Shown here: positions 1 to 64,000 of the stretch, one piece after another
How the letters are laid out: each line of letters starts with the position of its first letter
Position numbering within the stretch: position 1 is the stretch's first letter
DNA from: Rhizobium lentis
GTDB taxonomy: Bacteria > Pseudomonadota > Alphaproteobacteria > Rhizobiales > Rhizobiaceae
Assembly (NCBI RefSeq): GCF_014200175.1
Contig: NZ_JACHBD010000003.1
Span: forward strand, 62,001-126,000
Direction: 5' to 3'
DNA length: 64,000 nt
The notes under the pieces: model-generated
Told to the model about the DNA's origin: nothing
Seen by the model: the letters and a program-made list of their open reading frames with translations, nothing else
The model's database searches: none
Translations under genes and position numbers: made by a program

Positions 1-300
1 CATGGCTACTACAAGCTCTTTGCCGTGCGCCAGCCGGATCGGACCTCGAAGGTTTATCTGCAGCAAATTGCCCAGACGGAGACCGGCCCGGCGATCGCCT
101 CAAACATCGAGCTGCAGGAGATCAGCGACCTGAAGCCCTACGTGACCGACATACGCCCGGAGAATTCGAGCGGCATCAGCAAGCAACCCGGCCTCTTCGC
201 CACCATCTATCTGAAGACCGACCCGGCGGCCGAGCCGGACGGCTGGACGGTGCTGATCGACGAATTCGGTGACATCACCATCGAGAAGGCGACCAATTGA
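1..300 (+). CDS. Hypothetical protein, C-terminal part (5' end outside window)
   Basis: The frame is open from the first base of the window and stops at TGA 298-300, so 99 residues of a longer protein are visible. An internal GTG at 25 could start translation, but the frame is open upstream of it, so a start outside the window is more likely. The visible part is soluble and mixed in charge, with no membrane segment. I recognise no domain. Its last codons overlap the proposed TTG start of the next gene by 3 bases, which suggests the two are co-transcribed. The function is unknown. Confidence 0.6.
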   Translation, partial: HGYYKLFAVRQPDRTSKVYLQQIAQTETGPAIASNIELQEISDLKPYVTDIRPENSSGISKQPGLFATIYLKTDPAAEPDGWTVLIDEFGDITIEKATN

Positions 301-1352
301 ACAGCGAGACGCTGTTTGCACAGGCTTTGAAGATGAAACTCGGCTTTCGCGACGGGGTACTTTACGATGACCAAAGACCGGACTGGGACGCATTCGGTCC
401 GCGGCCCGTCAGCTGGTCTCTGTGGTATCCGGCTGCCGATGATGCGCGGGAAAGCGATGTTCGGGAACGAAGCTGGTTTCGCAAGGCGGTGGTCGCCCGC
501 GACGCGCCGATTCGGCCGGCAAACAGACCTTATCCGCTCGTCCTGCTGTCGCACGGCACCGGCGGATCTGCGGCAGGGCTGGAATGGCTGGCGCGGCGCC
601 TGGTCGAACGCGGGTTTGTTGCGCTCGGCGTCAACCATCACGGCAATACCGGCATCGAGCCCTATCGGGCCGAAGGTTTTGCCTGTCTCTGGGAACGCGC
701 GCCTGACCTAAGCCTGATGCTGGATCGCAGTCGCGAATGGCTTGGCGATCTCGCCGGTCGGATTGATACAGCCCGTGCGTTCGCGGCCGGATTTTCGGCC
801 GGAGCCTATAGCGTCATGCTCCTTCTCGGCGCCATCGCCCAGTTCTCGCAGTTCGAACCGTCGAGGCTGAAACCGGGTGGTCCGCGCGGCCCAAGGGAAT
901 TTCCCGACCTTGCCGATCATATTCCCTCGTTGCTGCGCGAGAGCGATGTGTTTCGCCGGTCATGGTCCCGCATGTCGCGATCCTATCGGGACAACAGGAT
1001 CAAGGCGGCGCTCCTCTGTGCGCCGGGGCGCTCCATTTTCGCTTTCAGCGAGGAAAGTCTGAAAACGATCGAGGCCCCTGCTCTTATCCTGGTAGGCGAT
1101 GCCGACAGGGCGGCACCGGCCGAAGAATGTTCTGCATGGCTGCATGCTCGGCTGGCGCGCAGCGCGCTGAAGATTTTCGACGGCGGCCTCGGGCATTATG
1201 TCTTCGTACCGGAGGGTACGGGAATAGGCTTTGCCTTTGCGGCCGAGCTCTTCACCGATCCCCCTGATATCGCGCGCGCAGCCATTCATGACGAAACCGC
1301 CGATCTGTCGGCAGCGCTGTTTCAGGGCGGCGACATCCGCGCCATCGTCTGA
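297..1352 (+). CDS. Alpha/beta hydrolase, dienelactone-hydrolase-like
   Basis: A 351-residue protein with an alpha/beta-hydrolase layout. It has an oxyanion-type HGTGG motif, a nucleophile elbow GFSAG with Ser about residue 167, an acid-loop motif GDADRAAP, and a late GGLGHY that probably supplies the catalytic His. The family includes esterases and dienelactone hydrolases; the substrate cannot be read from the sequence. There is no signal peptide. The TTG at 297 overlaps the previous stop codon, giving translational coupling. An in-frame ATG at 333 is the alternative start and would remove 12 residues. The gene ends in a hairpin shared with the convergent prfB. Confidence 0.75.
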   Translation: MNSETLFAQALKMKLGFRDGVLYDDQRPDWDAFGPRPVSWSLWYPAADDARESDVRERSWFRKAVVARDAPIRPANRPYPLVLLSHGTGGSAAGLEWLARRLVERGFVALGVNHHGNTGIEPYRAEGFACLWERAPDLSLMLDRSREWLGDLAGRIDTARAFAAGFSAGAYSVMLLLGAIAQFSQFEPSRLKPGGPRGPREFPDLADHIPSLLRESDVFRRSWSRMSRSYRDNRIKAALLCAPGRSIFAFSEESLKTIEAPALILVGDADRAAPAEECSAWLHARLARSALKIFDGGLGHYVFVPEGTGIGFAFAAELFTDPPDIARAAIHDETADLSAALFQGGDIRAIV

Positions 1353-1356
1353 ACGA

Positions 1357-1382
1357 AGAAGGCCCCGTCTCCGGAGCCTTCT
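1357..1382. terminator. Hairpin between convergent hydrolase gene and prfB
   Basis: AGAAGGC (1357-1363) pairs with GCCTTCT (1376-1382) around a GC-rich loop. It lies in the 55-bp gap between two convergent genes and could end transcription from either side. The T-runs are weak on both strands, so this is a plausible rather than certain intrinsic terminator. Confidence 0.45.
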
Positions 1383-1407
1383 CGTCATTCGATCTCGCTG
1401 CTGCCTG

Positions 1408-2539
1408 TCAGTCGACATCCTCGACGACCGCGTCGGCGGCGCCGCTGATGCGGTGGGCAAGGGCCGCTTCCATGAATTCGTTCAGATCGCCGTCGAGTAC
1501 GTCATCAGGAGCGGTGCTGGCGACGCCGGTGCGCAGGTCCTTGACCAGTTGGTAGGGCTGCAGCACGTAGGAGCGGATCTGATGGCCCCAGCCGATGTCC
1601 GTCTTGGAGGCGGCTTCGGCGTTGGCAGCCTCTTCCCGCTTCTTCAGCTCGGCTTCGTACATGCGGGCACGCAGCATTTCCCAGGCCTTGGCGCGGTTCT
1701 TGTGCTGCGAACGTTCCTGCTGGCAGGCAACGACGATCCCGGTCGGGATATGGGTAATGCGCACGGCCGAGTCGGTCGTGTTGACGTGCTGGCCGCCGGC
1801 GCCCGACGAACGATAGGTGTCGATGCGGCAATCGCTTTCATTGATGTCGATATTGATCGAGTCGTCGACAACAGGATAGACCCAGATCGACGAAAAGGAC
1901 GTATGGCGACGCGCATTGCTGTCGTAAGGCGAGATGCGTACCAGGCGATGCACGCCCGATTCCGTCTTCAGCCAGCCATAGGCGTTGTGTCCCTTGATGA
2001 GCAGGGTGGCGGACTTGATGCCCGCCTCTTCGCCGTCGTGAACTTCAAGAAGCTCGACCTTGAAGCGCTGGCGTTCGGCCCAGCGGGTGTACATGCGCAA
2101 CAGCATGTTCGCCCAGTCCTGGCTTTCGGTGCCGCCGGCGCCGGAATGAACTTCGAGATAAGTATCGTTGCCGTCGGCCTCGCCGGAGAGCATCGCTTCC
2201 ACCTGGCGGCGCGCAGCCTCGGCCTTCAAGGCCTTCAAGGCGTCCTCGGCCTCTTTGACGACGCCTCCGTCGCCTTCTTCCTCGCCGAGTTCGATCAGTT
2301 CGACATTGTCTTTCAGCTGCTGTTCGAGCTGCCGGACGCCGTTGATGCCGTCATCGAGCTGCTGGCGCTCCCGCATCAGCTTCTGCGCTTCGGTGGCGTC
2401 ATTCCAGAGGTTCGGATCCTCTGCCTTGTTGTTCAACCAGTCCAGTCGTCTTACTGCCTGGTCCCAGTCAAAGATGCCTCCTCAGCAGGGTGATAGCCTG
2501 CTTGGTTTCATCGACCACGTTTTCGATTTCGGCTCGCAT
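1408..2539 (-). CDS. prfB: Peptide chain release factor 2, programmed +1 frameshift
   Basis: RF2 releases the finished peptide at UGA and UAA. The gene is read in two frames. Codons 1-23 run from ATG at 2539 to CTT at 2471, followed by an in-frame TGA (2470-2468). After skipping one T, the second frame continues from GAC at 2469 to TAG at 1408, giving 376 residues. The slip site is CTT-TGA-C with AGGAGG three bases upstream, the arrangement known from bacterial prfB autoregulation: low RF2 slows decoding of the UGA and favours slippage. The catalytic GGQ motif lies in SGAGGQHVN. The stop-codon recognition tripeptide reads SPY (in ISPYDS) where E. coli has SPF. The gene is downstream of mrcA in the same direction. 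Confidence 0.95.
2467..2483 (-). promoter_or_regulatory. prfB: prfB programmed frameshift site (AGGAGG, CTT TGA C)
   Basis: On the minus strand, an internal Shine-Dalgarno-like AGGAGG is followed by CAT and then CTT TGA C. This matches the RF2 recoding signal, in which the E. coli slip is also at CTT TGA C. The frame upstream begins with a good N-terminus (MRAEIENVV) and the downstream frame resumes [11 protein letters not shown], both typical of RF2. Confidence 0.95.
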
Positions 2540-2640
2540 TTTCCTGCTTCTCTGTCTCGGTCTTTCAAGTGCTGGTGACATAGAGACGCCAGCCGCCGAT
2601 GTAAAGGCCCGCGGCAGGCGTTCAAAGATTACGACGACGG

Positions 2641-5100
2641 TCAGAACAGGCCGGGTGTGCCGGTCTGGACGGCCTGGTTAGCCTGCGGCGAGGTCTTCAG
2701 GATCTCCTCCGGCGCCATGGTGCTGTCCATGCCGATGACGGAGAAGCTGTCGGCCGGGCCGGTGCCAGGCTTGAAGGCCTCGATGATGGTGTTCGGATCG
2801 CCGTCAACGGCGGCCATACCGGTCTTGCGGTCGATCGGGATCAGGTTCATGCCCGGCGGAATGACGAACTTCGATTCCGGCGTGTCCTTGACGGCGGCCT
2901 GCATGAATTCGTTGAAGATCGGCGCGGAGAGACCGCCGCCGGTGCCGCCGCGGCCGAGCGGGCCCGGCGTATCGAAGCCCATATATAGGCCGGCGACCAG
3001 ATCCGGCGTGAAGCCGACGAACCAGGCATCTTTCTCGTCGTTGGTGGTGCCGGTCTTGCCGGCGACGTCGCGGCCGCCCAGATCGATCTTGCCGGCGGCG
3101 GTGCCGCGCTGAATGACGCCCTGCATCATCGAGGTGATCTGATAGGCAGTCATCGGGTCGAGAACGGTTTCGCGGTTGTCGACGACATTCGGCTCTTCCT
3201 GGTTCTGCCAGTCGCCGGCATTGCAGCCCTCGCACAGACGCTCCTCATGCTTGAAGATCGTCTTGCCGTAGCGGTCCTGGATTCGATCAATCAATGTCGG
3301 CTTGATCTGCTTGCCGCCATTGGCGATGACCGAATAGGCCGAGACCATGCGCAGCACCGTCGTGTCGCCGGCGCCGAGCGACATGGAGAGAACCGGCAGC
3401 ATGTGATCGTAGATGCCGAAGCGCTCGGCATATTCGGCGACGATGTTCATGCCGAGATCGTTGGCGAGGCGCACCGTCATCAGGTTGCGCGAATGCTCGA
3501 TGCCCGAACGCAGCGTCGACGGACCGCCGGATTCGCCGCCGTAGTTTTCCGGCCTCCAGACCTGGCCGCCCGAGACGATTTCGATCGGCGCGTCCATGAT
3601 GACGGATGCCGGCGTATAACCATTGTCCATCGCCGCCGCATAGACGAAGGGTTTGAAGGAGGAGCCCGGCTGACGCATCGCCTGGGTGGCGCGGTTGAAT
3701 TCGGACTGGGCATACGAGAATCCGCCGACCATGGCGAGCACGCGGCCGGTCTTCGGATCCATGGCGACCAGGCCACCCTGCACCTTCGGCGGCTGGCGCA
3801 GGCGATAGGAGGTCGACGCCTCGTCACCGAGCTTCTCGACATAGACGACGTCGCCCGGGTTCAAGACGCCGGCCGGCGTTTTTGCGGTCTTGCGGGAGCC
3901 GTCCGCCGAACGGTAGGCCCATTGCATGTTCTTGGCGTCTATCGTGCCGCGCTGCCGGTCAGCCGCGACCTTGCCGCTGCCGTCCTTGGGCGGCTGCAGG
4001 CCGATGTCGACATTGCTATCCGATACGGCGAGCACGACGGCGAGGCGCCATTCCGGCACGTCGGACAGAGCGGGAACATCGGCAAGCGCCTTGCCCCAGT
4101 CACCGCTTGCATCGATCTGTTTGATGGGCCCATGGAACCCGCGGCGCTCGTCATAGGTCACGAGGCCATCCTGCAGGGCCTTGCGGGCAGCAAGCTGCAT
4201 CTGCGGATCGAGCGAGGTGCGCACCGAAAGGCCGCCCTCGTAGAGGACCTTCTCGCCATATTGATCGATCAACTGACGGCGCACGGCTTCGGCAAAATAA
4301 TCGGACGCGAAGAGAGAGGGACCAGTGCTGCGGGCGGTAACGCCGAGCGGCTGCTTCTTGGCGTCCGCGCCGTCGCTCTGGCTGACATAGCCGTTCTCGA
4401 CCATGCGGTCGATCACCCAGTTGCGGCGCTCGAGGGCAGCTTCGGGATGGCGGAAAGGATGATAGTTGGCCGGACCTTTCGGCAGCGATGCCAGATAGGC
4501 GGCTTCGGCAACTGTCAGTTCGGTAACGGATTTGTTGAAATAGGTGAGTGCCGCGCCGGCGATACCATAGGAATTCAGGCCGAAAAAAATCTCGTTAAGG
4601 TAGAGCTCGAGAATCTTGTCCTTGCTGTAGGCCTGCTCGATGCGGAAGGAGAGAATTGCTTCCTTGATCTTGCGGTCGATCGTCTGGTCCGAGCTCAAAA
4701 GAAAGTTCTTGGCCACCTGCTGGGTTATCGTGGACGCGCCGACCGGGCGGCGGCCGGAACCGAAATTCTGCAGATTGACGAGGATCGCCCGGCCGAGGCC
4801 GGTCAGGTCGACTCCCGGATGGTTGTAGAAATTCTTGTCTTCAGCCGACAGAAAAGCAGCCTTGACGCGGTCGGGGATGGCCTGGATCGGCAGGAAGAGA
4901 CGCTTTTCCTTGGCATATTCAGCCATAAGAGCGCCGTTGCCGGCATGCACGCGCGTCGTCACCGGCGGCGCGTAGCTGTTCAGAACGGCATAGTCCGGGA
5001 GGTCCTTCGCGACATTGGCGAGATAGATGGCAACACCCGCCGCCGCGACCAGAAACAGGACGCAGGCCATTCCGAAGAAATATCCAAGAAGTCTAACCAT
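2641..5100 (-). CDS. mrcA: Penicillin-binding protein 1A (bifunctional)
   Basis: A class A PBP of 819 residues, normal for the family. It polymerises lipid II and crosslinks peptidoglycan on the periplasmic face of the inner membrane. One N-terminal membrane helix (about residues 3-25) is followed by a GT51 glycosyltransferase domain with EDKNFYNHPG and ELYLNEIFFG motifs. The transpeptidase domain has SSFK with Ser about 480, SRN, and KTGTT with Lys about 682. An insert of about 140 residues between the two domains (roughly 330-445) fits the OB/linker region of PBP1A. The start was chosen because the membrane anchor begins directly after it. It precedes prfB by 101 bp and has a 401-bp gap upstream. 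Confidence 0.95.
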   Translation of the reverse strand: MVRLLGYFFGMACVLFLVAAAGVAIYLANVAKDLPDYAVLNSYAPPVTTRVHAGNGALMAEYAKEKRLFLPIQAIPDRVKAAFLSAEDKNFYNHPGVDLTGLGRAILVNLQNFGSGRRPVGASTITQQVAKNFLLSSDQTIDRKIKEAILSFRIEQAYSKDKILELYLNEIFFGLNSYGIAGAALTYFNKSVTELTVAEAAYLASLPKGPANYHPFRHPEAALERRNWVIDRMVENGYVSQSDGADAKKQPLGVTARSTGPSLFASDYFAEAVRRQLIDQYGEKVLYEGGLSVRTSLDPQMQLAARKALQDGLVTYDERRGFHGPIKQIDASGDWGKALADVPALSDVPEWRLAVVLAVSDSNVDIGLQPPKDGSGKVAADRQRGTIDAKNMQWAYRSADGSRKTAKTPAGVLNPGDVVYVEKLGDEASTSYRLRQPPKVQGGLVAMDPKTGRVLAMVGGFSYAQSEFNRATQAMRQPGSSFKPFVYAAAMDNGYTPASVIMDAPIEIVSGGQVWRPENYGGESGGPSTLRSGIEHSRNLMTVRLANDLGMNIVAEYAERFGIYDHMLPVLSMSLGAGDTTVLRMVSAYSVIANGGKQIKPTLIDRIQDRYGKTIFKHEERLCEGCNAGDWQNQEEPNVVDNRETVLDPMTAYQITSMMQGVIQRGTAAGKIDLGGRDVAGKTGTTNDEKDAWFVGFTPDLVAGLYMGFDTPGPLGRGGTGGGLSAPIFNEFMQAAVKDTPESKFVIPPGMNLIPIDRKTGMAAVDGDPNTIIEAFKPGTGPADSFSVIGMDSTMAPEEILKTSPQANQAVQTGTPGLF

Positions 5101-5501
5101 ATTTTCAGCTACCGGTCTCTTCGATCTTCAATCGGCACAGACGCAACGATTGCACAGATCAAGGCAATTTGCACGTTGCGCGCGGCTTACTCCATGAGCG
5201 CTACCGCTACAAGCCGATTCCGCGCTTCAGGCTGTGAAACATAGGCCGGAGTAACGGCGTGAATGTGAGCAAAATAGGGCCCTGCCCGCCGCATTCATCG
5301 CTGCGGCCGCGTTTCATCGGAACTGTCACATCCAAGCAACGCCCCTACCCGCCGCCGATCCGCAGCGCGCGGCTGCGAAATTGATTCAAGCCGGACACTC
5401 AACTTTTTGTTTTTATAGGTATCGACCTTAATCAACCGGCCTGCGCCCCGGGCCGCGCGCCTCTTCAGAGATGCAAGCGACACCGTAACACTTCTGCACG
5501 C
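5101..5501. other. Non-coding gap between amidase and mrcA
   Basis: 401 bp upstream of mrcA. Short open frames on both strands lack ribosome sites and family resemblance. On the minus strand I see a CTATAA-like -10 (5418-5413) but no -35 at the right distance. The mrcA promoter probably lies somewhere here and cannot be pinned down. Confidence 0.4.
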
Positions 5502-6776
5502 TCAACCGCCATTCGCAACCACGCCGCTGCGATACCGCTTGACGGCGTCGGTCAGCAGATCGGCCATCTTGCCGCGCCAGCTCTCATCGAGCAGCAGTTT
5601 CTCATCCTCGGCATTCGAGAGAAATCCAAGCTCGAGCAGGATCGACGGCACGTCGGGGGCCTGCAGCACGCGGAAGCCGGCGTGGCGGTGCGGATTGTTA
5701 ATGGTACCGACCTGATCCTTGAAGGAATTCAGCACGCTCTCGGCCAACGAGATCGAGAAGGCCTGCGTCTCGCGCCGCGTCAGGTCGAGCAGGATGTCGG
5801 CGACCTCGGGAGGCTCGGCGACCGTCTCCTTGCCGGCGATCTGGTCAGAAAGGTTCTCGCGTTCGGCAAGGTCGGCGGCGAGCTTGTCGGAGGCCTTGTC
5901 CGAGATCGTATAGACGGTCGCGCCGCGGATATCCTTCTGCTTCAGCGTGTCGGCATGCAGCGAGATAAACAGGCCGGCATGGTTCTGGCGGGCAATCAGC
6001 ACGCGCTGGGAAAGCGACAGGAACTCATCGTCATTGCGCGTCAGGAAGGCTTTGATGCCCGGTTCCTTGTTCAGCCGGTCGGCCAGAGCCTTGGCGAAGG
6101 CGAGCGTCACCTGCTTTTCCTCGGTCTTGGTATCGACGCCGATCGCGCCGGTATCAATGCCGCCATGGCCGGCGTCCACAGCGATGACGAAATCCCCGGG
6201 GGCGGTTTTCGCAGGCGCGGGGATGGCGCTCGTCGTCTGGGTCGCGGCTTCCCGAGCGTTCCAGGGCCGGTCGCTCCATGATTGCGTCTTGATCAGTTCG
6301 GCAAAGGCCTGCTTGTCGATCATCTCGGCCTCGAGCACCAGCCGATGGCCCTTGCCGGCCTCGTCGGCTTGCACCTTGGCGAGGGAAAGCTTCGCCGGCT
6401 GTGCCGCTGTCAGCACGATGCGGGCGCTCTCCTCGTCCATCTTGCCGTAGCGGATGTCCCTGAAGAGGCCGCGGGCGGCCAGATCCTTGCCCGGAAAGCC
6501 GAAGGCGGTCGCCGGCAGGTCGATGACGATGCGCTCAGGATTGGCGATATAGTGAACGGAGAACCGCGGTTCGCGGTCGAAATCGATCACAATACGTGTT
6601 CTGGCGTCGTCGCCGATGATGCGCGCGCCATAGGCGAGCAGCGGATCCCTCGTCTCGACCGAACTCGCCACATCAGGCAGAATACAACCGGCGACAAGCA
6701 CCGCCGTCATCAGCCGCCTTACCACTGTCGATCGCCGCGTTGCGGACTGCGCCGCGATCCGAGCCCTCTTAAACAA
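5502..6776 (-). CDS. amiC: N-acetylmuramoyl-L-alanine amidase, AmiC type
   Basis: A 424-residue secreted zinc amidase that cuts the bond between MurNAc and the stem peptide, typically during daughter-cell separation. An N-terminal signal peptide has a basic start and a hydrophobic core near residues 20-38. An AMIN-type domain (about 45-150) usually targets such enzymes to the septal wall. The C-terminal Amidase_3 domain shows VDAGHGGIDTGA (zinc His), FISLHAD (second His) and LLELGFLSN with the catalytic Glu. It is divergent from rne across a 623-bp gap. The symbol is by family resemblance. Confidence 0.9.
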   Translation of the reverse strand: MFKRARIAAQSATRRSTVVRRLMTAVLVAGCILPDVASSVETRDPLLAYGARIIGDDARTRIVIDFDREPRFSVHYIANPERIVIDLPATAFGFPGKDLAARGLFRDIRYGKMDEESARIVLTAAQPAKLSLAKVQADEAGKGHRLVLEAEMIDKQAFAELIKTQSWSDRPWNAREAATQTTSAIPAPAKTAPGDFVIAVDAGHGGIDTGAIGVDTKTEEKQVTLAFAKALADRLNKEPGIKAFLTRNDDEFLSLSQRVLIARQNHAGLFISLHADTLKQKDIRGATVYTISDKASDKLAADLAERENLSDQIAGKETVAEPPEVADILLDLTRRETQAFSISLAESVLNSFKDQVGTINNPHRHAGFRVLQAPDVPSILLELGFLSNAEDEKLLLDESWRGKMADLLTDAVKRYRSGVVANGG

Positions 6777-7399
6777 TAAACCGCCACATCCTATTTATAG
6801 CGCGATGGGCTCGACATGGCCGGGCGGACGCCCGAGAGCGAAACGCCTTTGTCGCCTGCCGAATCGCAATCGCTGGCCCCCAGCTTCTATGTGTTCCGAA
6901 ATCCATCAATATTATGGCACATTTGGCTTTTCCCTTGCTATTGTGACAGAGAAAACATACAACGCATTTTAGGGTAGAAGTGTTGACGGGATAGAGTCGC
7001 CGCAAGGGCTGCCAGCCAGATCTGGACCTGGCGCCACATCGGTCATCGTCCGCCGTCTCATGGGCTTCAACCCGAGAACTGGATCCTGATTTTCCGGCTT
7101 CTGGTCGGAACTTCATTGGTGGATCAGCCACCACGCTCTCAGGGAGCAACCTCATCGGACCCGAAAAGGGTCTTCATATTTGTCGATCACGCTTGGTTGT
7201 TGATGGTTTCGCAGCAGGTTTTATCTGAAGTGTACAGGCCCCGGACCGAAACGGTTCCGGCTGCGGTCTGGCTGCTGCTCTCCTCTTCGCGCCAGGTGCG
7301 ACTTTCATTATCCGGCGCGGCCACTTTGGACCGCATTCTTTCTGTTTCTACAGCAGTCGGGAATGCGCTCTCGCGGCCACGCCGAGGAGCACAGCTTAC
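6777..7399. other. Divergent amidase/rne control region; likely long rne leader and possible sRNA
   Basis: 623 bp without a convincing gene. A candidate promoter at 6934-6962 reads rightward, which would give rne a leader of about 430 nt. Several short hairpins are visible, for example GACCC-GAAAA-GGGTC at 7158-7172 and GGTGG/CCACC near 7119-7133. From memory, the rhizobial small RNA family alpha-r45 was described next to rne and an amidase gene, so part of this region may be that RNA. I cannot verify this, and I cannot fix its ends or strand. Confidence 0.4.
6934..6962 (+). promoter_or_regulatory. Candidate promoter for rne leader
   Basis: CTTGCT (-35, 6934-6939), a 17-bp spacer, then ATACAA (-10, 6957-6962). 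This resembles the rhizobial housekeeping form CTTGAC-N17-CTATAT. Transcription would start near 6969. Confidence 0.4.
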
Positions 7400-10282
7400 A
7401 TGGCAGACAAAATGCTTATCGATGCGTCTCACGAGGAAGAGACGCGCGTCGTTGTCGTTCGCGGAAACCGCATAGAAGAATTTGACTTCGAGTCGCAGCA
7501 CAAGAAGCAGATCCGCGGCAATATCTATCTCGCAAAGGTAACGAGGGTCGAGCCCTCGCTGCAGGCCGCCTTCGTCGATTACGGCGGCAACCGGCACGGC
7601 TTCCTCGCCTTCGCCGAAATCCACCCCGATTATTACCAGATACCGCTCGCCGACCGTCAGGCGCTGCTTCGCGCCGAGGCCGAGGAGCATCGCCGCGACG
7701 AAGACGTCGAGCATGTCGAAACCGCGCCGATGGTCGACCTTTCGACTCAGGACCAGCCGGATGTCGGCATCGTGCCGGCAGAGGCGCCGGAACCGGCTGC
7801 CGTAACGGAAGAGGCAACGGCAGAAGATGTAGCCGTAGCGGCAGAAGCCGCCGAGGAAGCGCCGGCCAAGAAGGCACGGCCGCGCCGCAGCCGCAAGAAG
7901 GTCACCGAAGCGGCTGCCGAAACGACCGCGACCGAAGACGCCGTTCCCACGGACGTCGAAGCCGAAGGTGCTGCGAGCGTCGACAACGACGATGACGGCT
8001 CGACCGGCGGCGCAATGGCCGCGATGGTGGAAACCGACTCGATCTCCGAAGACGTTGACACCAGCAAGCGTCGTCACGATGACGACGATGACGATGACGA
8101 TCACGGCGAAGAGGAAGTCATCGAATCCGTTGGCGCCGAAGACGCGATGGAAGAAGTGCCGGACCGCGTGCAGCGCAAGCCGCGCAAGCAGTACCGCATC
8201 CAGGAAGTCATCAAGCGCCGGCAGATCCTGCTGGTGCAGGTCGCCAAGGAAGAGCGCGGCAACAAGGGCGCGGCGCTGACCACCTATCTCTCGCTCGCCG
8301 GCCGCTATTCCGTGCTGATGCCGAATACGGCGCGCGGCGGCGGCATTTCCCGCAAGATCACCAATCCGGCCGACCGCAAGCGCCTGAAGGAAATCGCGCG
8401 CATGCTCGAAGTGCCGCAGGGCATGGGCGTCATCCTGCGCACGGCCGGCGCCAACCGCACCAAGGTCGAGGTCAAGCGCGACTTCGAATATCTGATGCGC
8501 CTGTGGGAGAACGTGCGCACGCTGACGCTCGCCTCCACCGCGCCCTGCCTCGTCTACGAGGAAGGCTCGCTGATCAAGCGTTCGATCCGCGACCTCTACA
8601 ACAAGGATATCAGCGAGATCATCGTTGCCGGCGAAGATGGCTATCGTGAAGCCAAAGACTTCATGAAGATGCTGATGCCGAGCCATGCCAAGGTGGTCCA
8701 GCCCTATCGCGACATCCACCCGATCTTCTCGCGTTCGGGCATCGAAGCCCAGCTCGACCGCATGCTGCAGCCGCAGGTGACGCTGCGCTCTGGCGGCTAT
8801 CTGATCATGAACCAGACGGAAGCGCTGGTTTCGATCGACGTCAACTCCGGCCGCTCGACGCGCGAACACTCGATCGAGGACACCGCGCTGCAGACGAACC
8901 TCGAAGCGGCGGAAGAAATCGCCCGTCAGCTTCGCCTGCGCGACCTCGCCGGCCTGATCGTCATCGACTTCATCGACATGGAAGAAAAGCGCAACAACCG
9001 CGCCGTCGAGAAGAAGCTGAAGGAATGCCTGAAGAACGACCGCGCACGCATTCAGGTCGGCCGGATCTCGCATTTCGGCCTGCTCGAAATGTCGCGCCAG
9101 CGCATCCGCGCTTCGGTGCTCGAATCGACCACCCAGGTCTGCTCGCATTGCGCCGGCACCGGCCACGTCCGTTCGCAGTCCTCCGTCGCGCTCCATGTTC
9201 TGCGCGGCATCGAGGAATATCTGCTCAAGAATACGACGCATAACATTACCGTGCGGACCACCCCCGACATCGCGCTCTACCTGCTCAACCACAAGCGCCA
9301 GACGATCGTCGATTACGAGAGCCGCTTCGGCGTGGCGATCGTCATCGATGCGGACGGCTCGGTCGGCGCGCAGCATTTCGCCATCGATCGCGGCGAGGCC
9401 GTCGAAAATCCGGTCAAGATCGAAACGCTGTTCAACTTCGCAGCCATTCCCGAGGATGACGACGACGACATCGTCATCGAGGCGGATGAGGACGAAGACG
9501 AGGAACTTGAGGAAAAGCCGGCAGCGGCCGAACGCGCCGCCGCGGCGCGCTCGGAAGGTGACGGAGACGGCAACCGCAAGCGCAAGCGCCGCAGGCGCCG
9601 CCGCGGCCGCAACGGCAATGCCGAACAGCCCGTATCGGCCACGGGCGAAGCCGGCGATGAGGACGAGGACGGCGACGACGAAGGCGCCGAAGGCGATGAA
9701 ACAACCGCAGTTGCGCCCGAGGCCCGTGCCGAGAGCGACGACTCGCAGCGCCGCAAGCGCCGTCGTCGCGGCAAGCGTGGCGGTCGCCGCAACCGCGCCG
9801 AAGACGGTTCCGAATTGGCGGCCGGTGATGCCGGCGACGGCAGCGGCGGCGATGAGGACGAAGGCGACGATGTCTCGAATGACGTCGCTCCTGCCGAAGC
9901 TGCAATCGTCGAGACGGCTGCCGAACAGCCCGGCGAAGACCAGGCCGCAGCGGCCGCCGTCGAGGGTGCGGCCGTCGTCACCGAGGAAGTGAAGCCCGCC
10001 CGTGGCCGCGGCCGTCGCAAGCCCGCCGCATCGCCGGTCGAGGAACCGGTAGTGGAAGCAGAATCAGAAGCAGCACCCGCCGAAGCCGAGCTGGAGGTGG
10101 CCGAAGCCTCCGCCGACCTTCAAACGCCCGCCCAGGAAGAGGCAAAGCCGGTTCGCGCCAACCGCGAATCCAACATCGCCTCCTCCGAGCCGACGGTGAA
10201 ATCCAACCGCAGCGAAAATAGCGAAAGCGACGATGGCAAGCCGAAGAAAGCCGGCTGGTGGCAGCGCCGTGGCTTCTTCTGA
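7400..10282 (+). CDS. rne: Ribonuclease E
   Basis: Endonuclease and scaffold of the RNA degradosome, 960 residues. The N-terminal S1 region is split by a long acidic insert (about residues 95-255, with DDDDDDDDHGEEE), as in other alphaproteobacteria. The DNase-I-like catalytic domain carries SIDVNSGRST and VIDFIDM with the magnesium-binding aspartates. The Zn-link reads CSHCAGTG. The C-terminal third is low complexity, alternating acidic runs with arginine-rich RNA-binding runs (RKRKRRRRRR, RRKRRRRGK). The protein ends in GWWQRRGFF, similar to the C-terminal PNPase-docking motif described for Caulobacter RNase E. ATG 7400 follows GAGGAG. Confidence 0.95.
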   Translation: MADKMLIDASHEEETRVVVVRGNRIEEFDFESQHKKQIRGNIYLAKVTRVEPSLQAAFVDYGGNRHGFLAFAEIHPDYYQIPLADRQALLRAEAEEHRRDEDVEHVETAPMVDLSTQDQPDVGIVPAEAPEPAAVTEEATAEDVAVAAEAAEEAPAKKARPRRSRKKVTEAAAETTATEDAVPTDVEAEGAASVDNDDDGSTGGAMAAMVETDSISEDVDTSKRRHDDDDDDDDHGEEEVIESVGAEDAMEEVPDRVQRKPRKQYRIQEVIKRRQILLVQVAKEERGNKGAALTTYLSLAGRYSVLMPNTARGGGISRKITNPADRKRLKEIARMLEVPQGMGVILRTAGANRTKVEVKRDFEYLMRLWENVRTLTLASTAPCLVYEEGSLIKRSIRDLYNKDISEIIVAGEDGYREAKDFMKMLMPSHAKVVQPYRDIHPIFSRSGIEAQLDRMLQPQVTLRSGGYLIMNQTEALVSIDVNSGRSTREHSIEDTALQTNLEAAEEIARQLRLRDLAGLIVIDFIDMEEKRNNRAVEKKLKECLKNDRARIQVGRISHFGLLEMSRQRIRASVLESTTQVCSHCAGTGHVRSQSSVALHVLRGIEEYLLKNTTHNITVRTTPDIALYLLNHKRQTIVDYESRFGVAIVIDADGSVGAQHFAIDRGEAVENPVKIETLFNFAAIPEDDDDDIVIEADEDEDEELEEKPAAAERAAAARSEGDGDGNRKRKRRRRRRGRNGNAEQPVSATGEAGDEDEDGDDEGAEGDETTAVAPEARAESDDSQRRKRRRRGKRGGRRNRAEDGSELAAGDAGDGSGGDEDEGDDVSNDVAPAEAAIVETAAEQPGEDQAAAAAVEGAAVVTEEVKPARGRGRRKPAASPVEEPVVEAESEAAPAEAELEVAEASADLQTPAQEEAKPVRANRESNIASSEPTVKSNRSENSESDDGKPKKAGWWQRRGFF

Positions 10283-10307
10283 ACGCTGATTTTTGGACGT
10301 AAATGAG

Positions 10308-10343
10308 AAAATCCGGCCGCGGCGACGCGGCCGGATTTTGTTT
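10308..10343 (+). terminator. Rho-independent terminator of rne
   Basis: AATCCGGCCGCG and CGCGGCCGGATT form a 12-bp stem around a 4-base loop, followed by a TTGTTT tail. It lies 26 bp after the rne stop codon. Confidence 0.9.
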
Positions 10344-10513
10344 AAAGCGGTGCCTCACTAGCAAAGTTGAACCCACAGGGCTCGCAGATCTCGCTGGAAT
10401 GGGCTGGGAGCGACCTGGACGAGATTGGTTGCGACCAGCCGACGACAGGTAGCGATCGTCCCAGGTGGTCGCCCTCCCCACTCGAGCCGAGCGACAGCGA
10501 TGCGTCGACGGCT

Positions 10514-10656
10514 GCCCCTCACCCTAACCCTCTCCCTGTTCTCACGGGGAGAGGGGACGTGCCGCCCCATGAGAGGTCGATGGGGGACGGAGAGCTTACG
10601 GCTTGTCCCCTTCGCCCCGCAAGTGGGGAGAAGGTGCCGGCAGGCGGACGAGGGCC
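10514..10656. repeat. RIME-like rhizobial intergenic mosaic element
   Basis: Two GC-rich hairpins occur in tandem: CCCTCTCCC/GGGGAGAGGG (10530-10555) and CTTCGCCCCGC/TGGGGAGAAG (10610-10633), followed by GTGCCGGCAGGCGGACGAGGG. This is the layout of the dispersed palindromic element I know from rhizobial intergenic regions (RIME). It sits between the rne terminator and the 3' end of aidB. The rest of the gap 10344-10683 shows no gene. Confidence 0.7.
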
Positions 10657-10683
10657 CCCGATAGAACCACCTCCGCCGCGCGA

Positions 10684-12342
10684 TCAAGCCGCCGGCGGAT
10701 AGAGAAGATCGACGATGTAGCTGGCGTCGAAGCGGGAATCGAGCATGCCGTAAGTGGAGCGCCAGCCGCCGGCAAGCCGCGTCTCGATGAAGGCATCGGC
10801 AATGCGCCCTGCCCCAAGCCGATAAAGTTCGGCAGCACCGGCGGCGAGCGCCAGCTGCTCGACGAGCAGGCGCGCCGCGCCCTCATCCTGTTCGCAGAGC
10901 GCGATGGCGGCACGCAGCACGTCGATCGTCTTCTTGCCAGCCGGACCGAGATCGCGAGCCAAGCCGGCAAAGACCGTCTCGAACAGGTCCTTGCCGCGGT
11001 TGAGCACGCGCAGAACGTCGAGCGCCATGACGTTGCCGGAGCCTTCCCAGATCGCATTGACGGGAGCCTCGCGATAGTGCCGGGCGATCGGACGTTCCTC
11101 GATGTAGCCATTCCCGCCGATGCATTCCATCGCTTCATAGATCAAGGCGGGCGCGATCTTGCAACACCAGTATTTGGCGACCGGCGTCATGACGCGGGCA
11201 TAGGCCGCTTCCTCGGCATTGCCGCGCGCCTTGTCGAAGGCATCGGCAAGACGGAAGGACAGCGCGGTGGCGGCGGCAACGTCGAGCGCCATATCGGCAA
11301 GCACGCGCGTCATGATGGGTTGATTGACGAGCATCTTGCCGAAAACGCTGCGGCCGCGCGTGTGGTGCACGGCCTCGGCGAGCGAAGCGCGCATGATCCC
11401 CGACGAGGCCAGTGCGCAATCAAGACGGGTCAGCGTCACCATGTCAAGGATGGTGCGGATGCCGGCATCGGAGGCGCCGAGCAGGAATCCGAACGTGTCT
11501 GAGAACTCCACCTCGCAAGAGGCATTGGAGCGATTGCCGACCTTGTCCTTCAGCCGCTGGAACTGCAGGCCGTTGGCCGAACCGTCCTCAAGAAGGCGCG
11601 GCACGAGGAAGCAGCCCATCCCCTCCTTGGTCTGCGCCAGCATAATGAAAGCATCGCTCATCGGCGCGGACATGAACCATTTGTGGCCGGAGAGCCGGTA
11701 GATGCCTTCGCTGACCTTTTCGGCGGCGCTTCGATTAGCCCGGACATCGGTGCCGCCCTGCTTTTCCGTCATGCCCATGCCGATAGTCACCGCGGACTTC
11801 TGCATGGCGGGGCGGTTGGACGAATCGTATTTGCGCGAGAGGATCTTCGGCGCCCAGTCCTTCTGCACTGCGGGCGAGGCCGAGAGCGCGGCAACGGAGG
11901 CGCTCGTCATCGTCAGCGGGCAGAGATGGCCGGATTCCAGCTGCGCCGTCAGATAGAAGCGCGCGGCGCGAACCTTGTGGGCCTCGTCCTTGGCGTCGGT
12001 ATCGGCCTGCGGATCCCAGACGGAGGAATGCAGGCCGACCGACATGGAGCGGCGCATCAGCGCGTGCCAGGCCGGATGGAATTCGACGACGTCGAGGCGC
12101 TCGCCGCGCGGGCCGTGGGTGCGCAGCTGCGGGACGCCCTGATTGGCCATGCGCGCCAGTTCCTGCGCCTCCGGCGAGGTGACGTAGCGGCCCATGTTTT
12201 CCAGGTCCTCGCGGATGCCGCGCGGCAGCGCCGCCGTCAGATCGACGATCAACGGATCGGATCGATAGGCATTGATGCCGGACCACAGGCTCGGCTGGTT
12301 GAGTTCTGCGAGTTTGTCGTCAGTCCGGTTGGCGGAGGTCAT
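10684..12342 (-). CDS. aidB: AidB-like acyl-CoA dehydrogenase-family flavoprotein
   Basis: A 552-residue FAD protein close to E. coli AidB along its whole length. Shared stretches include VxFHPAWHxLM, GMGMTEKQGGxDV, HKWFxSxPxSDA, LKDKxGNRSNASCEVEF, and PVNxIWEGSGNxMxLDVLRVLN. AidB belongs to the alkylation-response group. In E. coli it binds FAD and DNA and is induced with Ada; its natural reaction is unsettled. The length matches the family. It stands alone, leftward, divergent from pyrB. I see no Ada-type site, so control here is unknown. Confidence 0.9.
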   Translation of the reverse strand: MTSANRTDDKLAELNQPSLWSGINAYRSDPLIVDLTAALPRGIREDLENMGRYVTSPEAQELARMANQGVPQLRTHGPRGERLDVVEFHPAWHALMRRSMSVGLHSSVWDPQADTDAKDEAHKVRAARFYLTAQLESGHLCPLTMTSASVAALSASPAVQKDWAPKILSRKYDSSNRPAMQKSAVTIGMGMTEKQGGTDVRANRSAAEKVSEGIYRLSGHKWFMSAPMSDAFIMLAQTKEGMGCFLVPRLLEDGSANGLQFQRLKDKVGNRSNASCEVEFSDTFGFLLGASDAGIRTILDMVTLTRLDCALASSGIMRASLAEAVHHTRGRSVFGKMLVNQPIMTRVLADMALDVAAATALSFRLADAFDKARGNAEEAAYARVMTPVAKYWCCKIAPALIYEAMECIGGNGYIEERPIARHYREAPVNAIWEGSGNVMALDVLRVLNRGKDLFETVFAGLARDLGPAGKKTIDVLRAAIALCEQDEGAARLLVEQLALAAGAAELYRLGAGRIADAFIETRLAGGWRSTYGMLDSRFDASYIVDLLYPPAA

Positions 12343-12520
12343 TGTTCGCTTCTAGTGCAAGAACCCGGCAAGGGAAACCGGAAGTTATGATTCGCTTCAT
12401 CCTGCTCTATCGGAATTCGGGCGAAAATGCATGGGGACATAAGCCTTTGCCCACAGCGCATGCTTGCCCCGGCGGACAGCACTCTTTATAGACCCGCCAG
12501 AGACAGCAAGAGGCAGGGTC

Positions 12521-13477
12521 ATGGTCTTTTTCCCCCACCGCCACCTCATCGGCATCAAGGGCCTCACCGAGCAGGATATCGCCTATCTTCTCGACAAGGC
12601 CGACGAAGCCGTCAAGATCAGCCGCCAGCGAGAGAAGAAGACGTCGACGCTGCGCGGGCTGACGCAGATCAACCTCTTCTTCGAGGCGTCGACCCGCACG
12701 CAGGCCTCCTTCGAGCTTGCCGGCAAACGGCTCGGCGCCGACGTCATGAACATGTCGGTCGGCAACTCCTCGGTGAAGAAGGGCGAAACGCTGATCGACA
12801 CGGCGATGACGCTGAATGCGATGCGCCCCGACGTTCTTGTCATCCGCCATTCGAGCGCCGGTGCGGCCGCCCTGCTCGCCCAGAAGGTCTCCTGCTCGGT
12901 CGTCAATGCCGGCGACGGCCAGCACGAACATCCGACCCAGGCGCTGCTCGACGCGCTGACGATCCGCCGCGCCAAGGGCAAGCTCTCGCGCATCATTGTG
13001 GCGATCTGCGGCGACGTGCTGCATTCGCGGGTGGCGCGCTCCAATATCCTGCTGCTCAATGCGATGGGGGCGCGAGTGCGCGTCGTTGCGCCTGCGACGC
13101 TCCTGCCCTCCGGCATTGCCGAGATGGGCGTCGAGGTGTTCCACTCGATGCAGGAAGGGCTGAAGGATGCCGACGTGGTGATGATGCTGCGGCTGCAGCG
13201 CGAGCGCATGTCGGGCGCCTTCGTGCCGTCGGTGCGCGAATATTATCACTTCTACGGGCTCGACGCCGAAACGCTGAAGGCGGCGAAGGAGGATGCGCTG
13301 GTTATGCATCCGGGGCCGATGAACCGCGGCGTCGAGATCGCCTCCGAGGTCGCAGACGGACCGCAGAGCGTGATCGCCGAACAGGTGGAAATGGGGGTCG
13401 CGGTGCGCATGGCCGTCATGGAGACGCTGCTCGTCTCGCAGAACCAGGGTCCCCGAACCGACGGAATGAAGGCATGA
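12521..13477 (+). CDS. pyrB: Aspartate carbamoyltransferase catalytic subunit
   Basis: Condenses carbamoyl phosphate with aspartate in the committed step of pyrimidine synthesis. The protein is 318 residues. The carbamoyl-phosphate loop [11 protein letters not shown], the [11 protein letters not shown] motif and [11 protein letters not shown] are all intact. The frame is open further upstream (ATG at 12464), but [16 protein letters not shown] is the usual N-terminus, so ATG 12521 is preferred. The stop overlaps the start of the next gene (ATGA), a coupled arrangement also described for the Pseudomonas pyrB-pyrC' pair. No pyrI is present. Confidence 0.95.
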
Positions 13478-14763
13478 GCAACCCGATCGTCCTCAAGAAC
13501 GTCCGCATCGTCGACCCCTCGCGCAATCTCGACGAGGTCGGCACGATCATCGCGAAAAACGGCGTCATCATTGCCGCCGGCAGCGCTGCGCAGAACCAGG
13601 GCGCGCCGGACGGCGCCGTCGTGCGCGACTGCGCCGGTCTCGTGGCCACACCCGGCCTCGTCGACGCGCGCGTCCATATCGGCGAACCCGGCGGCGAACA
13701 CCGCGAGACGATCGCCTCGGCAAGCCGGGCGGCGGCGGCCGGCGGCGTCACGTCGATCATCATGATGCCGGACACCGATCCCGTCATCGACGACATCGCA
13801 CTCGTCGAATTCGTCAAGAAGACGGCCCGCGATACCGCCGCCGTCAAGGTCTATCCGGCCGCTGCCATTACCAAGGGTCTTGCCGGCGAGGAGATGACCG
13901 AGATCGGCCTGTTAATGCAGGCGGGCGCCGTCGCCTTCACCGATGCCCATTCCAGCGTTCACGATACGCAGGTGCTGCGCCGGATCATGACCTATGCACG
14001 TGAATTCGGCGCCGTCGTCTGCTGTGAAACGCGCGACAAATATCTTGGCGCCAACGGCGTCATGCATGAAGGGCTTTTCGCCAGCTGGCTCGGGCTCTCC
14101 GGCATTCCGAGAGAAGCCGAGCTCATCCCGCTCGAACGCGATCTCAGGATCGCAGAACTGACACGGGGGCGTTATCACGCCGCGATGATCTCGGTGCCGC
14201 AATCGGTCGAGGCGATTGAGCTTGCCCGCAACCGCGGCGCCAAGGTGACCTCGGGCATCTCGATCAACAATCTGGCGCTCAACGAGAACGACATCGGCGA
14301 ATACCGCACCTTCTTCAAGCTCTATCCGCCGCTGCGCCCGGAGGACGACCGGGTCGCCATGGTCGACGCGCTGGCGCGCGGCGCCATCGACATCATCGTC
14401 TCCTCGCACGACCCGCAGGACGTCGATACGAAGCGCCTGCCCTTCGGCGAGGCGGCGGACGGCGCAGTCGGCCTTGAAACCATGCTGGCGGCGGCCCTCA
14501 GGCTTCACCATAGCGGCCAGGTCAGCCTGATGCGTCTGATCGACGCCATGTCCACTCGCCCGGCTGAGATTTTCGGCCTGGATGCCGGCACGCTGAAGCC
14601 GGGTGCTGCCGCCGATATCACGCTGATCGATCTCGATGAGCCTTGGCTTGTCGCCAAAGACATGCTTCTCTCCCGCTCTAAGAACACGCCGTTCGAGGAT
14701 GCGCGCTTCAGCGGGCGGGCGGTCGCGACATACGTCTCGGGAAAGCTTGTCCATGCACTTTAG
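13474..14763 (+). CDS. pyrC': Dihydroorotase-like protein lacking metal ligands (PyrC'-type ATCase partner)
   Basis: A 429-residue amidohydrolase-fold protein of the dihydroorotase family, but the metal site is degraded. The D-x-H-x-H motif reads DARVH (Arg66 for the first His, His68 kept). The next His region reads CCETRD. AHVS has become AMIS, the paired PHH reads INN, and the final TDHAP reads SSHDP. Pseudomonas PyrC' is a known inactive homologue that assembles with PyrB into a dodecameric ATCase, and the 4-base overlap with pyrB here fits that role. Inference: it is a structural subunit, and the active dihydroorotase is encoded elsewhere. It is usually auto-annotated as dihydroorotase. 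Confidence 0.85.
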
Positions 14764-14809
14764 GGACCGGCTGGACTGAGGACAGGCCATCGGAGGGCCG
14801 AGGGGGCAT

Positions 14810-15430
14810 ATGTTATCCAATCTCATGTCATGGCAGATCACGCTGCCGATCGCACTTGCCGCGGCCGTCATCGGCTATCTCCTCGGCTCCATTCCTTTCG
14901 GTCTGATCCTCACGCGCGCGGCCGGCCTCGGCGATGTACGCAGCATCGGCTCCGGCAATATCGGCGCAACCAATGTGCTGAGAACCGGAAACCGGAAGCT
15001 CGCCGCGGCGACGCTGTTGCTCGATGCGCTGAAGGCATCGGCGGCAGCCTGGATCGTCGGCTATTTCCTTGGTGAAGAGGCCGCTATCATCGCCGGCTTC
15101 TTCGCCTTCGTCGGCCATCTTTTCCCGGTCTGGATCGGCTTCAAGGGCGGCAAGGGCGTCGCCACCTATATCGGCACCCTTCTCGGCGTCGCACCGATCA
15201 TGGTCGTGCTCTTCGCCGCCGTCTGGCTGGCGGTTGCCGTGACCACCCGCTACTCCTCGCTATCGGCGCTCGTCGCCATGCTCGTCATTCCGGTTGCCCT
15301 GTTGATCCTCGGCAATGAAAAGGTGGCGGCGGTCATGGCCCTCATGACTATCATCTCCTACTGGAAACATAGGGCCAATATCTCCCGGCTGATGGGCGGG
15401 ACGGAAAGCAAGATCGGGGCGAAGGGATAA
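14810..15430 (+). CDS. plsY: Glycerol-3-phosphate acyltransferase
   Basis: An inner-membrane enzyme of 206 residues that transfers an acyl group from acyl phosphate to glycerol-3-phosphate, the first step of phospholipid synthesis. Five membrane segments are visible. The conserved loops are [19 protein letters not shown] and [10 protein letters not shown]. The start lies 46 bp after the pyrC' stop. Its stop TAA overlaps the ATG of dprA by one base, so the two are translationally coupled. Confidence 0.93.
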
Positions 15431-16572
15431 TGGACGCGCCGAGCGCGGGATCAAAAGGCACGGTGCTGAGCGAAAGGCAGAGGATTGCCTGGCTGCGCCT
15501 GATCCGTTCCGACAATGTCGGCCCTGCGACCTTTCGCGACCTCATCAATCATTTCGGTTCGGCCGAGGTGGCACTCGCGGCGCTGCCGGAGCTTTCGGCG
15601 CGCGGCGGCGCAACCCGGGCAATCCGCATCGCCAGCGAGGCCGAGGCGCATCGGGAACTGGAGGCGGCGCATCGTTTCGGCGCCCGCTTTGTCGGCATCG
15701 GCGAGCCGGACTATCCGCAGGCGCTCAAACAGATCGACGGCGCGCCGCCGCTGCTTGCTGTCAAGGGCGCGCTTGCGGCCGCCAAGCGGCCGGCCGTCGG
15801 CATCGTCGGTTCGCGCAACGCCTCGATTGCCGGCGCTAAATTCGCGGCGATGGTGGCGCGCGACTGCGGCCGGGCGGGTTACACCATCGTTTCCGGCCTG
15901 GCGCGCGGCATCGACACGGCAGCGCACCGGGCAAGCCTCGAGACCGGCACGATCGCGGCCCTTGCCGGCGGCCTCGACAAGCCCTACCCGCCGGAGAATC
16001 TCAGCCTCATTGAGGAGATCGCCGAGGGCAACGGCTTGGCGATCAGCGAAATGCCGTTCGGCTGGGAGCCCCGCGCCCGCGATTTTCCGCGCCGGAACCG
16101 GCTGATAGCCGGCATCGCGCTCGGTCTCGTGGTCGTCGAAGCGGCGACGCGCTCGGGCTCACTGATCACCGCACGCCTTGCCGGCGAGTTCGGCCGCCTG
16201 GTGTTTGCCGTGCCCGGCTCACCGCTCGATCCGCGCTGTCACGGCACCAACGGCCTGCTGAAGGACGGCGCTTCGATCGTTACCGAACCTGCCGATGTTA
16301 TCGAGGCCCTGGCGCCGCTGGCGCAGCTCGAGCTGTTCCCCTCGTCGAGGGCGGAGGAGCCGGCAGGCGATAGCAAGCCAATAACGATGCCGCCCGGCGA
16401 TTCAGACCGGATGCGCATCATCGATGCGCTCGGACCGACGCCGGTCGAGATCGACGACGTCATCCGCCACACCGGCCTTCCGGCATCCGCCGTCTATCTC
16501 ATTCTTCTGGAATTCGACATATCAGGCAGGCTGCATCGGCATCAGGGCGGCCTCGTTTCGCTTTCCGATTGA
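15430..16572 (+). CDS. dprA: DNA processing protein DprA (Smf)
   Basis: A 380-residue protein that loads RecA on incoming single-stranded DNA in transformable bacteria. It is also conserved in bacteria not known to be competent. The Rossmann-like core has [40 protein letters not shown] and [17 protein letters not shown]-terminal winged-helix (DML1-like) domain covers about residues 315-378. No other competence genes are in the window. It is coupled to plsY by a TAATG overlap. Confidence 0.93.
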
Positions 16573-16714
16573 GCTTCGCGCGATATAAGAGAGCCGCCTC
16601 GGGAGTTGCAGCAGCCGCGTGTCGAATTCAACAGGCGCGCCATCTTAAATTGTATTCTACGCACGATCTTCCCTCGCTTGCACCGTACGCAAGAAGTAAA
16701 ATTGTAGCAAACCC

Positions 16715-16743
16715 CTTGACCACAGCGATTTCCCTGTCCATGT
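16715..16743 (+). promoter_or_regulatory. Candidate topA promoter
   Basis: CTTGAC (16715-16720) matches the rhizobial -35 exactly. After 17 bp comes CCATGT, a weak -10. It lies in the 249-bp gap before topA, the only clear -35 there. Confidence 0.35.
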
Positions 16744-16821
16744 CGGAGGGCCAGTATCCAAGTTGCGTTGCGTGTTGCGCTGGCTTCCACGCCGGCGCGG
16801 AGTCTTTTTTAGAGAATCATC

Positions 16822-19476
16822 ATGAATGTTGTAGTGGTGGAATCGCCTGCCAAGGCCAAGACGATCAACAAGTATCTGGGTTCGGGATACAAAGTGCTCG
16901 CCTCCTTCGGCCATGTGCGCGATCTGCCTGCCAAGGATGGCTCGGTCCTCCCCGATCAGGATTTCGAAATGCTCTGGGAGGTCGATGGGGCCTCGGCCAA
17001 GCGGATGAAGGACATTGCCGACGCAGTGAAATCCTCCGACGGTCTGTTTCTGGCGACCGACCCGGATCGTGAAGGCGAAGCGATTTCCTGGCACGTGCTC
17101 GACATGCTGAACAAGAAGCGGGTGCTGAACGGCAAGTCGGTCAAGCGCGTCGTCTTCAACGCGATCACCAAGAAGGCGGTGCTCGACGCGATGGCCGACC
17201 CGCGCGACATCGACGTGCCGCTGGTCGACGCCTATCTGGCGCGCCGCGCGCTCGACTATCTCGTCGGCTTCAATCTTTCGCCTGTCCTATGGCGCAAGCT
17301 GCCCGGCGCGCGTTCGGCCGGACGCGTCCAGTCGGTGGCGCTTCGTCTGGTCTGCGACCGTGAATCCGAGATCGAGCGCTTCATTTCGGAAGAATATTGG
17401 AATCTCTCCGCACTTCTGAAGACGCCGCGCGGCGACGAGTTCGAGGCAAGGCTGGTTTCGGCGAACGGCAAACGGCTGCCGCCGCGCGCCATCGGCAACG
17501 GCGAAGATGCCGGCCGCCTGAAGGCATTGCTCGAAGGCGCGAGCTATATCGTCGACACGGTCGAGGCGAAGCCGGTCAAGCGCAACCCGGGACCGCCGTT
17601 TACGACCTCGACACTGCAGCAGGCCGCCTCCTCCAATCTCGGCTTCTCCGCCTCGCGCACCATGCAGATCGCCCAGAAGCTCTATGAAGGCGTCGATATC
17701 GGCGGCGAGACGGTCGGTCTCATCACCTATATGCGAACCGACGGCGTGCAGATGGCGCCCGAGGCGATCGACGCTGCGCGGCGCGCCATCCTCGACCAGT
17801 TCGGCGAACGCTATCTGCCTGAGAAGGCGCGCTTCTATTCGACCAAGGCGAAAAACGCCCAGGAGGCGCACGAGGCGATCCGTCCGACCGATTTCTACCG
17901 CTCGCCCGATCGTCTGCGCAAATTCCTCGACGCCGATCAGATCCGGCTCTACGAGCTGATCTGGAAGCGCGGCATCGCCAGCCAGATGGCGTCCGCCGAG
18001 ATCGAGCGCACAACGGCTGAAATCACCGCCGACAACAAGGGCGAGAAGGCCGGCCTGCGTGCCGTCGGCTCGGTCATCCGCTTCGACGGCTTCATCGCCG
18101 CCTATACCGACCAGAAGGAGGACGGCGAGCAGAGCGACGACGGCGACGAGGATGGCCGCCTGCCGGAGATCAATGCGCGCGAGACGCTCGCCAAGCAGAA
18201 GATCAATTCGACGCAGCATTTCACGGAACCGCCGCCGCGTTATTCGGAAGCCTCGCTGATCAAGAAGATGGAAGAGCTCGGCATCGGTCGGCCCTCCACC
18301 TACGCGGCGACGCTGGCGACGCTGCGCGACCGCGACTATGTGACGATCGACAAGCGCAAGCTGATCCCGCAGGCCAAGGGTCGGCTGGTGACCGCCTTCC
18401 TCGAGAGCTTCTTCACCAAATATGTCGAATACGACTTCACGGCCGACCTCGAGGAAAAGCTCGACCGGATTTCGGCCGGCGAGTTGAACTGGAAGCAGGT
18501 GCTGCGCGATTTCTGGAAGGATTTCTTCGCGCAGATCGAGGACACCAAGGAATTGCGCGTCACCAACGTGCTCGATTCGCTGAACGAGGCGCTGGCGCCG
18601 CTGGTCTTCCCGAAGCGCGAAGATGGCAGCGACCCCAGGATCTGCCAGGTTTGCGGCACAGGCAACCTGTCGCTGAAGCTCGGCAAATACGGCGCCTTCG
18701 TCGGCTGCTCGAACTATCCGGAATGCAACTATACTCGCCAACTCTCCTCCGAAAACGGCGGAGAAGCGGAAGGGGCCGCCCTCAATGAGCCTAAGAACCT
18801 CGGCACCGATCCGACGACCGGCGAGGAACTGACGCTGCGTTCGGGCCGCTTCGGCCCCTATATCCAGCGCGGCGACGGCAAGGAGGCCAAACGCGCTTCG
18901 CTACCGAAAGGCTGGAAGCGGGAAGATATCGATTATGAAAAAGCGATGGCGCTGATTTCGCTGCCGCGCGATATCGGCAAACATCCCGAAACCGGCAAGA
19001 TGATTTCATCAGGCATCGGCCGTTACGGGCCATTCCTCCTGCATGATGGTTCCTACGCCAATCTGGAAACCGTCGAGGACGTGTTCTCGGTCGGCCTCAA
19101 CCGCGCCGTGACCGTCATCGCCGAAAAGGCGAACAAGGCGCCGGGCCGAGGTGCCCGTGGCACGCCGGCGGCGCTGAAGACGCTCGGTGATCATCCAGAC
19201 GGCGGCGCCATCACCGTTCGTGACGGCAAATACGGCCCCTATGTCAACTGGGGCAAGGTCAACGCGACCCTGCCGAAGGGCAAGGATCCGCAGGCTATCA
19301 CCGTCGAAGAAGCGCTGGCGCTGATCACTGAAAAGGCCGGCAAGGCCCCCGCCGGAAAGCCGGCAAGGGCAAAAGCCAAGCCGAAGGCAGCTGCGGCCGA
19401 AGCCAAGACCACCAAGACGGCCGCCAAGCCGAAGGCAACGAAGGCGAAAGCGCCGGCGAAATCGAAAAAGGGCTGA
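16822..19476 (+). CDS. topA: DNA topoisomerase I
   Basis: A type IA topoisomerase, 884 residues, that relaxes negative supercoils. The TOPRIM domain starts with VVVESPAKAKTINKYLG and has DPDREGEAISWH. The catalytic tyrosine is in TYMRTDG. One C4 zinc motif (CQVCG...CSNYPEC, about residues 610-635) is followed by two glycine-rich repeats (RSGRFGPY and RDGKYGPYVN) and a lysine/alanine-rich DNA-binding tail (KPKAAAAEAKTTKTAA). ATG 16822 gives the standard N-terminus MNVVVVESPAK. rnr follows after one base. Confidence 0.96.
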   Translation: MNVVVVESPAKAKTINKYLGSGYKVLASFGHVRDLPAKDGSVLPDQDFEMLWEVDGASAKRMKDIADAVKSSDGLFLATDPDREGEAISWHVLDMLNKKRVLNGKSVKRVVFNAITKKAVLDAMADPRDIDVPLVDAYLARRALDYLVGFNLSPVLWRKLPGARSAGRVQSVALRLVCDRESEIERFISEEYWNLSALLKTPRGDEFEARLVSANGKRLPPRAIGNGEDAGRLKALLEGASYIVDTVEAKPVKRNPGPPFTTSTLQQAASSNLGFSASRTMQIAQKLYEGVDIGGETVGLITYMRTDGVQMAPEAIDAARRAILDQFGERYLPEKARFYSTKAKNAQEAHEAIRPTDFYRSPDRLRKFLDADQIRLYELIWKRGIASQMASAEIERTTAEITADNKGEKAGLRAVGSVIRFDGFIAAYTDQKEDGEQSDDGDEDGRLPEINARETLAKQKINSTQHFTEPPPRYSEASLIKKMEELGIGRPSTYAATLATLRDRDYVTIDKRKLIPQAKGRLVTAFLESFFTKYVEYDFTADLEEKLDRISAGELNWKQVLRDFWKDFFAQIEDTKELRVTNVLDSLNEALAPLVFPKREDGSDPRICQVCGTGNLSLKLGKYGAFVGCSNYPECNYTRQLSSENGGEAEGAALNEPKNLGTDPTTGEELTLRSGRFGPYIQRGDGKEAKRASLPKGWKREDIDYEKAMALISLPRDIGKHPETGKMISSGIGRYGPFLLHDGSYANLETVEDVFSVGLNRAVTVIAEKANKAPGRGARGTPAALKTLGDHPDGGAITVRDGKYGPYVNWGKVNATLPKGKDPQAITVEEALALITEKAGKAPAGKPARAKAKPKAAAAEAKTTKTAAKPKATKAKAPAKSKKG

Positions 19477-19477
19477 A

Positions 19478-21850
19478 GTGAGCAGGACACCGCGCGAAAG
19501 AACGAACCTCGCGGGCAAACGCCCGGGCAAGATCGGCCGCGCCGGCAAGGATGCTCCCGCCGTCGAGCCGCTGAACATTATCCACGGCGCGCTGCCCTCG
19601 CGCGAGGTGATCCTGCGCTTCATCGCCGATCATCCGCAGAAGGCTTCGAAGCGTGAACTCGCCAAGGCTTTCGGGCTGAAGGGCGACAGCCGCGTCGAGC
19701 TCAAGCATCTGCTGCAGGAGCTCGAACAGGAGGGCATGCTGCAGAAGAGCCGCAAGTCGCTCATCCGTCCCGGTGCCCTTCCGCCCGTTACCGTTCTCGA
19801 TATCACCACGCGCGACAAGGACGGCGATCTCATCGGCCGGCCGGCGGAATGGCCGGAGGAGCAGGGTGTCGCCCCTGCCGTCGCCATTCGCCAGCAATCG
19901 CCGGCAGGCCGCCAGGGCAAGGGCAAGGCGCCCGTCGCCGGCCTCGGCGACCGTATCCTGGCAAAGATCTTCCCGGCCGTCGATCGCGGCGGGCCGGCCT
20001 ATACGGCGCGCATCATCAAGGTGATCGACAGGCGCCGCGGCGCCTCGATGGGGGTTTTCCGCACCGCGCCCGGCGGCGGCGGGCGGCTGCTGCCGATCGA
20101 GCGGCGCGGCGAGGAGATGGTGATCGATCCCGATTTCACCGGGGGTGCCGCGGATGGCGACCTGGTCGAGGTCGAAATCGCCCGGCTCGGCCGCTTCGGC
20201 CTGCCGCGCGCCAAGGTTCTGTCCGTCGTCGGCTCCGTCGGCTCGGAAAAGGCGATCTCGATGATCGCCATCCATGCCCATGGCATCCCGCATGTCTTTC
20301 CCCCCGCCGTCATGGCCGAGGCGGAAGCGGCAAAACCGGCGACGATGTCGCATCGTGAGGACTGGCGCGACGTGCCGCTGATCACCATCGATCCGGCCGA
20401 CGCCAAGGATCATGACGACGCCGTCTATGCCGAGCTCGACCCCTCCCCCGACAATCCCGGCGGCGTCATCGTCACCGTCGCGATCGCCGACGTCTCCTGG
20501 TATGTCCGGCCCAATTCGCCGCTCGACCGCGAGGCGCTGAAGCGCGGCAACTCGGTCTATTTCCCGGATCGGGTCGTGCCGATGCTGCCGGAGCGAATCT
20601 CCAACGATCTCTGCTCGCTGAAGGAAGGCGTCGACCGCCCGGCGCTTGCGGTGCGCATGAGCTTCTCCGGCGAAGGCCGCAAGATCGGCCATACGTTTCA
20701 TCGCATCATGATGAAGAGCGCCGCCAAGCTTTCCTACCAGCAGGCGCAGGCGGCGATTGACGGCAAGCCCGATGACAAGACCGGACCGATGCTCGAGCCG
20801 ATCCTGAAGCCGCTCTGGCACGCCTATGAGGTGATGAAACGCGGACGCGACCGGCGTCAGCCGCTGGAACTCGACATGCCGGAGCGCAAGATCCTGCTGA
20901 AGCCCGACGGCACGGTCGATCGTGTCTTCGTGCCGCCGCGGCTCGACGCGCACAAGCTGATCGAGGAGATGATGATCCAGGCGAACGTCGCCGCCGCCGA
21001 GACGCTGGAAAAGAAGCGCCAGGCCCTGGTCTACCGCATCCATGACGCCCCGACGCTGGCCAAGCAGGAAGTCCTGCGCGAGTTCCTGGCGACCCTCGGC
21101 ATCTCGCTCGCCAAAGGCGGCAACGTGCGCGCCAATAGCTTCAACGGCATTCTGGCGAAGGCGGAGGGCACGGCGCACCAGACCATGGTCAACGAGATGG
21201 TGCTGCGCTCGCAGAGCCAGGCGATCTACAGCCCTGAGAATATCGGCCATTTCGGCCTCAACCTGATGAAGTACGCCCACTTCACCTCACCGATTCGCCG
21301 CTACGCCGATCTCATCGTGCATCGCGCGCTCGTCGGCTCGCTCGGCTTCGGCGAGGGCGGCATCACGCCGGACGAAGAAGCCGCTCTCGACGATATCGCC
21401 GCCGAAATTTCGACCTTCGAGCGCCGGGCGATGGCGGCCGAGCGCGAGACCATCGACCGGCTGATCGCCCATCACTTGAGCACCCGGGTCGGCGAGGAAT
21501 TTGCCGGCCGTGTCTCGGGGGTGACGAAATCCGGGCTTTTCATCGTTCTGCCGGACTATGGCGCCGATGGTTTCGTCCCCATATCGACGCTCGGCAGCGA
21601 CTATTTCATCTATGACGAGGCGCATCAGGCGCTCTCGGGTGAACGCACGGGGCTCGGCTATCGGCTCGGCGACAGCGTTACCGTGAAGCTTGCCGAGGCG
21701 ATACCGCTTGCCGGCGCTTTGCGTTTCGAAATGCTGAGCGAGGGGCGCGAGATGCCGACGGCGATGCGCTCCTTCCACAAGGCCGGCCGCCGCGACAGAG
21801 GCGAGGTCCGCAAAAAGCCCGGCACGAGGCCGCCGCGCGGACGGCGTTAA
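19478..21850 (+). CDS. rnr: Ribonuclease R
   Basis: A 3'-5' exoribonuclease of the RNB family, 790 residues, that degrades structured RNA. It has an N-terminal winged-helix region (about residues 40-95), cold-shock-like domains, an RNB catalytic core with DAKDHDDAVYAE acidic residues, a C-terminal S1 domain (about 670-750) and a basic tail. GTG at 19478 is the only start before the conserved region and lies one base past the topA stop, so the genes are co-transcribed. Confidence 0.94.
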   Translation: MSRTPRERTNLAGKRPGKIGRAGKDAPAVEPLNIIHGALPSREVILRFIADHPQKASKRELAKAFGLKGDSRVELKHLLQELEQEGMLQKSRKSLIRPGALPPVTVLDITTRDKDGDLIGRPAEWPEEQGVAPAVAIRQQSPAGRQGKGKAPVAGLGDRILAKIFPAVDRGGPAYTARIIKVIDRRRGASMGVFRTAPGGGGRLLPIERRGEEMVIDPDFTGGAADGDLVEVEIARLGRFGLPRAKVLSVVGSVGSEKAISMIAIHAHGIPHVFPPAVMAEAEAAKPATMSHREDWRDVPLITIDPADAKDHDDAVYAELDPSPDNPGGVIVTVAIADVSWYVRPNSPLDREALKRGNSVYFPDRVVPMLPERISNDLCSLKEGVDRPALAVRMSFSGEGRKIGHTFHRIMMKSAAKLSYQQAQAAIDGKPDDKTGPMLEPILKPLWHAYEVMKRGRDRRQPLELDMPERKILLKPDGTVDRVFVPPRLDAHKLIEEMMIQANVAAAETLEKKRQALVYRIHDAPTLAKQEVLREFLATLGISLAKGGNVRANSFNGILAKAEGTAHQTMVNEMVLRSQSQAIYSPENIGHFGLNLMKYAHFTSPIRRYADLIVHRALVGSLGFGEGGITPDEEAALDDIAAEISTFERRAMAAERETIDRLIAHHLSTRVGEEFAGRVSGVTKSGLFIVLPDYGADGFVPISTLGSDYFIYDEAHQALSGERTGLGYRLGDSVTVKLAEAIPLAGALRFEMLSEGREMPTAMRSFHKAGRRDRGEVRKKPGTRPPRGRR

Positions 21851-21913
21851 TGCATCTCCAGCATCGAGCCTGATTCAGGAGCCCTACGCTTTCGGGCTGA
21901 AAAGGAACATGCG

Positions 21914-22366
21914 ATGGGCACACAGACCGATCCGACGGTCCGCTACGGGGGCACGCCCGAGAACGAACGTCCGCTCCGGCGCTCGATCCTGCGCGGGCTG
22001 ATGAACCGCTGTCCGGCCTGCGGCGAAGGCAAGCTCTTTCGCGCTTTCCTGAAACCGGTCGATCACTGCGCTGCCTGCGGCGAGGCGATGCATCATCATC
22101 GCGCCGACGATCTGCCGCCCTATATCGTCATCCTCGTCCTCGGCCATGTCCTCGTCGGTGGTTACATGTTGACCGACATGGCCTTCGTTCTGCCGGTTTG
22201 GGTTCATCTCGCCATCTGGGCGCCGATCACCATCGTCACCGCGCTTGCCTCGATCCAGCCGATCAAAGGCGGCGTCATCGGCCTGCAATGGGCGCTGCGC
22301 ATGCACGGTTTCGGCGGGGAGAGCGATGGCCCCGATGATTACGACCTTTCCCGGCGGCCGGATTGA
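21914..22366 (+). CDS. DUF983 family membrane protein
   Basis: A 150-residue protein with two zinc-finger-like pairs near the N-terminus (CPACGEGKLF and CAACGEAM, about residues 35-60), a HHH run, and two membrane helices (about 75-125). This is the DUF983 pattern, a family of unknown function. It lies 63 bp downstream of rnr and probably in the same transcript. A metal-binding role is inferred from the cysteines only. Confidence 0.8.
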   Translation: MGTQTDPTVRYGGTPENERPLRRSILRGLMNRCPACGEGKLFRAFLKPVDHCAACGEAMHHHRADDLPPYIVILVLGHVLVGGYMLTDMAFVLPVWVHLAIWAPITIVTALASIQPIKGGVIGLQWALRMHGFGGESDGPDDYDLSRRPD

Positions 22367-22622
22367 ATGCCTTCACCTTCCAGACATATTTAACGTGTAG
22401 TGGCTGCCCTCCACCGACCACTACCGACACGCGGGCGTCGTCGATCCTCAACGACTTGACATGGTAAGCTTTTCTTGTCTGAACAGGCTTTACATTCTGC
22501 AGGCGGTCACTCACATCGGAAATACTGCGAAACGCTGCTCGTCACCAGGATTTGGCACGTCCGTGTCTTTCTATGCGGAGCGACCGGCCGATTCGCTCGC
22601 GAAGCTTTCTAAGGATGGATAA

Positions 22623-23807
22623 ATGTCTCAGCCGAGAAACGGCACACCGGGCGATGTCGAAGAAATCCATTGGCCTTCTCTGGTGGCAGCCATCTCGTCC
22701 ATATCAGCCGTCGGCATCGCAATCGGTCTCGGACTTCCGCTGCTCAGCATCATCCTCGAAAAACGCGGCATCTCATCGACCCTGATCGGGCTCAATACCG
22801 CGATGGCAGGCATCGCGGCGATGGCCGCCGCGCCTGTTACCACCAAGCTCGCCCATACATACGGTGTTGCACCGACAATGCTGTGGGCTGTGCTGATTTC
22901 GGCGCTCAGCGCGCTCGGTTTCTATTATGCCCAGGATTTCTGGATGTGGTTTCCGCTGCGTTTCGCCTTCCACGGCGCAACGACGACGCTGTTCATCCTC
23001 TCCGAATTCTGGATCAATGCCGCCTCGCCGCCGTCCAAGCGCGGCTTCGTTCTCGGCATTTATGCGACCGTGCTTTCGCTGGGCTTTGCTGCCGGGCCGC
23101 TGCTGTTTTCGTTACTCGGCAGCGATGGCATCTTCCCCTTCCTGGTCGGCGCTGGCGCCATCCTGCTTGCCGCCATTCCGATCTACATCGCCCGCTACGA
23201 GAGCCCGATCCTGGAAGAAAAGCCGGAGCTGCATTTCATGCGCTACGTTTTCCTGGTTCCGACGGCGACCGCGGCGGTTTTCATCTTCGGCGCCGTGGAA
23301 GCCGGCGGGCTGTCGCTTTTCCCAATCTTTGCCGTGCGCGCCCATTTTACCGAATCGCAGGCCGCACTTCTGCTGACCATGATGGGCGTCGGCAACGTCA
23401 TCTTTCAGATCCCGCTCGGCCTGCTTTCCGACCGCATCCCCGACAAGCGGCCGCTTCTCGCCGGCATGGCGCTGATGGGCTTCACCGGCTCGATGATGCT
23501 GCCGTTGCTGGTCGACAACTGGCTGCTGATGGCCGGACTCCTGCTTTTCTGGGGCGGCTGCGTCTCCGGCCTCTATACGGTCGGCCTCAGCCATCTCGGC
23601 TCGCGTCTGACCGGTTCCGATCTAGCGGCGGCCAATGCCGCCTTCGTCTTCTGTTATGCGATGGGAACCGTGGCCGGGCCGCAGGCGATCGGCGCAGCAA
23701 TCGATGTCGCCGGAAATAACGGTTTCGCCTGGGCGATTGCCGCCTTCTTCGGCTTTTACGCCATGCTTTCCGGCATCAGATTGATGTTCATTCGAAAACG
23801 GACTTGA
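22623..23807 (+). CDS. Major facilitator superfamily transporter
   Basis: A 394-residue inner-membrane transporter with about 12 hydrophobic helices and a long central loop near residues 195-205 (ARYESPILEEKPE). It carries an MFS-like loop after helix 8 (GLLSDRIPDKRPLL). It resembles the YcaD/UMF1-like export-type group, but the substrate cannot be inferred. The gap before it (22367-22622) holds no gene that I can support. The rpmG promoter overlaps its last codons. Confidence 0.82.
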   Translation: MSQPRNGTPGDVEEIHWPSLVAAISSISAVGIAIGLGLPLLSIILEKRGISSTLIGLNTAMAGIAAMAAAPVTTKLAHTYGVAPTMLWAVLISALSALGFYYAQDFWMWFPLRFAFHGATTTLFILSEFWINAASPPSKRGFVLGIYATVLSLGFAAGPLLFSLLGSDGIFPFLVGAGAILLAAIPIYIARYESPILEEKPELHFMRYVFLVPTATAAVFIFGAVEAGGLSLFPIFAVRAHFTESQAALLLTMMGVGNVIFQIPLGLLSDRIPDKRPLLAGMALMGFTGSMMLPLLVDNWLLMAGLLLFWGGCVSGLYTVGLSHLGSRLTGSDLAAANAAFVFCYAMGTVAGPQAIGAAIDVAGNNGFAWAIAAFFGFYAMLSGIRLMFIRKRT

Positions 23808-23831
23808 CTTTTCGGGCGGGATTCGTAGTTT
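23803..23831 (+). promoter_or_regulatory. rpmG promoter
   Basis: CTTGAC (23803-23808), a 17-bp spacer, then TAGTTT (23826-23831). The -35 is a perfect rhizobial match and overlaps the last codons of the transporter gene. Transcription would start near 23838, giving a leader of about 63 nt before rpmG. Confidence 0.6.
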
Positions 23832-23900
23832 CGCGCCAGAATTTGCCGTGGAGCCCGATCCGGCTTCCACGGCTTTCATTTTCTTAAAGGCAGGACGACC

Positions 23901-24068
23901 ATGGCCAAGGCTACAACAATCAAGATCAAGCTGCTGTCGACAGCCGACACCGGTTTCTTCTACGTCACGACGAAGAACAGCCGTACGATGACGGACAAGA
24001 TGACGAAGACGAAGTATGACCCGATTGCTAAGAAGCATGTCGAGTTCAAGGAAACCAAGATCAAGTAA
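23901..24068 (+). CDS. rpmG: 50S ribosomal protein L33
   Basis: A 55-residue protein, [20 protein letters not shown] at the start and ending [10 protein letters not shown], diagnostic of L33. This is the cysteine-free (zinc-independent) form: no CxxC pairs are present. It has its own promoter upstream and a terminator 22 bp downstream, so it is a single-gene unit. Confidence 0.97.
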
Positions 24069-24089
24069 TCACTTGGCCTAACGGATTTC

Positions 24090-24122
24090 AAAAAGCGCGC
24101 GCTCTCGGGTTGCGCGTTTTTT
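24090..24122 (+). terminator. Rho-independent terminator of rpmG
   Basis: AAAAAGCGCGC pairs with GCGCGTTTTTT with one bulged base, followed by a T run. It begins 22 bp after the rpmG stop. Confidence 0.85.
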
Positions 24123-24169
24123 ATTGTCCGGAACGATTGCGTTTGAGAGATGATAGCGCAAACAAGAAA

Positions 24170-24279
24170 CGCCGCCCTTCCATTTTCGGGAAGTGACGGC
24201 GTTTTCCTGAAAGGGGGTCGGCCAGCATGCAAAACGGCACGAGGAACCGTTATGACTTGCCTACCAGCCGACCGACCCC
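24170..24279. other. Structured non-coding segment between convergent rpmG and pleD
   Basis: The gap 24069-24817 (749 bp) holds no supportable gene but clear secondary-structure potential. One hairpin is CGCCG...TTCC/GGAA...CGGCG (24170-24201), followed by TTTTCC. Another is GGGGTCGG (24214-24221) pairing with CCGACCCC (24272-24279), enclosing an inner AACGG/CCGTT hairpin. A shortened relative of the first hairpin recurs near 24539-24570 (GCCGCCCTTCC...GGTGACGCCG). It could be a small RNA or processing signals. The strand is undetermined. Confidence 0.35.
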
Positions 24280-24782
24280 ACGACCCAGGAGATGCGGCGG
24301 ACCTGAGCATCATGGGGTATCGGACAGCTCCTCCATGGGAGCGCTTCTGTTATGAAGCCGATAATTTGCGCAGAAATGAAAGAAAATCAACAAATTCTTA
24401 ATGATGAATTTTCTCAGCTTGATTCTATGGTTAAAAGTCCAGTTTTGGCACACACAAAGATTTGACGCCTCTGCTTGCCTCAGAAGCCTAGTGCCGAACG
24501 CCCAGAAGATATTCGACAATATAACTTAATAACTTAAGCCGCCCTTCCCCTTACGTGAGGTGACGCCGCCGCACTCTATTTGACCCTCTTGTCAGCAGAC
24601 ATTCTTTTATAGTCCCCATTTCATTCCGAGCGCCGCCCGGCATTCCGGAAACTGTCGCACGCCGCAGTTATCCACAGCAACGCCTGGAGTCCATTTTTGG
24701 GCCATTGAGTTGCAAATTTTTAGGGCTGCGTCGCGTCGGCGAAGCTTAAAAATCGGTAATAATTCGCTTACGGCGGTGGAAA

Positions 24783-24811
24783 ACCCGCAAACAGCCGTAG
24801 AGGGTGCGGGT
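24783..24811 (-). terminator. Possible pleD terminator
   Basis: ACCCGCA and TGCGGGT form a 7-bp stem with a 15-base loop just after the pleD stop on the minus strand, followed by a short TTTCC tail. A weak terminator. Confidence 0.4.
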
Positions 24812-24817
24812 GATTCG

Positions 24818-26191
24818 TCACGCAGCCGCGGCAACCACACGATTGCGGCCGGTATTCTTGGCTTCGTAAAGAGCAAGATCAGCCTGCTTCATCAGCTGGT
24901 CCGGAGTCAGGACCGAGCCCATCCGCGAGGCGATGCCGAAGGAAGCGGTGACTTTCAGCGCTTCTCCGGAGTGCTTCAGCATGAAAGGGGCACTCTCGAC
25001 CGCAGCGCGCAAGCGCTCGGCGACAGCGGCAGCCACTTCCGGCGATGTGTCCGGCATGGCGACAACGAACTCTTCCCCGCCGTAGCGGCAGGCGAGATCG
25101 GCGCCGCGAATGGTCGAACGGACGCGGTTTGCGAATTCGCGCAGGACTTCGTCGCCGCCGTCATGGCCATAAGTGTCGTTCACCTGCTTGAAACGGTCGA
25201 TATCGGTGATCAGCACCGAAAGCGGACGGCCCCGCGCCATCGAGCGATTGAAGAGCACGCTCAGGTGATTGTCGAGATAGCGCCTGTTGTAAAGGCCGGT
25301 CAGGGGGTCGGTCACGGCAAGCTCGATCGTCTGCTTGACGCTGGCGCGCAAACGGTCGTTATAGCGCTTGCGACGGATCTGCGTCAGGCTGCGGGCGACC
25401 AGCTCGTTCGGATCGACCGGACGGATGATGTAATCGTTGACGCCGAGATCGAGGGCGCGCACGACCATCTCATCAGCCCCCTGCTCGGTGATGATCAGGA
25501 TCGGCAGGAAGCGTGTGCGCTCCAGCGACCGCAGTTGCGAGCAGAGGCGAAGCGGATCGTAATCGTCGAAATTGGCGTTGACGATGACGAGGTCGAAGAC
25601 GTTCTCGGCTGCTTCGAAAAGAGCTGCCTGCGGATCGGAGAGGGCGAGCACATCGGCGACGGGCTTCAGCGCCCTGACGATGCGTTCCTGCGAATTGGCG
25701 CGGCCATCGACCAGCAGCACCTGGCCGGCCTCGTCGGCGCGACCCTCGCCTGTTCGCATCAGATCACCCATGCCCATCGTATGGGCGGTGTCGGCGCGGA
25801 TGCGCAGCTCATCGCTCAACGTTTTCAGCCGCAGCAGGCTCTTTACCCGGGAGATCAGCTGCAGATCATTGACCGGTTTGGTGAGGAAATCGTCGGCGCC
25901 GGCCTTCAGGCCACGCACGCGGTCGGCCGGCTGGTCTAGCGCGGTGACCATGACAACGGGGATATGGGCGGTCTTCTTGCTGGCCTTCAGCCGCTCGCAG
26001 ACCTCGAAACCATCGATGCCGGGCATCATGATGTCGAGCAGGATCAGATCGACCTGATTGCGCTCGCAGATTGCCAGCGCCTCGTGGCCGTCGGCGGCGG
26101 TCATCACGTCGAAATACTCCGCGAGCAGCCGCGCTTCGAGCAGCTTCACGTTGGCCGGAATATCGTCAACCACCAGTATTCGCGCAGTCAT
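24818..26191 (-). CDS. pleD: PleD-type response regulator diguanylate cyclase
   Basis: A 457-residue protein with two receiver domains (about 1-120 and 150-270) and a C-terminal GGDEF domain. Asp53 in LLDIMMPG is the phosphoacceptor, at the same number as in Caulobacter PleD. The active site reads GGEEF, and the inhibitory I-site RGAD lies just before it, so the enzyme should make c-di-GMP and be product-inhibited. It is activated by the PleC/DivJ pathway in Caulobacter. It lies 18 bp after divK, the order found in Caulobacter. Confidence 0.93.
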   Translation of the reverse strand: MTARILVVDDIPANVKLLEARLLAEYFDVMTAADGHEALAICERNQVDLILLDIMMPGIDGFEVCERLKASKKTAHIPVVMVTALDQPADRVRGLKAGADDFLTKPVNDLQLISRVKSLLRLKTLSDELRIRADTAHTMGMGDLMRTGEGRADEAGQVLLVDGRANSQERIVRALKPVADVLALSDPQAALFEAAENVFDLVIVNANFDDYDPLRLCSQLRSLERTRFLPILIITEQGADEMVVRALDLGVNDYIIRPVDPNELVARSLTQIRRKRYNDRLRASVKQTIELAVTDPLTGLYNRRYLDNHLSVLFNRSMARGRPLSVLITDIDRFKQVNDTYGHDGGDEVLREFANRVRSTIRGADLACRYGGEEFVVAMPDTSPEVAAAVAERLRAAVESAPFMLKHSGEALKVTASFGIASRMGSVLTPDQLMKQADLALYEAKNTGRNRVVAAAA

Positions 26192-26209
26192 AAGCGTCTT
26201 TCCGATGCG

Positions 26210-26581
26210 TCAGGCATCGCCCAGATAGGTCTTGATCGTCTCGATGAATTTCGGAACCGAGATCGGCTTGGAAACATAGGCCTCGCAGCCGCCCTGGCGG
26301 ATCCGCTCCTCGTCGCCCTTCATTGCGAAAGCCGTGACGGCGATGACGGGAATCACGTGCAGCTCATCGTCTTCTTTCAGCCATTTGGTGACTTCCAGGC
26401 CGGAGACCTCGGGAAGCTGGATATCCATGAGGATCAGGTCGGGGCGATGCTTGCGCGCCAGATCGAGCGCCTCCATGCCGTTTCGCGTCTGGATCGTGGT
26501 ATAGCCGGACGCCTCGATGAGGTCGCGAAAGAGCTTCATGTTGAGCTCGTTATCTTCTACAATCATCACCTGTTTGGGCAT
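26210..26581 (-). CDS. divK: Cell-cycle response regulator DivK
   Basis: A 123-residue single receiver domain with no output domain. The acidic pocket is EDN near residues 9-11, the phosphoacceptor is Asp53 in LMDIQLPE, and the switch residues are in [11 protein letters not shown] and Lys in SKPIS. DivK connects the DivJ/PleC kinases to CckA-CtrA in alphaproteobacterial cell-cycle control. It is the first gene of the divK-pleD pair and divergent from the DUF3572 gene. Confidence 0.95.
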
Positions 26582-26714
26582 GACAAGCTGTCCCTACGTC
26601 CGTTCGCGAAACGGTTCGTCCCATGATCAAGACACATGCGGATGAAGAGCTCCGTGAAACCGATAGCGCACGCTAGCGGTATTTGGTTGAAGAAAAGGTA
26701 ACTTACCCCTCGAA

Positions 26715-27023
26715 ATGCAAAGCAACTTCAAGACTTCGAAACAACTGGCGGCCGACCCGCACGAGACGGCGATCGCTGTGCTCGGCTGGCTTGCCGGCGA
26801 TCCCGACATGTTCGGCCGCTTCCTCGCGCTCACCGGCGTGGCGCCGGAACAGGTGCGCGGCGCCGTCAACGATCCCGGCTTCCTCGCCGGCATGATGGAT
26901 TTCCTGATGAACCACGAACCGACGGCAATGGCCTTCTGCGCGGCGAGCGGCCTCAGCCCGGAGACGGTGACCGCCGCCTGGCGGCATTTCTCCTCGCCGG
27001 GTCTCGATTCCGGGGAATACTGA
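26715..27023 (+). CDS. DUF3572 family protein
   Basis: A 102-residue, mostly helical protein with the conserved core ETAIAVLGWLAGDPDMFGRFL and the end FCAASGLSPETV..AWRHF, typical of DUF3572. No function is known. It lies 133 bp from divK, divergent, and 2 bp before the HAD-like gene with which it is probably co-transcribed. Confidence 0.85.
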   Translation: MQSNFKTSKQLAADPHETAIAVLGWLAGDPDMFGRFLALTGVAPEQVRGAVNDPGFLAGMMDFLMNHEPTAMAFCAASGLSPETVTAAWRHFSSPGLDSGEY

Positions 27024-27025
27024 GC

Positions 27026-27694
27026 GTGACCGACCTCGATATTTCGCATATCCGCCTCGGCGAGCGGCCGCTGATCGTTTGTGACGTCGACGATGTGGTG
27101 CTGCAGTTCATCGATCCGTTCCAGCTTTTTCTTCAAAGCCTGGGTCATGCGTTCCTGCCGCGATCGTTCCGGCTGCACGGCAACATCGTCTCGACCGCGG
27201 ACGGTGCGGAGATCGAGGGCAACCAGGTGAGCCGGCTGATCGAAGAGTTTTTCGAAACGCAGGAACTGTGGCAGACGCCGGTCGACCACGTCGTCGAAAC
27301 GCTCGGCCGGCTTTCGCAGGCGGCCGATATCCTTTTCCTGACGGCGATGCCGCCACGGTTCCAGGATCAGCGCCGCCGCCTGCTGGACAGCGCCGGGCTG
27401 GCCTTTCCGCTGCTTGCCACTGAGCAGGCCAAGGGGCCGATCGTCCACGCGCTGCATGCCAGCCGCTCCTATCCCGTCGTTTTCATCGATGATATGGCGC
27501 ACAATCTGGATTCCGTCAGGGAACACGTGGCCGATTGCCTGCTCATTCATCTGATGCCGGATTCACCGGTCCATCGTTTCGCGCCGCCAGCCGCCGACGA
27601 CATCACCCGCGCCATCGACTGGACGCATGCCGCTGAGCTGATCGAGGCGCATTTCCGTTCCGGCACGTTCAGGCGCACAACTCCAGCCGCATGA
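27026..27694 (+). CDS. HAD-superfamily hydrolase-like protein
   Basis: A 222-residue protein with HAD motifs: motif I DVDDVV (Asp20, Asp22), motif II FLTAMP and motif IV FIDDMAHN. It is probably a phosphatase-like enzyme of unknown substrate. GTG at 27026 lies two bases after the previous stop and is the only start before motif I. The 3' end overlaps the convergent GNAT gene by 26 bp. Confidence 0.75.
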   Translation: MTDLDISHIRLGERPLIVCDVDDVVLQFIDPFQLFLQSLGHAFLPRSFRLHGNIVSTADGAEIEGNQVSRLIEEFFETQELWQTPVDHVVETLGRLSQAADILFLTAMPPRFQDQRRRLLDSAGLAFPLLATEQAKGPIVHALHASRSYPVVFIDDMAHNLDSVREHVADCLLIHLMPDSPVHRFAPPAADDITRAIDWTHAAELIEAHFRSGTFRRTTPAA

Positions 27695-28262
27695 GCGGCC
27701 GTCCGTCCTTGCGCCTTGCCACAGTCTCGAAGCCGGCCGCAGCAAAGATCGCCGTCGAGCCGATGCAGAGCGTCACGGATTTCGACTGCTTCACGTGGTC
27801 GATCGGACATGCCTCCAGCAGCCTTGCGCCCTGGCGCCTTGCGTGATCGATCGCGCCGGCGAGCAGCCGATGGCTCATTCCCTTGCCGCGCAGCCTGGGC
27901 AGCAGGAAGAAGCAACTGACGGCCCAGATCAACGGATCATGCGCATCGCCCTCCTCCAGCGGCCGAGAAACGGTGCGCGGCGAGTTGAACTGCGGCACGT
28001 CGTGGCGTGGCCCGACCTGCACCCAGGCGACTGGCGCGCCATCGGCATAACCGAGGATGCCCGGCGGCGGCCCCGCATCAATCCGCTCCTGCATATGCGC
28101 CTTGCGCTCGTTCCCGGTCATCTTCGTCCTCGCCGCATGCGGCAGACGCAGCGCCACGCACCAGCAATTGTAGAAAGCGCCCTGCGGCCCGAACAGGGTT
28201 TCGAAGTCGCACCAGCGTTCCGCCGTCACCGGCTCGAAACGAAGATCGTTATCCAAAGGCAA
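27669..28262 (-). CDS. GNAT-family N-acetyltransferase
   Basis: A 197-residue protein. The acetyl-CoA-binding segment reads FFLLPRLRGKGMSHRLL (R-x-x-G-x-G/A type) followed by helix AIDHARRQGA. An N-terminal FYNCWCVAL motif is common in a GNAT group found beside unrelated genes. The target is unknown. It is convergent with the HAD-like gene and divergent from dinB. Confidence 0.8.
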   Translation of the reverse strand: MPLDNDLRFEPVTAERWCDFETLFGPQGAFYNCWCVALRLPHAARTKMTGNERKAHMQERIDAGPPPGILGYADGAPVAWVQVGPRHDVPQFNSPRTVSRPLEEGDAHDPLIWAVSCFFLLPRLRGKGMSHRLLAGAIDHARRQGARLLEACPIDHVKQSKSVTLCIGSTAIFAAAGFETVARRKDGRPLMRLELCA

Positions 28263-28311
28263 AGCTCCCCCTGCTCTTGAGACTCGTCAGCTTAAGGCGT
28301 AGTGTCGCAAC

Positions 28312-28326
28312 GTTCAACCTTTGTTC
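28312..28326 (+). promoter_or_regulatory. LexA (SOS) box upstream of dinB
   Basis: GTTC-N7-GTTC, the alphaproteobacterial LexA operator form, centred 13 bp before ATG 28332. Its position supports that ATG as the real start of dinB, because an upstream GTG at 28302 would place the box inside the gene. DinB is a classic SOS gene. Confidence 0.75.
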
Positions 28327-28331
28327 TCACC

Positions 28332-29624
28332 ATGACGCCCGCGCCTGACAAGACACCCGGCTTCTGTCGCGACTGCCTTGCCGAGCAGAAGGGCGAGGCG
28401 CGCCGTTGCACATCCTGCGGCAGTCCTCGTCTGGTGCGCCATCGCGAGCTCCATGCACTGACGCTGGCGCATATCGATTGCGACGCCTTCTACGCGGCTG
28501 TCGAGAAGCGCGACAATCCTGAGCTTGCCGACAAGCCCGTGATCATCGGCGGCGGCAAACGCGGCGTCGTCTCCACCGCCTGCTACATCGCCCGCATCCA
28601 CGGCGTGCGCTCGGCGATGCCGATGTTCAAGGCGCTGGAGGCATGCCCTCAGGCCGTCGTCATTCGTCCTGACATGGAGAAATATGTTCGGGTCGGGCGC
28701 CAGGTGCGGGCGCTGATGCAGGATTTGACGCCTCTGGTGCAGCCGCTGTCGATCGACGAGGCCTTTCTGGAGCTTGGCGGCACCGAGCGGCTGCATCACG
28801 ACCCGCCGGCACGCACGCTCGCCAAATTCGCCCGGCGCGTCGAAAGGGAGATTGGCATTACCGTTTCGGTCGGACTTTCCTACTGCAAATTCCTCGCCAA
28901 GGTCGCTTCCGACCTGCAGAAGCCACGCGGCTTTTCCGTCATCGGCCGCGAGGAAGCGGTCGAATTCCTGGCGCCGCGGCCGGTCACCACGATCTGGGGT
29001 GTCGGCAAGGCCCTTGCCGCGACGCTGGAAGCGGATGGCATCCGCACCATCAGCCAGTTGCAGCAGATGGAGGAGAACGACCTGATGCGCCGCTACGGCA
29101 GCATCGGCCAGCGGCTCGCCCGCCTGTCGCGCGGCATCGACGACCGCGAGGTGCATCTCAACGATGCCGCCAAGAGCGTCTCGGCCGAGACGACCTTCTT
29201 CGACGACATCTCGCGCTACCACGATCTGGTGCCGATTCTGCGCAATCTTTCCGAAAAGGTCTCCTGGCGCCTGAAGAAAGGCGACATCGCCGGCCACACC
29301 GTCGTGCTGAAGCTGAAGAGCGCCGACTTCAAGACGCGCACCCGCAACCGTAAGCTCGAGGACCCGACCCAGCTGGCCGACAGGATCTTTCGGATCGGGC
29401 TCGAGCTGCTCGAAAAGGAAACGGACGGCACGAAATTCCGGCTGATCGGCATCGGTGTCACCGACCTCGGCGATGCCGCCCGCGCCGATCCGCCCGATCT
29501 CATCGACCGGCAGTCGGGCCGGCGGGCGGCGGCCGAAGCGGCGATGGACAAGCTGCGCGACAAGTTCGGCAAGAACACGGTCGAGACCGGCTACACCTTC
29601 GGCAGCAGAAAGCGCGATCACTAA
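28332..29624 (+). CDS. dinB: DNA polymerase IV with N-terminal zinc-ribbon extension
   Basis: A Y-family translesion polymerase, 430 residues from ATG 28332. An unusual N-terminal extension has two Cys pairs (CRDC...CTSC, about residues 9-30) that look like a zinc ribbon and precede the normal start at [16 protein letters not shown]. Catalytic acidic residues are in HIDCDAF and SIDEAFLE. The helix-hairpin-helix and little-finger domains follow. The gene carries a LexA box at its promoter, so SOS induction is expected. The stop codon lies at the edge of a repeated palindromic element. Confidence 0.93.
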
Positions 29625-29726
29625 AGCGTGTCGCGATCTTTCAGATTCGCTTGCAGGCTTTAGGTCTTTATTTTCTCGCATGTCTTTATCGCAAAACCGC
29701 GCACACTTTTGCGAGACATGCTCTAA
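29623..29726. repeat. Rhizobial palindromic intergenic element, copy A
   Basis: Starts in the dinB stop codon. It has the same architecture as 63470-63570: an AAAGCG(T/C)GTCGC block, a T-rich middle (TCTTTATTTT), then GCATGTC..TCGCAAAA pairing with TTTTGCGA..GACATGC. I recognise this as a dispersed element of Rhizobium genomes, but I am unsure of its name. Confidence 0.7.
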
Positions 29727-29819
29727 CACGTGAGGCGGGCAACCGGCTCAGCTCATAAAATCTTCCTTAAACTTCGTCCCATAATGTGCCGGACCAGTAT
29801 TGCGTATGGTTGGGTAATC

Positions 29820-31082
29820 ATGGTCTCGCGTTTCGTCTTCGGCCTCGGCTTGCTGTCGGCCACCGCACTCGTGCACCCTGCTTTTTCCGCGGATGTGCGC
29901 ACGCTGCAGATCTTCGTTTCGAAGAACAAGCAGTCGCTCGCGGTCTATGACGGCACCGAGGTCATCGCGACCTCGAAGGTCTCGACCGGCAAGGACGGGC
30001 ACACGACGCCGAGCGGCATTTTCTCGGTGCTCGAAAAGCGGAAATACCACGAATCCAATCTCTATTCGGCCGCCCCGATGCCCTTCATGCAAAGGCTGAC
30101 CTGGTCTGGCATCGCCCTGCATGAATCGAATTCCGTCCCGCGTTACCCGGCCTCGCACGGCTGCGTGCGCATGCCCGGGGCCTTTGCGAAAATGCTCTAT
30201 GGGATGACCGAGCCCGGCATTCCCGTCATCATCAGCGACGGCGAGCTGGCGCCGCAGCCGATCGACCATCCGACCCTTTTCCATCCCGATGCGCCGGCGG
30301 CGATGCCGCTGCTTTCGGATGTCGAATTGCGGCCATCCATGCCCGACAGCCCGCAAAAGCCGGTGCAGGTGGCGATGAACGATACCACCGCCATGCCGAT
30401 GCCGATGCCGATGGTGCAGCCGCATGCGACGCATGAGACCGAGTCGCCAACCGAGCCGATCAGCATGCTTATCACGCGCCGGACGCTGCGCGAGACGGTG
30501 ATCGACATTCAGACCCTTCTCAATCAGCTCGGTTTTTCCGCCGGCGATATGGACGGCTTGCTCGGTCCGGCGACCGTGCAGGCGGTCACGGCCTTCAAGA
30601 CGCTGCGTCCGGCGGAATTTACCGGCGATAAGAGCCTGATCTCCGACAGGCTGCTAAAAGCCGTCTATGCCGCGGCTGGCAAGGGCGAGCCACCGAACGG
30701 CGTCATCATGGTTCGAAAGGCGTTCAAGCCGGTCTTCGAGGCGCCGGTGGCGATCGCCGATCCGGGGCTGGCGCTCGGCACGCATTTCTTCACCCTGCAG
30801 GCGGTCGATGAAAAGACCGGCACGGCGGACTGGCTCGGAATCACGCTCGAAAACAATCTCTCCCGCGAGACGATGAAGCGGCTCGGGATCAGCAATCAGG
30901 AAAGCTCGATCGTCACCGGCAAGCCGATTGCCCGTTCACTGAGCCGGATTTCCATCCCCGACGAGACCCGCCGCAAGATTGACGCGCTGATCGCGCCTGG
31001 CTCGACGCTGACGATCTCCGATACCGGCCTCGGCCGGGAGACCGGCGAAGGCACGAATTTCATTACCATCACCCGCGGCTGA
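29820..31082 (+). CDS. L,D-transpeptidase (YkuD) with peptidoglycan-binding domain
   Basis: A periplasmic enzyme forming 3-3 crosslinks or anchoring proteins to peptidoglycan. ATG 29820 gives a signal peptide ending PAFSA (about 24 residues). An upstream in-frame start would bury it, so 29820 is preferred. The YkuD domain (about 28-150) has the active-site motif SHGCVRM. A Met/Pro-rich linker (PMPMPMVQP) leads to a PG_binding_1 domain (about 225-275, LGFSAGDMDGLLGPAT) and an unassigned C-terminal region. 420 residues. Confidence 0.88.
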   Translation: MVSRFVFGLGLLSATALVHPAFSADVRTLQIFVSKNKQSLAVYDGTEVIATSKVSTGKDGHTTPSGIFSVLEKRKYHESNLYSAAPMPFMQRLTWSGIALHESNSVPRYPASHGCVRMPGAFAKMLYGMTEPGIPVIISDGELAPQPIDHPTLFHPDAPAAMPLLSDVELRPSMPDSPQKPVQVAMNDTTAMPMPMPMVQPHATHETESPTEPISMLITRRTLRETVIDIQTLLNQLGFSAGDMDGLLGPATVQAVTAFKTLRPAEFTGDKSLISDRLLKAVYAAAGKGEPPNGVIMVRKAFKPVFEAPVAIADPGLALGTHFFTLQAVDEKTGTADWLGITLENNLSRETMKRLGISNQESSIVTGKPIARSLSRISIPDETRRKIDALIAPGSTLTISDTGLGRETGEGTNFITITRG

Positions 31083-31083
31083 C

Positions 31084-31181
31084 GGCCATCACCTTGGGTG
31101 ATGTGAATCACCCCGGGTGAGGTTCATTACCCCCGGCGATCCACTTCGCCGCTGGCGATCTACCTCGCCCCCCGGGGCGAT
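31084..31181. repeat. Five tandem ~19-bp palindromic repeats
   Basis: Units at 31084, 31103, 31122, 31141 and 31160 (the last is 22 bp). Unit 1 is GGCCATCACCTTGGGTGAT and unit 2 is GTGAATCACCCCGGGTGAG. Each unit is itself an inverted repeat (ATCACC/GGGTGAT type), and the later units drift to TCGCC/GGCGAT. The array fills the 109-bp gap between the 3' ends of the L,D-transpeptidase gene and dnaE. Confidence 0.85.
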
Positions 31182-31191
31182 CGCGTCGCTA

Positions 31192-34100
31192 TCACACAAG
31201 CTCGACGTCGACGACGCCGGGGGCAGCGCGAAGAGCGGCGGCGATCTCCGGGGTGATGCGGTATTTCTCCGGCAGCGCCACTTCAACCTCACGCTTGCCC
31301 TCTTCCTTGATGACGATGAAGGAAACCAGGCCGTCGCCCTTGGCGTTCAGGTGGCCGGCAACCATTTTCAGCGGCCCGGAATCGCGGACATAGACCCGCA
31401 GCGCCTTCTGCATCTGCAGCGACTTTTCCTCCAGCGACTGGATCGTCTGGATGCGCAGACCGATGCCCTCTGGCCGCTCCTCGCCGGTCGCGGTCAGCAG
31501 GAAGGATTTTCCGGACTCCAACATGTCGCGGTATTGGTTCAGCATTTCCGAAAACAGCACGGCCTCGAACTGGCCCGACGAATCCGAAAAAACGATGATG
31601 CCCATCTTGTTGCCGGTGCGGGTCTTGCGCTCCTGCTTGGAGATGACGGTGCCGGCAAGTCGCGCATTGGATGCGCCCTGTTTGATCGCTGCGGAAAATT
31701 CGGCAAAGGTCTGCACCCGCATCTTCTGCAGGATATTGCTGTAGGAATCGAGCGGGTGGGCGGTCAGATAGAAACCCAGCACCTGGAATTCCTTGAGCAG
31801 CCGCTCCGAGGCAAGCCAGGGAGAAAACGGCGGCAGGGCAATCTTCTCGGGCCCCGAGGTCAGGGTGCTGCCGAAAATATCCGACTGACCGCTCAACTTG
31901 TTCTCTTGGGCGCGCTGGGCGTAACCAAGGATACGATCTAGCCCGGCCGAAAGCTGGGCGCGATCCATACCGAAACAATCGAAGGCACCGGCAAAGATCA
32001 GGCTTTCCAGCACGCGGCGGTTGACCTGGCGCGGATCGATGCGCAGGCAGAAATCCTCGATGCCGGCAAAGGGCTTGTCGCCGCGCACCTCGACGATATG
32101 GTCGACGGCGGATTCGCCGACGCCCTTGAGAGCGGCGAGCGCATAATAGATGCGGTTGTCGCCGGTTTCGAACTGGCGGAAGGAGGTCTGCACCGACGGG
32201 GCGATCACCTCGATGCCGAGGCGCTTGGCGTCTTGGCGGAAGTCGTTGACCTTTTCGGTGTTGGACATGTCGAGCGTCATCGAGGCGGCAAGGAATTCGA
32301 CCGGATAATGCGCCTTCATATAGGCCGTCTGGTAGGAGACGATGGCGTAGGCGGCGGCATGCGACTTGTTGAAGCCGTAATTGGCGAACTTCGCCAGCAG
32401 TTCGAAAATATTGTCGGCTTGCGGCTTCGAGACGCCGTTCTTGATGGCGCCATCGACGAAGCGTTCGCGCTGCTGGTCCATCTCGGCCTTGATCTTCTTA
32501 CCCATGGCGCGGCGCAAAAGATCGGCCTCTCCGAGCGAATAACCGGACAGGACCTGGGCGATCTGCATCACCTGTTCCTGATAGACGATGACCCCTTGGG
32601 TTTCCTTGAGCAGGTGGTCGATCATCGGATGGATCGATTCCAGCTCTTCGTCACCGTGCTTGCGAGCGTTGTAGGTCGGGATGTTCTCCATCGGACCCGG
32701 ACGATAGAGCGCCACCAGCGCGATGATGTCCTCGATGCAGTCCGGCCTCATGCCGATCAGCGCCTTGCGCATGCCGGCACTTTCCACCTGGAACACGCCG
32801 ACCGTCTCGCCGCGTGACAGCATCTCGTAGGTCTTCTTGTCGTCCAGGGGAATGGCCGCAAGGTCGACACTGATGCCGCGCTTGGCGACGAAATCGACGG
32901 CGACCTTCAGGACGGTCAGCGTCTTCAGGCCGAGGAAGTCGAATTTGACCAGGCCCGCCTGCTCCACCCATTTCATGTTGAACTGGGTGACCGGCATGTC
33001 GGAGCGCGGATCGCGATACATCGGCACCAGCTTGGACAGCGGTCGGTCGCCGATGACGATACCGGCGGCATGGGTCGAGGCATGGCGGTAAAGCCCCTCG
33101 ATCTTCTGAGCGATATCGAGCAGGCGCGCAACCACCGGCTCCTTGGCCGCCTCCTCCTGCAGCTTCGGCTCCTCCTCGATCGCCTTGGAGAGCGGCGTCG
33201 GATTGGCCGGATTGTTCGGCACGAGTTTGCAGATCTTGTCGACCTGGCCGTAGGGCATCTCCAGCACGCGGCCGACGTCGCGCAGTGCTGCGCGCGCCTG
33301 CAGCGAACCGAAGGTGATGATCTGGGCCACCTGTTCGCGGCCGTACTTGGCCTGGACGTATCGGATCACCTCTTCGCGGCGGTCCTGGCAGAAGTCGATG
33401 TCGAAGTCCGGCATCGAGACGCGTTCCGGATTGAGGAAGCGCTCGAACAGCAGCGAAAACCGCAAGGGATCGACGTCGGTGATCGTCAGTGCGTAGGCGA
33501 CCAGCGAACCGGCGCCCGAACCGCGGCCGGGACCAACCGGAATGTCATGCTGCTTGGCCCATTTGATGAAGTCGGCAACGATCAGGAAGTAGCCGGGAAA
33601 GCGCATGCGTTCGATGACGCTGAGCTCGAATTCCAGTCGCTCGCGATAATCCTTTTCCTCGTAACCCGGCGACATGCCGAGGGTCGAAAGCCGCATGTCC
33701 AGCCCTTCGACCGCCTGGCGGCGCAATTCACCCGCCTCGGCGCGTTCGGCTTCCTCGGGGTCGTCGGTCGCACCCGTGAAGCGCGGCAGGATCGGTTTGC
33801 GCGTCTTCAATACGAAGGAGCAGCGCTTGGCGATCTCGATCGTGTTCTCCAGCGCTTCCGGCAGGTCGGCAAAGAGCTTGGCCATCTCGGCGCGGCTCTT
33901 CAGATAATGATCCGGCGTCAGACGAAAGCGGCTGTCGTCGGAGACGATGGCATTATGAGCAACCGCCATCAGCGCATCATGGGCGTCGTAATCGTCGCGC
34001 GTGGGAAAAAAGGCTTCGTTAGTGGCGACCAGCGGCAGGTCGTGGGCATAAGCGAGCCCGACGATCTTCTGCTCATGCCGTTTGTCGTAGGTGCCATGAC

Positions 34101-34689
34101 GCTGCAGTTCGACATAGAGCCGGTCGCCGAAGAGACGCTTCAGCATGAGCAGCCGCGCTTCGGCCTGAGCGGGATGGCCATCCCTGATCGCCCCGTCGAC
34201 CGGCCCTGTCAGGGCGCCGGTCAAGGCGATAAGCCCTTCCGTGCCCGCCTCCTCCAGCCAGGAGGTTCGGACATGGACGGCCTGATTGCCTTCACCGCCG
34301 AGATAGGCGCGGCTGATGAGGTCGACCAGCCTTTCGTATCCGGCCTCCGTCGCTGCGAGAAGAACGATCGACGGCAGCTTGACCAATGCCTGCTGGCCGC
34401 CGCGTTTCTCGGTCTCCAGCCCGTCTTCCATGTCGATCGAGACTTGGCAGCCGATGATCGGCTGCAGACCGTCGTCCATTGCCTTCTGCGAGAATTCGAG
34501 GGCGACGAACAGATTGTTGGTGTCGGTAATCGCGATAGCCGGCTGATTGTCTGCGGTCGCCTTGTAGAGAATCTTCTTCAGCGGCAGCGCGCCTTCGAGA
34601 AGCGAATAGGCGGAATGGACTCTCAGGTGAATGAAGCCCGGCGTGTCGCCGATCGCCTCACCCGTCGAAGCCTTTACCGTATCCGCCAT
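31192..34689 (-). CDS. dnaE: DNA polymerase III alpha subunit
   Basis: Replicative polymerase, 1165 residues from ATG 34689. Another in-frame ATG five codons upstream (34704) has no advantage. The PHP domain begins FIHLRVHSAYSLLEGALPL. The catalytic core has GPGRGSGAGSLVAY and the acidic PDFDIDF. The fingers region has NYGFNKSHAAAYA. A tandem HhH and an OB-fold follow toward the C-terminus. It is the housekeeping DnaE1 by length and content; the mutagenic imuB-dnaE2 cassette is not here. Confidence 0.95.
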   Translation of the reverse strand: MADTVKASTGEAIGDTPGFIHLRVHSAYSLLEGALPLKKILYKATADNQPAIAITDTNNLFVALEFSQKAMDDGLQPIIGCQVSIDMEDGLETEKRGGQQALVKLPSIVLLAATEAGYERLVDLISRAYLGGEGNQAVHVRTSWLEEAGTEGLIALTGALTGPVDGAIRDGHPAQAEARLLMLKRLFGDRLYVELQRHGTYDKRHEQKIVGLAYAHDLPLVATNEAFFPTRDDYDAHDALMAVAHNAIVSDDSRFRLTPDHYLKSRAEMAKLFADLPEALENTIEIAKRCSFVLKTRKPILPRFTGATDDPEEAERAEAGELRRQAVEGLDMRLSTLGMSPGYEEKDYRERLEFELSVIERMRFPGYFLIVADFIKWAKQHDIPVGPGRGSGAGSLVAYALTITDVDPLRFSLLFERFLNPERVSMPDFDIDFCQDRREEVIRYVQAKYGREQVAQIITFGSLQARAALRDVGRVLEMPYGQVDKICKLVPNNPANPTPLSKAIEEEPKLQEEAAKEPVVARLLDIAQKIEGLYRHASTHAAGIVIGDRPLSKLVPMYRDPRSDMPVTQFNMKWVEQAGLVKFDFLGLKTLTVLKVAVDFVAKRGISVDLAAIPLDDKKTYEMLSRGETVGVFQVESAGMRKALIGMRPDCIEDIIALVALYRPGPMENIPTYNARKHGDEELESIHPMIDHLLKETQGVIVYQEQVMQIAQVLSGYSLGEADLLRRAMGKKIKAEMDQQRERFVDGAIKNGVSKPQADNIFELLAKFANYGFNKSHAAAYAIVSYQTAYMKAHYPVEFLAASMTLDMSNTEKVNDFRQDAKRLGIEVIAPSVQTSFRQFETGDNRIYYALAALKGVGESAVDHIVEVRGDKPFAGIEDFCLRIDPRQVNRRVLESLIFAGAFDCFGMDRAQLSAGLDRILGYAQRAQENKLSGQSDIFGSTLTSGPEKIALPPFSPWLASERLLKEFQVLGFYLTAHPLDSYSNILQKMRVQTFAEFSAAIKQGASNARLAGTVISKQERKTRTGNKMGIIVFSDSSGQFEAVLFSEMLNQYRDMLESGKSFLLTATGEERPEGIGLRIQTIQSLEEKSLQMQKALRVYVRDSGPLKMVAGHLNAKGDGLVSFIVIKEEGKREVEVALPEKYRITPEIAAALRAAPGVVDVELV

Positions 34690-34806
34690 GACATGCCTTC
34701 CCAATCACCGATTGAATCAGATGCATTGTCGGGTATGGAGGGCGATGATGTCCAGAAGAAGTCCCGGGTTCGAACCGCATGCTGACCATGCAGTCCCCTG
34801 AAAACT

Positions 34807-34893
34807 TTAGATCGCGATGACGATGAGCGAGAAGCTGGCAACGAACATTGCGATGGAGGTGAATGCTGCGATATCACGGATCATGTCAGTCAT
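34807..34893 (-). CDS. 28-residue membrane peptide under a LexA box
   Basis: ATG at 34893 is preceded by a strong ribosome site (AAAGGAG, spacing 7). The frame runs 28 codons to TAA. The start is MTDMIRDIAAFTS and the rest (IAMFVASFSLIVIAI) is one hydrophobic helix ending at the stop codon, so a single-pass inner-membrane peptide is expected. A GTTC-N7-GTTC LexA box lies 33 bp upstream, next to a TTGACA -35. The size and control recall Caulobacter SidA, a 29-residue SOS-induced membrane inhibitor of cell division, but I cannot claim homology. It lies upstream of dnaE in the same direction. Confidence 0.75.
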   Translation of the reverse strand: MTDMIRDIAAFTSIAMFVASFSLIVIAI

Positions 34894-34926
34894 TTGGCTC
34901 TCCTTTACTCGTTATGTTTTCAATTT

Positions 34927-34941
34927 GTTCGATCTATGTTC
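34927..34941 (-). promoter_or_regulatory. LexA (SOS) box of the 28-residue peptide gene
   Basis: GTTC GATCTAT GTTC on the plus strand (GAAC-N7-GAAC on the coding strand). A TTGACA -35 sits just upstream at 34950-34945, so bound LexA would cover the -35/-10 spacer. The flanking bases TTTGTTC...ATGTTC are shared with the second box at 35105. Confidence 0.7.
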
Positions 34942-35104
34942 CGATGTCAACAGGAATCTTTTCCTTCTTGCTTGCGTTTGAAAAACGCCCCGGCGACGCA
35001 ACGATTCGGCGATGAGCTTGAGATGCCGAGCCGCGGCCTCGCAAGCCCGCCGTGCCGCAAAGGACGTAGACACACCCCGCCGATGACAAAAGCACCGCGC
35101 ATTT

Positions 35105-35119
35105 GTTCTATTTATGTTC
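35105..35119 (+). promoter_or_regulatory. LexA (SOS) box upstream of the DUF5680 gene
   Basis: GTTC TATTTAT GTTC, followed 11 bp later by a perfect rhizobial -10, CTATAT (35131-35136). The box would cover the -35 region of a promoter for the gene at 35166. The rest of the 272-bp divergent gap shows nothing else. Confidence 0.65.
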
Positions 35120-35165
35120 TGCGCATCCTGCTATATCACAACTGACGAGTCAGGCGGAGTACCCT

Positions 35166-35630
35166 ATGCCCGAGACTGCGATGCTGAACGAATTCGTCGT
35201 CGAAGCCAAAGCTGCCAGCTATGTCGGCGGCGGCGTGCCGCGCCCGCCCTGCCGTCCGGGGTCTCACGATATCGGCTACGAGCGCGGCGACTGGCGCTAT
35301 CTCGACAGCTACTTCGGCGGCACCGATTTCGCCGGACAGGAGGTGGTGTGGTTTGCCGACGAGCCGATCTGGGCGATGAATTATTTCGGCTGGGTCATTG
35401 CTCCCGATCTCATCGATGCCAGCGCAGCGGGAACAGTGATCAAGGCGGCGCTGTCTGCCCTGTACCGGCAGGGCCGCTTTCTCGGCGGAATTGAATTCGA
35501 CCATCCGTTCGGCCGATATGTCGATCGCAGCGAAGGCGGCTGTGAACGATTCAGCGGTCATGAATGCATCATGGTCGACGGACGGAAGGCTTACGCGTTC
35601 GACTATCGCGGCGGGCTGATCATCCCATGA
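35166..35630 (+). CDS. DUF5680 domain protein, LexA-boxed
   Basis: A 154-residue soluble protein matching DUF5680 from end to end: LNEFVVEAKAASYVGGG, RPGSHDIGYERGDWRYLDSYFGG, GQEVVWFADEPIWAMNYFGWV, and a C-terminal GHECIMVDGRKAYAFDYRGG. The family function is unknown. ATG 35166 follows a purine-rich site (AGGCGGAG). The frame is open a little upstream but would run through the LexA box and -10, so 35166 is preferred. It is divergent from the 28-residue peptide gene. Confidence 0.85.
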   Translation: MPETAMLNEFVVEAKAASYVGGGVPRPPCRPGSHDIGYERGDWRYLDSYFGGTDFAGQEVVWFADEPIWAMNYFGWVIAPDLIDASAAGTVIKAALSALYRQGRFLGGIEFDHPFGRYVDRSEGGCERFSGHECIMVDGRKAYAFDYRGGLIIP

Positions 35631-35723
35631 CGGAGCCGGAGGCGGTCGATTCGAATCTGCCGCCAGACGCGTCATCTCGTCGTATTTATCCCGGAACCGA
35701 TGCGCACGTCCGGGCGACATCGA

Positions 35724-36407
35724 TCAGAAATCGACGACCTTGCCGTCGGAGATCGTCACGCGCCGATCCATGCGGCGGGCGAGTTCGTGGTTGTGCGTGG
35801 CGATAAGGGCGGCGAGGCCGGACTGGCGCACCAGGGCCTCCAGCGCGTCGAAGACGTAGCTTGCTGTTTCCGGGTCGAGATTACCGGTCGGCTCGTCGGC
35901 GAGAAGCAGGGTCGGTGCATTGGCGACGGCGCGGGCGATCGCAACGCGCTGCTGCTCGCCACCCGATAGTTCGGCCGGGCGGTGCGAGCCGCGATGGCCA
36001 ATGCGCATATAGTCGAGTAGCTGGCCGGCCCGCTCTCCGGCTTCCTTCCAGGACAGGCCGGCGATCAGCTGCGGCATCATGATGTTTTCGAGCGCGGAAA
36101 ATTCCGGCAGCAGGTGATGGAACTGATAGACGAAGCCGATCTCGCGGCGCCGGATCGCCGTGCGCTTCTCATCGCTCAGCCCGTCGCAGGCATGTCCGTT
36201 GATGGTGACTTCGCCGCCGTCGGGATGCTCGAGCAGACCGGCGACATGCAGCAGCGTCGACTTGCCCGTGCCGGAGGGCGCAACAAGGGCGACGATCTCG
36301 CCTTTCGACAGCGAGAAATCCGCTCCCTTTAGGATCGAGAGCAGCGTATCGCCCTGCCCGTAATGGCGCTCGACGCCGGTAAGCTTGAGGACGACGTTGC
36401 GATTCAT
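35724..36407 (-). CDS. lolD: ABC transporter ATPase LolD
   Basis: ATPase of the LolCDE lipoprotein-release complex, 227 residues from ATG 36407 (an in-frame extension to 36470 has no typical sequence). Walker A reads APSGTGKST (Ala instead of the first Gly), signature LSGGEQQR, Walker [13 protein letters not shown] and H-loop THNHE. It starts 15 bp after the lolC stop, so the two are one operon. Confidence 0.92.
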
Positions 36408-36421
36408 GAATGCGGCATTCC

Positions 36422-37726
36422 TTATTCGTAGCGCAGGGCCTGCACCGGATCGAGCCTGGAGGCGCGCCATGCCGGGAACATGGTGGCGATGAAGGAGAGG
36501 CTGAGCGCCATGACCACGACCGAAATCGTTTCGCTGAGATCCATCTCGGCCGGCAGCTGGCTGAGGAAATAGACCTGCGGGTTGAAGATCACGGTGCCTG
36601 ATATCCAGGAGAAGAACTGGCGGATGGATTCGATGTTGACGCAGACGAGGACGCCGAGCAGCACGCCGGCGATTGTTCCGACGATACCGATCGCCGCCCC
36701 GGTCATGAAGAATATGCGCATGATGGCGCCGGCGCTGGCGCCCATCGTGCGCAGAATGGCGATATCGCTGCCCTTGTCCTTCACCAGCATGATGAGGCCG
36801 GAGATAATGTTCAGCGCCGCGACAAGCACGATCAGCGTCAGGATCATGAACATGACGTTGCGCTCGACCTGCAGCGCCGAGAAGAAGGTCTGGTTGCGCT
36901 GGCGCCAGTCGGTAAGGTTGATCTGGCGGCCGGCCGCCTCTTCCACCTTCGGCCGCAGAGCGTCGATATCGTCGGGATGATCGACGAAGAGCTCGATCGA
37001 CTGCACCAGCCCCGCCGCATTGAAATAGAGCTGCGCTTCCTCGAGCGGCATGAAGATGATCGAGGAATCATATTCCGACATGCCGATCTCGAACAGCCCG
37101 GAGATCTTGTAGGATTTGACGCGCGGGTTGACGCCCATCGGCGTGACGTCACCTTCCGGCGAGGTCAGCGTGATGAGGTCGCCGACGCGCAGACCCAGTT
37201 GGTCGGCCATGCGGGTGCCGATCAGCACGCCCTCGCCGGAAGCATAGCCCACCATGTCGCCGGATTTGATGTTGTCGGAGATCGTCTTGAGCTTGGTCAG
37301 GTCTTCGGCGCGGGCGCCGCGCACCAGGGCGCCGGTGCTTCCGCCGGCCTGGGCGGAAGCCAGCACCTGACCTTCCACCAAAGGCAGCGCCATCTTGACG
37401 CCGGGCACGGCGGCAAGCCTGCCGGCAAGGTCGGGATAATCGGTGAAGGGGCCATCGACCGGCTGGACGATCATGTGGCCGTTGATGCCGAGGATGCGCG
37501 AGACGAGCTCGGTGCGGAAGCCGTTCATGACGGCCATGACGATGATCAGCGTCGCGACGCCGAGCATGATGCCGACGAAGGAGAAGCCGGCGATGACCGA
37601 GATAAACGCTTCCTTGCGTCGGGCGCGCAGATAGCGCCAGGCCACGAGGCGTTCGAAGGTGGAAAATGGCTTGCCAGCCGGACCCAAGCCGGATGTTGAA
37701 CTCCGGTCCACTGCTGCCTCTGCCAT
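36422..37726 (-). CDS. lolC: Lipoprotein-releasing permease LolC/LolE
   Basis: Inner-membrane permease of 434 residues with the LolE/MacB layout: one helix near residues 35-60, a large periplasmic domain (about 65-285), then three C-terminal helices (FtsX domain). The N-terminal [22 protein letters not shown] is diagnostic. Alphaproteobacteria usually have a single LolC/E-type permease that serves as a homodimer. It lies between proS (15 bp upstream) and lolD. Confidence 0.92.
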
Positions 37727-37741
37727 TTCGCCTCCGTTTCC

Positions 37742-39064
37742 TTAAGCCACGAACCTGTTGATCGCCGCTTCGATGGTCATCGTTTCGCGGGCGCCGGTCT
37801 TGCGGTCCTTCACTTCGACCTCGCCGTTCGCGACCGCGCGCGGGCCGGCGATGATCTGGACGGGCACGCCGATCAGGTCGGCGGTTGCGAATTTCGTGCC
37901 GGCCCGGTCGTCGGTGTCGTCGTAGAGCACATCCTTGCCGGCCTTGGTGAGCGCGGCATAGATCAGCTCGCAAGTATCGTCGCAGGCCTGATCGCCCGCC
38001 TTCATGTTGATCACCACGATATCGAAGGGCGCGACCGAAGCCGGCCAGATGATTCCGTTGTCGTCATGCGATGCTTCGATGATGGCGGGAACAAGGCGTG
38101 TCGGGCCGATACCGTAGGAACCCATGTGAACGAAGTGTTCCTTGCCGTCAGGCCCCTGCACTTTCGCGCCCATCGGTTCGGAATATTTCGTGCCGAAATA
38201 GAAGATGTGACCGACCTCGATGCCGCGCGCCGAAAGACGCTCGCCTTCCGGAACGGCGTTGAAAGCCGTCTCGTCGTGCATTTCCGAGGTCGCCGCATAG
38301 AGCGAGGTCCACTTGTTGAAGATCGCCTTCAAACCCTCGACGCTGTCGAAATCGGTGCTCTCACCAGGAATATCGAAGCCGACGAAGTCCTTGTGGCAGA
38401 AGACCTCGGATTCACCGGTATCGGCGAGGATGATGAATTCATGGCTGAGATTGCCGCCGATCGGGCCGGTGTCGGCACGCATCGGAATGGCGCGCAGGCC
38501 GAGCCGATCGAAGGTTCTGAGATAGGCGGCGAACATCTTGTTATAGGAATGCTCCGCCCCCTCGCGCGTCAGATCGAAGGAATAGGCATCCTTCATCATG
38601 AACTCGCGCGAGCGCATGGTGCCGAAGCGCGGACGGATCTCGTCGCGGAACTTCAGCTGGATGTGATAGAGATTGAGCGGCAGGTTCTTGTAGGATTTGA
38701 CGGAGGAACGGAAGATATCCGTCACCATCTCCTCGTTGGTCGGACCGTAGAGCATCGGCCGATCCTGACGGTCCTTGATGCGCAGCATCTCCTTGCCGTA
38801 GGCGTCGTAACGGCCGCTTTCCTGCCAGAGTTCGGCCGACTGCAGGGTCGGCATCGAAAGCTCGATGGCGCCGGCACGGTTCTGCTCCTCGCGAATAATG
38901 GCGTTAACCTTGTCGAGAACGCGCTTGCCGAGCGGCAGCCAGGAATAGATGCCCTGCGACTGCTGGCGGATCATGCCGGCGCGCAGCATCAACCGGTGGG
39001 AGACGATTTCCGCCTCCTTGGGGTTTTCCTTGAGGATGGGCATGAAATAGCGGGACAGACGCAT
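37742..39064 (-). CDS. proS: Prolyl-tRNA synthetase (short, no editing insert)
   Basis: A class II synthetase, 440 residues from ATG 39064. It is the short alphaproteobacterial form: the roughly 180-residue editing insert of E. coli ProRS is absent between motifs 2 and 3. Motif 2 covers [26 protein letters not shown] (about residues 138-163), and motif 3 is [10 protein letters not shown]. The C-terminal anticodon-binding domain follows. A near-consensus promoter lies 177 bp upstream. It leads the proS-lolC-lolD operon. Confidence 0.94.
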
Positions 39065-39240
39065 GGCGGATTCCGGAGCAGTTGAGATCCCGCGGAGAAA
39101 CGGAATCGACGGTACATTGGTAATGTGGGAGCGTTCATAGCCGCTTCGCGGCGGGAAGGAAACCCGCAACTGCCGTCGGCCGCCTCCCGGATACGCATGT
39201 TCACGCCGGCAAAATGAAAGGGTGTGAAAAAGCGCGTGTT

Positions 39241-39269
39241 TATAAGGACTTGAACGAAAATCTTGTCAA
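39241..39269 (-). promoter_or_regulatory. proS-lolCD promoter
   Basis: On the minus strand, TTGACA (39269-39264), a 17-bp spacer, then CTTATA (39246-39241). This is the best sigma-70 match in the window. Transcription would start near 39234, a leader of about 170 nt before proS. Confidence 0.75.
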
Positions 39270-39289
39270 CAGAAATATTTTGCTAGAGT

Positions 39290-39492
39290 GTAGCAAAAAT
39301 GCAAAAAAAGCTAATGACAAAGCCCAATGTTTGAGCTAGCTTTAGCTCACAAAACAGGCAGGAAGCTAAATTCTTGCCGAATTCGCGGTCAAGTCTTGGG
39401 AGGATCAGATCTTAGGCGCGCTCGTCGCAGCCCCGGCAACGGTTACAGATCACGCGATACTTAAAACAAGGCTTTCAGCCTTGTTTTTTTTT
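39290..39492 (+). ncRNA. Possible small RNA between DUF1467 gene and proS (alpha-r9-like?)
   Basis: The gap 39065-39654 holds no supportable gene. Its AT-rich middle has a hairpin GAGCTA-GCTT-TAGCTC (39333-39348) and ends in a perfect terminator at 39463-39490 with a long T run on the plus strand, yet no plus-strand gene lies upstream. From memory, a rhizobial sRNA of the alpha-r9 family was mapped next to proS. I cannot confirm the identity, and the 5' end is a guess. The terminator could simply serve the leftward nuo block. Confidence 0.35.
39463..39490 (+). terminator. Strong, probably bidirectional intrinsic terminator
   Basis: AAAACAAGGC-TTTCA-GCCTTGTTTT is a perfect 10-bp stem with a 5-base loop and T run. 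On the plus strand it could end a small RNA. On the minus strand it lies 165 bp after the DUF1467 gene and could end the nuo-birA-rnj-mce transcript. Confidence 0.85.
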
Positions 39493-39654
39493 GGCTTTTG
39501 CCTCCCATCCCAACCAGAAACGAGATCGCCTTCCGTAAGGAAATGCGCCCTCATTCCGTTAGGCGAGCTCTTTGCCGCAACAGCATGACGCCGATATGAC
39601 GAAATCGACTTTTTGTGAATTTTACATCTGCTCAAACTTTGAGCAAAAGCTACC

Positions 39655-39930
39655 TCAATAGAAGCTAGGCCCTAGTTGTGGAAGGGCGTCGAAGCCCCAG
39701 CCGAAATAGGTGTCGCAGACATACCAGAGGCCGTAGATCAGAGCCGAGATCAGCGTCGTCAGCGAAAAGACGAAGCCGGCGCGAAAGCGGGTGGGCGCGC
39801 TGGGAACGGTGCCGAGCACGATATCATCGTCTTCCGCCTGGGTGCGCAGGCCGATCGGCAGGACGGCGAAAAGCGTCATCCACCATACGATGAAGTAGAC
39901 GGCAAATCCCTGAAGGAAGATCTGAAGCAT
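39655..39930 (-). CDS. DUF1467 family membrane protein
   Basis: A 91-residue protein with two membrane helices separated by the conserved loop LPIGLRTQAEDDDIVLGTVPSAP (about residues 25-48). This is the DUF1467 signature, a family of unknown function typically downstream of mce in rhizobia. It is the last gene of the leftward nuo-birA-rnj-mce block, 161 bp after mce. Confidence 0.87.
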   Translation of the reverse strand: MLQIFLQGFAVYFIVWWMTLFAVLPIGLRTQAEDDDIVLGTVPSAPTRFRAGFVFSLTTLISALIYGLWYVCDTYFGWGFDALPQLGPSFY

Positions 39931-40091
39931 TATGGTTCCCGTGATGTCGCGCCGCCATGTGGCGAAGGCGTCCTCTCACTTTCAATTGCGCGCCTTTATA
40001 CGGCGGAATGGCGGTCAATTCAAAGCGAACGAAACATTTTGCCGCCTTCGGGTCACTCTGCCGCAGCGCAAGCGCTTCACATGAATTCGGT

Positions 40092-40496
40092 TCAGGCCTG
40101 TTCAAGCTCGATCAGCGTGCCGAAGAAATCCTTGGGGTGCAGAAAGAGCACCGGCTTGCCGTGCGCGCCGGTCTTCGGCTGGCCATCGCCCAGCACCCGC
40201 GCCCCCGCCTCGACCAGCCGGTCGCGGGCGAGGATGATATCGTCCACTTCATAACAGATGTGGTGCATACCGCCGGACGGGTTCTTGTCGAGGAAGGCTG
40301 CAACCGGTGAGGCTTCCCCCAGCGGCTCAAGCAATTCGACCTTGGTGTTCGGCAATTCGACGAAGACGACGGTGACGCCGTGTTCCGGCAGCGCCTGCGG
40401 CTGCGACACGGCAGCGCCCAGCGTGTCGCGATACGCAGCCGCCGCCGCCTTCAGGTCGGGGACGGCGATGGCAATATGGTTCACCCGGCCGAGCAT
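40092..40496 (-). CDS. mce: Methylmalonyl-CoA epimerase
   Basis: A 134-residue glyoxalase/VOC-fold enzyme interconverting the two methylmalonyl-CoA epimers in propionyl-CoA breakdown. It starts MLGRVNHIAIAVPDL (metal His) and carries PEHGVTVVFVELPNTKVELLEPLG, GGMHHICYEVDD and FLHPKDFFGTLIELEQ with the remaining His and Glu ligands. ATG 40496 is preferred over a TTG two codons upstream. It lies 2 bp from the rnj stop, so the two are co-translated. Confidence 0.92.
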   Translation of the reverse strand: MLGRVNHIAIAVPDLKAAAAAYRDTLGAAVSQPQALPEHGVTVVFVELPNTKVELLEPLGEASPVAAFLDKNPSGGMHHICYEVDDIILARDRLVEAGARVLGDGQPKTGAHGKPVLFLHPKDFFGTLIELEQA

Positions 40497-40498
40497 GA

Positions 40499-42169
40499 TC
40501 AAACCTTGGTGACGAAGGCGGTAACGACGGGTTTCTTGCCCCAGCTCTGGTTCGCAGCGGCGCGGATGGCGCGGCGCACGGCCTCTTGCAGCATGTCGAT
40601 ATCCTTGCGGCGGGCGCGCGGAATGCTTTCGATGGCGCTGATCGCCGCGTCGAAGAGCGTGTCCTCCATCTCATCGCCCTCGTCGTCATAGACCGGCAGG
40701 CCGATCGAGACGAGATCGGGATCGCCGACAATATCATAACGGGCGTCGAGCACGACGCTGACCGCGACATGGCCGACATAGGAGAGCTTCTTGCGCTCGC
40801 CGATCCCCATCTCGTCGAAATCGCCGATCAGCATGCCGTCCTTGTAGATGCGGCCGTGCGGCGCTTCGCCGATCACCTCGACCGGACCTGGCGCCAGCCG
40901 CAAGATATCGCCGTTGCGCACCCGCGGGACGATCGCGATGCCGGATTGCTCGGCAAGCTCCTTGTGCGCCGTCAGATGCGTCGCCTCGCCATGCACCGGC
41001 ACGACGACCTTCGGCCGAGTCCACTCGTACATCCGCTGCAGCTCGTTGCGGCGCGGATGGCCGGACACGTGGACCAGGGCTTCAGTATCGGTGATGATGT
41101 GCACGCCCTGCTCGACGAGGCCGTTCTTGATGTCCTGGATCGCCTTCTCGTTACCGGGAATGGCGCGAGAGGAAAAGACGACGATATCGCCCGCCGCGAA
41201 GGCCACATTGCGCATTTCGTCGCGGGAAAGCTTGGCAAGCGCTGCCCGCGCCTCGCCCTGGCTGCCGGTCAGGATGACGACGACCTTGTCGCGGGGGATG
41301 TAGCCGTATTCTTCCTCGGAGATGAAGGGCTTCACGCCTTCCATCAGGCCGATATCCTGGGCGACGTCGACGACCCGCTTCAGCGAGCTGCCGAGCAACA
41401 GCACTTCGCGGCCCGCCGCCTCGGCAGCTTCGGCAACGGTGCGAATGCGCCCGACATTCGATGAGAAGGTGGTGATCGCCACCCGGCCTTCGGCATCCTC
41501 GATGATCTTGCGCAGGCTTTCGGACACATCCTTCTCGGACGGCGAAACACCGTCACGCAAGGCATTGGTGGAATCGCACATCAGCGCCAGCACGCCCTCG
41601 TCGCCCAACTGGCGAAAGCGCGTCTCATCGGTCAGCGGCCCGAGCGAGGGCTCGTGGTCGATCTTCCAGTCGCCGGTGTGGATGACATTGCCGGCAGGCG
41701 TGCGGATCATCAGCGACATCGGCTCGGGGATCGAGTGATTGACGGCCACACCTTCGATGCTGAACGGGCCGACATTGATCGTGTCGCCCGCCTTGAACGG
41801 CGTCACCGGCACCTCGCCGATCCTCGCCTTCTCGAAATTGCGTTTGGCTTCGAGCAGACCCGCGGTAAAGCCCGAGGCATAGACCGGCACGTTGAGCCCG
41901 GGCCAGAGATCGGCGAGCGCGCCATAATGATCTTCATGGGCATGGGTGATGATGATCGCCCTGAGGTTTTTGCGTTCGCTGGCGAGGAAGCGGATGTCGG
42001 GCAGGACCAGGTCGACGCCCGGCAGATCCGGGCCGGGAAAGGTGACGCCGCAATCGACCATGATCCACTGGCGATGCTCGGGCGGGCCGTAGCCATAGAG
42101 AGCGAGATTCATGCCGATCTCGCCAACGCCGCCCAGAGGCAGGAATACCAACTCGTCCTGTTTCGCCAT
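40499..42169 (-). CDS. rnj: Ribonuclease J
   Basis: A metallo-beta-lactamase/beta-CASP ribonuclease of 556 residues. The zinc motif is HAHEDHYGAL, with GDWKIDH following. The beta-CASP part has SGHPRRNELQRMYEWTRP and VPVHGEATHL. It has both endo- and 5'-exonuclease activity, and in S. meliloti it matures rRNA. It coexists here with rne and rnr, the normal alphaproteobacterial set. It lies 17 bp after birA. Confidence 0.93.
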   Translation of the reverse strand: MAKQDELVFLPLGGVGEIGMNLALYGYGPPEHRQWIMVDCGVTFPGPDLPGVDLVLPDIRFLASERKNLRAIIITHAHEDHYGALADLWPGLNVPVYASGFTAGLLEAKRNFEKARIGEVPVTPFKAGDTINVGPFSIEGVAVNHSIPEPMSLMIRTPAGNVIHTGDWKIDHEPSLGPLTDETRFRQLGDEGVLALMCDSTNALRDGVSPSEKDVSESLRKIIEDAEGRVAITTFSSNVGRIRTVAEAAEAAGREVLLLGSSLKRVVDVAQDIGLMEGVKPFISEEEYGYIPRDKVVVILTGSQGEARAALAKLSRDEMRNVAFAAGDIVVFSSRAIPGNEKAIQDIKNGLVEQGVHIITDTEALVHVSGHPRRNELQRMYEWTRPKVVVPVHGEATHLTAHKELAEQSGIAIVPRVRNGDILRLAPGPVEVIGEAPHGRIYKDGMLIGDFDEMGIGERKKLSYVGHVAVSVVLDARYDIVGDPDLVSIGLPVYDDEGDEMEDTLFDAAISAIESIPRARRKDIDMLQEAVRRAIRAAANQSWGKKPVVTAFVTKV

Positions 42170-42186
42170 AATTTTCGTTTTTTCCG

Positions 42187-42951
42187 CTATCCAAAAAACA
42201 CATCACCGGCGGCAATGGGCATAATCCTGCCAGCGCCGGTATCGAGCATCAACAAGCCATTATCATCAATTCCGGCGAATTGGCCGGAAATCGATCGGTC
42301 CGGTAAATTCACCGTGATCTTTTCGCCGATGCCACAGGCGATGGTGCGCCAGCGCGCCGTGATCTCGGCAATGCCGCAACCCTGGTCCCATTGATCGAGC
42401 ACATCCGCCATCGCCGCGAAGAGATGGGCGAAGAGCTCCTCCGGCGAAGCCGCGCTTGCATGCTGACGCAGACAGGTGACGGGATAGAGCGGATTATCAG
42501 GCATGACCGAGACATTGATGCCGATGCCGACGATCAGCGCGTAGCGGCCGTCAGGCAACTGCTCGCCCTCGACGAGGATGCCGCAGGTCTTCTTCCGGCC
42601 GATGAGGATATCGTTCGGCCATTTGACCTCGAGCGGTTCGGCGCCCGGCGGCAGCACCTGGCGGATCGCCTGGTGCACGGCGACGGCAACCGCCAGCGGC
42701 AGCGAGCCGAGGCGCTCCATGGGCGCCGGGTCGATCAATAGAAGGGAAGCGTAAAGATTGCCGCGTTCGGACACCCAGAGGCGGCCGCGGCGGCCGCGGC
42801 CGCCGGTCTGCCTCTCGGCCGTCACCCAGAGATTTCCGGGATCGCCCGCCCGCGCCCGGGCGAGGCATTCGCTATTGGTGGACGATGTTTCCGACAGCGC
42901 CTCGTGCCTGAAATCGCCGAGCGATATCCGGCGCCGTCTGTCGGAAACCAT
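42187..42951 (-). CDS. birA: Biotin-protein ligase (monofunctional)
   Basis: A 254-residue enzyme that attaches biotin to acetyl-CoA and pyruvate carboxylases. The catalytic domain has the ATP/biotin loop GGRGRRGRLW, EVKWPNDILIG and TCGILVEGE. There is no N-terminal DNA-binding domain, so it cannot act as the E. coli-type repressor. Its ATG overlaps the nuoN stop by one base, linking biotinylation to the complex I operon by coupling rather than by obvious function. Confidence 0.92.
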   Translation of the reverse strand: MVSDRRRRISLGDFRHEALSETSSTNSECLARARAGDPGNLWVTAERQTGGRGRRGRLWVSERGNLYASLLLIDPAPMERLGSLPLAVAVAVHQAIRQVLPPGAEPLEVKWPNDILIGRKKTCGILVEGEQLPDGRYALIVGIGINVSVMPDNPLYPVTCLRQHASAASPEELFAHLFAAMADVLDQWDQGCGIAEITARWRTIACGIGEKITVNLPDRSISGQFAGIDDNGLLMLDTGAGRIMPIAAGDVFFG

Positions 42952-44396
42952 TAGAAGAGTGTCGCGGCGGCAAGCTCTGCCGCACCGCCGATCGGCCCGC
43001 CGATGAGCACATAGGCGGTGACGAAGAGACCGGAAAGACCGAAGACCAGACGCAGGGCGCCGGAGACCCGGGCGAATTCGCCGGTCGCCTCATCGAACCA
43101 CATCAGCTTGATGACGCGCAAATAATAATAGGCGCCGACGACCGAGGCGAGAACGCCGATGATGGCAAGCGCATAAAGCTTGGCTTCGATCGCCGCAACG
43201 AAGACGAAGTACTTGGCGAAGAAACCGGCGAGCGGCGGAATGCCGGCGAGCGAGAACATGAGCGCTGTCAGCACCACGGCCATGAACGGGTTGGTCGCGG
43301 AAAGGCCGGCGAGATCATTGACGTCTTCGACGACGGTGCCGTCCTTGCGGCGCATCGACATGATGATTGCAAAGCTGCCGAGGGTCATGACCATGTAGAT
43401 GACCATGTAAAGCATGACGCCGGAAACGCCGGTCTGGTTGCCGGCGGCAAGGCCGACCAGCGCATAGCCCATATGGCCGATCGAGGAGTAGGCCATCAGC
43501 CGCTTGATGTTCTTCTGGCCGATCGCCGCAAACGAGCCGAGCAGCATCGAAGCGATCGAGATGAACACGACGACCTGCTGCCAGTCCGCCAGAACCGGCT
43601 GGAAGGCGGTGATGACGATGCGGGTCATCATCGCCATCGCGGCAACCTTCGGGGCCGCGGCCAGGAAGGCGGTGACCGGCGTCGGCGCGCCCTCATAAAC
43701 ATCCGGCGTCCACATATGGAAAGGAACGGCCGAGATCTTGAAGGCGATGCCGGCGAGGATGAAGACCAGGCCAAAGACGAGGCCGAGCGACCGCGCGCCC
43801 TCCACGGACAGGGCCTGGGCGATCTCGGAGAAGTGGGTGTGGCCGGTGAAGCCATAGACCAGCGACATGCCGTAGAGCAGCATGCCGGAGGAAAGCGCGC
43901 CGAGGACGAAATATTTCAGGCCGGCTTCCGTCGACTTCAGGCTGTCGCGGTTGATCGCGGCGACGACATAGAGCGCCAGCGACTGCAGCTCCAGCGCCAG
44001 ATAGAGCGAAATCAGGTCGTTGGCCGAGATCATCAGCAGGATGCCGAGGGTCGCGAGCACCAGCAGAACCGGGAACTCGAACTTGTCGAGCTGATTTTCC
44101 CTAGCGTGGCCCATCGTCATGAACAGGGCGACCAGCGAGCCGATGAGCGCCACCAGTTTCATGAAGCGGGAGAAGCCGTCGGCCATGTAGACGCCGCCAT
44201 AGGCAAGGCCTTCGGCCGGCACGAAGAGCAGCCAGACGCCGGAAGCCAGCAGCAGCACGATGGCGAGGCCGGTGACGACGAGGCCCGACCGCTCGCCTGA
44301 GAAGACGCCGACCATCAACAGGAACAGGGCGCCGACCGCTAGGATCAGTTCCGGCGCGGAAAGATGCAGACTGAGGAGGATTGTTTCAGCGGTCAT
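42951..44396 (-). CDS. nuoN: NADH-quinone oxidoreductase subunit N
   Basis: An antiporter-like proton-pumping subunit of complex I, 481 residues with about 14 membrane helices. The conserved [18 protein letters not shown] carries the key helix-5 Glu. [17 protein letters not shown] and the [12 protein letters not shown] motif follow. It is the last nuo gene. nuoM ends 18 bp upstream and birA overlaps it by one base. Confidence 0.96.
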
Positions 44397-44414
44397 GTCC
44401 GATAAGTCCCGTCA

Positions 44415-45926
44415 TCAATTCATAGACAGCGCAACATTCTGCGCTGCGTGCACGGCGGCCGTGTAGTTATTGACCAGCAGATCCACCGAGGCGGCCGTGG
44501 CATCGAAGACCGGAGCCGGGTAAACGCCGAAGAAGATGGTCAGTGCGACCAGCGGGTAGAGGATCAGCTGTTCGCGGGGCGAAAGGTCGAGCAGCGCCTT
44601 CAGCTTTTCCTTCTCCAGCGCGCCGAAGATCACGCGGCGATAGAGCCAAAGCGCATAGGCGGCCGAGAGAATGACGCCGGTGGCGGCAAAGAGCGCGACC
44701 CAGGTATTGACCCGGAAGACGCCGATCAGCGTCAGGAACTCACCGACAAAGCCCGAGGTGCCGGGAAGCCCGACATTGGCCATGGTGAAGACCATCATGG
44801 CGACGGCATATTTCGGCATGTTGTTGACGAGACCGCCATAGGCATTGATCTCGCGCGTATGGGTGCGGTCGTAGACGACGCCGACGCAGAGGAAGAGCGC
44901 GCCCGAGACGATCCCGTGCGACAGCATCTGGAAGATCGAACCCTGAACGCCCTGCGTGTTGGCGGCGAAGATGCCCATGGTCACGTAGCCCATGTGCGCC
45001 ACCGAGGAATAGGCGATCAGCTTCTTGATGTCGTCCTGCATCATCGCCACCAGCGAGGTGTAGATGATGGCGATGACGGACATGGCGAAGACAAGCGGCG
45101 CGAAATAATCGGACGCCACCGGGAACATGCCGAGCGAGAAGCGGATGAGACCGTAGCCGCCGAGCTTCAGCAGGACGCCGGCCAGGATCACCGAGCCAGC
45201 CGTCGGCGCCTGAACGTGGGCATCGGGAAGCCAGGTATGGACCGGCCACATCGGCATCTTCACCGCGAAGGAGGCGAAGAAGGCAAGCCATAGCCAGGTC
45301 TGCAGCGCCGGCGGGAACTTGTAGGCGAGCAGCGCGGTGATATCCGTCGTTCCGGCCTGCCAGTACATCGCCATGATGGCGAGCAGCATCAGCACCGAGC
45401 CGAGCAACGTATAGAGGAAGAACTTGTAGCTCGCATAGACGCGATCCTTGCCGCCCCAGACGCCGATGATCAGGAACATCGGAATGAGGCCCGCCTCGAA
45501 GAAGACGTAGAACAGCACGATATCGAGCGAGACGAAGACGCCGACCATCATCGTTTCCAGGACGAGGAAGGCGATCATGTATTCCTTCAGGCGCTTCTCG
45601 ATCGAGAGCCAGCTCGCCAGCACGCAGAAGGGCATGAGGAAGGTCGACAGGATGACGAACAGCATCGAGATGCCGTCGACGCCGACATGGTAACCGATGC
45701 CGGTACCGAGCCAGTCGTGCTTTTCGAGCATCTGGAAGCCCGGATTGGCGTTGTCGAAGCCGACCCAGATGACGAGGGAAACGAGGAAGGTGAAGACGGT
45801 GGTGATCAGCGAGATCCACAGCACGTTCTTGCGGCCGCTCTCGCTCTCGCCGTTCATCAGCAGCAGGAGCACCACGCCGACGAGCGGCAGGAAGGTGACC
45901 GTTGAAAGAATAGGCCAATCGGTCAT
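44415..45926 (-). CDS. nuoM: NADH-quinone oxidoreductase subunit M
   Basis: An antiporter-like proton-pumping subunit, 503 residues with about 14 helices. Motifs include [21 protein letters not shown] (helix-5 Glu), [36 protein letters not shown] and [13 protein letters not shown]. The ATG overlaps the nuoL stop by one base (TGATG-type junction). Confidence 0.96.
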
Positions 45927-47926
45927 CAGAAGGAACTCCCGAGCATCATCCAGGTAACGAGCGCCGCAATGCCGATCAGCATGGCGAAGGCGTAGTGATA
46001 GAGGTAACCGGTCTGCAGGCGGACGACGCGGTCGGTGACGGCGACGACGCGGGCGGCCACGCCGTTCGGGCCGTAGGTGTCGATGACGCCAACGTCACCC
46101 TTCTTCCACAGGAAGCGGCCAAGCGCTCTGGCGGTGCGGACGAAGAGGAAGTCGTAGAGCTCGTCGAAGTACCACTTGTTCAAGAGGAACTGGTAGAGAA
46201 CCCGGTGCTGCTTGGCGAGGACGCGCGGCGTCTCCGGCGAGCGGATATACATGTACCAGGCGGTGACAAAGCCGAGCACCATGGCGATGAAGGGGCTCAG
46301 AGCCACGAGCGCCGGCACGTGGTGGAACTCTTCGACGAGTTCGTTCTCGGCGCCGGTGAAAAGCGCACCCTTCCAGAACTCGGCATACTCCTCGCCGTAG
46401 AACCGGCCTTCGAAGAGCACACCCGCCAGCACCGCGCCGATCGCCAGCAGATAGAGCGGCACCAGCATGACCTGCGGCGATTCGTGAACGTGGTGCATGA
46501 CCTCGTGCGAAGCGCGCGGCTTGCCGAAGAAGGTCATGAAGATCAGGCGCCAGGAATAGAAGCTGGTGAAGAGCGCGGCGATGACCAGCAGCGAGAAGGC
46601 AAAGCCTGCGACCGGCGAGTGCGAAGCATAGGTCGCCTCGATGATCACATCCTTGGAGAAGAAGCCGGCAAAGCCGATCGGCGTGAAGGGAATGCCGACG
46701 CCGGTGATCGCCAGGGTGCCGATGATCATCAGCCAGAAGGTCACCTTGATGTGCGGCCGCAGGCCGCCCATGTAGCGCATGTCCTGCTCGCCATCGACGG
46801 CGTGGATGACCGAGCCGGCGCAGAGGAAGAGCAGTGCCTTGAAGAAGGCATGCGTGAACAGATGGAAGATCGCCGCGCCATAGGCCCCTACCCCGAGCGC
46901 CACGAACATGTAGCCGAGCTGCGAGCAGGTGGAATAGGCGATGACGCGCTTGATGTCGTTCTGCACGAGGCCGACAGTCGCCGCGAAGAAGGCGGTGATC
47001 GCGCCGATCACGGTGACGACGGTCAGTGCATCCGGCGACAGTTCGAAAAGCGGCGACATGCGGGCGACAAGGAAGACGCCGGCGGTGACCATGGTGGCGG
47101 CGTGGATGAGGGCCGAGACCGGGGTCGGGCCTTCCATGGCGTCCGGTAGCCAGGTGTGCAGCAGGAACTGCGCCGACTTGCCCATGGCGCCCATGAAGAG
47201 CAGCAGGCAAATGCCGGTCAGCGCATGCGCCTTGTCGAGCTGCATGCCGAAGAGGTTGAGGATGACTTCGCTCGCCTCGCCGCCGCCTTCATGCGGGGCG
47301 AAATTCGAGGCATTGGCGAAGATCGTGTCGAGATTGATTGCGCCGAACAGCACGAAGACACCGGCAATGCCGAGCACGAAGCCGAAGTCGCCGACGCGGT
47401 TGACGATGAAGGCCTTCATCGCCGCGGCCGTTGCCGAGGGCTTCTTGAACCAGAAGCCGATCAGCAGATAAGAGGCAAGACCGACGCCTTCCCAGCCGAA
47501 GAACATCTGCGCCAGGTTGTCGGCCGTCACCAGCATCAGCATGGCGAAGGTGAAGAGCGAGAGATAGGCGAAGAAACGCGGGCGATGCGGATCGGTATGC
47601 ATGTAACCGATCGAATAGACGTGCACCAGCATCGAGACCGTGTTGACGACGATCAGCATGACCGAGGTCAGCGTATCCACCCGCAGCGACCAGGAGGCAT
47701 CGATGCCGCCGGACTGAATCCAGCGCAGCACCTCGACCTTGATCGGGCCGCCTTCGGCGTGGCCCATGCCAACGGTGAAGAAGACGTACCAGGAGAGGAT
47801 GGCGGCGATGATCATCAGGCCGCTGGTGACATATTCCGAAGCCTTGGCGCCGATGGCGCGGCCGAATAGGCCGGCGACGATCGCACCGATCAAGGGAAGA
47901 AAGACGATAGCCTTATAGAGGAACAT
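45926..47926 (-). CDS. nuoL: NADH-quinone oxidoreductase subunit L
   Basis: The largest antiporter-like subunit, 666 residues. The N-terminal half has [19 protein letters not shown] (helix-5 Glu), [20 protein letters not shown] and [17 protein letters not shown]. The C-terminal part (about 510-666) contains the long lateral helix and a last membrane helix. It lies 8 bp after nuoK. Confidence 0.96.
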
Positions 47927-47933
47927 GAGCCAC

Positions 47934-48242
47934 TCAGCCCTTCATCATATTGACGTCTTCGACCGCGATCGAGCCGCGGTTGCGGTAGAAGACAACGAGA
48001 ATTGCAAGACCGATCGCCGCCTCGGCAGCCGCCACCGTCAGGATGAACAGCGCAAAGACCTGTCCGACGATGTCGTTCAGGAAGTGGGAGAAGGCGACCA
48101 TGTTGATGTTGACGGAAAGCAGGATCAGTTCGACCGACATCAGGATGACGATGACGTTCTTCCGGTTCAGGAAGATGCCGAAGACGCCGAGCGTGAAGAG
48201 GATGGCGCTGACCGTCAGGTAATGGGAAAGACCGATGACCAT
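47934..48242 (-). CDS. nuoK: NADH-quinone oxidoreductase subunit K
   Basis: A 102-residue subunit with three membrane helices. Conserved Glu residues lie in [11 protein letters not shown] (helix 2) and in [11 protein letters not shown] (helix 3), part of the proton/quinone coupling path. It is in the standard position between nuoJ and nuoL. Confidence 0.96.
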
Positions 48243-48265
48243 GTTCTTTGTTCCTTGACCTGCCT

Positions 48266-48880
48266 TTAGACGCCCTGCCCGGGCTTGACCGAAACCACCT
48301 CGACGGCAGTGGCGGGCGTGCGGGCAACCTGCCTGGGGATATTCTGCCGCTTGATGTTGGTGCGGTGCCGAAGCGTCAGGACGATGGCGCCGATCATGGC
48401 GACCAGCAGCACCAGGCCGGCGATCTCGAAGAAGTAGACATAATTGGTGTAGAGCACGTCACCGAGAGCGGCCGTATTGGTGCGCTCCGTCAGCGCCGGG
48501 ATCGGCATGGCGACAGTCTTGGCGATCTCAGGCGAGATGACGCTGCCGCCGATGACGACGATCAGCTCGGCTGCGAGAATGATCCCGATCAGCCCGCCGA
48601 TCGGCGCATATTCGAGAACCCCTGCCCTGAGCTCGGTGAAGTCGATATCGAGCATCATCACCACGAAGAGGAAGAGCACGGCGACGGCGCCGACATAGAC
48701 GACAAGCAGGATCATCGCCAGGAATTCGGCGCCGAGCAGCAGGAAGAGGCCGGCCGCGTTGAAGAACACCAGGATCAGGAACAGAACCGAGTGAACCGGG
48801 TTCTTCGCCCAGATGACCATGAACGCCGACGCCACCGCGACAAAGGCGAAAAGATAGAAAAATAGAGCCTGCAGACCCAT
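48266..48880 (-). CDS. nuoJ: NADH-quinone oxidoreductase subunit J
   Basis: A 204-residue subunit with five membrane helices, starting [16 protein letters not shown]. The conserved helix-3 segment [20 protein letters not shown] carries the Tyr/Gly residues of the pi-bulge that flips during turnover. The frame extends upstream to 48955, but those residues are not membrane-like. ATG 48880 after GGCACCAAC is the family start. Confidence 0.95.
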
Positions 48881-49019
48881 GTTGGTGCCTTTTTCATCTT
48901 CCCCCGGGCAGCCGGGAGTTTTTCTGCCCGATAGAGCATTGCGGCTGACCGGCAAAGCTCCTGTGCATATTGACCGCTAGAGGAGCAGCAGAGCTCCATC
49001 GCGGCATTTCAAAACCCAA

Positions 49020-49511
49020 TCAGCGGTACGGCGAATCGATCGCGATATTGCGGGCGATTTCGCGCTCCCACCGGTCTCCGTTATCGAGAAGGCGCGCCTT
49101 GTCGAAATAGAGCTCTTCGCGGGTTTCCGTCGCAAATTCGAAATTCGGACCCTCGACGATCGCGTCAACAGGGCAGGCTTCCTGGCAGAAGCCGCAATAG
49201 ATGCACTTCACCATGTCGATGTCGTAGCGTACGGTGCGGCGCGTGCCGTCGTTGCGGCGCGGACCCGCCTCGATGGTGATGGCCTGGGCAGGACAGATCG
49301 CCTCGCAGAGCTTGCAGGCGATGCAGCGCTCTTCGCCGTTCGGATAACGGCGCAGCGCATGTTCGCCGCGGAAACGCGGGGAGACCGGACCCTTTTCGAA
49401 GGGATAGTTGATCGTCGCCTTCTGGCGGAAGAAATAGCGCATCGACAGAAAGAACGCGCCGAAGAATTCCTTGAGGAACAGCGAGTTGATGGAGCTGGAC
49501 AAGCTTCCCAT
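49020..49511 (-). CDS. nuoI: NADH-quinone oxidoreductase subunit I
   Basis: A 163-residue ferredoxin-like subunit holding clusters N6a and N6b: [12 protein letters not shown] and [12 protein letters not shown] give eight cysteines for two [4Fe-4S] centres. The N-terminal amphipathic helix ([16 protein letters not shown]) lies along the membrane. ATG 49511 follows GGAGG. A 139-bp spacer separates it from nuoJ. Confidence 0.96.
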
Positions 49512-49551
49512 CTTCAACCTCCAATTTTGCCGGAAACGAGAGCGGGCGTCA

Positions 49552-50595
49552 TCAAGCCCATCCCATCAGCTTCAGCACGAATGCAACGATGATGACCATG
49601 GCGAGCGACAGCGGCAGGAAAACTTTCCAGCCGAGGCGCATGAGCTGGTCGTAGCGGTAGCGCGGAACGAAGGCCTTGACCATCGCGAACATGAAGAACA
49701 CCAGGCATGCCTTGAGGGTGAACCAGATGATGCCGGGAACCCAGTTGAGGATCCAGATATCGACCGGAGGCAGCCAGCCGCCGAGGAAGAGGATCGTGGT
49801 CAACGCGCACATCAGGCAGACGGCCGCATATTCGCCGAGCATGAACATCATGTATGGCGAAGAGCCGTATTCGACCATGAAGCCGGCAACCAGTTCCGAT
49901 TCGGCTTCCGGAAGGTCGAAGGGCGGACGGTTGGTCTCGGCGAGCGCCGAAATGAAGAAGACGATGAACATCGGGAACAGCGACAGCCAATGCCAGTCGA
50001 GGAACGAGGCAGGCAGGCCGAGCATGGTGCCGAGGCCGGTATGCTGTGCATTGACGATGTCGGTCAGGTTCAGCGAACCGACGCAGAGCAGCACGGTGAC
50101 GATGACGAAGCCGATCGAGACTTCGTAGGACACCATCTGCGCCGCCGAGCGCAGCGCACCGAGGAACGGATACTTCGAGTTCGAAGCCCAGCCGCCCATG
50201 ATGATGCCGTAAACCTCGAGCGAAGAGATCGCGAAAATATAGAGGATGCCGACATTGATGTTGGCGATTACCCATCCGTCGGCGAGCGGCACCACCGCCC
50301 AGGTGGACAGCGCCAGAAGAACCGTCACTAGCGGGGCAAGCAGGAAGACCGCCTTGTTGGCGCCGGCTGGAATGATCGGCTCCTTGAAGACGAATTTCAG
50401 AAGGTCGGCGAAGGACTGGAACAGGCCGAAGGGACCGACGACGTTCGGGCCGCGGCGCAGCTGCACGGCCGCCCAGATCTTACGGTCGGCAAGCAGCACG
50501 TAAGCAATGAAGACGAGCAGGCAGACAAGAAGCAGCAGCGATTGCCCGATCATGATGATCGCCGGCAAGACATAGGTCGAAAAGAAAGAATCCAT
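49552..50595 (-). CDS. nuoH: NADH-quinone oxidoreductase subunit H
   Basis: A 347-residue membrane subunit with eight or more helices that forms part of the quinone chamber. Diagnostic segments are [22 protein letters not shown] (about residues 42-63) and the third-loop motif [21 protein letters not shown] (about 205-225). It lies 12 bp after the nuoG stop. Confidence 0.96.
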
Positions 50596-50607
50596 GGTCC
50601 CCTGCCC

Positions 50608-52689
50608 TTACTCTGCCGCGACTTTGAAGTTGTTGCGGGCCAATGCCGAGCACTCGGCCATGACAGCCGAGGCACGCGCAATCGGGTTCGTCAAATAGAA
50701 GTCTTTGACCGGCGACGCAAACCCTGACTTGTTCATCTTGCCGGCTTTTTTCGCAACTGCGGCAATTTGGGCGCTATCGGTTTCGGCGATCTCGTCGATG
50801 GCGGCGAAATGCGGGAAAGCGGCATAGAGCCGGCCACGCAGTTCACTCAGCGAATCGAAGGGAAGCTTCTTGCCGAGCACGTCGGAAAGGGCACGGATAA
50901 TTGCCCAGTCCTCGCGGGCATCGCCCGGTGCAAAGCCTGCGCGGCTGCCCATCTGTACCCGGCCTTCGGTGTTGACCCAGGTGCCGGATTTTTCAGTGTA
51001 GGCTGCGGCCGGCAGGATGACGTCGGCATGATGCGCGCCGTTATCGCCATGCGAGCCGATATAGACAGTCAGCCCCGCCTTCTTGGCGGTGAAGTCAAGT
51101 TCGTCGGCGCCGAGCAGGAAGAGCACGTCCATCGACGTCAGCATTTCGGCGGCATTGACGCCCTTGGCACCCGGCACGAAGCCGAGGTCGAGGCCGCCGA
51201 CGCGCGAGGCGGCGGTATGAAGGACGGCAAAGCCGTTCCAGCCTTCGACAACCGCGCCGACCGAACCGGCGAGCTTGGCGGCACTGGCGAGAACGCCGGC
51301 GCCGTCGCTGCGCGACAGCGCGCCTTGGCCAATGATGATCATCGGCTTGGCAGCGTTCTTCAGGACGTCGGCAAAGGCATGGCCGCCATCGACCACATCC
51401 TTCAGCGTGTCGGGACCGGCGCCGAGATAGTCATAGCTGTAGCGCAGTTCGCCCGGCTCGCCGATGACGCCGATCGGGAACTTGCCGCGGCGCCAGCGCT
51501 TGCGGATGCGGGCGTTGAGGATCGCCGCCTCGAAGCGCGGATTGGCGCCGATGATCAGCAGCGCGTCGGCCTGGTCGATACCTGCGATGGTCGGGTTGAA
51601 GAGGTAGCTGGCGCGGCCGAGCGACGGATCGAGTGCCGCCCCATCCTGGCGACAGTCGAGATTGGCGGAGCCGAGCGACTTCACCAGTTCGGAAAGCGCA
51701 TACATTTCCTCAACGGAAGCAAGATCGCCGGCGATCGCACCGATCTTGTCGCCCGAAGTGGCGCCAACGGCGGCCTTGATGGCGCCGAAGGCTTCGGCCC
51801 AGGTGGCCGGCTGCAGGCGGCCGTCGCGGCGGACATAGGGCCGGTCGAGGCGCTGGGTCTTCAGGCCGTCCCAGATGAAGCGGCTCTTGTCGGAGATCCA
51901 CTCCTCATTGATCGCCTCGTTGACGCGCGGCAGGATGCGCATAACTTCGCGGCCGCGGGTATCGACGCGGATCGCCGAGCCGACAGCATCCATGACGTCG
52001 ATCGATTCGGTCTTGTTCAGTTCCCAGGGGCGCGCGGTAAAGGCGAAGGGCTTGGAGGTGAGCGCGCCGACCGGGCAAAGGTCGACGACATTGCCCTGCA
52101 GTTCCGAGGTCATCGCCTGTTCGAGATAAGTGGTGATCTCGGCATCCTCGCCGCGGCCGATCAGGCCGAGTTCGGAAATGCCGGCAACCTCGGTGGTGAA
52201 GCGGACGCAACGCGTGCAGTGGATGCAGCGGTTCATCACCGTCTTGACCAGCGGGCCGATATATTTGTCTTCGACGGCGCGCTTGTCTTCCTGGTAGCGC
52301 GAGGTATCGATGCCAAAGGCCATCGCCTGGTCCTGCAGGTCGCATTCGCCGCCCTGGTCACAGATCGGGCAATCGAGCGGATGGTTGATCAGCAGGAATT
52401 CCATCACGCCTTCGCGGGCCTTTTTGACCATCGGCGTGTTGGTGAAGACCTCGGGCAGTTCGCCGTTCGGGCCGCCGCGGATGTCGCGAACGCTCATGGC
52501 GCAGGAAGCTTGCGGCTTCGGCGGGCCGCCCTTCACTTCGACAAGGCACATGCGGCAATTGCCGGCAACCGACAGGCGCTCGTGGAAGCAGAAGCGCGGA
52601 ACTTCGGCCCCGGCATCCTCACACGCCTGCAATAGCGTGAAATGATCCGGAACTTCGATCTCGTTGCCGTCAATCTTCAGTTTTGCCAT
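50608..52689 (-). CDS. nuoG: NADH-quinone oxidoreductase subunit G
   Basis: A 693-residue peripheral-arm subunit. The N-terminal 2Fe-2S domain has CFHERLSVAGNCRMCLVEV. The N5 site with a His ligand is in HPLDCPICDQGGECDLQD, and the N4 site is CIHCTRCVRF...C. A molybdopterin-type fold fills the C-terminal part without a cofactor. The extra N7 cluster cysteines of E. coli were not seen. 225 bp of non-coding DNA separate it from the helix-hairpin-helix gene upstream. Confidence 0.96.
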   Translation of the reverse strand: MAKLKIDGNEIEVPDHFTLLQACEDAGAEVPRFCFHERLSVAGNCRMCLVEVKGGPPKPQASCAMSVRDIRGGPNGELPEVFTNTPMVKKAREGVMEFLLINHPLDCPICDQGGECDLQDQAMAFGIDTSRYQEDKRAVEDKYIGPLVKTVMNRCIHCTRCVRFTTEVAGISELGLIGRGEDAEITTYLEQAMTSELQGNVVDLCPVGALTSKPFAFTARPWELNKTESIDVMDAVGSAIRVDTRGREVMRILPRVNEAINEEWISDKSRFIWDGLKTQRLDRPYVRRDGRLQPATWAEAFGAIKAAVGATSGDKIGAIAGDLASVEEMYALSELVKSLGSANLDCRQDGAALDPSLGRASYLFNPTIAGIDQADALLIIGANPRFEAAILNARIRKRWRRGKFPIGVIGEPGELRYSYDYLGAGPDTLKDVVDGGHAFADVLKNAAKPMIIIGQGALSRSDGAGVLASAAKLAGSVGAVVEGWNGFAVLHTAASRVGGLDLGFVPGAKGVNAAEMLTSMDVLFLLGADELDFTAKKAGLTVYIGSHGDNGAHHADVILPAAAYTEKSGTWVNTEGRVQMGSRAGFAPGDAREDWAIIRALSDVLGKKLPFDSLSELRGRLYAAFPHFAAIDEIAETDSAQIAAVAKKAGKMNKSGFASPVKDFYLTNPIARASAVMAECSALARNNFKVAAE

Positions 52690-52914
52690 CGTCGCTCAGT
52701 CCTGTTTCCCGTTTGCCTGATGACGGCAAACAAACCCGTTTTTGCAACATTTTCATTGCCGAGCCGGATCTTTCGTCCTGCCGGCAGCCGATGTCGCCCA
52801 AATTTTCTGTCGCGCGTTCCAGACCCGGAACCCGCACCGGCATCTGCAGCGTGAGGCCCCCGCCCGTCCGCCGATCTGCCCATGTTTCCGGCCGGTTTTT
52901 GACGGCCGGACAGT

Positions 52915-53616
52915 TCATTTCCTTCTGCGGCTCCGCCCGGCGAGAACCTTCGCCTGACCGATCCAGTCGTCGCGGGCGATGCGGCCGTCGAAGCCAAGCT
53001 CAGCGTCGAGCCGGGCGATGTCCTCGTCGGTCCAGGCGGCAATCTCGGCAAAGCTGCGAATGCCCTTGGCATTCAGCACCTGCTCCAGCTTCGGGCCGAT
53101 GCCGGCGATCAGCTTGAGATCGTTGGCTTTTGCAGCCCGCGCGACCGGTTTTGCCTTCACGACCGGCTTTGGCTGGCTTGGCGGCGCCGGCTCGCTTGCC
53201 TGGACCGGTGCGATTGCGGGCTTGACCACCGTCAGTCTCGGCCCGGCCTTTTTCTCGGCCGCAGGCTTCTCCGCAAAGGACTTGGTGAAAACCTTGACGG
53301 CCGGACGGATATTTTCCGGCCGGATGTCAACATCGGGCATCGGCTCGTCCGGCGGCGTGTCGTCGAGGGCGGCGGCAAGCTTGCCGGTCGTTTCCAGCGC
53401 GCTCTGGAAGGCCCCGAAAAAGGCGCTCGCCATTTGCGTCGAGAAACCGAAGCCGATCGCCGTTGCGGCGGCAAAGGCAGCGGCCGGATGCGCCATCAGT
53501 GGATGCACAGGCATCGCCTGTGCGTTTTCCAGCATCTCGGCGGCAAGACGGCCGAAGCCGGCCGCGATATCGGCAGTCTCTTCCTTCTTCCCACTTTTCG
53601 ATGCCTTGTCCGTCAT
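52915..53616 (-). CDS. nuo-cluster protein with C-terminal helix-hairpin-helix domain
   Basis: A 233-residue protein of unknown function placed between nuoF (2 bp) and nuoG. It has a helical, Ala-rich N-terminal half with a hydrophobic stretch near residues 40-80, a Pro/Lys/Ala-rich linker (about 110-165), then a helix-hairpin-helix domain (about 166-225: LKLIAGIGPKLEQVLNAKGI, then GRIARDDWIGQAK). The domain is clearly related to the tail of NuoE in the same operon. I infer an accessory or assembly role in complex I, with moderate certainty. Confidence 0.85.
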   Translation of the reverse strand: MTDKASKSGKKEETADIAAGFGRLAAEMLENAQAMPVHPLMAHPAAAFAAATAIGFGFSTQMASAFFGAFQSALETTGKLAAALDDTPPDEPMPDVDIRPENIRPAVKVFTKSFAEKPAAEKKAGPRLTVVKPAIAPVQASEPAPPSQPKPVVKAKPVARAAKANDLKLIAGIGPKLEQVLNAKGIRSFAEIAAWTDEDIARLDAELGFDGRIARDDWIGQAKVLAGRSRRRK

Positions 53617-53618
53617 GA

Positions 53619-54923
53619 TTATTCAGCCGCCTCCAGAACCGCGCCGTGGTCAAGCGCGCTTGCCGTATACTGGTCGATGCGCTTTTCAATCTCGGGGCGG
53701 AAGTTACGGATCAGACCCTGCACAGGCCATGCGGCGGCGTCGCCGAGCGCGCAAATGGTATGGCCTTCGATCTGCTTGGTCACCTGGAACAGCATGTCGA
53801 TTTCGCGCTTCTGGGCATTGCCCTTGGCCATGCGTTCCATCACGCGCCACATCCAGCCCGTGCCTTCGCGGCAGGGCGTGCACTGGCCGCAGCTCTCGTG
53901 CTTGAAGAAGGCGGAGATGCGGGCGATCGCCTTGATGACGTCGGTGGACTTGTCCATGACGATCGCGGCGGCCGTGCCGAAGGAGGAACCGACGGCACGA
54001 AGGCCGTCGAAATCCATCGGGCAGTCGATGATGTCCTTGGCAGGCACGATCGGGCAGGATGCGCCGCCGGGAATGACGGCGAGCAGATTATCCCAGCCGC
54101 CGCGGATGCCGCCGGCGTGGCGGTCGACCAGTTCGCGGAAGGTGATGCCCATTTCCTCTTCGACCGTGCACGGCTTGTTGACGTGGCCGGAGAGCATGAA
54201 CAGCTTGGTGCCGACATTGTTCGGACGGCCGATGGAAGAGAACCAACCGGCACCGCGGCGCAGGATCGTCGGAGCAACGGCGATCGATTCGACGTTATTA
54301 ACCGTCGTCGGGCAACCATAGAGGCCCATATTGGCCGGGAATGGCGGCTTCAGGCGCGGCTGGCCCTTCTTGCCTTCGAGGCTTTCGAGCAGCGCGGTTT
54401 CCTCGCCGCAGATATAGGCGCCGGCCCCGTGGTGGACGAAGATGTCCATGTCCCAGCCGAGCTTGTTGGTCTTGCCGAGCAGGCCATAGTCATAGCATTC
54501 GTCGATTGCCGCCTGCAGCGCTTCGCGCTCGCGGATATATTCGCCGCGCACATAGATGTAGGCCGCATTGGCGCCCATGGCGAAGCTCGCGACGACGCAG
54601 CCTTCGATCAGCGTATGCGGATCGTGGCGCATGATATCGCGGTCCTTGCAGGTGCCAGGCTCGGATTCGTCGGCGTTGACGACGAGGTAATGCGGGCGGC
54701 CGTCGCTTTCCTTCGGCATGAAGGACCATTTCAAGCCTGTCGGGAAGCCGGCGCCGCCGCGGCCGCGAAGACCGGATGCCTTCATCTCGTTGATGATCCA
54801 GTCACGGCCCTTTTCGAGGATCTGCTTGGTGCCATCCCAGTGGCCGCGGCTCATCGCGCCCTTCAGGGACTTGTCCTTGAGGCCGTAGATGTTGGTAAAG
54901 ATGCGGTCTTTATCTTGTAACAT
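53619..54923 (-). CDS. nuoF: NADH-quinone oxidoreductase subunit F
   Basis: The 434-residue NADH-oxidising subunit. The NADH-binding motif is [16 protein letters not shown], the FMN-binding motif [20 protein letters not shown], and the N3 [4Fe-4S] motif [12 protein letters not shown] plus a later Cys. It is the electron entry point and pairs with NuoE. It follows nuoE after 10 bp. Confidence 0.96.
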
Positions 54924-54933
54924 GCTTCACCTC

Positions 54934-56091
54934 TTACCGCGGCTTCTTGCCGAAGACCTTGATATATTCCGCTTCGCCGCCCTTGGCGAGCGCCTTGGCC
55001 TGCTTGACCCAGTCGTCGCGCTCGATGCGGCCGCGGAAGTTCAGGTAGCCGTCGACCCATTCGCGTTCGGCCTTCTTCCAGCTCGCGACCTGCGCGAAGG
55101 TGAAGATGCCGATTTCGTTCAGCGTCGCCTCGATCTTCGGACCGACGCCGGAGATCATCTTCAGATCATCCGGGGCGGCGGGCTTTTCGACGCCGGTCGG
55201 ACGGTTCTTGTCGGTCAGGCTGGGCTTTGCCGCCGGGGCTTCGGCCTTGACGGCCGGGGCCGGCTCGGCAGCCGCCGTGCCGGAAACCGGCTGTTCTTCG
55301 GCTGCCTTGGCGTTCTTGGCCGCCGCCTTCGGCGCCGTTGCCGGCGTCTTCAGCGCCGCATTGGTCTCGGCATCGGTGCTCTTCGGGCGGGCGGCTTCCG
55401 ACGGCGGGACCGGAGCGGCGTCGACCGGAGCCGATACGCTTTCGGCATCGGTCTTCTTGGCGCGTGTCCTTGCCTTCGGCTCTTCCGTCGTCAGCGAGGT
55501 CAGGCCGCCTTCTGGTGCGGAGAATATGCGGTCGATCTGGGTACCCGGCTTGATGCTCGCGCCATTGCCGGCGGCAAAGGTATCGATGATCTCTTCGAGC
55601 CGGGCGGGCGTCAGATCCTCATAGGTGTCCTTGCCGATCATCACCATCGGGGCGTTGACGCAGGCGCCAAGACATTCGACCTCTTCCCACGACAGCGTGC
55701 CTTCGGCATTGCGCTCGAAGGGATGGGCATGGATCTTGCTTTTGCAGACCGACATCAGCGCTTCCGAGCCGCGCAGCATGCAGGGCGTGGTGCCGCAGAC
55801 CTGGACATGGGCGCGCGTGCCGACGGGATGCAGCTGGAACTGCGTATAGAAGGTCGCGACTTCGAGCACTCTGATATAGGCCATGTCGAGCATGTCGGCG
55901 ATCTTTTCGATCGCCGCACGCGTTACCCAGCCGTCCTGCTCCTGCGCCCGCATCAACAGCGGAATGACCGCCGACTGCTGGCGGCCGGCGGGGTATTTCT
56001 GGATCGTCTTGTCCGCCCAGACCGCATTTTCATCGCTGAAAGCGAATGCGGCAGGCTGAAATTGATCTTCGGCTAATCGACGAACGGACAT
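54934..56091 (-). CDS. nuoE: NADH-quinone oxidoreductase subunit E with long C-terminal extension
   Basis: 385 residues, about twice the usual NuoE length. The first 200 residues are the standard thioredoxin-fold subunit with the N1a [2Fe-2S] ligands CGTTPCMLRG and CLGACVNAPM. An Ala/Pro/Lys-rich linker (about 205-310) then leads to a helix-hairpin-helix domain (LKMISGVGPKIEATLNEIGI and GRIERDDWVKQAKALAK, about 318-372) similar to the separate gene at 52915-53616. Other rhizobial NuoE proteins are, to my knowledge, also long. Confidence 0.94.
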   Translation of the reverse strand: MSVRRLAEDQFQPAAFAFSDENAVWADKTIQKYPAGRQQSAVIPLLMRAQEQDGWVTRAAIEKIADMLDMAYIRVLEVATFYTQFQLHPVGTRAHVQVCGTTPCMLRGSEALMSVCKSKIHAHPFERNAEGTLSWEEVECLGACVNAPMVMIGKDTYEDLTPARLEEIIDTFAAGNGASIKPGTQIDRIFSAPEGGLTSLTTEEPKARTRAKKTDAESVSAPVDAAPVPPSEAARPKSTDAETNAALKTPATAPKAAAKNAKAAEEQPVSGTAAAEPAPAVKAEAPAAKPSLTDKNRPTGVEKPAAPDDLKMISGVGPKIEATLNEIGIFTFAQVASWKKAEREWVDGYLNFRGRIERDDWVKQAKALAKGGEAEYIKVFGKKPR

Positions 56092-56107
56092 TCTTCCTCA
56101 CGCCTTA

Positions 56108-56380
56108 TCAGTTTAGGGTTCCACACCGCGAAGCGGTCAAAGACTGCATTTCGCAGGCATAGGCCGACTGGTCTTTCTGCATAAATACGACGAATTTGCT
56201 GCCATTCGGGATGGCAGCCTTGATCTGATAGCCCTTGGACAAAAGCTCGCCCATGGAGGCTTGCGCCGCCGGCGGTGTCACTTCCTTATGGCCCAACGGC
56301 GTCCCGAGGGTGTCGGCCTCCTGAGCCGAAGCCCCGGATGCCGCAAGAAGGAGAGCGACGGCAAGCGGCAGACGCTGCAT
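56108..56380 (-). CDS. Small exported protein inside the nuo operon
   Basis: A 90-residue protein from ATG 56380, which overlaps the nuoD stop by one base. A signal peptide ([20 protein letters not shown]) ends in a clean cleavage site, giving a mature periplasmic protein of about 70 residues. Two Cys near the end (YACEMQ, SRCGTLN) could form a disulfide. I recognise no family. The frame is open upstream across nuoD, but only this start gives a signal peptide. Its placement suggests a link to complex I or simply a conserved passenger. Confidence 0.8.
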   Translation of the reverse strand: MQRLPLAVALLLAASGASAQEADTLGTPLGHKEVTPPAAQASMGELLSKGYQIKAAIPNGSKFVVFMQKDQSAYACEMQSLTASRCGTLN

Positions 56381-57570
56381 CAGCGGTCCACCTCGCCGAA
56401 GACGATGTCGAGCGAACCGAGCACCGCTGCGATGTCGGCAAGCTGGTGGCCGCGGCACATGAAGTCCATCGCCTGCAGATGCGCATAGCCCGGCGCGCGG
56501 ATTTTGCAGCGATAGGGTTTGTTGGAGCCGTCGGAGACGAGATAGACGCCGAACTCGCCCTTCGGCGCTTCGACGGCGGCATACACTTCTCCGGCCGGCA
56601 CGTGATAGCCTTCGGTGTAAAGCTTGAAGTGGTGGATCAGCGCTTCCATCGAGCGCTTCATCTCGCCGCGCTTCGGCGGTACGACCTTGCCATCGATCGA
56701 CGAGAAAGGACCGGTCTTGGCATCCGACAGCAGGCGGTTGACGCACTGCTTCATGATGCGGACAGATTCGCGCATCTCGATCATGCGGATCAGGTAACGG
56801 TCATAATTGTCGCCGTTCTTGCCGATCGGGATGTCGAATTCAAGATCGGAATAACATTCGTAAGGCTGGGCGCGACGCAGATCCCAGGCTGCACCCGAAC
56901 CGCGCACCATGACGCCGGAGAAGCCCCAGGCCCAGCAATCTTCCAGCGAGACTACGCCGATATCGACGTTGCGCTGCTTGAAGATGCGGTTGCCGGTCAA
57001 CAGGTTGTCGATGTCGTCGAGCGCCTTCAGGAAGGGATCGCACCAGTCGCCAATATCCTGCACCAGCTTTTCCGGTAGATCCTGATGGACGCCACCCGGA
57101 CGGAAATAGGCGGCGTGCATGCGCGAACCCGAGGCGCGCTCGTAGAACACCATCAGCTTTTCACGCTCTTCGAAGCCCCAGAGCGGCGGCGTCAGCGCGC
57201 CGACGTCCATGGCCTGCGTCGTGACGTTCAGGAGATGCGACAGGATGCGGCCGATTTCCGAATAGAGCACGCGGATTAGCTGGCCGCGGATCGGGATCTC
57301 GATGCCAAGCAGCCTTTCGACGGCCAGCGCATAGGCATGCTCCTGGTTCATCGGCGCGACGTAATCGAGACGATCGAAATAGGGCACGGCCTGAAGATAG
57401 GTCTTGGTCTCGATCAGCTTCTCAGTGCCGCGGTGCAAGAGGCCGATATGTGGATCGACCCGCTCCACAATTTCGCCGTCAAGCTCCAGGACAAGACGAA
57501 GAACGCCATGCGCCGCCGGATGCTGCGGTCCGAAATTGATGTTGAAGTTGCGGACGTTATGTTCGGTCAT
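56380..57570 (-). CDS. nuoD: NADH-quinone oxidoreductase subunit D
   Basis: The 396-residue 49-kDa-type subunit lining the quinone site. It starts [25 protein letters not shown] (with the conserved HP loop) and has [14 protein letters not shown] and YLDYVAPMN-like [21 protein letters not shown]. It is related to the large subunit of NiFe hydrogenases without the metal. ATG 57570 is the family start; upstream frame extension runs into the inverted repeat of the adjacent cassette. Confidence 0.96.
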
Positions 57571-57592
57571 TTGCAAGCGCTCCGCTATTGCA

Positions 57593-57623
57593 GGCATTAG
57601 CCAGTGGGCAATAGGCAATAGTG
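57593..57623 (+). repeat. Inverted repeat, nuoD side of cassette
   Basis: Begins GGCATTAGCCAG and ends AGGCAATAGTG on the plus strand, and includes the heptad duplication GGCAATAGGCAATAG. Its partner is 58027-58057 on the other strand. Confidence 0.75.
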
Positions 57624-57629
57624 TCGTTT

Positions 57630-58016
57630 TCAGTTCTCACGTTCGTCCTGTCCATCTTGCAGGCGGCGAATGAGCGACCGCAGCATCTTTGCTACCTCGG
57701 TGATCAAGGAATGCGCCAACTGGGTCTGCGACACCGTGGTCATTCCTACTCGCGCCGAAAGTATCAGATGCGTTTCCAACTCCTTCAGGGACCCTTGGGC
57801 AATTTTCAAATGGTGCACATACGCACCCGTTGCCTCGCGTCCGTAACCTTCCGCTATGTTTGCCGCGATGGACGCCGCTGAACGTCTTACCTGGGAGGTG
57901 AGGCCATAAATTTCCTCTTTCGGAAATTCTTTGGTCAGGCCGTAACATTCAACCGCAAGATCCATTGAGCGCTGCCACACCGTAAGATCCTGATAGGAAT
58001 TAATCGCCGTTGCCAT
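57630..58016 (-). CDS. Four-helix-bundle protein (S23 / rRNA intervening-sequence type)
   Basis: A 128-residue all-helical protein with the family landmarks: [41 protein letters not shown], a central FLKIAxGSLxELETHL-like segment ([19 protein letters not shown]), and a final [11 protein letters not shown]. The family was found in intervening sequences of 23S rRNA genes and also occurs at dispersed sites. Its biochemical role is not established. Here it is co-directional with nuo and flanked by inverted repeats. Confidence 0.9.
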
Positions 58017-58026
58017 TCTCCCTTAT

Positions 58027-58057
58027 CACTACTGCCTGCTGGCTTCTGCCTAATGCC
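58027..58057 (-). repeat. Inverted repeat, nuoC side of cassette
   Basis: On the minus strand it begins GGCATTAGGCAG and ends AGGCAGTAGTG. The nuoC stop codon lies 5 bp outside it. In the nuo mRNA the two repeats could pair and present the cassette as a large stem-loop. Confidence 0.75.
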
Positions 58058-58062
58058 TAAGA

Positions 58063-58665
58063 CTACTGCTTCGCCTTCTCATCCCCCGGCAGCACGTATT
58101 CGGTGCCTTCCCAGGGCGACATGAAGTCGAAGTTGCGGAATTCCTGCTTCAGTTCTACCGGCTCGTAGACGACGCGCTTTGCAGCGTCGTCATAGCGGAC
58201 CTCGACGAATCCGGTGGTCGGGAAGTCCTTGCGTAGTGGGTGACCCTCGAAACCGTAGTCGGTCAGGATGCGGCGCAGGTCCGGATGACCGGTGAACAGG
58301 ACACCGTACATGTCCCAGGTCTCGCGTTCGAACCAATCGGCGCCCGGATAGACGGCGCAGGCGGAGGGAACCGGCGTATCTTCATCGGTCGCGACCTTGA
58401 TGCGGATGCGCACATTCTTCTTCGGCGACAGCAGGTGATAAACGACATCGAAGCGCAGCTCGCGCTGCGGCCAGTCGACACCGCAAATATCGATCAGGTT
58501 GACGAAACCGCATTTGGCGTCGTCACGCAGGAAGGTCAAAAGCGCGATCAGGTTTTCACCCGTCGTCGTCAGCGTCAGCTCGCCATACTTCAGCTGCGAC
58601 GCGGCGATCAGGTTGCCGCGCGCTTCGCCAAGGTAGGACGCAAGCTCAGTCAGGGCTTCACTCAT
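58063..58665 (-). CDS. nuoC: NADH-quinone oxidoreductase subunit C
   Basis: A 200-residue 30-kDa-type subunit with [27 protein letters not shown] and the signature [37 protein letters not shown] (about residues 113-149). It is separate from nuoD, not fused as in E. coli. It lies 18 bp after nuoB. Confidence 0.96.
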
Positions 58666-58683
58666 ATGCCTTGTCCTTAACCC

Positions 58684-59268
58684 TTAGCGTTCGATCGTGC
58701 CGGTGCGCCGGATCTTCTTCTGCAGCAGAAGCACTCCATAGAGCAGCGCTTCTGCCGTGGGGGGACAGCCCGGCACGTAGATATCGATCGGCACGACACG
58801 GTCGCAGCCGCGCACAACGGAATAGGAATAGTGGTAGTAGCCGCCGCCATTGGCGCAGGAGCCCATCGAGATGACATAGCGCGGCTCGGGCATCTGGTCG
58901 TAGACTTTGCGCAGAGCGGGCGCCATCTTGTTGGTCAGCGTGCCGGCGACGATCATCACGTCGGACTGGCGCGGCGAGGCGCGCGGCGCAAAACCGAAGC
59001 GCTCGACGTCATAGCGCGGCATCGACAGCTGCATCATTTCGACAGCGCAGCATGCAAGGCCGAAGGTCATCCACATCAGCGAGCCGGTGCGGGCCCAGTT
59101 GATCAACTCGTCGGTCGAGGTGACGAGGAAACCCTTGTCGGCGAGCTCGTTGTTGATCTCGCCGAAGAAGGCGTCATTGCTGCCGATCGGCTTGCCGGTC
59201 GCGGGATCGATGATCCCCTTCGGCTGCTGGGCGACGAGCGGCTGATTGCTCACAGGGGTCACTCCCAT
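58684..59268 (-). CDS. nuoB: NADH-quinone oxidoreductase subunit B
   Basis: The 194-residue subunit carrying cluster N2. Cys ligands are in [19 protein letters not shown] and VPGCPP. It starts [23 protein letters not shown] 59268 overlaps the end of nuoA by 10 bases, so the two are coupled. Confidence 0.96.
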
Positions 59269-59624
59269 TCCAGGGCTCCCTTTTTCCATTCATAGATAAA
59301 GCCGATGGTCAGCACGAGGAGGAAGACCATCATGGACCAGAAGCCGAACCAGCCGATGGCGCCGAAAGAAACGGCCCAGGGGAAGAGGAACGCGACTTCG
59401 AGGTCGAAGATGATGAAGAGGATCGACACGAGATAGAAGCGGATGTCGAACTTCATGCGGGCATCGTCGAAAGCGTTGAAGCCGCATTCGTAAGCCGAGA
59501 GCTTCTCCGAATCGGGCGCTTTGAAAGCCACGGCGAACGGCGCAATGAGCAGCGCCAGGCCGATGACAAGCGCGATAGCGATGAAGATAGCGATCGGAAT
59601 ATAGGAACTGAGCAGTTCAGTCAT
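59259..59624 (-). CDS. nuoA: NADH-quinone oxidoreductase subunit A
   Basis: A 121-residue membrane subunit with three helices. The first loop has the conserved [38 protein letters not shown] (about residues 39-76). ATG 59624 gives [10 protein letters not shown]; an ATG directly before it (59627) is equally possible. It is the first nuo gene, with a candidate promoter about 85 bp upstream. Confidence 0.95.
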
Positions 59625-59708
59625 CATGTTCATCCTTGCTTGCCGGAGGCACCAGGCGGCGCATTTGGGCAATTGCCCGGCAAGCGAACGTGCGTTGCAA
59701 CAAGCCGT

Positions 59709-59737
59709 GGTTAGCGCAGCCGAAGCCCCGGCGCAAG
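59709..59737 (-). promoter_or_regulatory. Candidate nuo operon promoter
   Basis: On the minus strand, CTTGCG (59737-59732), a 17-bp spacer, then CTAACC (59714-59709). It is a moderate match to the rhizobial consensus, in the 247-bp gap upstream of nuoA, which holds no other feature. Confidence 0.4.
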
Positions 59738-59871
59738 ACTTTTACAGAGGCAATTCGACGCGTCGCGCGCGGACATTATCAAGCAGATGCAACGATGTCG
59801 CGACAAATCCGCAGAAGCTGATTCAAGCTGCATGCCTGACCCCTGGAAACTGCATGGCTTTCGGAAGAGAA

Positions 59872-59948
59872 TGGCGCGAGTGACGGGGCTCGAACCCGCG
59901 ACCTCCGGCGTGACAGGCCGGCACTCTAACCGACTGAGCTACACCCGC
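59872..59948 (-). tRNA. tRNA-Asp (GTC), copy 1
   Basis: 77 nt including an encoded CCA. The acceptor stem is GCGGGTG with CACTCGC (one G-U pair), and the T-arm is GGTTCGAGCC. The anticodon loop CTGTCAC gives anticodon GTC. It is identical to the copy at 60000-60076. Confidence 0.97.
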
Positions 59949-59999
59949 GCATGACGGACGGAAGAACCGGACGGCGGCGTTTGGTCGCCTCTTTTGAAA

Positions 60000-60076
60000 T
60001 GGCGCGAGTGACGGGGCTCGAACCCGCGACCTCCGGCGTGACAGGCCGGCACTCTAACCGACTGAGCTACACCCGC
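60000..60076 (-). tRNA. tRNA-Asp (GTC), copy 2
   Basis: 77 nt with encoded CCA, identical by eye to the copy 51 bp downstream. A good promoter lies upstream, so the two are probably one transcript. Confidence 0.97.
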
Positions 60077-60145
60077 ACTTCATTTCAAGCAATCCGGATG
60101 CCTTCGCACCCTCACCAAAACGGCTGCCCGTTTCGATGAGCGGCT

Positions 60146-60174
60146 AACTACGGGGTTCGTCTTTTAGTGTCAAG
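60146..60174 (-). promoter_or_regulatory. Promoter of the tRNA-Asp pair
   Basis: On the minus strand, CTTGAC (60174-60169), a 17-bp spacer, then GTAGTT (60151-60146). Transcription would start about 60 nt before the first tRNA. The rest of the gap 60077-60489 shows only a perfect 9-mer DnaA-box sequence (60335-60343), which I do not consider significant, and the tRNA-Val promoter. Confidence 0.6.
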
Positions 60175-60417
60175 CAGGTTTGGAGACAAAACCATGACAG
60201 TCGTTGAATTGTTTCGGCAAAGACCATGCGGGAACAATGAAACGCCGGCAATTCCGTTGTCCGCCGCGGCACCAGCGCCCGATCGAAGCCGACGACTCCA
60301 GCAATTGCCTATGCCCGCCGCCCTCCCCTCCCCTTTATCCACAGCCAGGCTGCGCCCGACCGCCACGGCAAAGGATAGGACTGTCGCCAAAAAAATCAAA
60401 AATTCTTCACAAACACT

Positions 60418-60446
60418 CTTGCGGTTTTGCCGCGATCCGCATAGAT
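60418..60446 (+). promoter_or_regulatory. Promoter of tRNA-Val
   Basis: CTTGCG (60418-60423), a 17-bp spacer, then ATAGAT (60441-60446), about 44 bp before the tRNA. Confidence 0.5.
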
Positions 60447-60489
60447 CACGGCCACCAACGCGGCAGGCCGATCCGGCTTCGCTCGCGAT

Positions 60490-60565
60490 GGGCGATTAGC
60501 TCAGTTGGTAGAGCGCCTCGTTTACACCGAGGATGTCGGGAGTTCGAGTCTCTCATCGCCCACCA
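60490..60565 (+). tRNA. tRNA-Val (TAC)
   Basis: 76 nt including CCA. The acceptor stem is GGGCGAT with ATCGCCC, the D-arm has AGCTCAGTTGGTAGAGC, and the anticodon stem CCTCG/CGAGG encloses TTTACAC, giving anticodon TAC. The 296 bp that follow show no gene before 60862. Confidence 0.96.
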
Positions 60566-60861
60566 TTTTTTCTCCCATTCGCGCCAAGTACCCAAGTGAT
60601 ATCGCGGGCTGGCAGACCGACGCTTGGTGCGCCTCGGTACCTATATTCGAGGCTGCATTCGGGAAGACATTTCGGCACAGCAAGGCGCGACGTCCGGCAG
60701 ATCCAGATGCGCTCGGGAGTCTGAGACCTCCACCAAAACGGACTACTCCGGCAACCGCGCCACCTCCTATTGGGCGAATGGATGGGAGCCGGCGAACGTG
60801 GGAATATTCGCCGCCCGGAAAGTCTCCGCGCTTGAAGGTTTCTCACGCCTGGAGGGGTGCC

Positions 60862-61074
60862 ATGAGAACTCTCTGCTCCGTATTAACGCTGTGCATCGCG
60901 ATTGCCGTTGGCGCCCCAAGTCCCACCTACGTCAACCTGCCTGGCTATGCATTCAAGACGAAGCCGAACTGCCAGCGCCACAAACCAAAGACGCAATTTG
61001 ACGCAAGGTGCGACTGGCCAAGATTGGGCTTCAAGGACTTTACGCCGCCGCTTGTGACCGTACTCGGGATCTGA
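60862..61074 (+). CDS. Small secreted protein of unknown function
   Basis: A 70-residue protein from ATG 60862, preceded by GGAGGGG with 5-base spacing. The signal peptide (MRTLCSVLTLCIAIAVGAPS) is followed by a short basic mature part with two Cys (PNCQRHKPK, ARCDWPR). I recognise no family. The frame is open further upstream, but only this start has a ribosome site and signal peptide. The gene is convergent with the glutathione peroxidase gene and 42 bp from it. Confidence 0.55.
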   Translation: MRTLCSVLTLCIAIAVGAPSPTYVNLPGYAFKTKPNCQRHKPKTQFDARCDWPRLGFKDFTPPLVTVLGI

Positions 61075-61116
61075 AGACGTTCAGCGCCCGGATGCGCCTG
61101 GCAGCCGGAGGGCAAA

Positions 61117-61665
61117 TCATCCCTTCGCCAGTTCCTTGTCCACCGCCGAAACCAGCCGCGAATCATCGGCCGTCACGTCAGGCGCGAAGCGGGCGACGAC
61201 TTTGCCGTCGCGCCCGATCAAGAATTTTTCAAAGTTCCAGAGAATGTCGTCCTCGTCGCCGCCTGCGATACCGTGGGCTTTCAGGCGTTCGCGCATCGGG
61301 CCGTCGCCGGTGGTCTTCACGCCGGATTTGGTCAGTTGCCGGTAAAGCGGGTGCTGGGTCTCGCCCTTCACCGAGATCTTCGAGAAGATCGGGAAGGTGA
61401 CGTCGTAGGTACTGGTGCAGAAATCGAGGATCTCGGCGTCAGTGCCGGGCTCCTGGCCCTTGAAGTCGTTGGCGGGGAAAGCGGCGATGACGAAACCGCG
61501 CTCGCGCTTTTCCCCGTAGAGCTTTTCCAGCCCCTCATATTGCGGCGTGAGCCCGCATTTCGAGGCGACATTGACGATCAAGACCACCCTGCCCTTGTAG
61601 TCGTTGAGCGTGGTTTCACGACCATCCATTGATTTTACAGGAATATCCAGCACGTTCGCCGTCAC
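61117..61665 (-). CDS. Glutathione peroxidase family thiol peroxidase
   Basis: A 182-residue Cys-type peroxidase that reduces peroxides, probably using thioredoxin. The peroxidatic Cys37 is in NVASKCGLTPQY, Gln71 in GQEPG, and Trp in WNFEKFLI. The usual second motif FPCNQF reads FPANDF, so that Cys is absent, but Cys83 (ILDFC) remains as a candidate resolving residue. There is no signal peptide. Single gene; 134 bp separate it from the next gene. Confidence 0.9.
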   Translation of the reverse strand: MTANVLDIPVKSMDGRETTLNDYKGRVVLIVNVASKCGLTPQYEGLEKLYGEKRERGFVIAAFPANDFKGQEPGTDAEILDFCTSTYDVTFPIFSKISVKGETQHPLYRQLTKSGVKTTGDGPMRERLKAHGIAGGDEDDILWNFEKFLIGRDGKVVARFAPDVTADDSRLVSAVDKELAKG

Positions 61666-61799
61666 GGGAACCTCCAGTTTAAGAAAATTTCCGCAAACTT
61701 AGCGATATCGCCGCGATTGTCATCAGCGTCGGAATCACATCGGCGTCAACAGAATGCGGATGCCGGTGCGGGCTTGCGGCCGGCACCGGCTTGGACATA

Positions 61800-62159
61800 T
61801 CAGGCGGGGGAGGTTTCCTTGACGTCGTCGAGCAGGAAATGCACGACGATATAATCCGTCTTGAAATGGCGGCCGCTGTCGGAGACCGATTCGACGCTAC
61901 CGCCGTCCTTCGGGTGCCAGGCGTGGTAGTGGGGATTGGTGGTGATCAGCGTGACGGCCTTGCCGGCCAGATCCCCTTCGCCCAGCCGGAAACGCATCTC
62001 GGCGAGCGGCCAGATCCGCTCGTAATCCTCCATGGTGATGCGCGCCCTCAGCGCCTTCCGGTGCAACGGCGCCTCGCCGGCCTCGGCTAGTGATTCCAAC
62101 ATCACCTCCTCGGCTCCGTTGAAGACGGCGTTGAATTCTTCCGGCCACATGCGTCTCAT
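61800..62159 (-). CDS. Hypothetical protein
   Basis: A 119-residue soluble protein from ATG 62159, which follows a strong ribosome site (GGGAGGAG). It starts MRRMWPEEFNAVFNGAEEVM and has a central EDYERIWPLAEMRFRLGEGDLAGK and TTNPHYHAWHPK. I recognise no domain. It is divergent from the methyltransferase gene. The frame extends upstream, but the ribosome site decides the start. Confidence 0.7.
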   Translation of the reverse strand: MRRMWPEEFNAVFNGAEEVMLESLAEAGEAPLHRKALRARITMEDYERIWPLAEMRFRLGEGDLAGKAVTLITTNPHYHAWHPKDGGSVESVSDSGRHFKTDYIVVHFLLDDVKETSPA

Positions 62160-62323
62160 GAAATCGCTCCTCCCGAGGCTTTTTCGTCGGTCCACGAATG
62201 AAACTTAGCGATTTGTCCGAAAGAAGCAAATTCCCCTCATGTGGTTGTCATCGAGGTCCGCTGCTCCTACGTTCCCCGCAGACCGCATCCGGGCCGTCAA
62301 CCGCCCGCAATTCGAGATCAGAG

Positions 62324-62929
62324 ATGAAGACACGTGAAGAAAGGCAGGCGCTTAGGGCGAGCATGCCGCGCACACCGCTCAGCGCCCACCATTTGGAAAA
62401 TGCCCGCCTGCTGCCGGATCGCGGCGAGCTGCTCTACCGGATCCCGAATGGCGGCATCGGTGTCGAGGTGGGGGCCGCCTTCGGCGAATATACGGCGGAG
62501 ATTCTGGAAAAGAACCGCCCGGCGCAGCTCTACCTCATTGATCCCTGGTCGATGGACCGCTACAGCTCCGGCCTCGATTCGATCCATACGCAGTTCGCGA
62601 CCGAGATCGCGGCCGGACGGCTGTATCTGATGCAGGGCACGTCGCTCGAAAAGCTCGCCGAATTCGAGGACGATTTCCTCGACTGGGCCTATATCGATAC
62701 AGACCATTCCTTCGAGCTCACATGGCAGGAACTCCTGCTCTGCGAAAAGAAGGTGAAGCGGACGGGGCGCATTGCCGGGCATGATTTCTGCACCGGCAAT
62801 ACCGTCAAACCGATCGTCTATGGCGTCGTCGAGGCGGTCACCAAGTTCTGCAAGGATTACGGCTGGCAATTCGAGTTCCTGACCGTCGAATCACATGCGC
62901 ATTTTTCCTACTGCCTGAAGCGGCTCTAA
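62324..62929 (+). CDS. Class I SAM-dependent methyltransferase-like protein
   Basis: A 201-residue protein. Motif I is [18 protein letters not shown], with the acidic end of strand 2 in LYLIDPW and a later [12 protein letters not shown]. This arrangement fits the Methyltransf_24 group often linked to sugar or lipid modification. ATG 62324 is preferred over an upstream in-frame ATG at 62198, since the added residues look non-coding. The 3' end overlaps the convergent cupin gene by 4 bp. Confidence 0.75.
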
Positions 62930-63336
62930 CCGGCCGACAACGCGCCGGAATATTGCGCGTCGCTGACATGCTCCATCCAGTCGACATGCTTGCCGTCCAG
63001 CGCCTCGTGAATGGCGATGTGCGTCATCGCCGTATCCGGGGCAGCACCATGCCAATGTTTTTCGCCCGGCGCGAACCAGACGGTGTCGCCGGCGCGGATT
63101 TCGCGGATGTCATCGCCCCAGCTCTGGGCAAGCCCCTTGCCCGAGGTGACGATCAGCGTCTGGCCGAGCGGATGCGTGTGCCAGGCCGTGCGGGCGCCGG
63201 GTTCGAAGGTGACGGAGGTTGCCCGCACCCGGGCCGGCGCCGGCGGCTCGATCAGCGGATCCTGGCGAACGGCGCCGGTGAAATAGTCGGCCGGCGGTTT
63301 CATCGAGGGGCGAGAGCCGGCGGGTTTGATCTCCAT
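62926..63336 (-). CDS. Cupin-domain protein
   Basis: A 136-residue single-domain beta-barrel with both cupin motifs. Motif 1 is [17 protein letters not shown] (His-x-His) and motif 2 is [18 protein letters not shown]. The pattern resembles the cupins related to carboxymuconolactone decarboxylases and the small hydroxynitrile-lyase type. The activity is unknown. ATG 63336 follows GGAAC and is the family-like start. Confidence 0.82.
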
Positions 63337-63469
63337 GATCGTTCCTTTTCTATTCCATTGCATTTGAAGCCTTGTAACCTGACGATATTTCATCGAGGCG
63401 AGCGATCAAGGCCGGATCGGCAATTGCCGCATAGTCGCCCTGCTGGTAGGCCAATATCTTTCATCACCT

Positions 63470-63570
63470 AAAGCGCGTCGCATTGAACTTGGTTCATGCG
63501 ACGCGCTTTGGTTCTTTGTTTTTACGCATGTCGTTATCCCGGAACCGCTGCACACTTCCGGGCAACATAC
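63470..63570. repeat. Rhizobial palindromic intergenic element, copy B
   Basis: A perfect 14-bp inverted repeat AAAGCGCGTCGCAT/ATGCGACGCGCTTT, then a T-rich spacer with GCATGTCGTTATC, then CCCGGAA/TTCCGGG. It has the same order as copy A at 29623-29726. It lies just upstream of the aldo/keto reductase gene. Confidence 0.75.
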
Positions 63571-63586
63571 ATTGGGAGAATTTCTC

Positions 63587-64000
63587 ATGAAACATCATGC
63601 TTTCGGCCGCATGCTCTTCACCGTTACCAATGTCGGCTTCGGCGCCTGGCAGATCGGCGGCTCATGGGGCGATATCAGCGAGGCGGACGGGCGTGCGGCG
63701 CTGAATGCCGCGCTCGATGCCGGCATGACCTTCATCGATACGGCCGACGTCTATGGCGACGGCCGCTCGGAAAAAATCATCGCCGACGTGCTGAAAGGCG
63801 CGTGGCGGCGAGCGCCCAATGGTCGCCACCAAGGCGGGCCGCCGCCTCAATCCGCATGTCGCCGAAGGCTACAGCAAGGCCAATCTCGAAGGCTTCATCG
63901 ACCGCAGCCTGAAAAACCTTGCCGTCGATAGTCTCGACCTGGTGCAGCTGCACTGCCCGCCGCGCGAGGTGTTTTACCAGCCCGAGGTCTTCGATGGTCT
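63587..64000 (+). pseudogene. Aldo/keto reductase, frameshifted, 3' end outside window
   Basis: ATG 63587 starts MKHHAFGR and continues through GFGAWQIGGSW, GMTFIDTADVYGDGRSE and IIADVLK, the aldo/keto reductase core with the catalytic Asp and Tyr. After AAA (63794-63796) one extra G moves translation out of frame. Dropping one G at 63797-63798 restores RPMVATKAGRRLNPH, SLDLVQLHCPPREV and so on, open to the window end. Either a recent frameshift or a sequencing error has broken the gene. An NAD(P)H-dependent oxidoreductase of unknown substrate is expected. Confidence 0.75.

Follow-up and report, generated by a model that had tools for sequence, protein, structure and literature searches.

The locus was analysed within a window comprising the whole stretch of DNA under study, which is 64,000 nucleotides long. 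On another contig of this genome, a dnaE2-imuB-imuA stretch shows 90% identity to plasmid DNA of Rhizobium etli, on which basis the genus is taken as Rhizobium or a close one, within Rhizobiaceae and Hyphomicrobiales. A 28-codon ORF located at 34807..34893 (−), stop codon included, has its ATG at 34893 and a stop codon ending at 34807, and its product (MTDMIRDIAAFTSIAMFVASFSLIVIAI) was annotated as a predicted single-helix membrane peptide and SidA homologue on the basis of its sequence, its conservation, and its similarity to SidA. The hydrophobic stretch extends from approximately residue 8 to the C-terminal end, and the peptide has the size and single membrane helix of SidA (about 29 amino acids), the helix being a hydrophobicity-based prediction. 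No family was found for the window peptide in Pfam or PHROGs.

The start codon is preceded by the ribosome site AAAGGAG at 34900..34906 (−), and a ribosome-site-like motif occurs at this place in 94 of the 95 related loci collected from the family (the family loci, described below). Read along the minus strand, the order of elements is TTGACA, 3 nt, a LexA-type box (GAACATAGATCGAAC, 34941-34927), 33 nt that include the AAAGGAG, and the ATG. The box itself, GAAC-N7-GAAC at 34927..34941 (−), which reads as GTTC-N7-GTTC on the plus strand, is a putative LexA site, and the TTGACA at 34945..34950 (−) is a likely −35 element. The first-pass annotation had described a strong ribosome site, 28 codons with one hydrophobic helix running up to the stop codon, and a GTTC-N7-GTTC box adjoining a TTGACA with the box edge 33 bp before the ATG, and all of these were borne out. 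A third half-site, AAAC, which is imperfect, lies in register at 34916..34919 (−), 22 nt after the start of the box. A complete sigma-70 promoter for the peptide was not called in a consensus scan, which gave no clear −10.

The downstream neighbour is dnaE1 (31192..34689, −), which encodes the replicative DNA polymerase III alpha subunit and starts at 34689, 117 nt past the peptide stop and on the same strand. No terminator-like site was detected between the peptide gene and dnaE1, and no unusual fold was found in the 246 nt from the leader to dnaE1 (z 0.78). We infer that the two genes are co-transcribed. A promoter-like site, TGGACA-18-GACAAT, was observed between them at 34725-34754 (−), with 9 of 12 matches and 0.2 such sites expected, so that dnaE1 could have a separate transcription start of its own there.

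The product of the divergent next gene (35166-35630, +) belongs to DUF5680 (Pfam E 4.5e-25), and a separate LexA-type box lies at 35105-35119, 46 bp before the ATG of this gene. Of 32 loci from relatives, 31 have a box ahead of the DUF5680 gene, and L016 lacks one. This gene looks like a second SOS gene, to which no function was assigned.

Conservation of the peptide gene and its box

A small-ORF-aware tblastn across Rhizobiaceae and a test of conservation at the codon level had been proposed in the first-pass annotation, and both were performed. The peptide proved to be widespread, being found by tblastn in all 37 genomes of the genus as well as in 1 of 24 others (E up to 1), and in 178 of 394 genomes and 43 of 109 genera of the family when the single window sequence was used as the query (E up to 0.1). 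A search with the wider profile A2 recovered it from 252 of 297 family genomes and 95 of 109 genera (E up to 0.05), a result which may include some chance matches and which differs from the single-sequence count of genera (43/109) in both sample size and E limit. In the alignment underlying A2, the L129 and L201 rows were trimmed manually at their N-terminal ends, and M was placed first for L129, so the A2 searches rest partly on edited rows; the rows of alignments A1, A3, and A4 were used as read, without editing.

A total of 95 family loci were compared, of which 55 were taken from tblastn, best matches first, and 40 were selected from the 178 matching family genomes, usually with one or two for each genus. 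The ORF is 28 codons long in 91 of these loci, 27 in two, and 33 in two. For the coding test, loci L001-L033 of the genus were used (33 loci with 27 distinct sequences), and pS was 0.373, pN was 0.059, and dN/dS was 0.12. Variable columns at codon positions 1, 2, and 3 numbered 5, 2, and 22, respectively, across the 28 codons. Nonsynonymous change exceeded synonymous change in four of the other five frames, and the remaining one, a reverse frame, gave a ratio of 0.33, which is expected because third positions face third positions. Conservation at the codon level was thus found within the genus, and the amino-acid sequence of the 28-residue peptide is under selection.

Alphaproteobacterial LexA binds GTTC-N7-GTTC. 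The first-pass annotation had put the chance rate of this motif at about two per window, in agreement with the 1.84 copies expected; five were observed, a number reached by 2 of 100 shuffles. Across the whole genome, 185 copies of the motif were counted versus 144 for the reversed motif, and the box motif on its own is weak evidence. The 95 family loci were chosen by peptide similarity, independently of the box. An exact box lies 90 nt or less from the ATG in 89 of them, and a box with at most one mismatch in all 95, versus an exact box in 5 of 1900 shuffled 90-mers. It is this conservation across the family loci that raises the window box above chance.

A chance ORF lying next to a chance motif was also considered, and was rejected on the dN/dS of 0.12 together with the conservation of the box across the 95 family loci.

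TTGAC is present upstream in 86 of the 95 family loci, and in 72 of these 86 its first base lies 9 nt ahead of the first base of an exact box. GAAC or AAAC stands in register at the third half-site in 73 of the 95, which would allow two overlapping sites, and LexA may use both of them before the peptide gene. The conserved box makes the peptide gene a candidate for LexA control.

The same-strand position of dnaE1 downstream of the peptide was found in 94 of the 95 family loci, the two genes being separated by roughly 79 to 526 nt (median 118). In two lineages, box and peptide are kept beside lolD (L076/L286 in G127 and L252/L287 in G407), and no dnaE was found in the 15 kb (L286) or 14 kb (L287) around these lolD-side copies. 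Since L286 and L287 keep the box and the peptide without a nearby dnaE, the peptide gene is not merely a dnaE1 leader.

Extra peptide copies away from dnaE were observed in seven family genomes (loci L277, L278, L279, L280, L281, L282, L283, L284, and L285), with three of the copies carried by G338. Over the 100-110 nt preceding their starts, no exact box was found in any of them, and L285 has a box with one mismatch. Phage families are represented among the genes surrounding L277 (exonuclease VIII phrog_412, E 2e-16; phrog_2201; phrog_1273), so at least this extra copy seems to lie in a prophage. A tblastn search of the phage collection with two of the extra peptide copies returned no match.

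Layout across the class and similarity to SidA

The gene dnaE was found in 137 of 142 genomes of the class, and the DNA upstream of it was read in 90 of these 137 (30 + 60), mainly the larger ones, with 47 left out. The same layout, in which an identically oriented box comes before a small hydrophobic ORF that has a ribosome-site-like motif, precedes dnaE in 14 of the 90 (L128, L129 with a GTG start, L130, L153, L166, L171, L179, L189, L200, L201, L204, L206, L210, and L211). Within the 60 upstream regions, GAAC-N7-GAAC occurs 13 times, at 11 loci, versus once for the reversed motif, and GTTC-N7-GTTC occurs 5 times versus twice for the reversed motif. Two LexA-type boxes 18 nt apart were observed upstream of dnaE at L193 (G512), where no small hydrophobic ORF passed the filter.

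Profile A1, which was built from the window family only, was run on 385 class genomes and gave mostly weak matches outside the family, the search by position being more informative. Its matches L097 and L100 likewise carry the box and the ORF, and their A1 scores are not independent because both were found with A1. When the order was searched with A2, matches were obtained in 98 of 297 genomes and 50 of 122 genera (E up to 0.05), some of them inside long frames and looking like chance. Of 42 loci drawn from the order and from the family of one Caulobacter genome, 38 have a box (last base C or T) and 41 have dnaE on the same strand; three of these loci duplicate places already sampled, and two of the four box misses are cases in which the ORF was not placed by the script.

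Caulobacter genomes were sampled using a search for the S-layer protein RsaA, which provided four named Caulobacter genomes; L221, an unassigned MAG, was left out. A box and a 29-amino-acid ORF precede dnaE in all four, two of the ORFs being identical and two being close variants, and in the family to which one of these four belongs the peptide was found in 62 of 80 genomes (E up to 0.05). The NCBIfam model NF033228 calls the ORF at Caulobacter locus L222 SidA (E 6.4e-21, 74 bits versus a cut-off of 35, positions 1-29 of 29). In C. crescentus itself, sidA and dnaE are neighbours. 

The sidA gene is CCNA_02004 (PMC10769358) and Caulobacter dnaE is CC1926 (PMC1839093), and SidA is a 29-amino-acid, SOS-induced inner membrane protein that acts on FtsW/FtsN (PMC4211646).

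Two Caulobacter SidA sequences scored 13.2 and 11.2 bits with A1, values that were reached by none of 1000 full shuffles and none of 1000 pattern-keeping shuffles. Applied to the 14 class ORFs, A1 gave scores that were matched by at most 1 of 1000 shuffles for L129, L130, L189, and L206, by 2-4 for L201, and by 7-12 for L153. The scores of the remaining eight were reached by 20 or more of 1000 shuffles, so these eight are linked by position only. Profile-profile comparison of the family with SidA gave an E of 7.8e-6 and a probability of 84%, over residues 1-19 only. Other sequences of the order served as bridges, matching SidA at 8.3e-7 and being matched by the family at 2.4e-13.

As a background, 933 other small hydrophobic ORFs from the same DNA were scored, after 167 look-alikes had been removed under a rule that itself draws on the family. 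Three of these reached the median SidA score under A1 and none did so under the order profile A4; the three are all shortened versions of the L281-L283 extra copies. In the reverse direction, in which a SidA profile was run on the rhizobial peptides, 4 of the 933 background ORFs reached the family-peptide median. A gapless alignment of the window peptide with SidA has R6, D/E7, A10, S13, A15, F17, and V18 in agreement.

The window peptide was not matched by NF033228 even when E values up to 10 were allowed, and a search of this genome with the model was likewise empty at a limit of 1; across the order its matches all fell below the cut-off, with 0 of 249 genomes above it. For this reason, a syntenic SidA homologue is claimed here and not the NCBI equivalog. 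Judged by its sequence (shuffles, the profile E of 7.8e-6, and the bridging sequences) and by its place upstream of dnaE, which is shared by all but one of the 95 family loci and by all four named Caulobacter genomes searched, the window peptide is a homologue of SidA. These comparisons suggest a family of SidA much wider than NCBI's curated model, which sees only part of it. The first-pass proposal of a rhizobial SidA counterpart is largely supported by the codon conservation, the box, the dnaE layout in other families, the NF033228 call on the Caulobacter ORF, and a similarity greater than that of the controls.

Proposed role, alternative readings, and known systems

The gene is likely to be the rhizobial counterpart of sidA, encoding a LexA-repressed, damage-induced peptide that would hold the septal synthase inactive. 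LexA on the box just after the −35 would repress the peptide gene, and DNA damage would lead to LexA cleavage and to a short-leader message with a good ribosome site for its translation. The peptide, 28 residues long, would enter the inner membrane as one helix and would hold the septal wall synthase (FtsW/FtsI/FtsN), once assembled, in an inactive state for as long as repair continues. The observed gene, protein-sequence selection, conserved box, dnaE synteny, and SidA similarity underlie this reading; that LexA binds there, that the rhizobial peptide is induced and inserted in the membrane, and that it acts on this target and arrests division are predictions by analogy with SidA.

FtsW and FtsN are both binding partners of Caulobacter SidA, which is thought to hold FtsW/I/N inactive with Z rings undisturbed (PMC4211646), and SidA on FtsW was modelled in a 2026 paper, the models of which are self-described as not high confidence (PMC13396833). 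The Caulobacter FtsW substitution A31K relieves SidA but not DidA (PMC4211646). By eye, position 31 of FtsW reads M in this genome and T in the family member G370, with A in L269 (Caulobacter) and in G810; the comparison used printed N-terminal stretches only, the whole-protein alignment being wrong for L270 and L271, and in a check of the numbering A31, F145, and A246 all fell right in L269. The M that takes the place of Caulobacter FtsW A31 in this genome is a point against a SidA-type action, though one of little weight in either direction.

This change at FtsW A31, which is not kept in the family (M, T), would suit a small SOS membrane protein descended from SidA that has another membrane target and is not a division inhibitor, as would a C-terminal third unlike SidA and a profile alignment that covers residues 1-19 only. 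We consider such a protein unlikely, however, because the size, box, place, and R-D/E...A..S.A.FV pattern are all kept and sequences of the order bridge to SidA. A type I toxin similar to TisB or DinQ, which would depolarise the membrane in the SOS response and be held by antisense RNA, shares with the window peptide the LexA box, the small size, and the single hydrophobic helix (PMC3567139), but there was no Rfam match in 34500-35300, the fold from leader to dnaE1 is ordinary (z 0.78), a long structured leader would hardly fit into the 33 nt from box to ATG, and both homology and place point to SidA. A toxin is very improbable, and was rejected on the absent Rfam match and the ordinary fold, although an undescribed antisense RNA is conceivable. 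An upstream ORF or leader peptide controlling dnaE1, to which the presence of dnaE1 after the peptide on the same strand in 94 of the 95 family loci and the description of S. meliloti 5'-UTR sORFs, with sORF25 before dnaE1 named, as possible upstream ORFs (PMC10117765) would lend themselves, is the least probable of all and was rejected on the amino-acid selection (dN/dS 0.12) and the dnaE-less L286 and L287 loci beside lolD, with the variable gap, the lack of a terminator or unusual fold, and the identity of the Caulobacter gene in the same place as SidA also standing against it.

With the gene read as the rhizobial counterpart of sidA, a broader and more tentative idea, possible but on balance doubtful, is that SidA, rather than being peculiar to Caulobacter, is an old alphaproteobacterial checkpoint gene in a LexA box-sidA-dnaE unit, in which one repressor would both stop division and raise the replicative polymerase, and that the boxless extra copies in some rhizobial prophages may block host division. 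No rhizobial SidA homologue or SOS division inhibitor appeared in the titles and abstract starts among the literature matches listed, and a remark in the original SidA paper is possible. SOS division inhibitors vary among bacterial groups, and a 28-codon candidate is named here in a tractable symbiont group. The layout also raises the testable idea that division arrest and the replicative polymerase may be wired together across much of a bacterial class.

Among known systems, TisB and DinQ of E. coli are likewise LexA-controlled, small, single-helix membrane peptides, but they are type I toxins with an antisense RNA (PMC3567139), and none was found at the window locus by Rfam or fold. YneA, SosA, and ChiZ are small membrane division inhibitors induced by SOS or damage and thought to act on the FtsW complex (PMC13396833; PMC6851548); they belong to other lineages and are likened here by description, not by sequence. 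S. meliloti sORF25 is a novel translated small ORF in the dnaE1 5'-UTR (PMC10117765), which is the place of the peptide in 94 of the 95 family loci. It is likened by position only, and LexA, DNA damage, and SidA are not mentioned in the excerpted text of that paper (PMC10117765); by this position it is probably the S. meliloti copy of the peptide gene, translation of which may therefore already have been observed. SidA itself differs from the window peptide in that the rhizobial C-terminal third is unlike SidA and the rhizobial peptide falls below NF033228 detection, but the two agree in length (29 versus 28 residues), in a single hydrophobic helix with a short N-terminus, and in a LexA-type box and ribosome site, with dnaE following immediately on the same strand.
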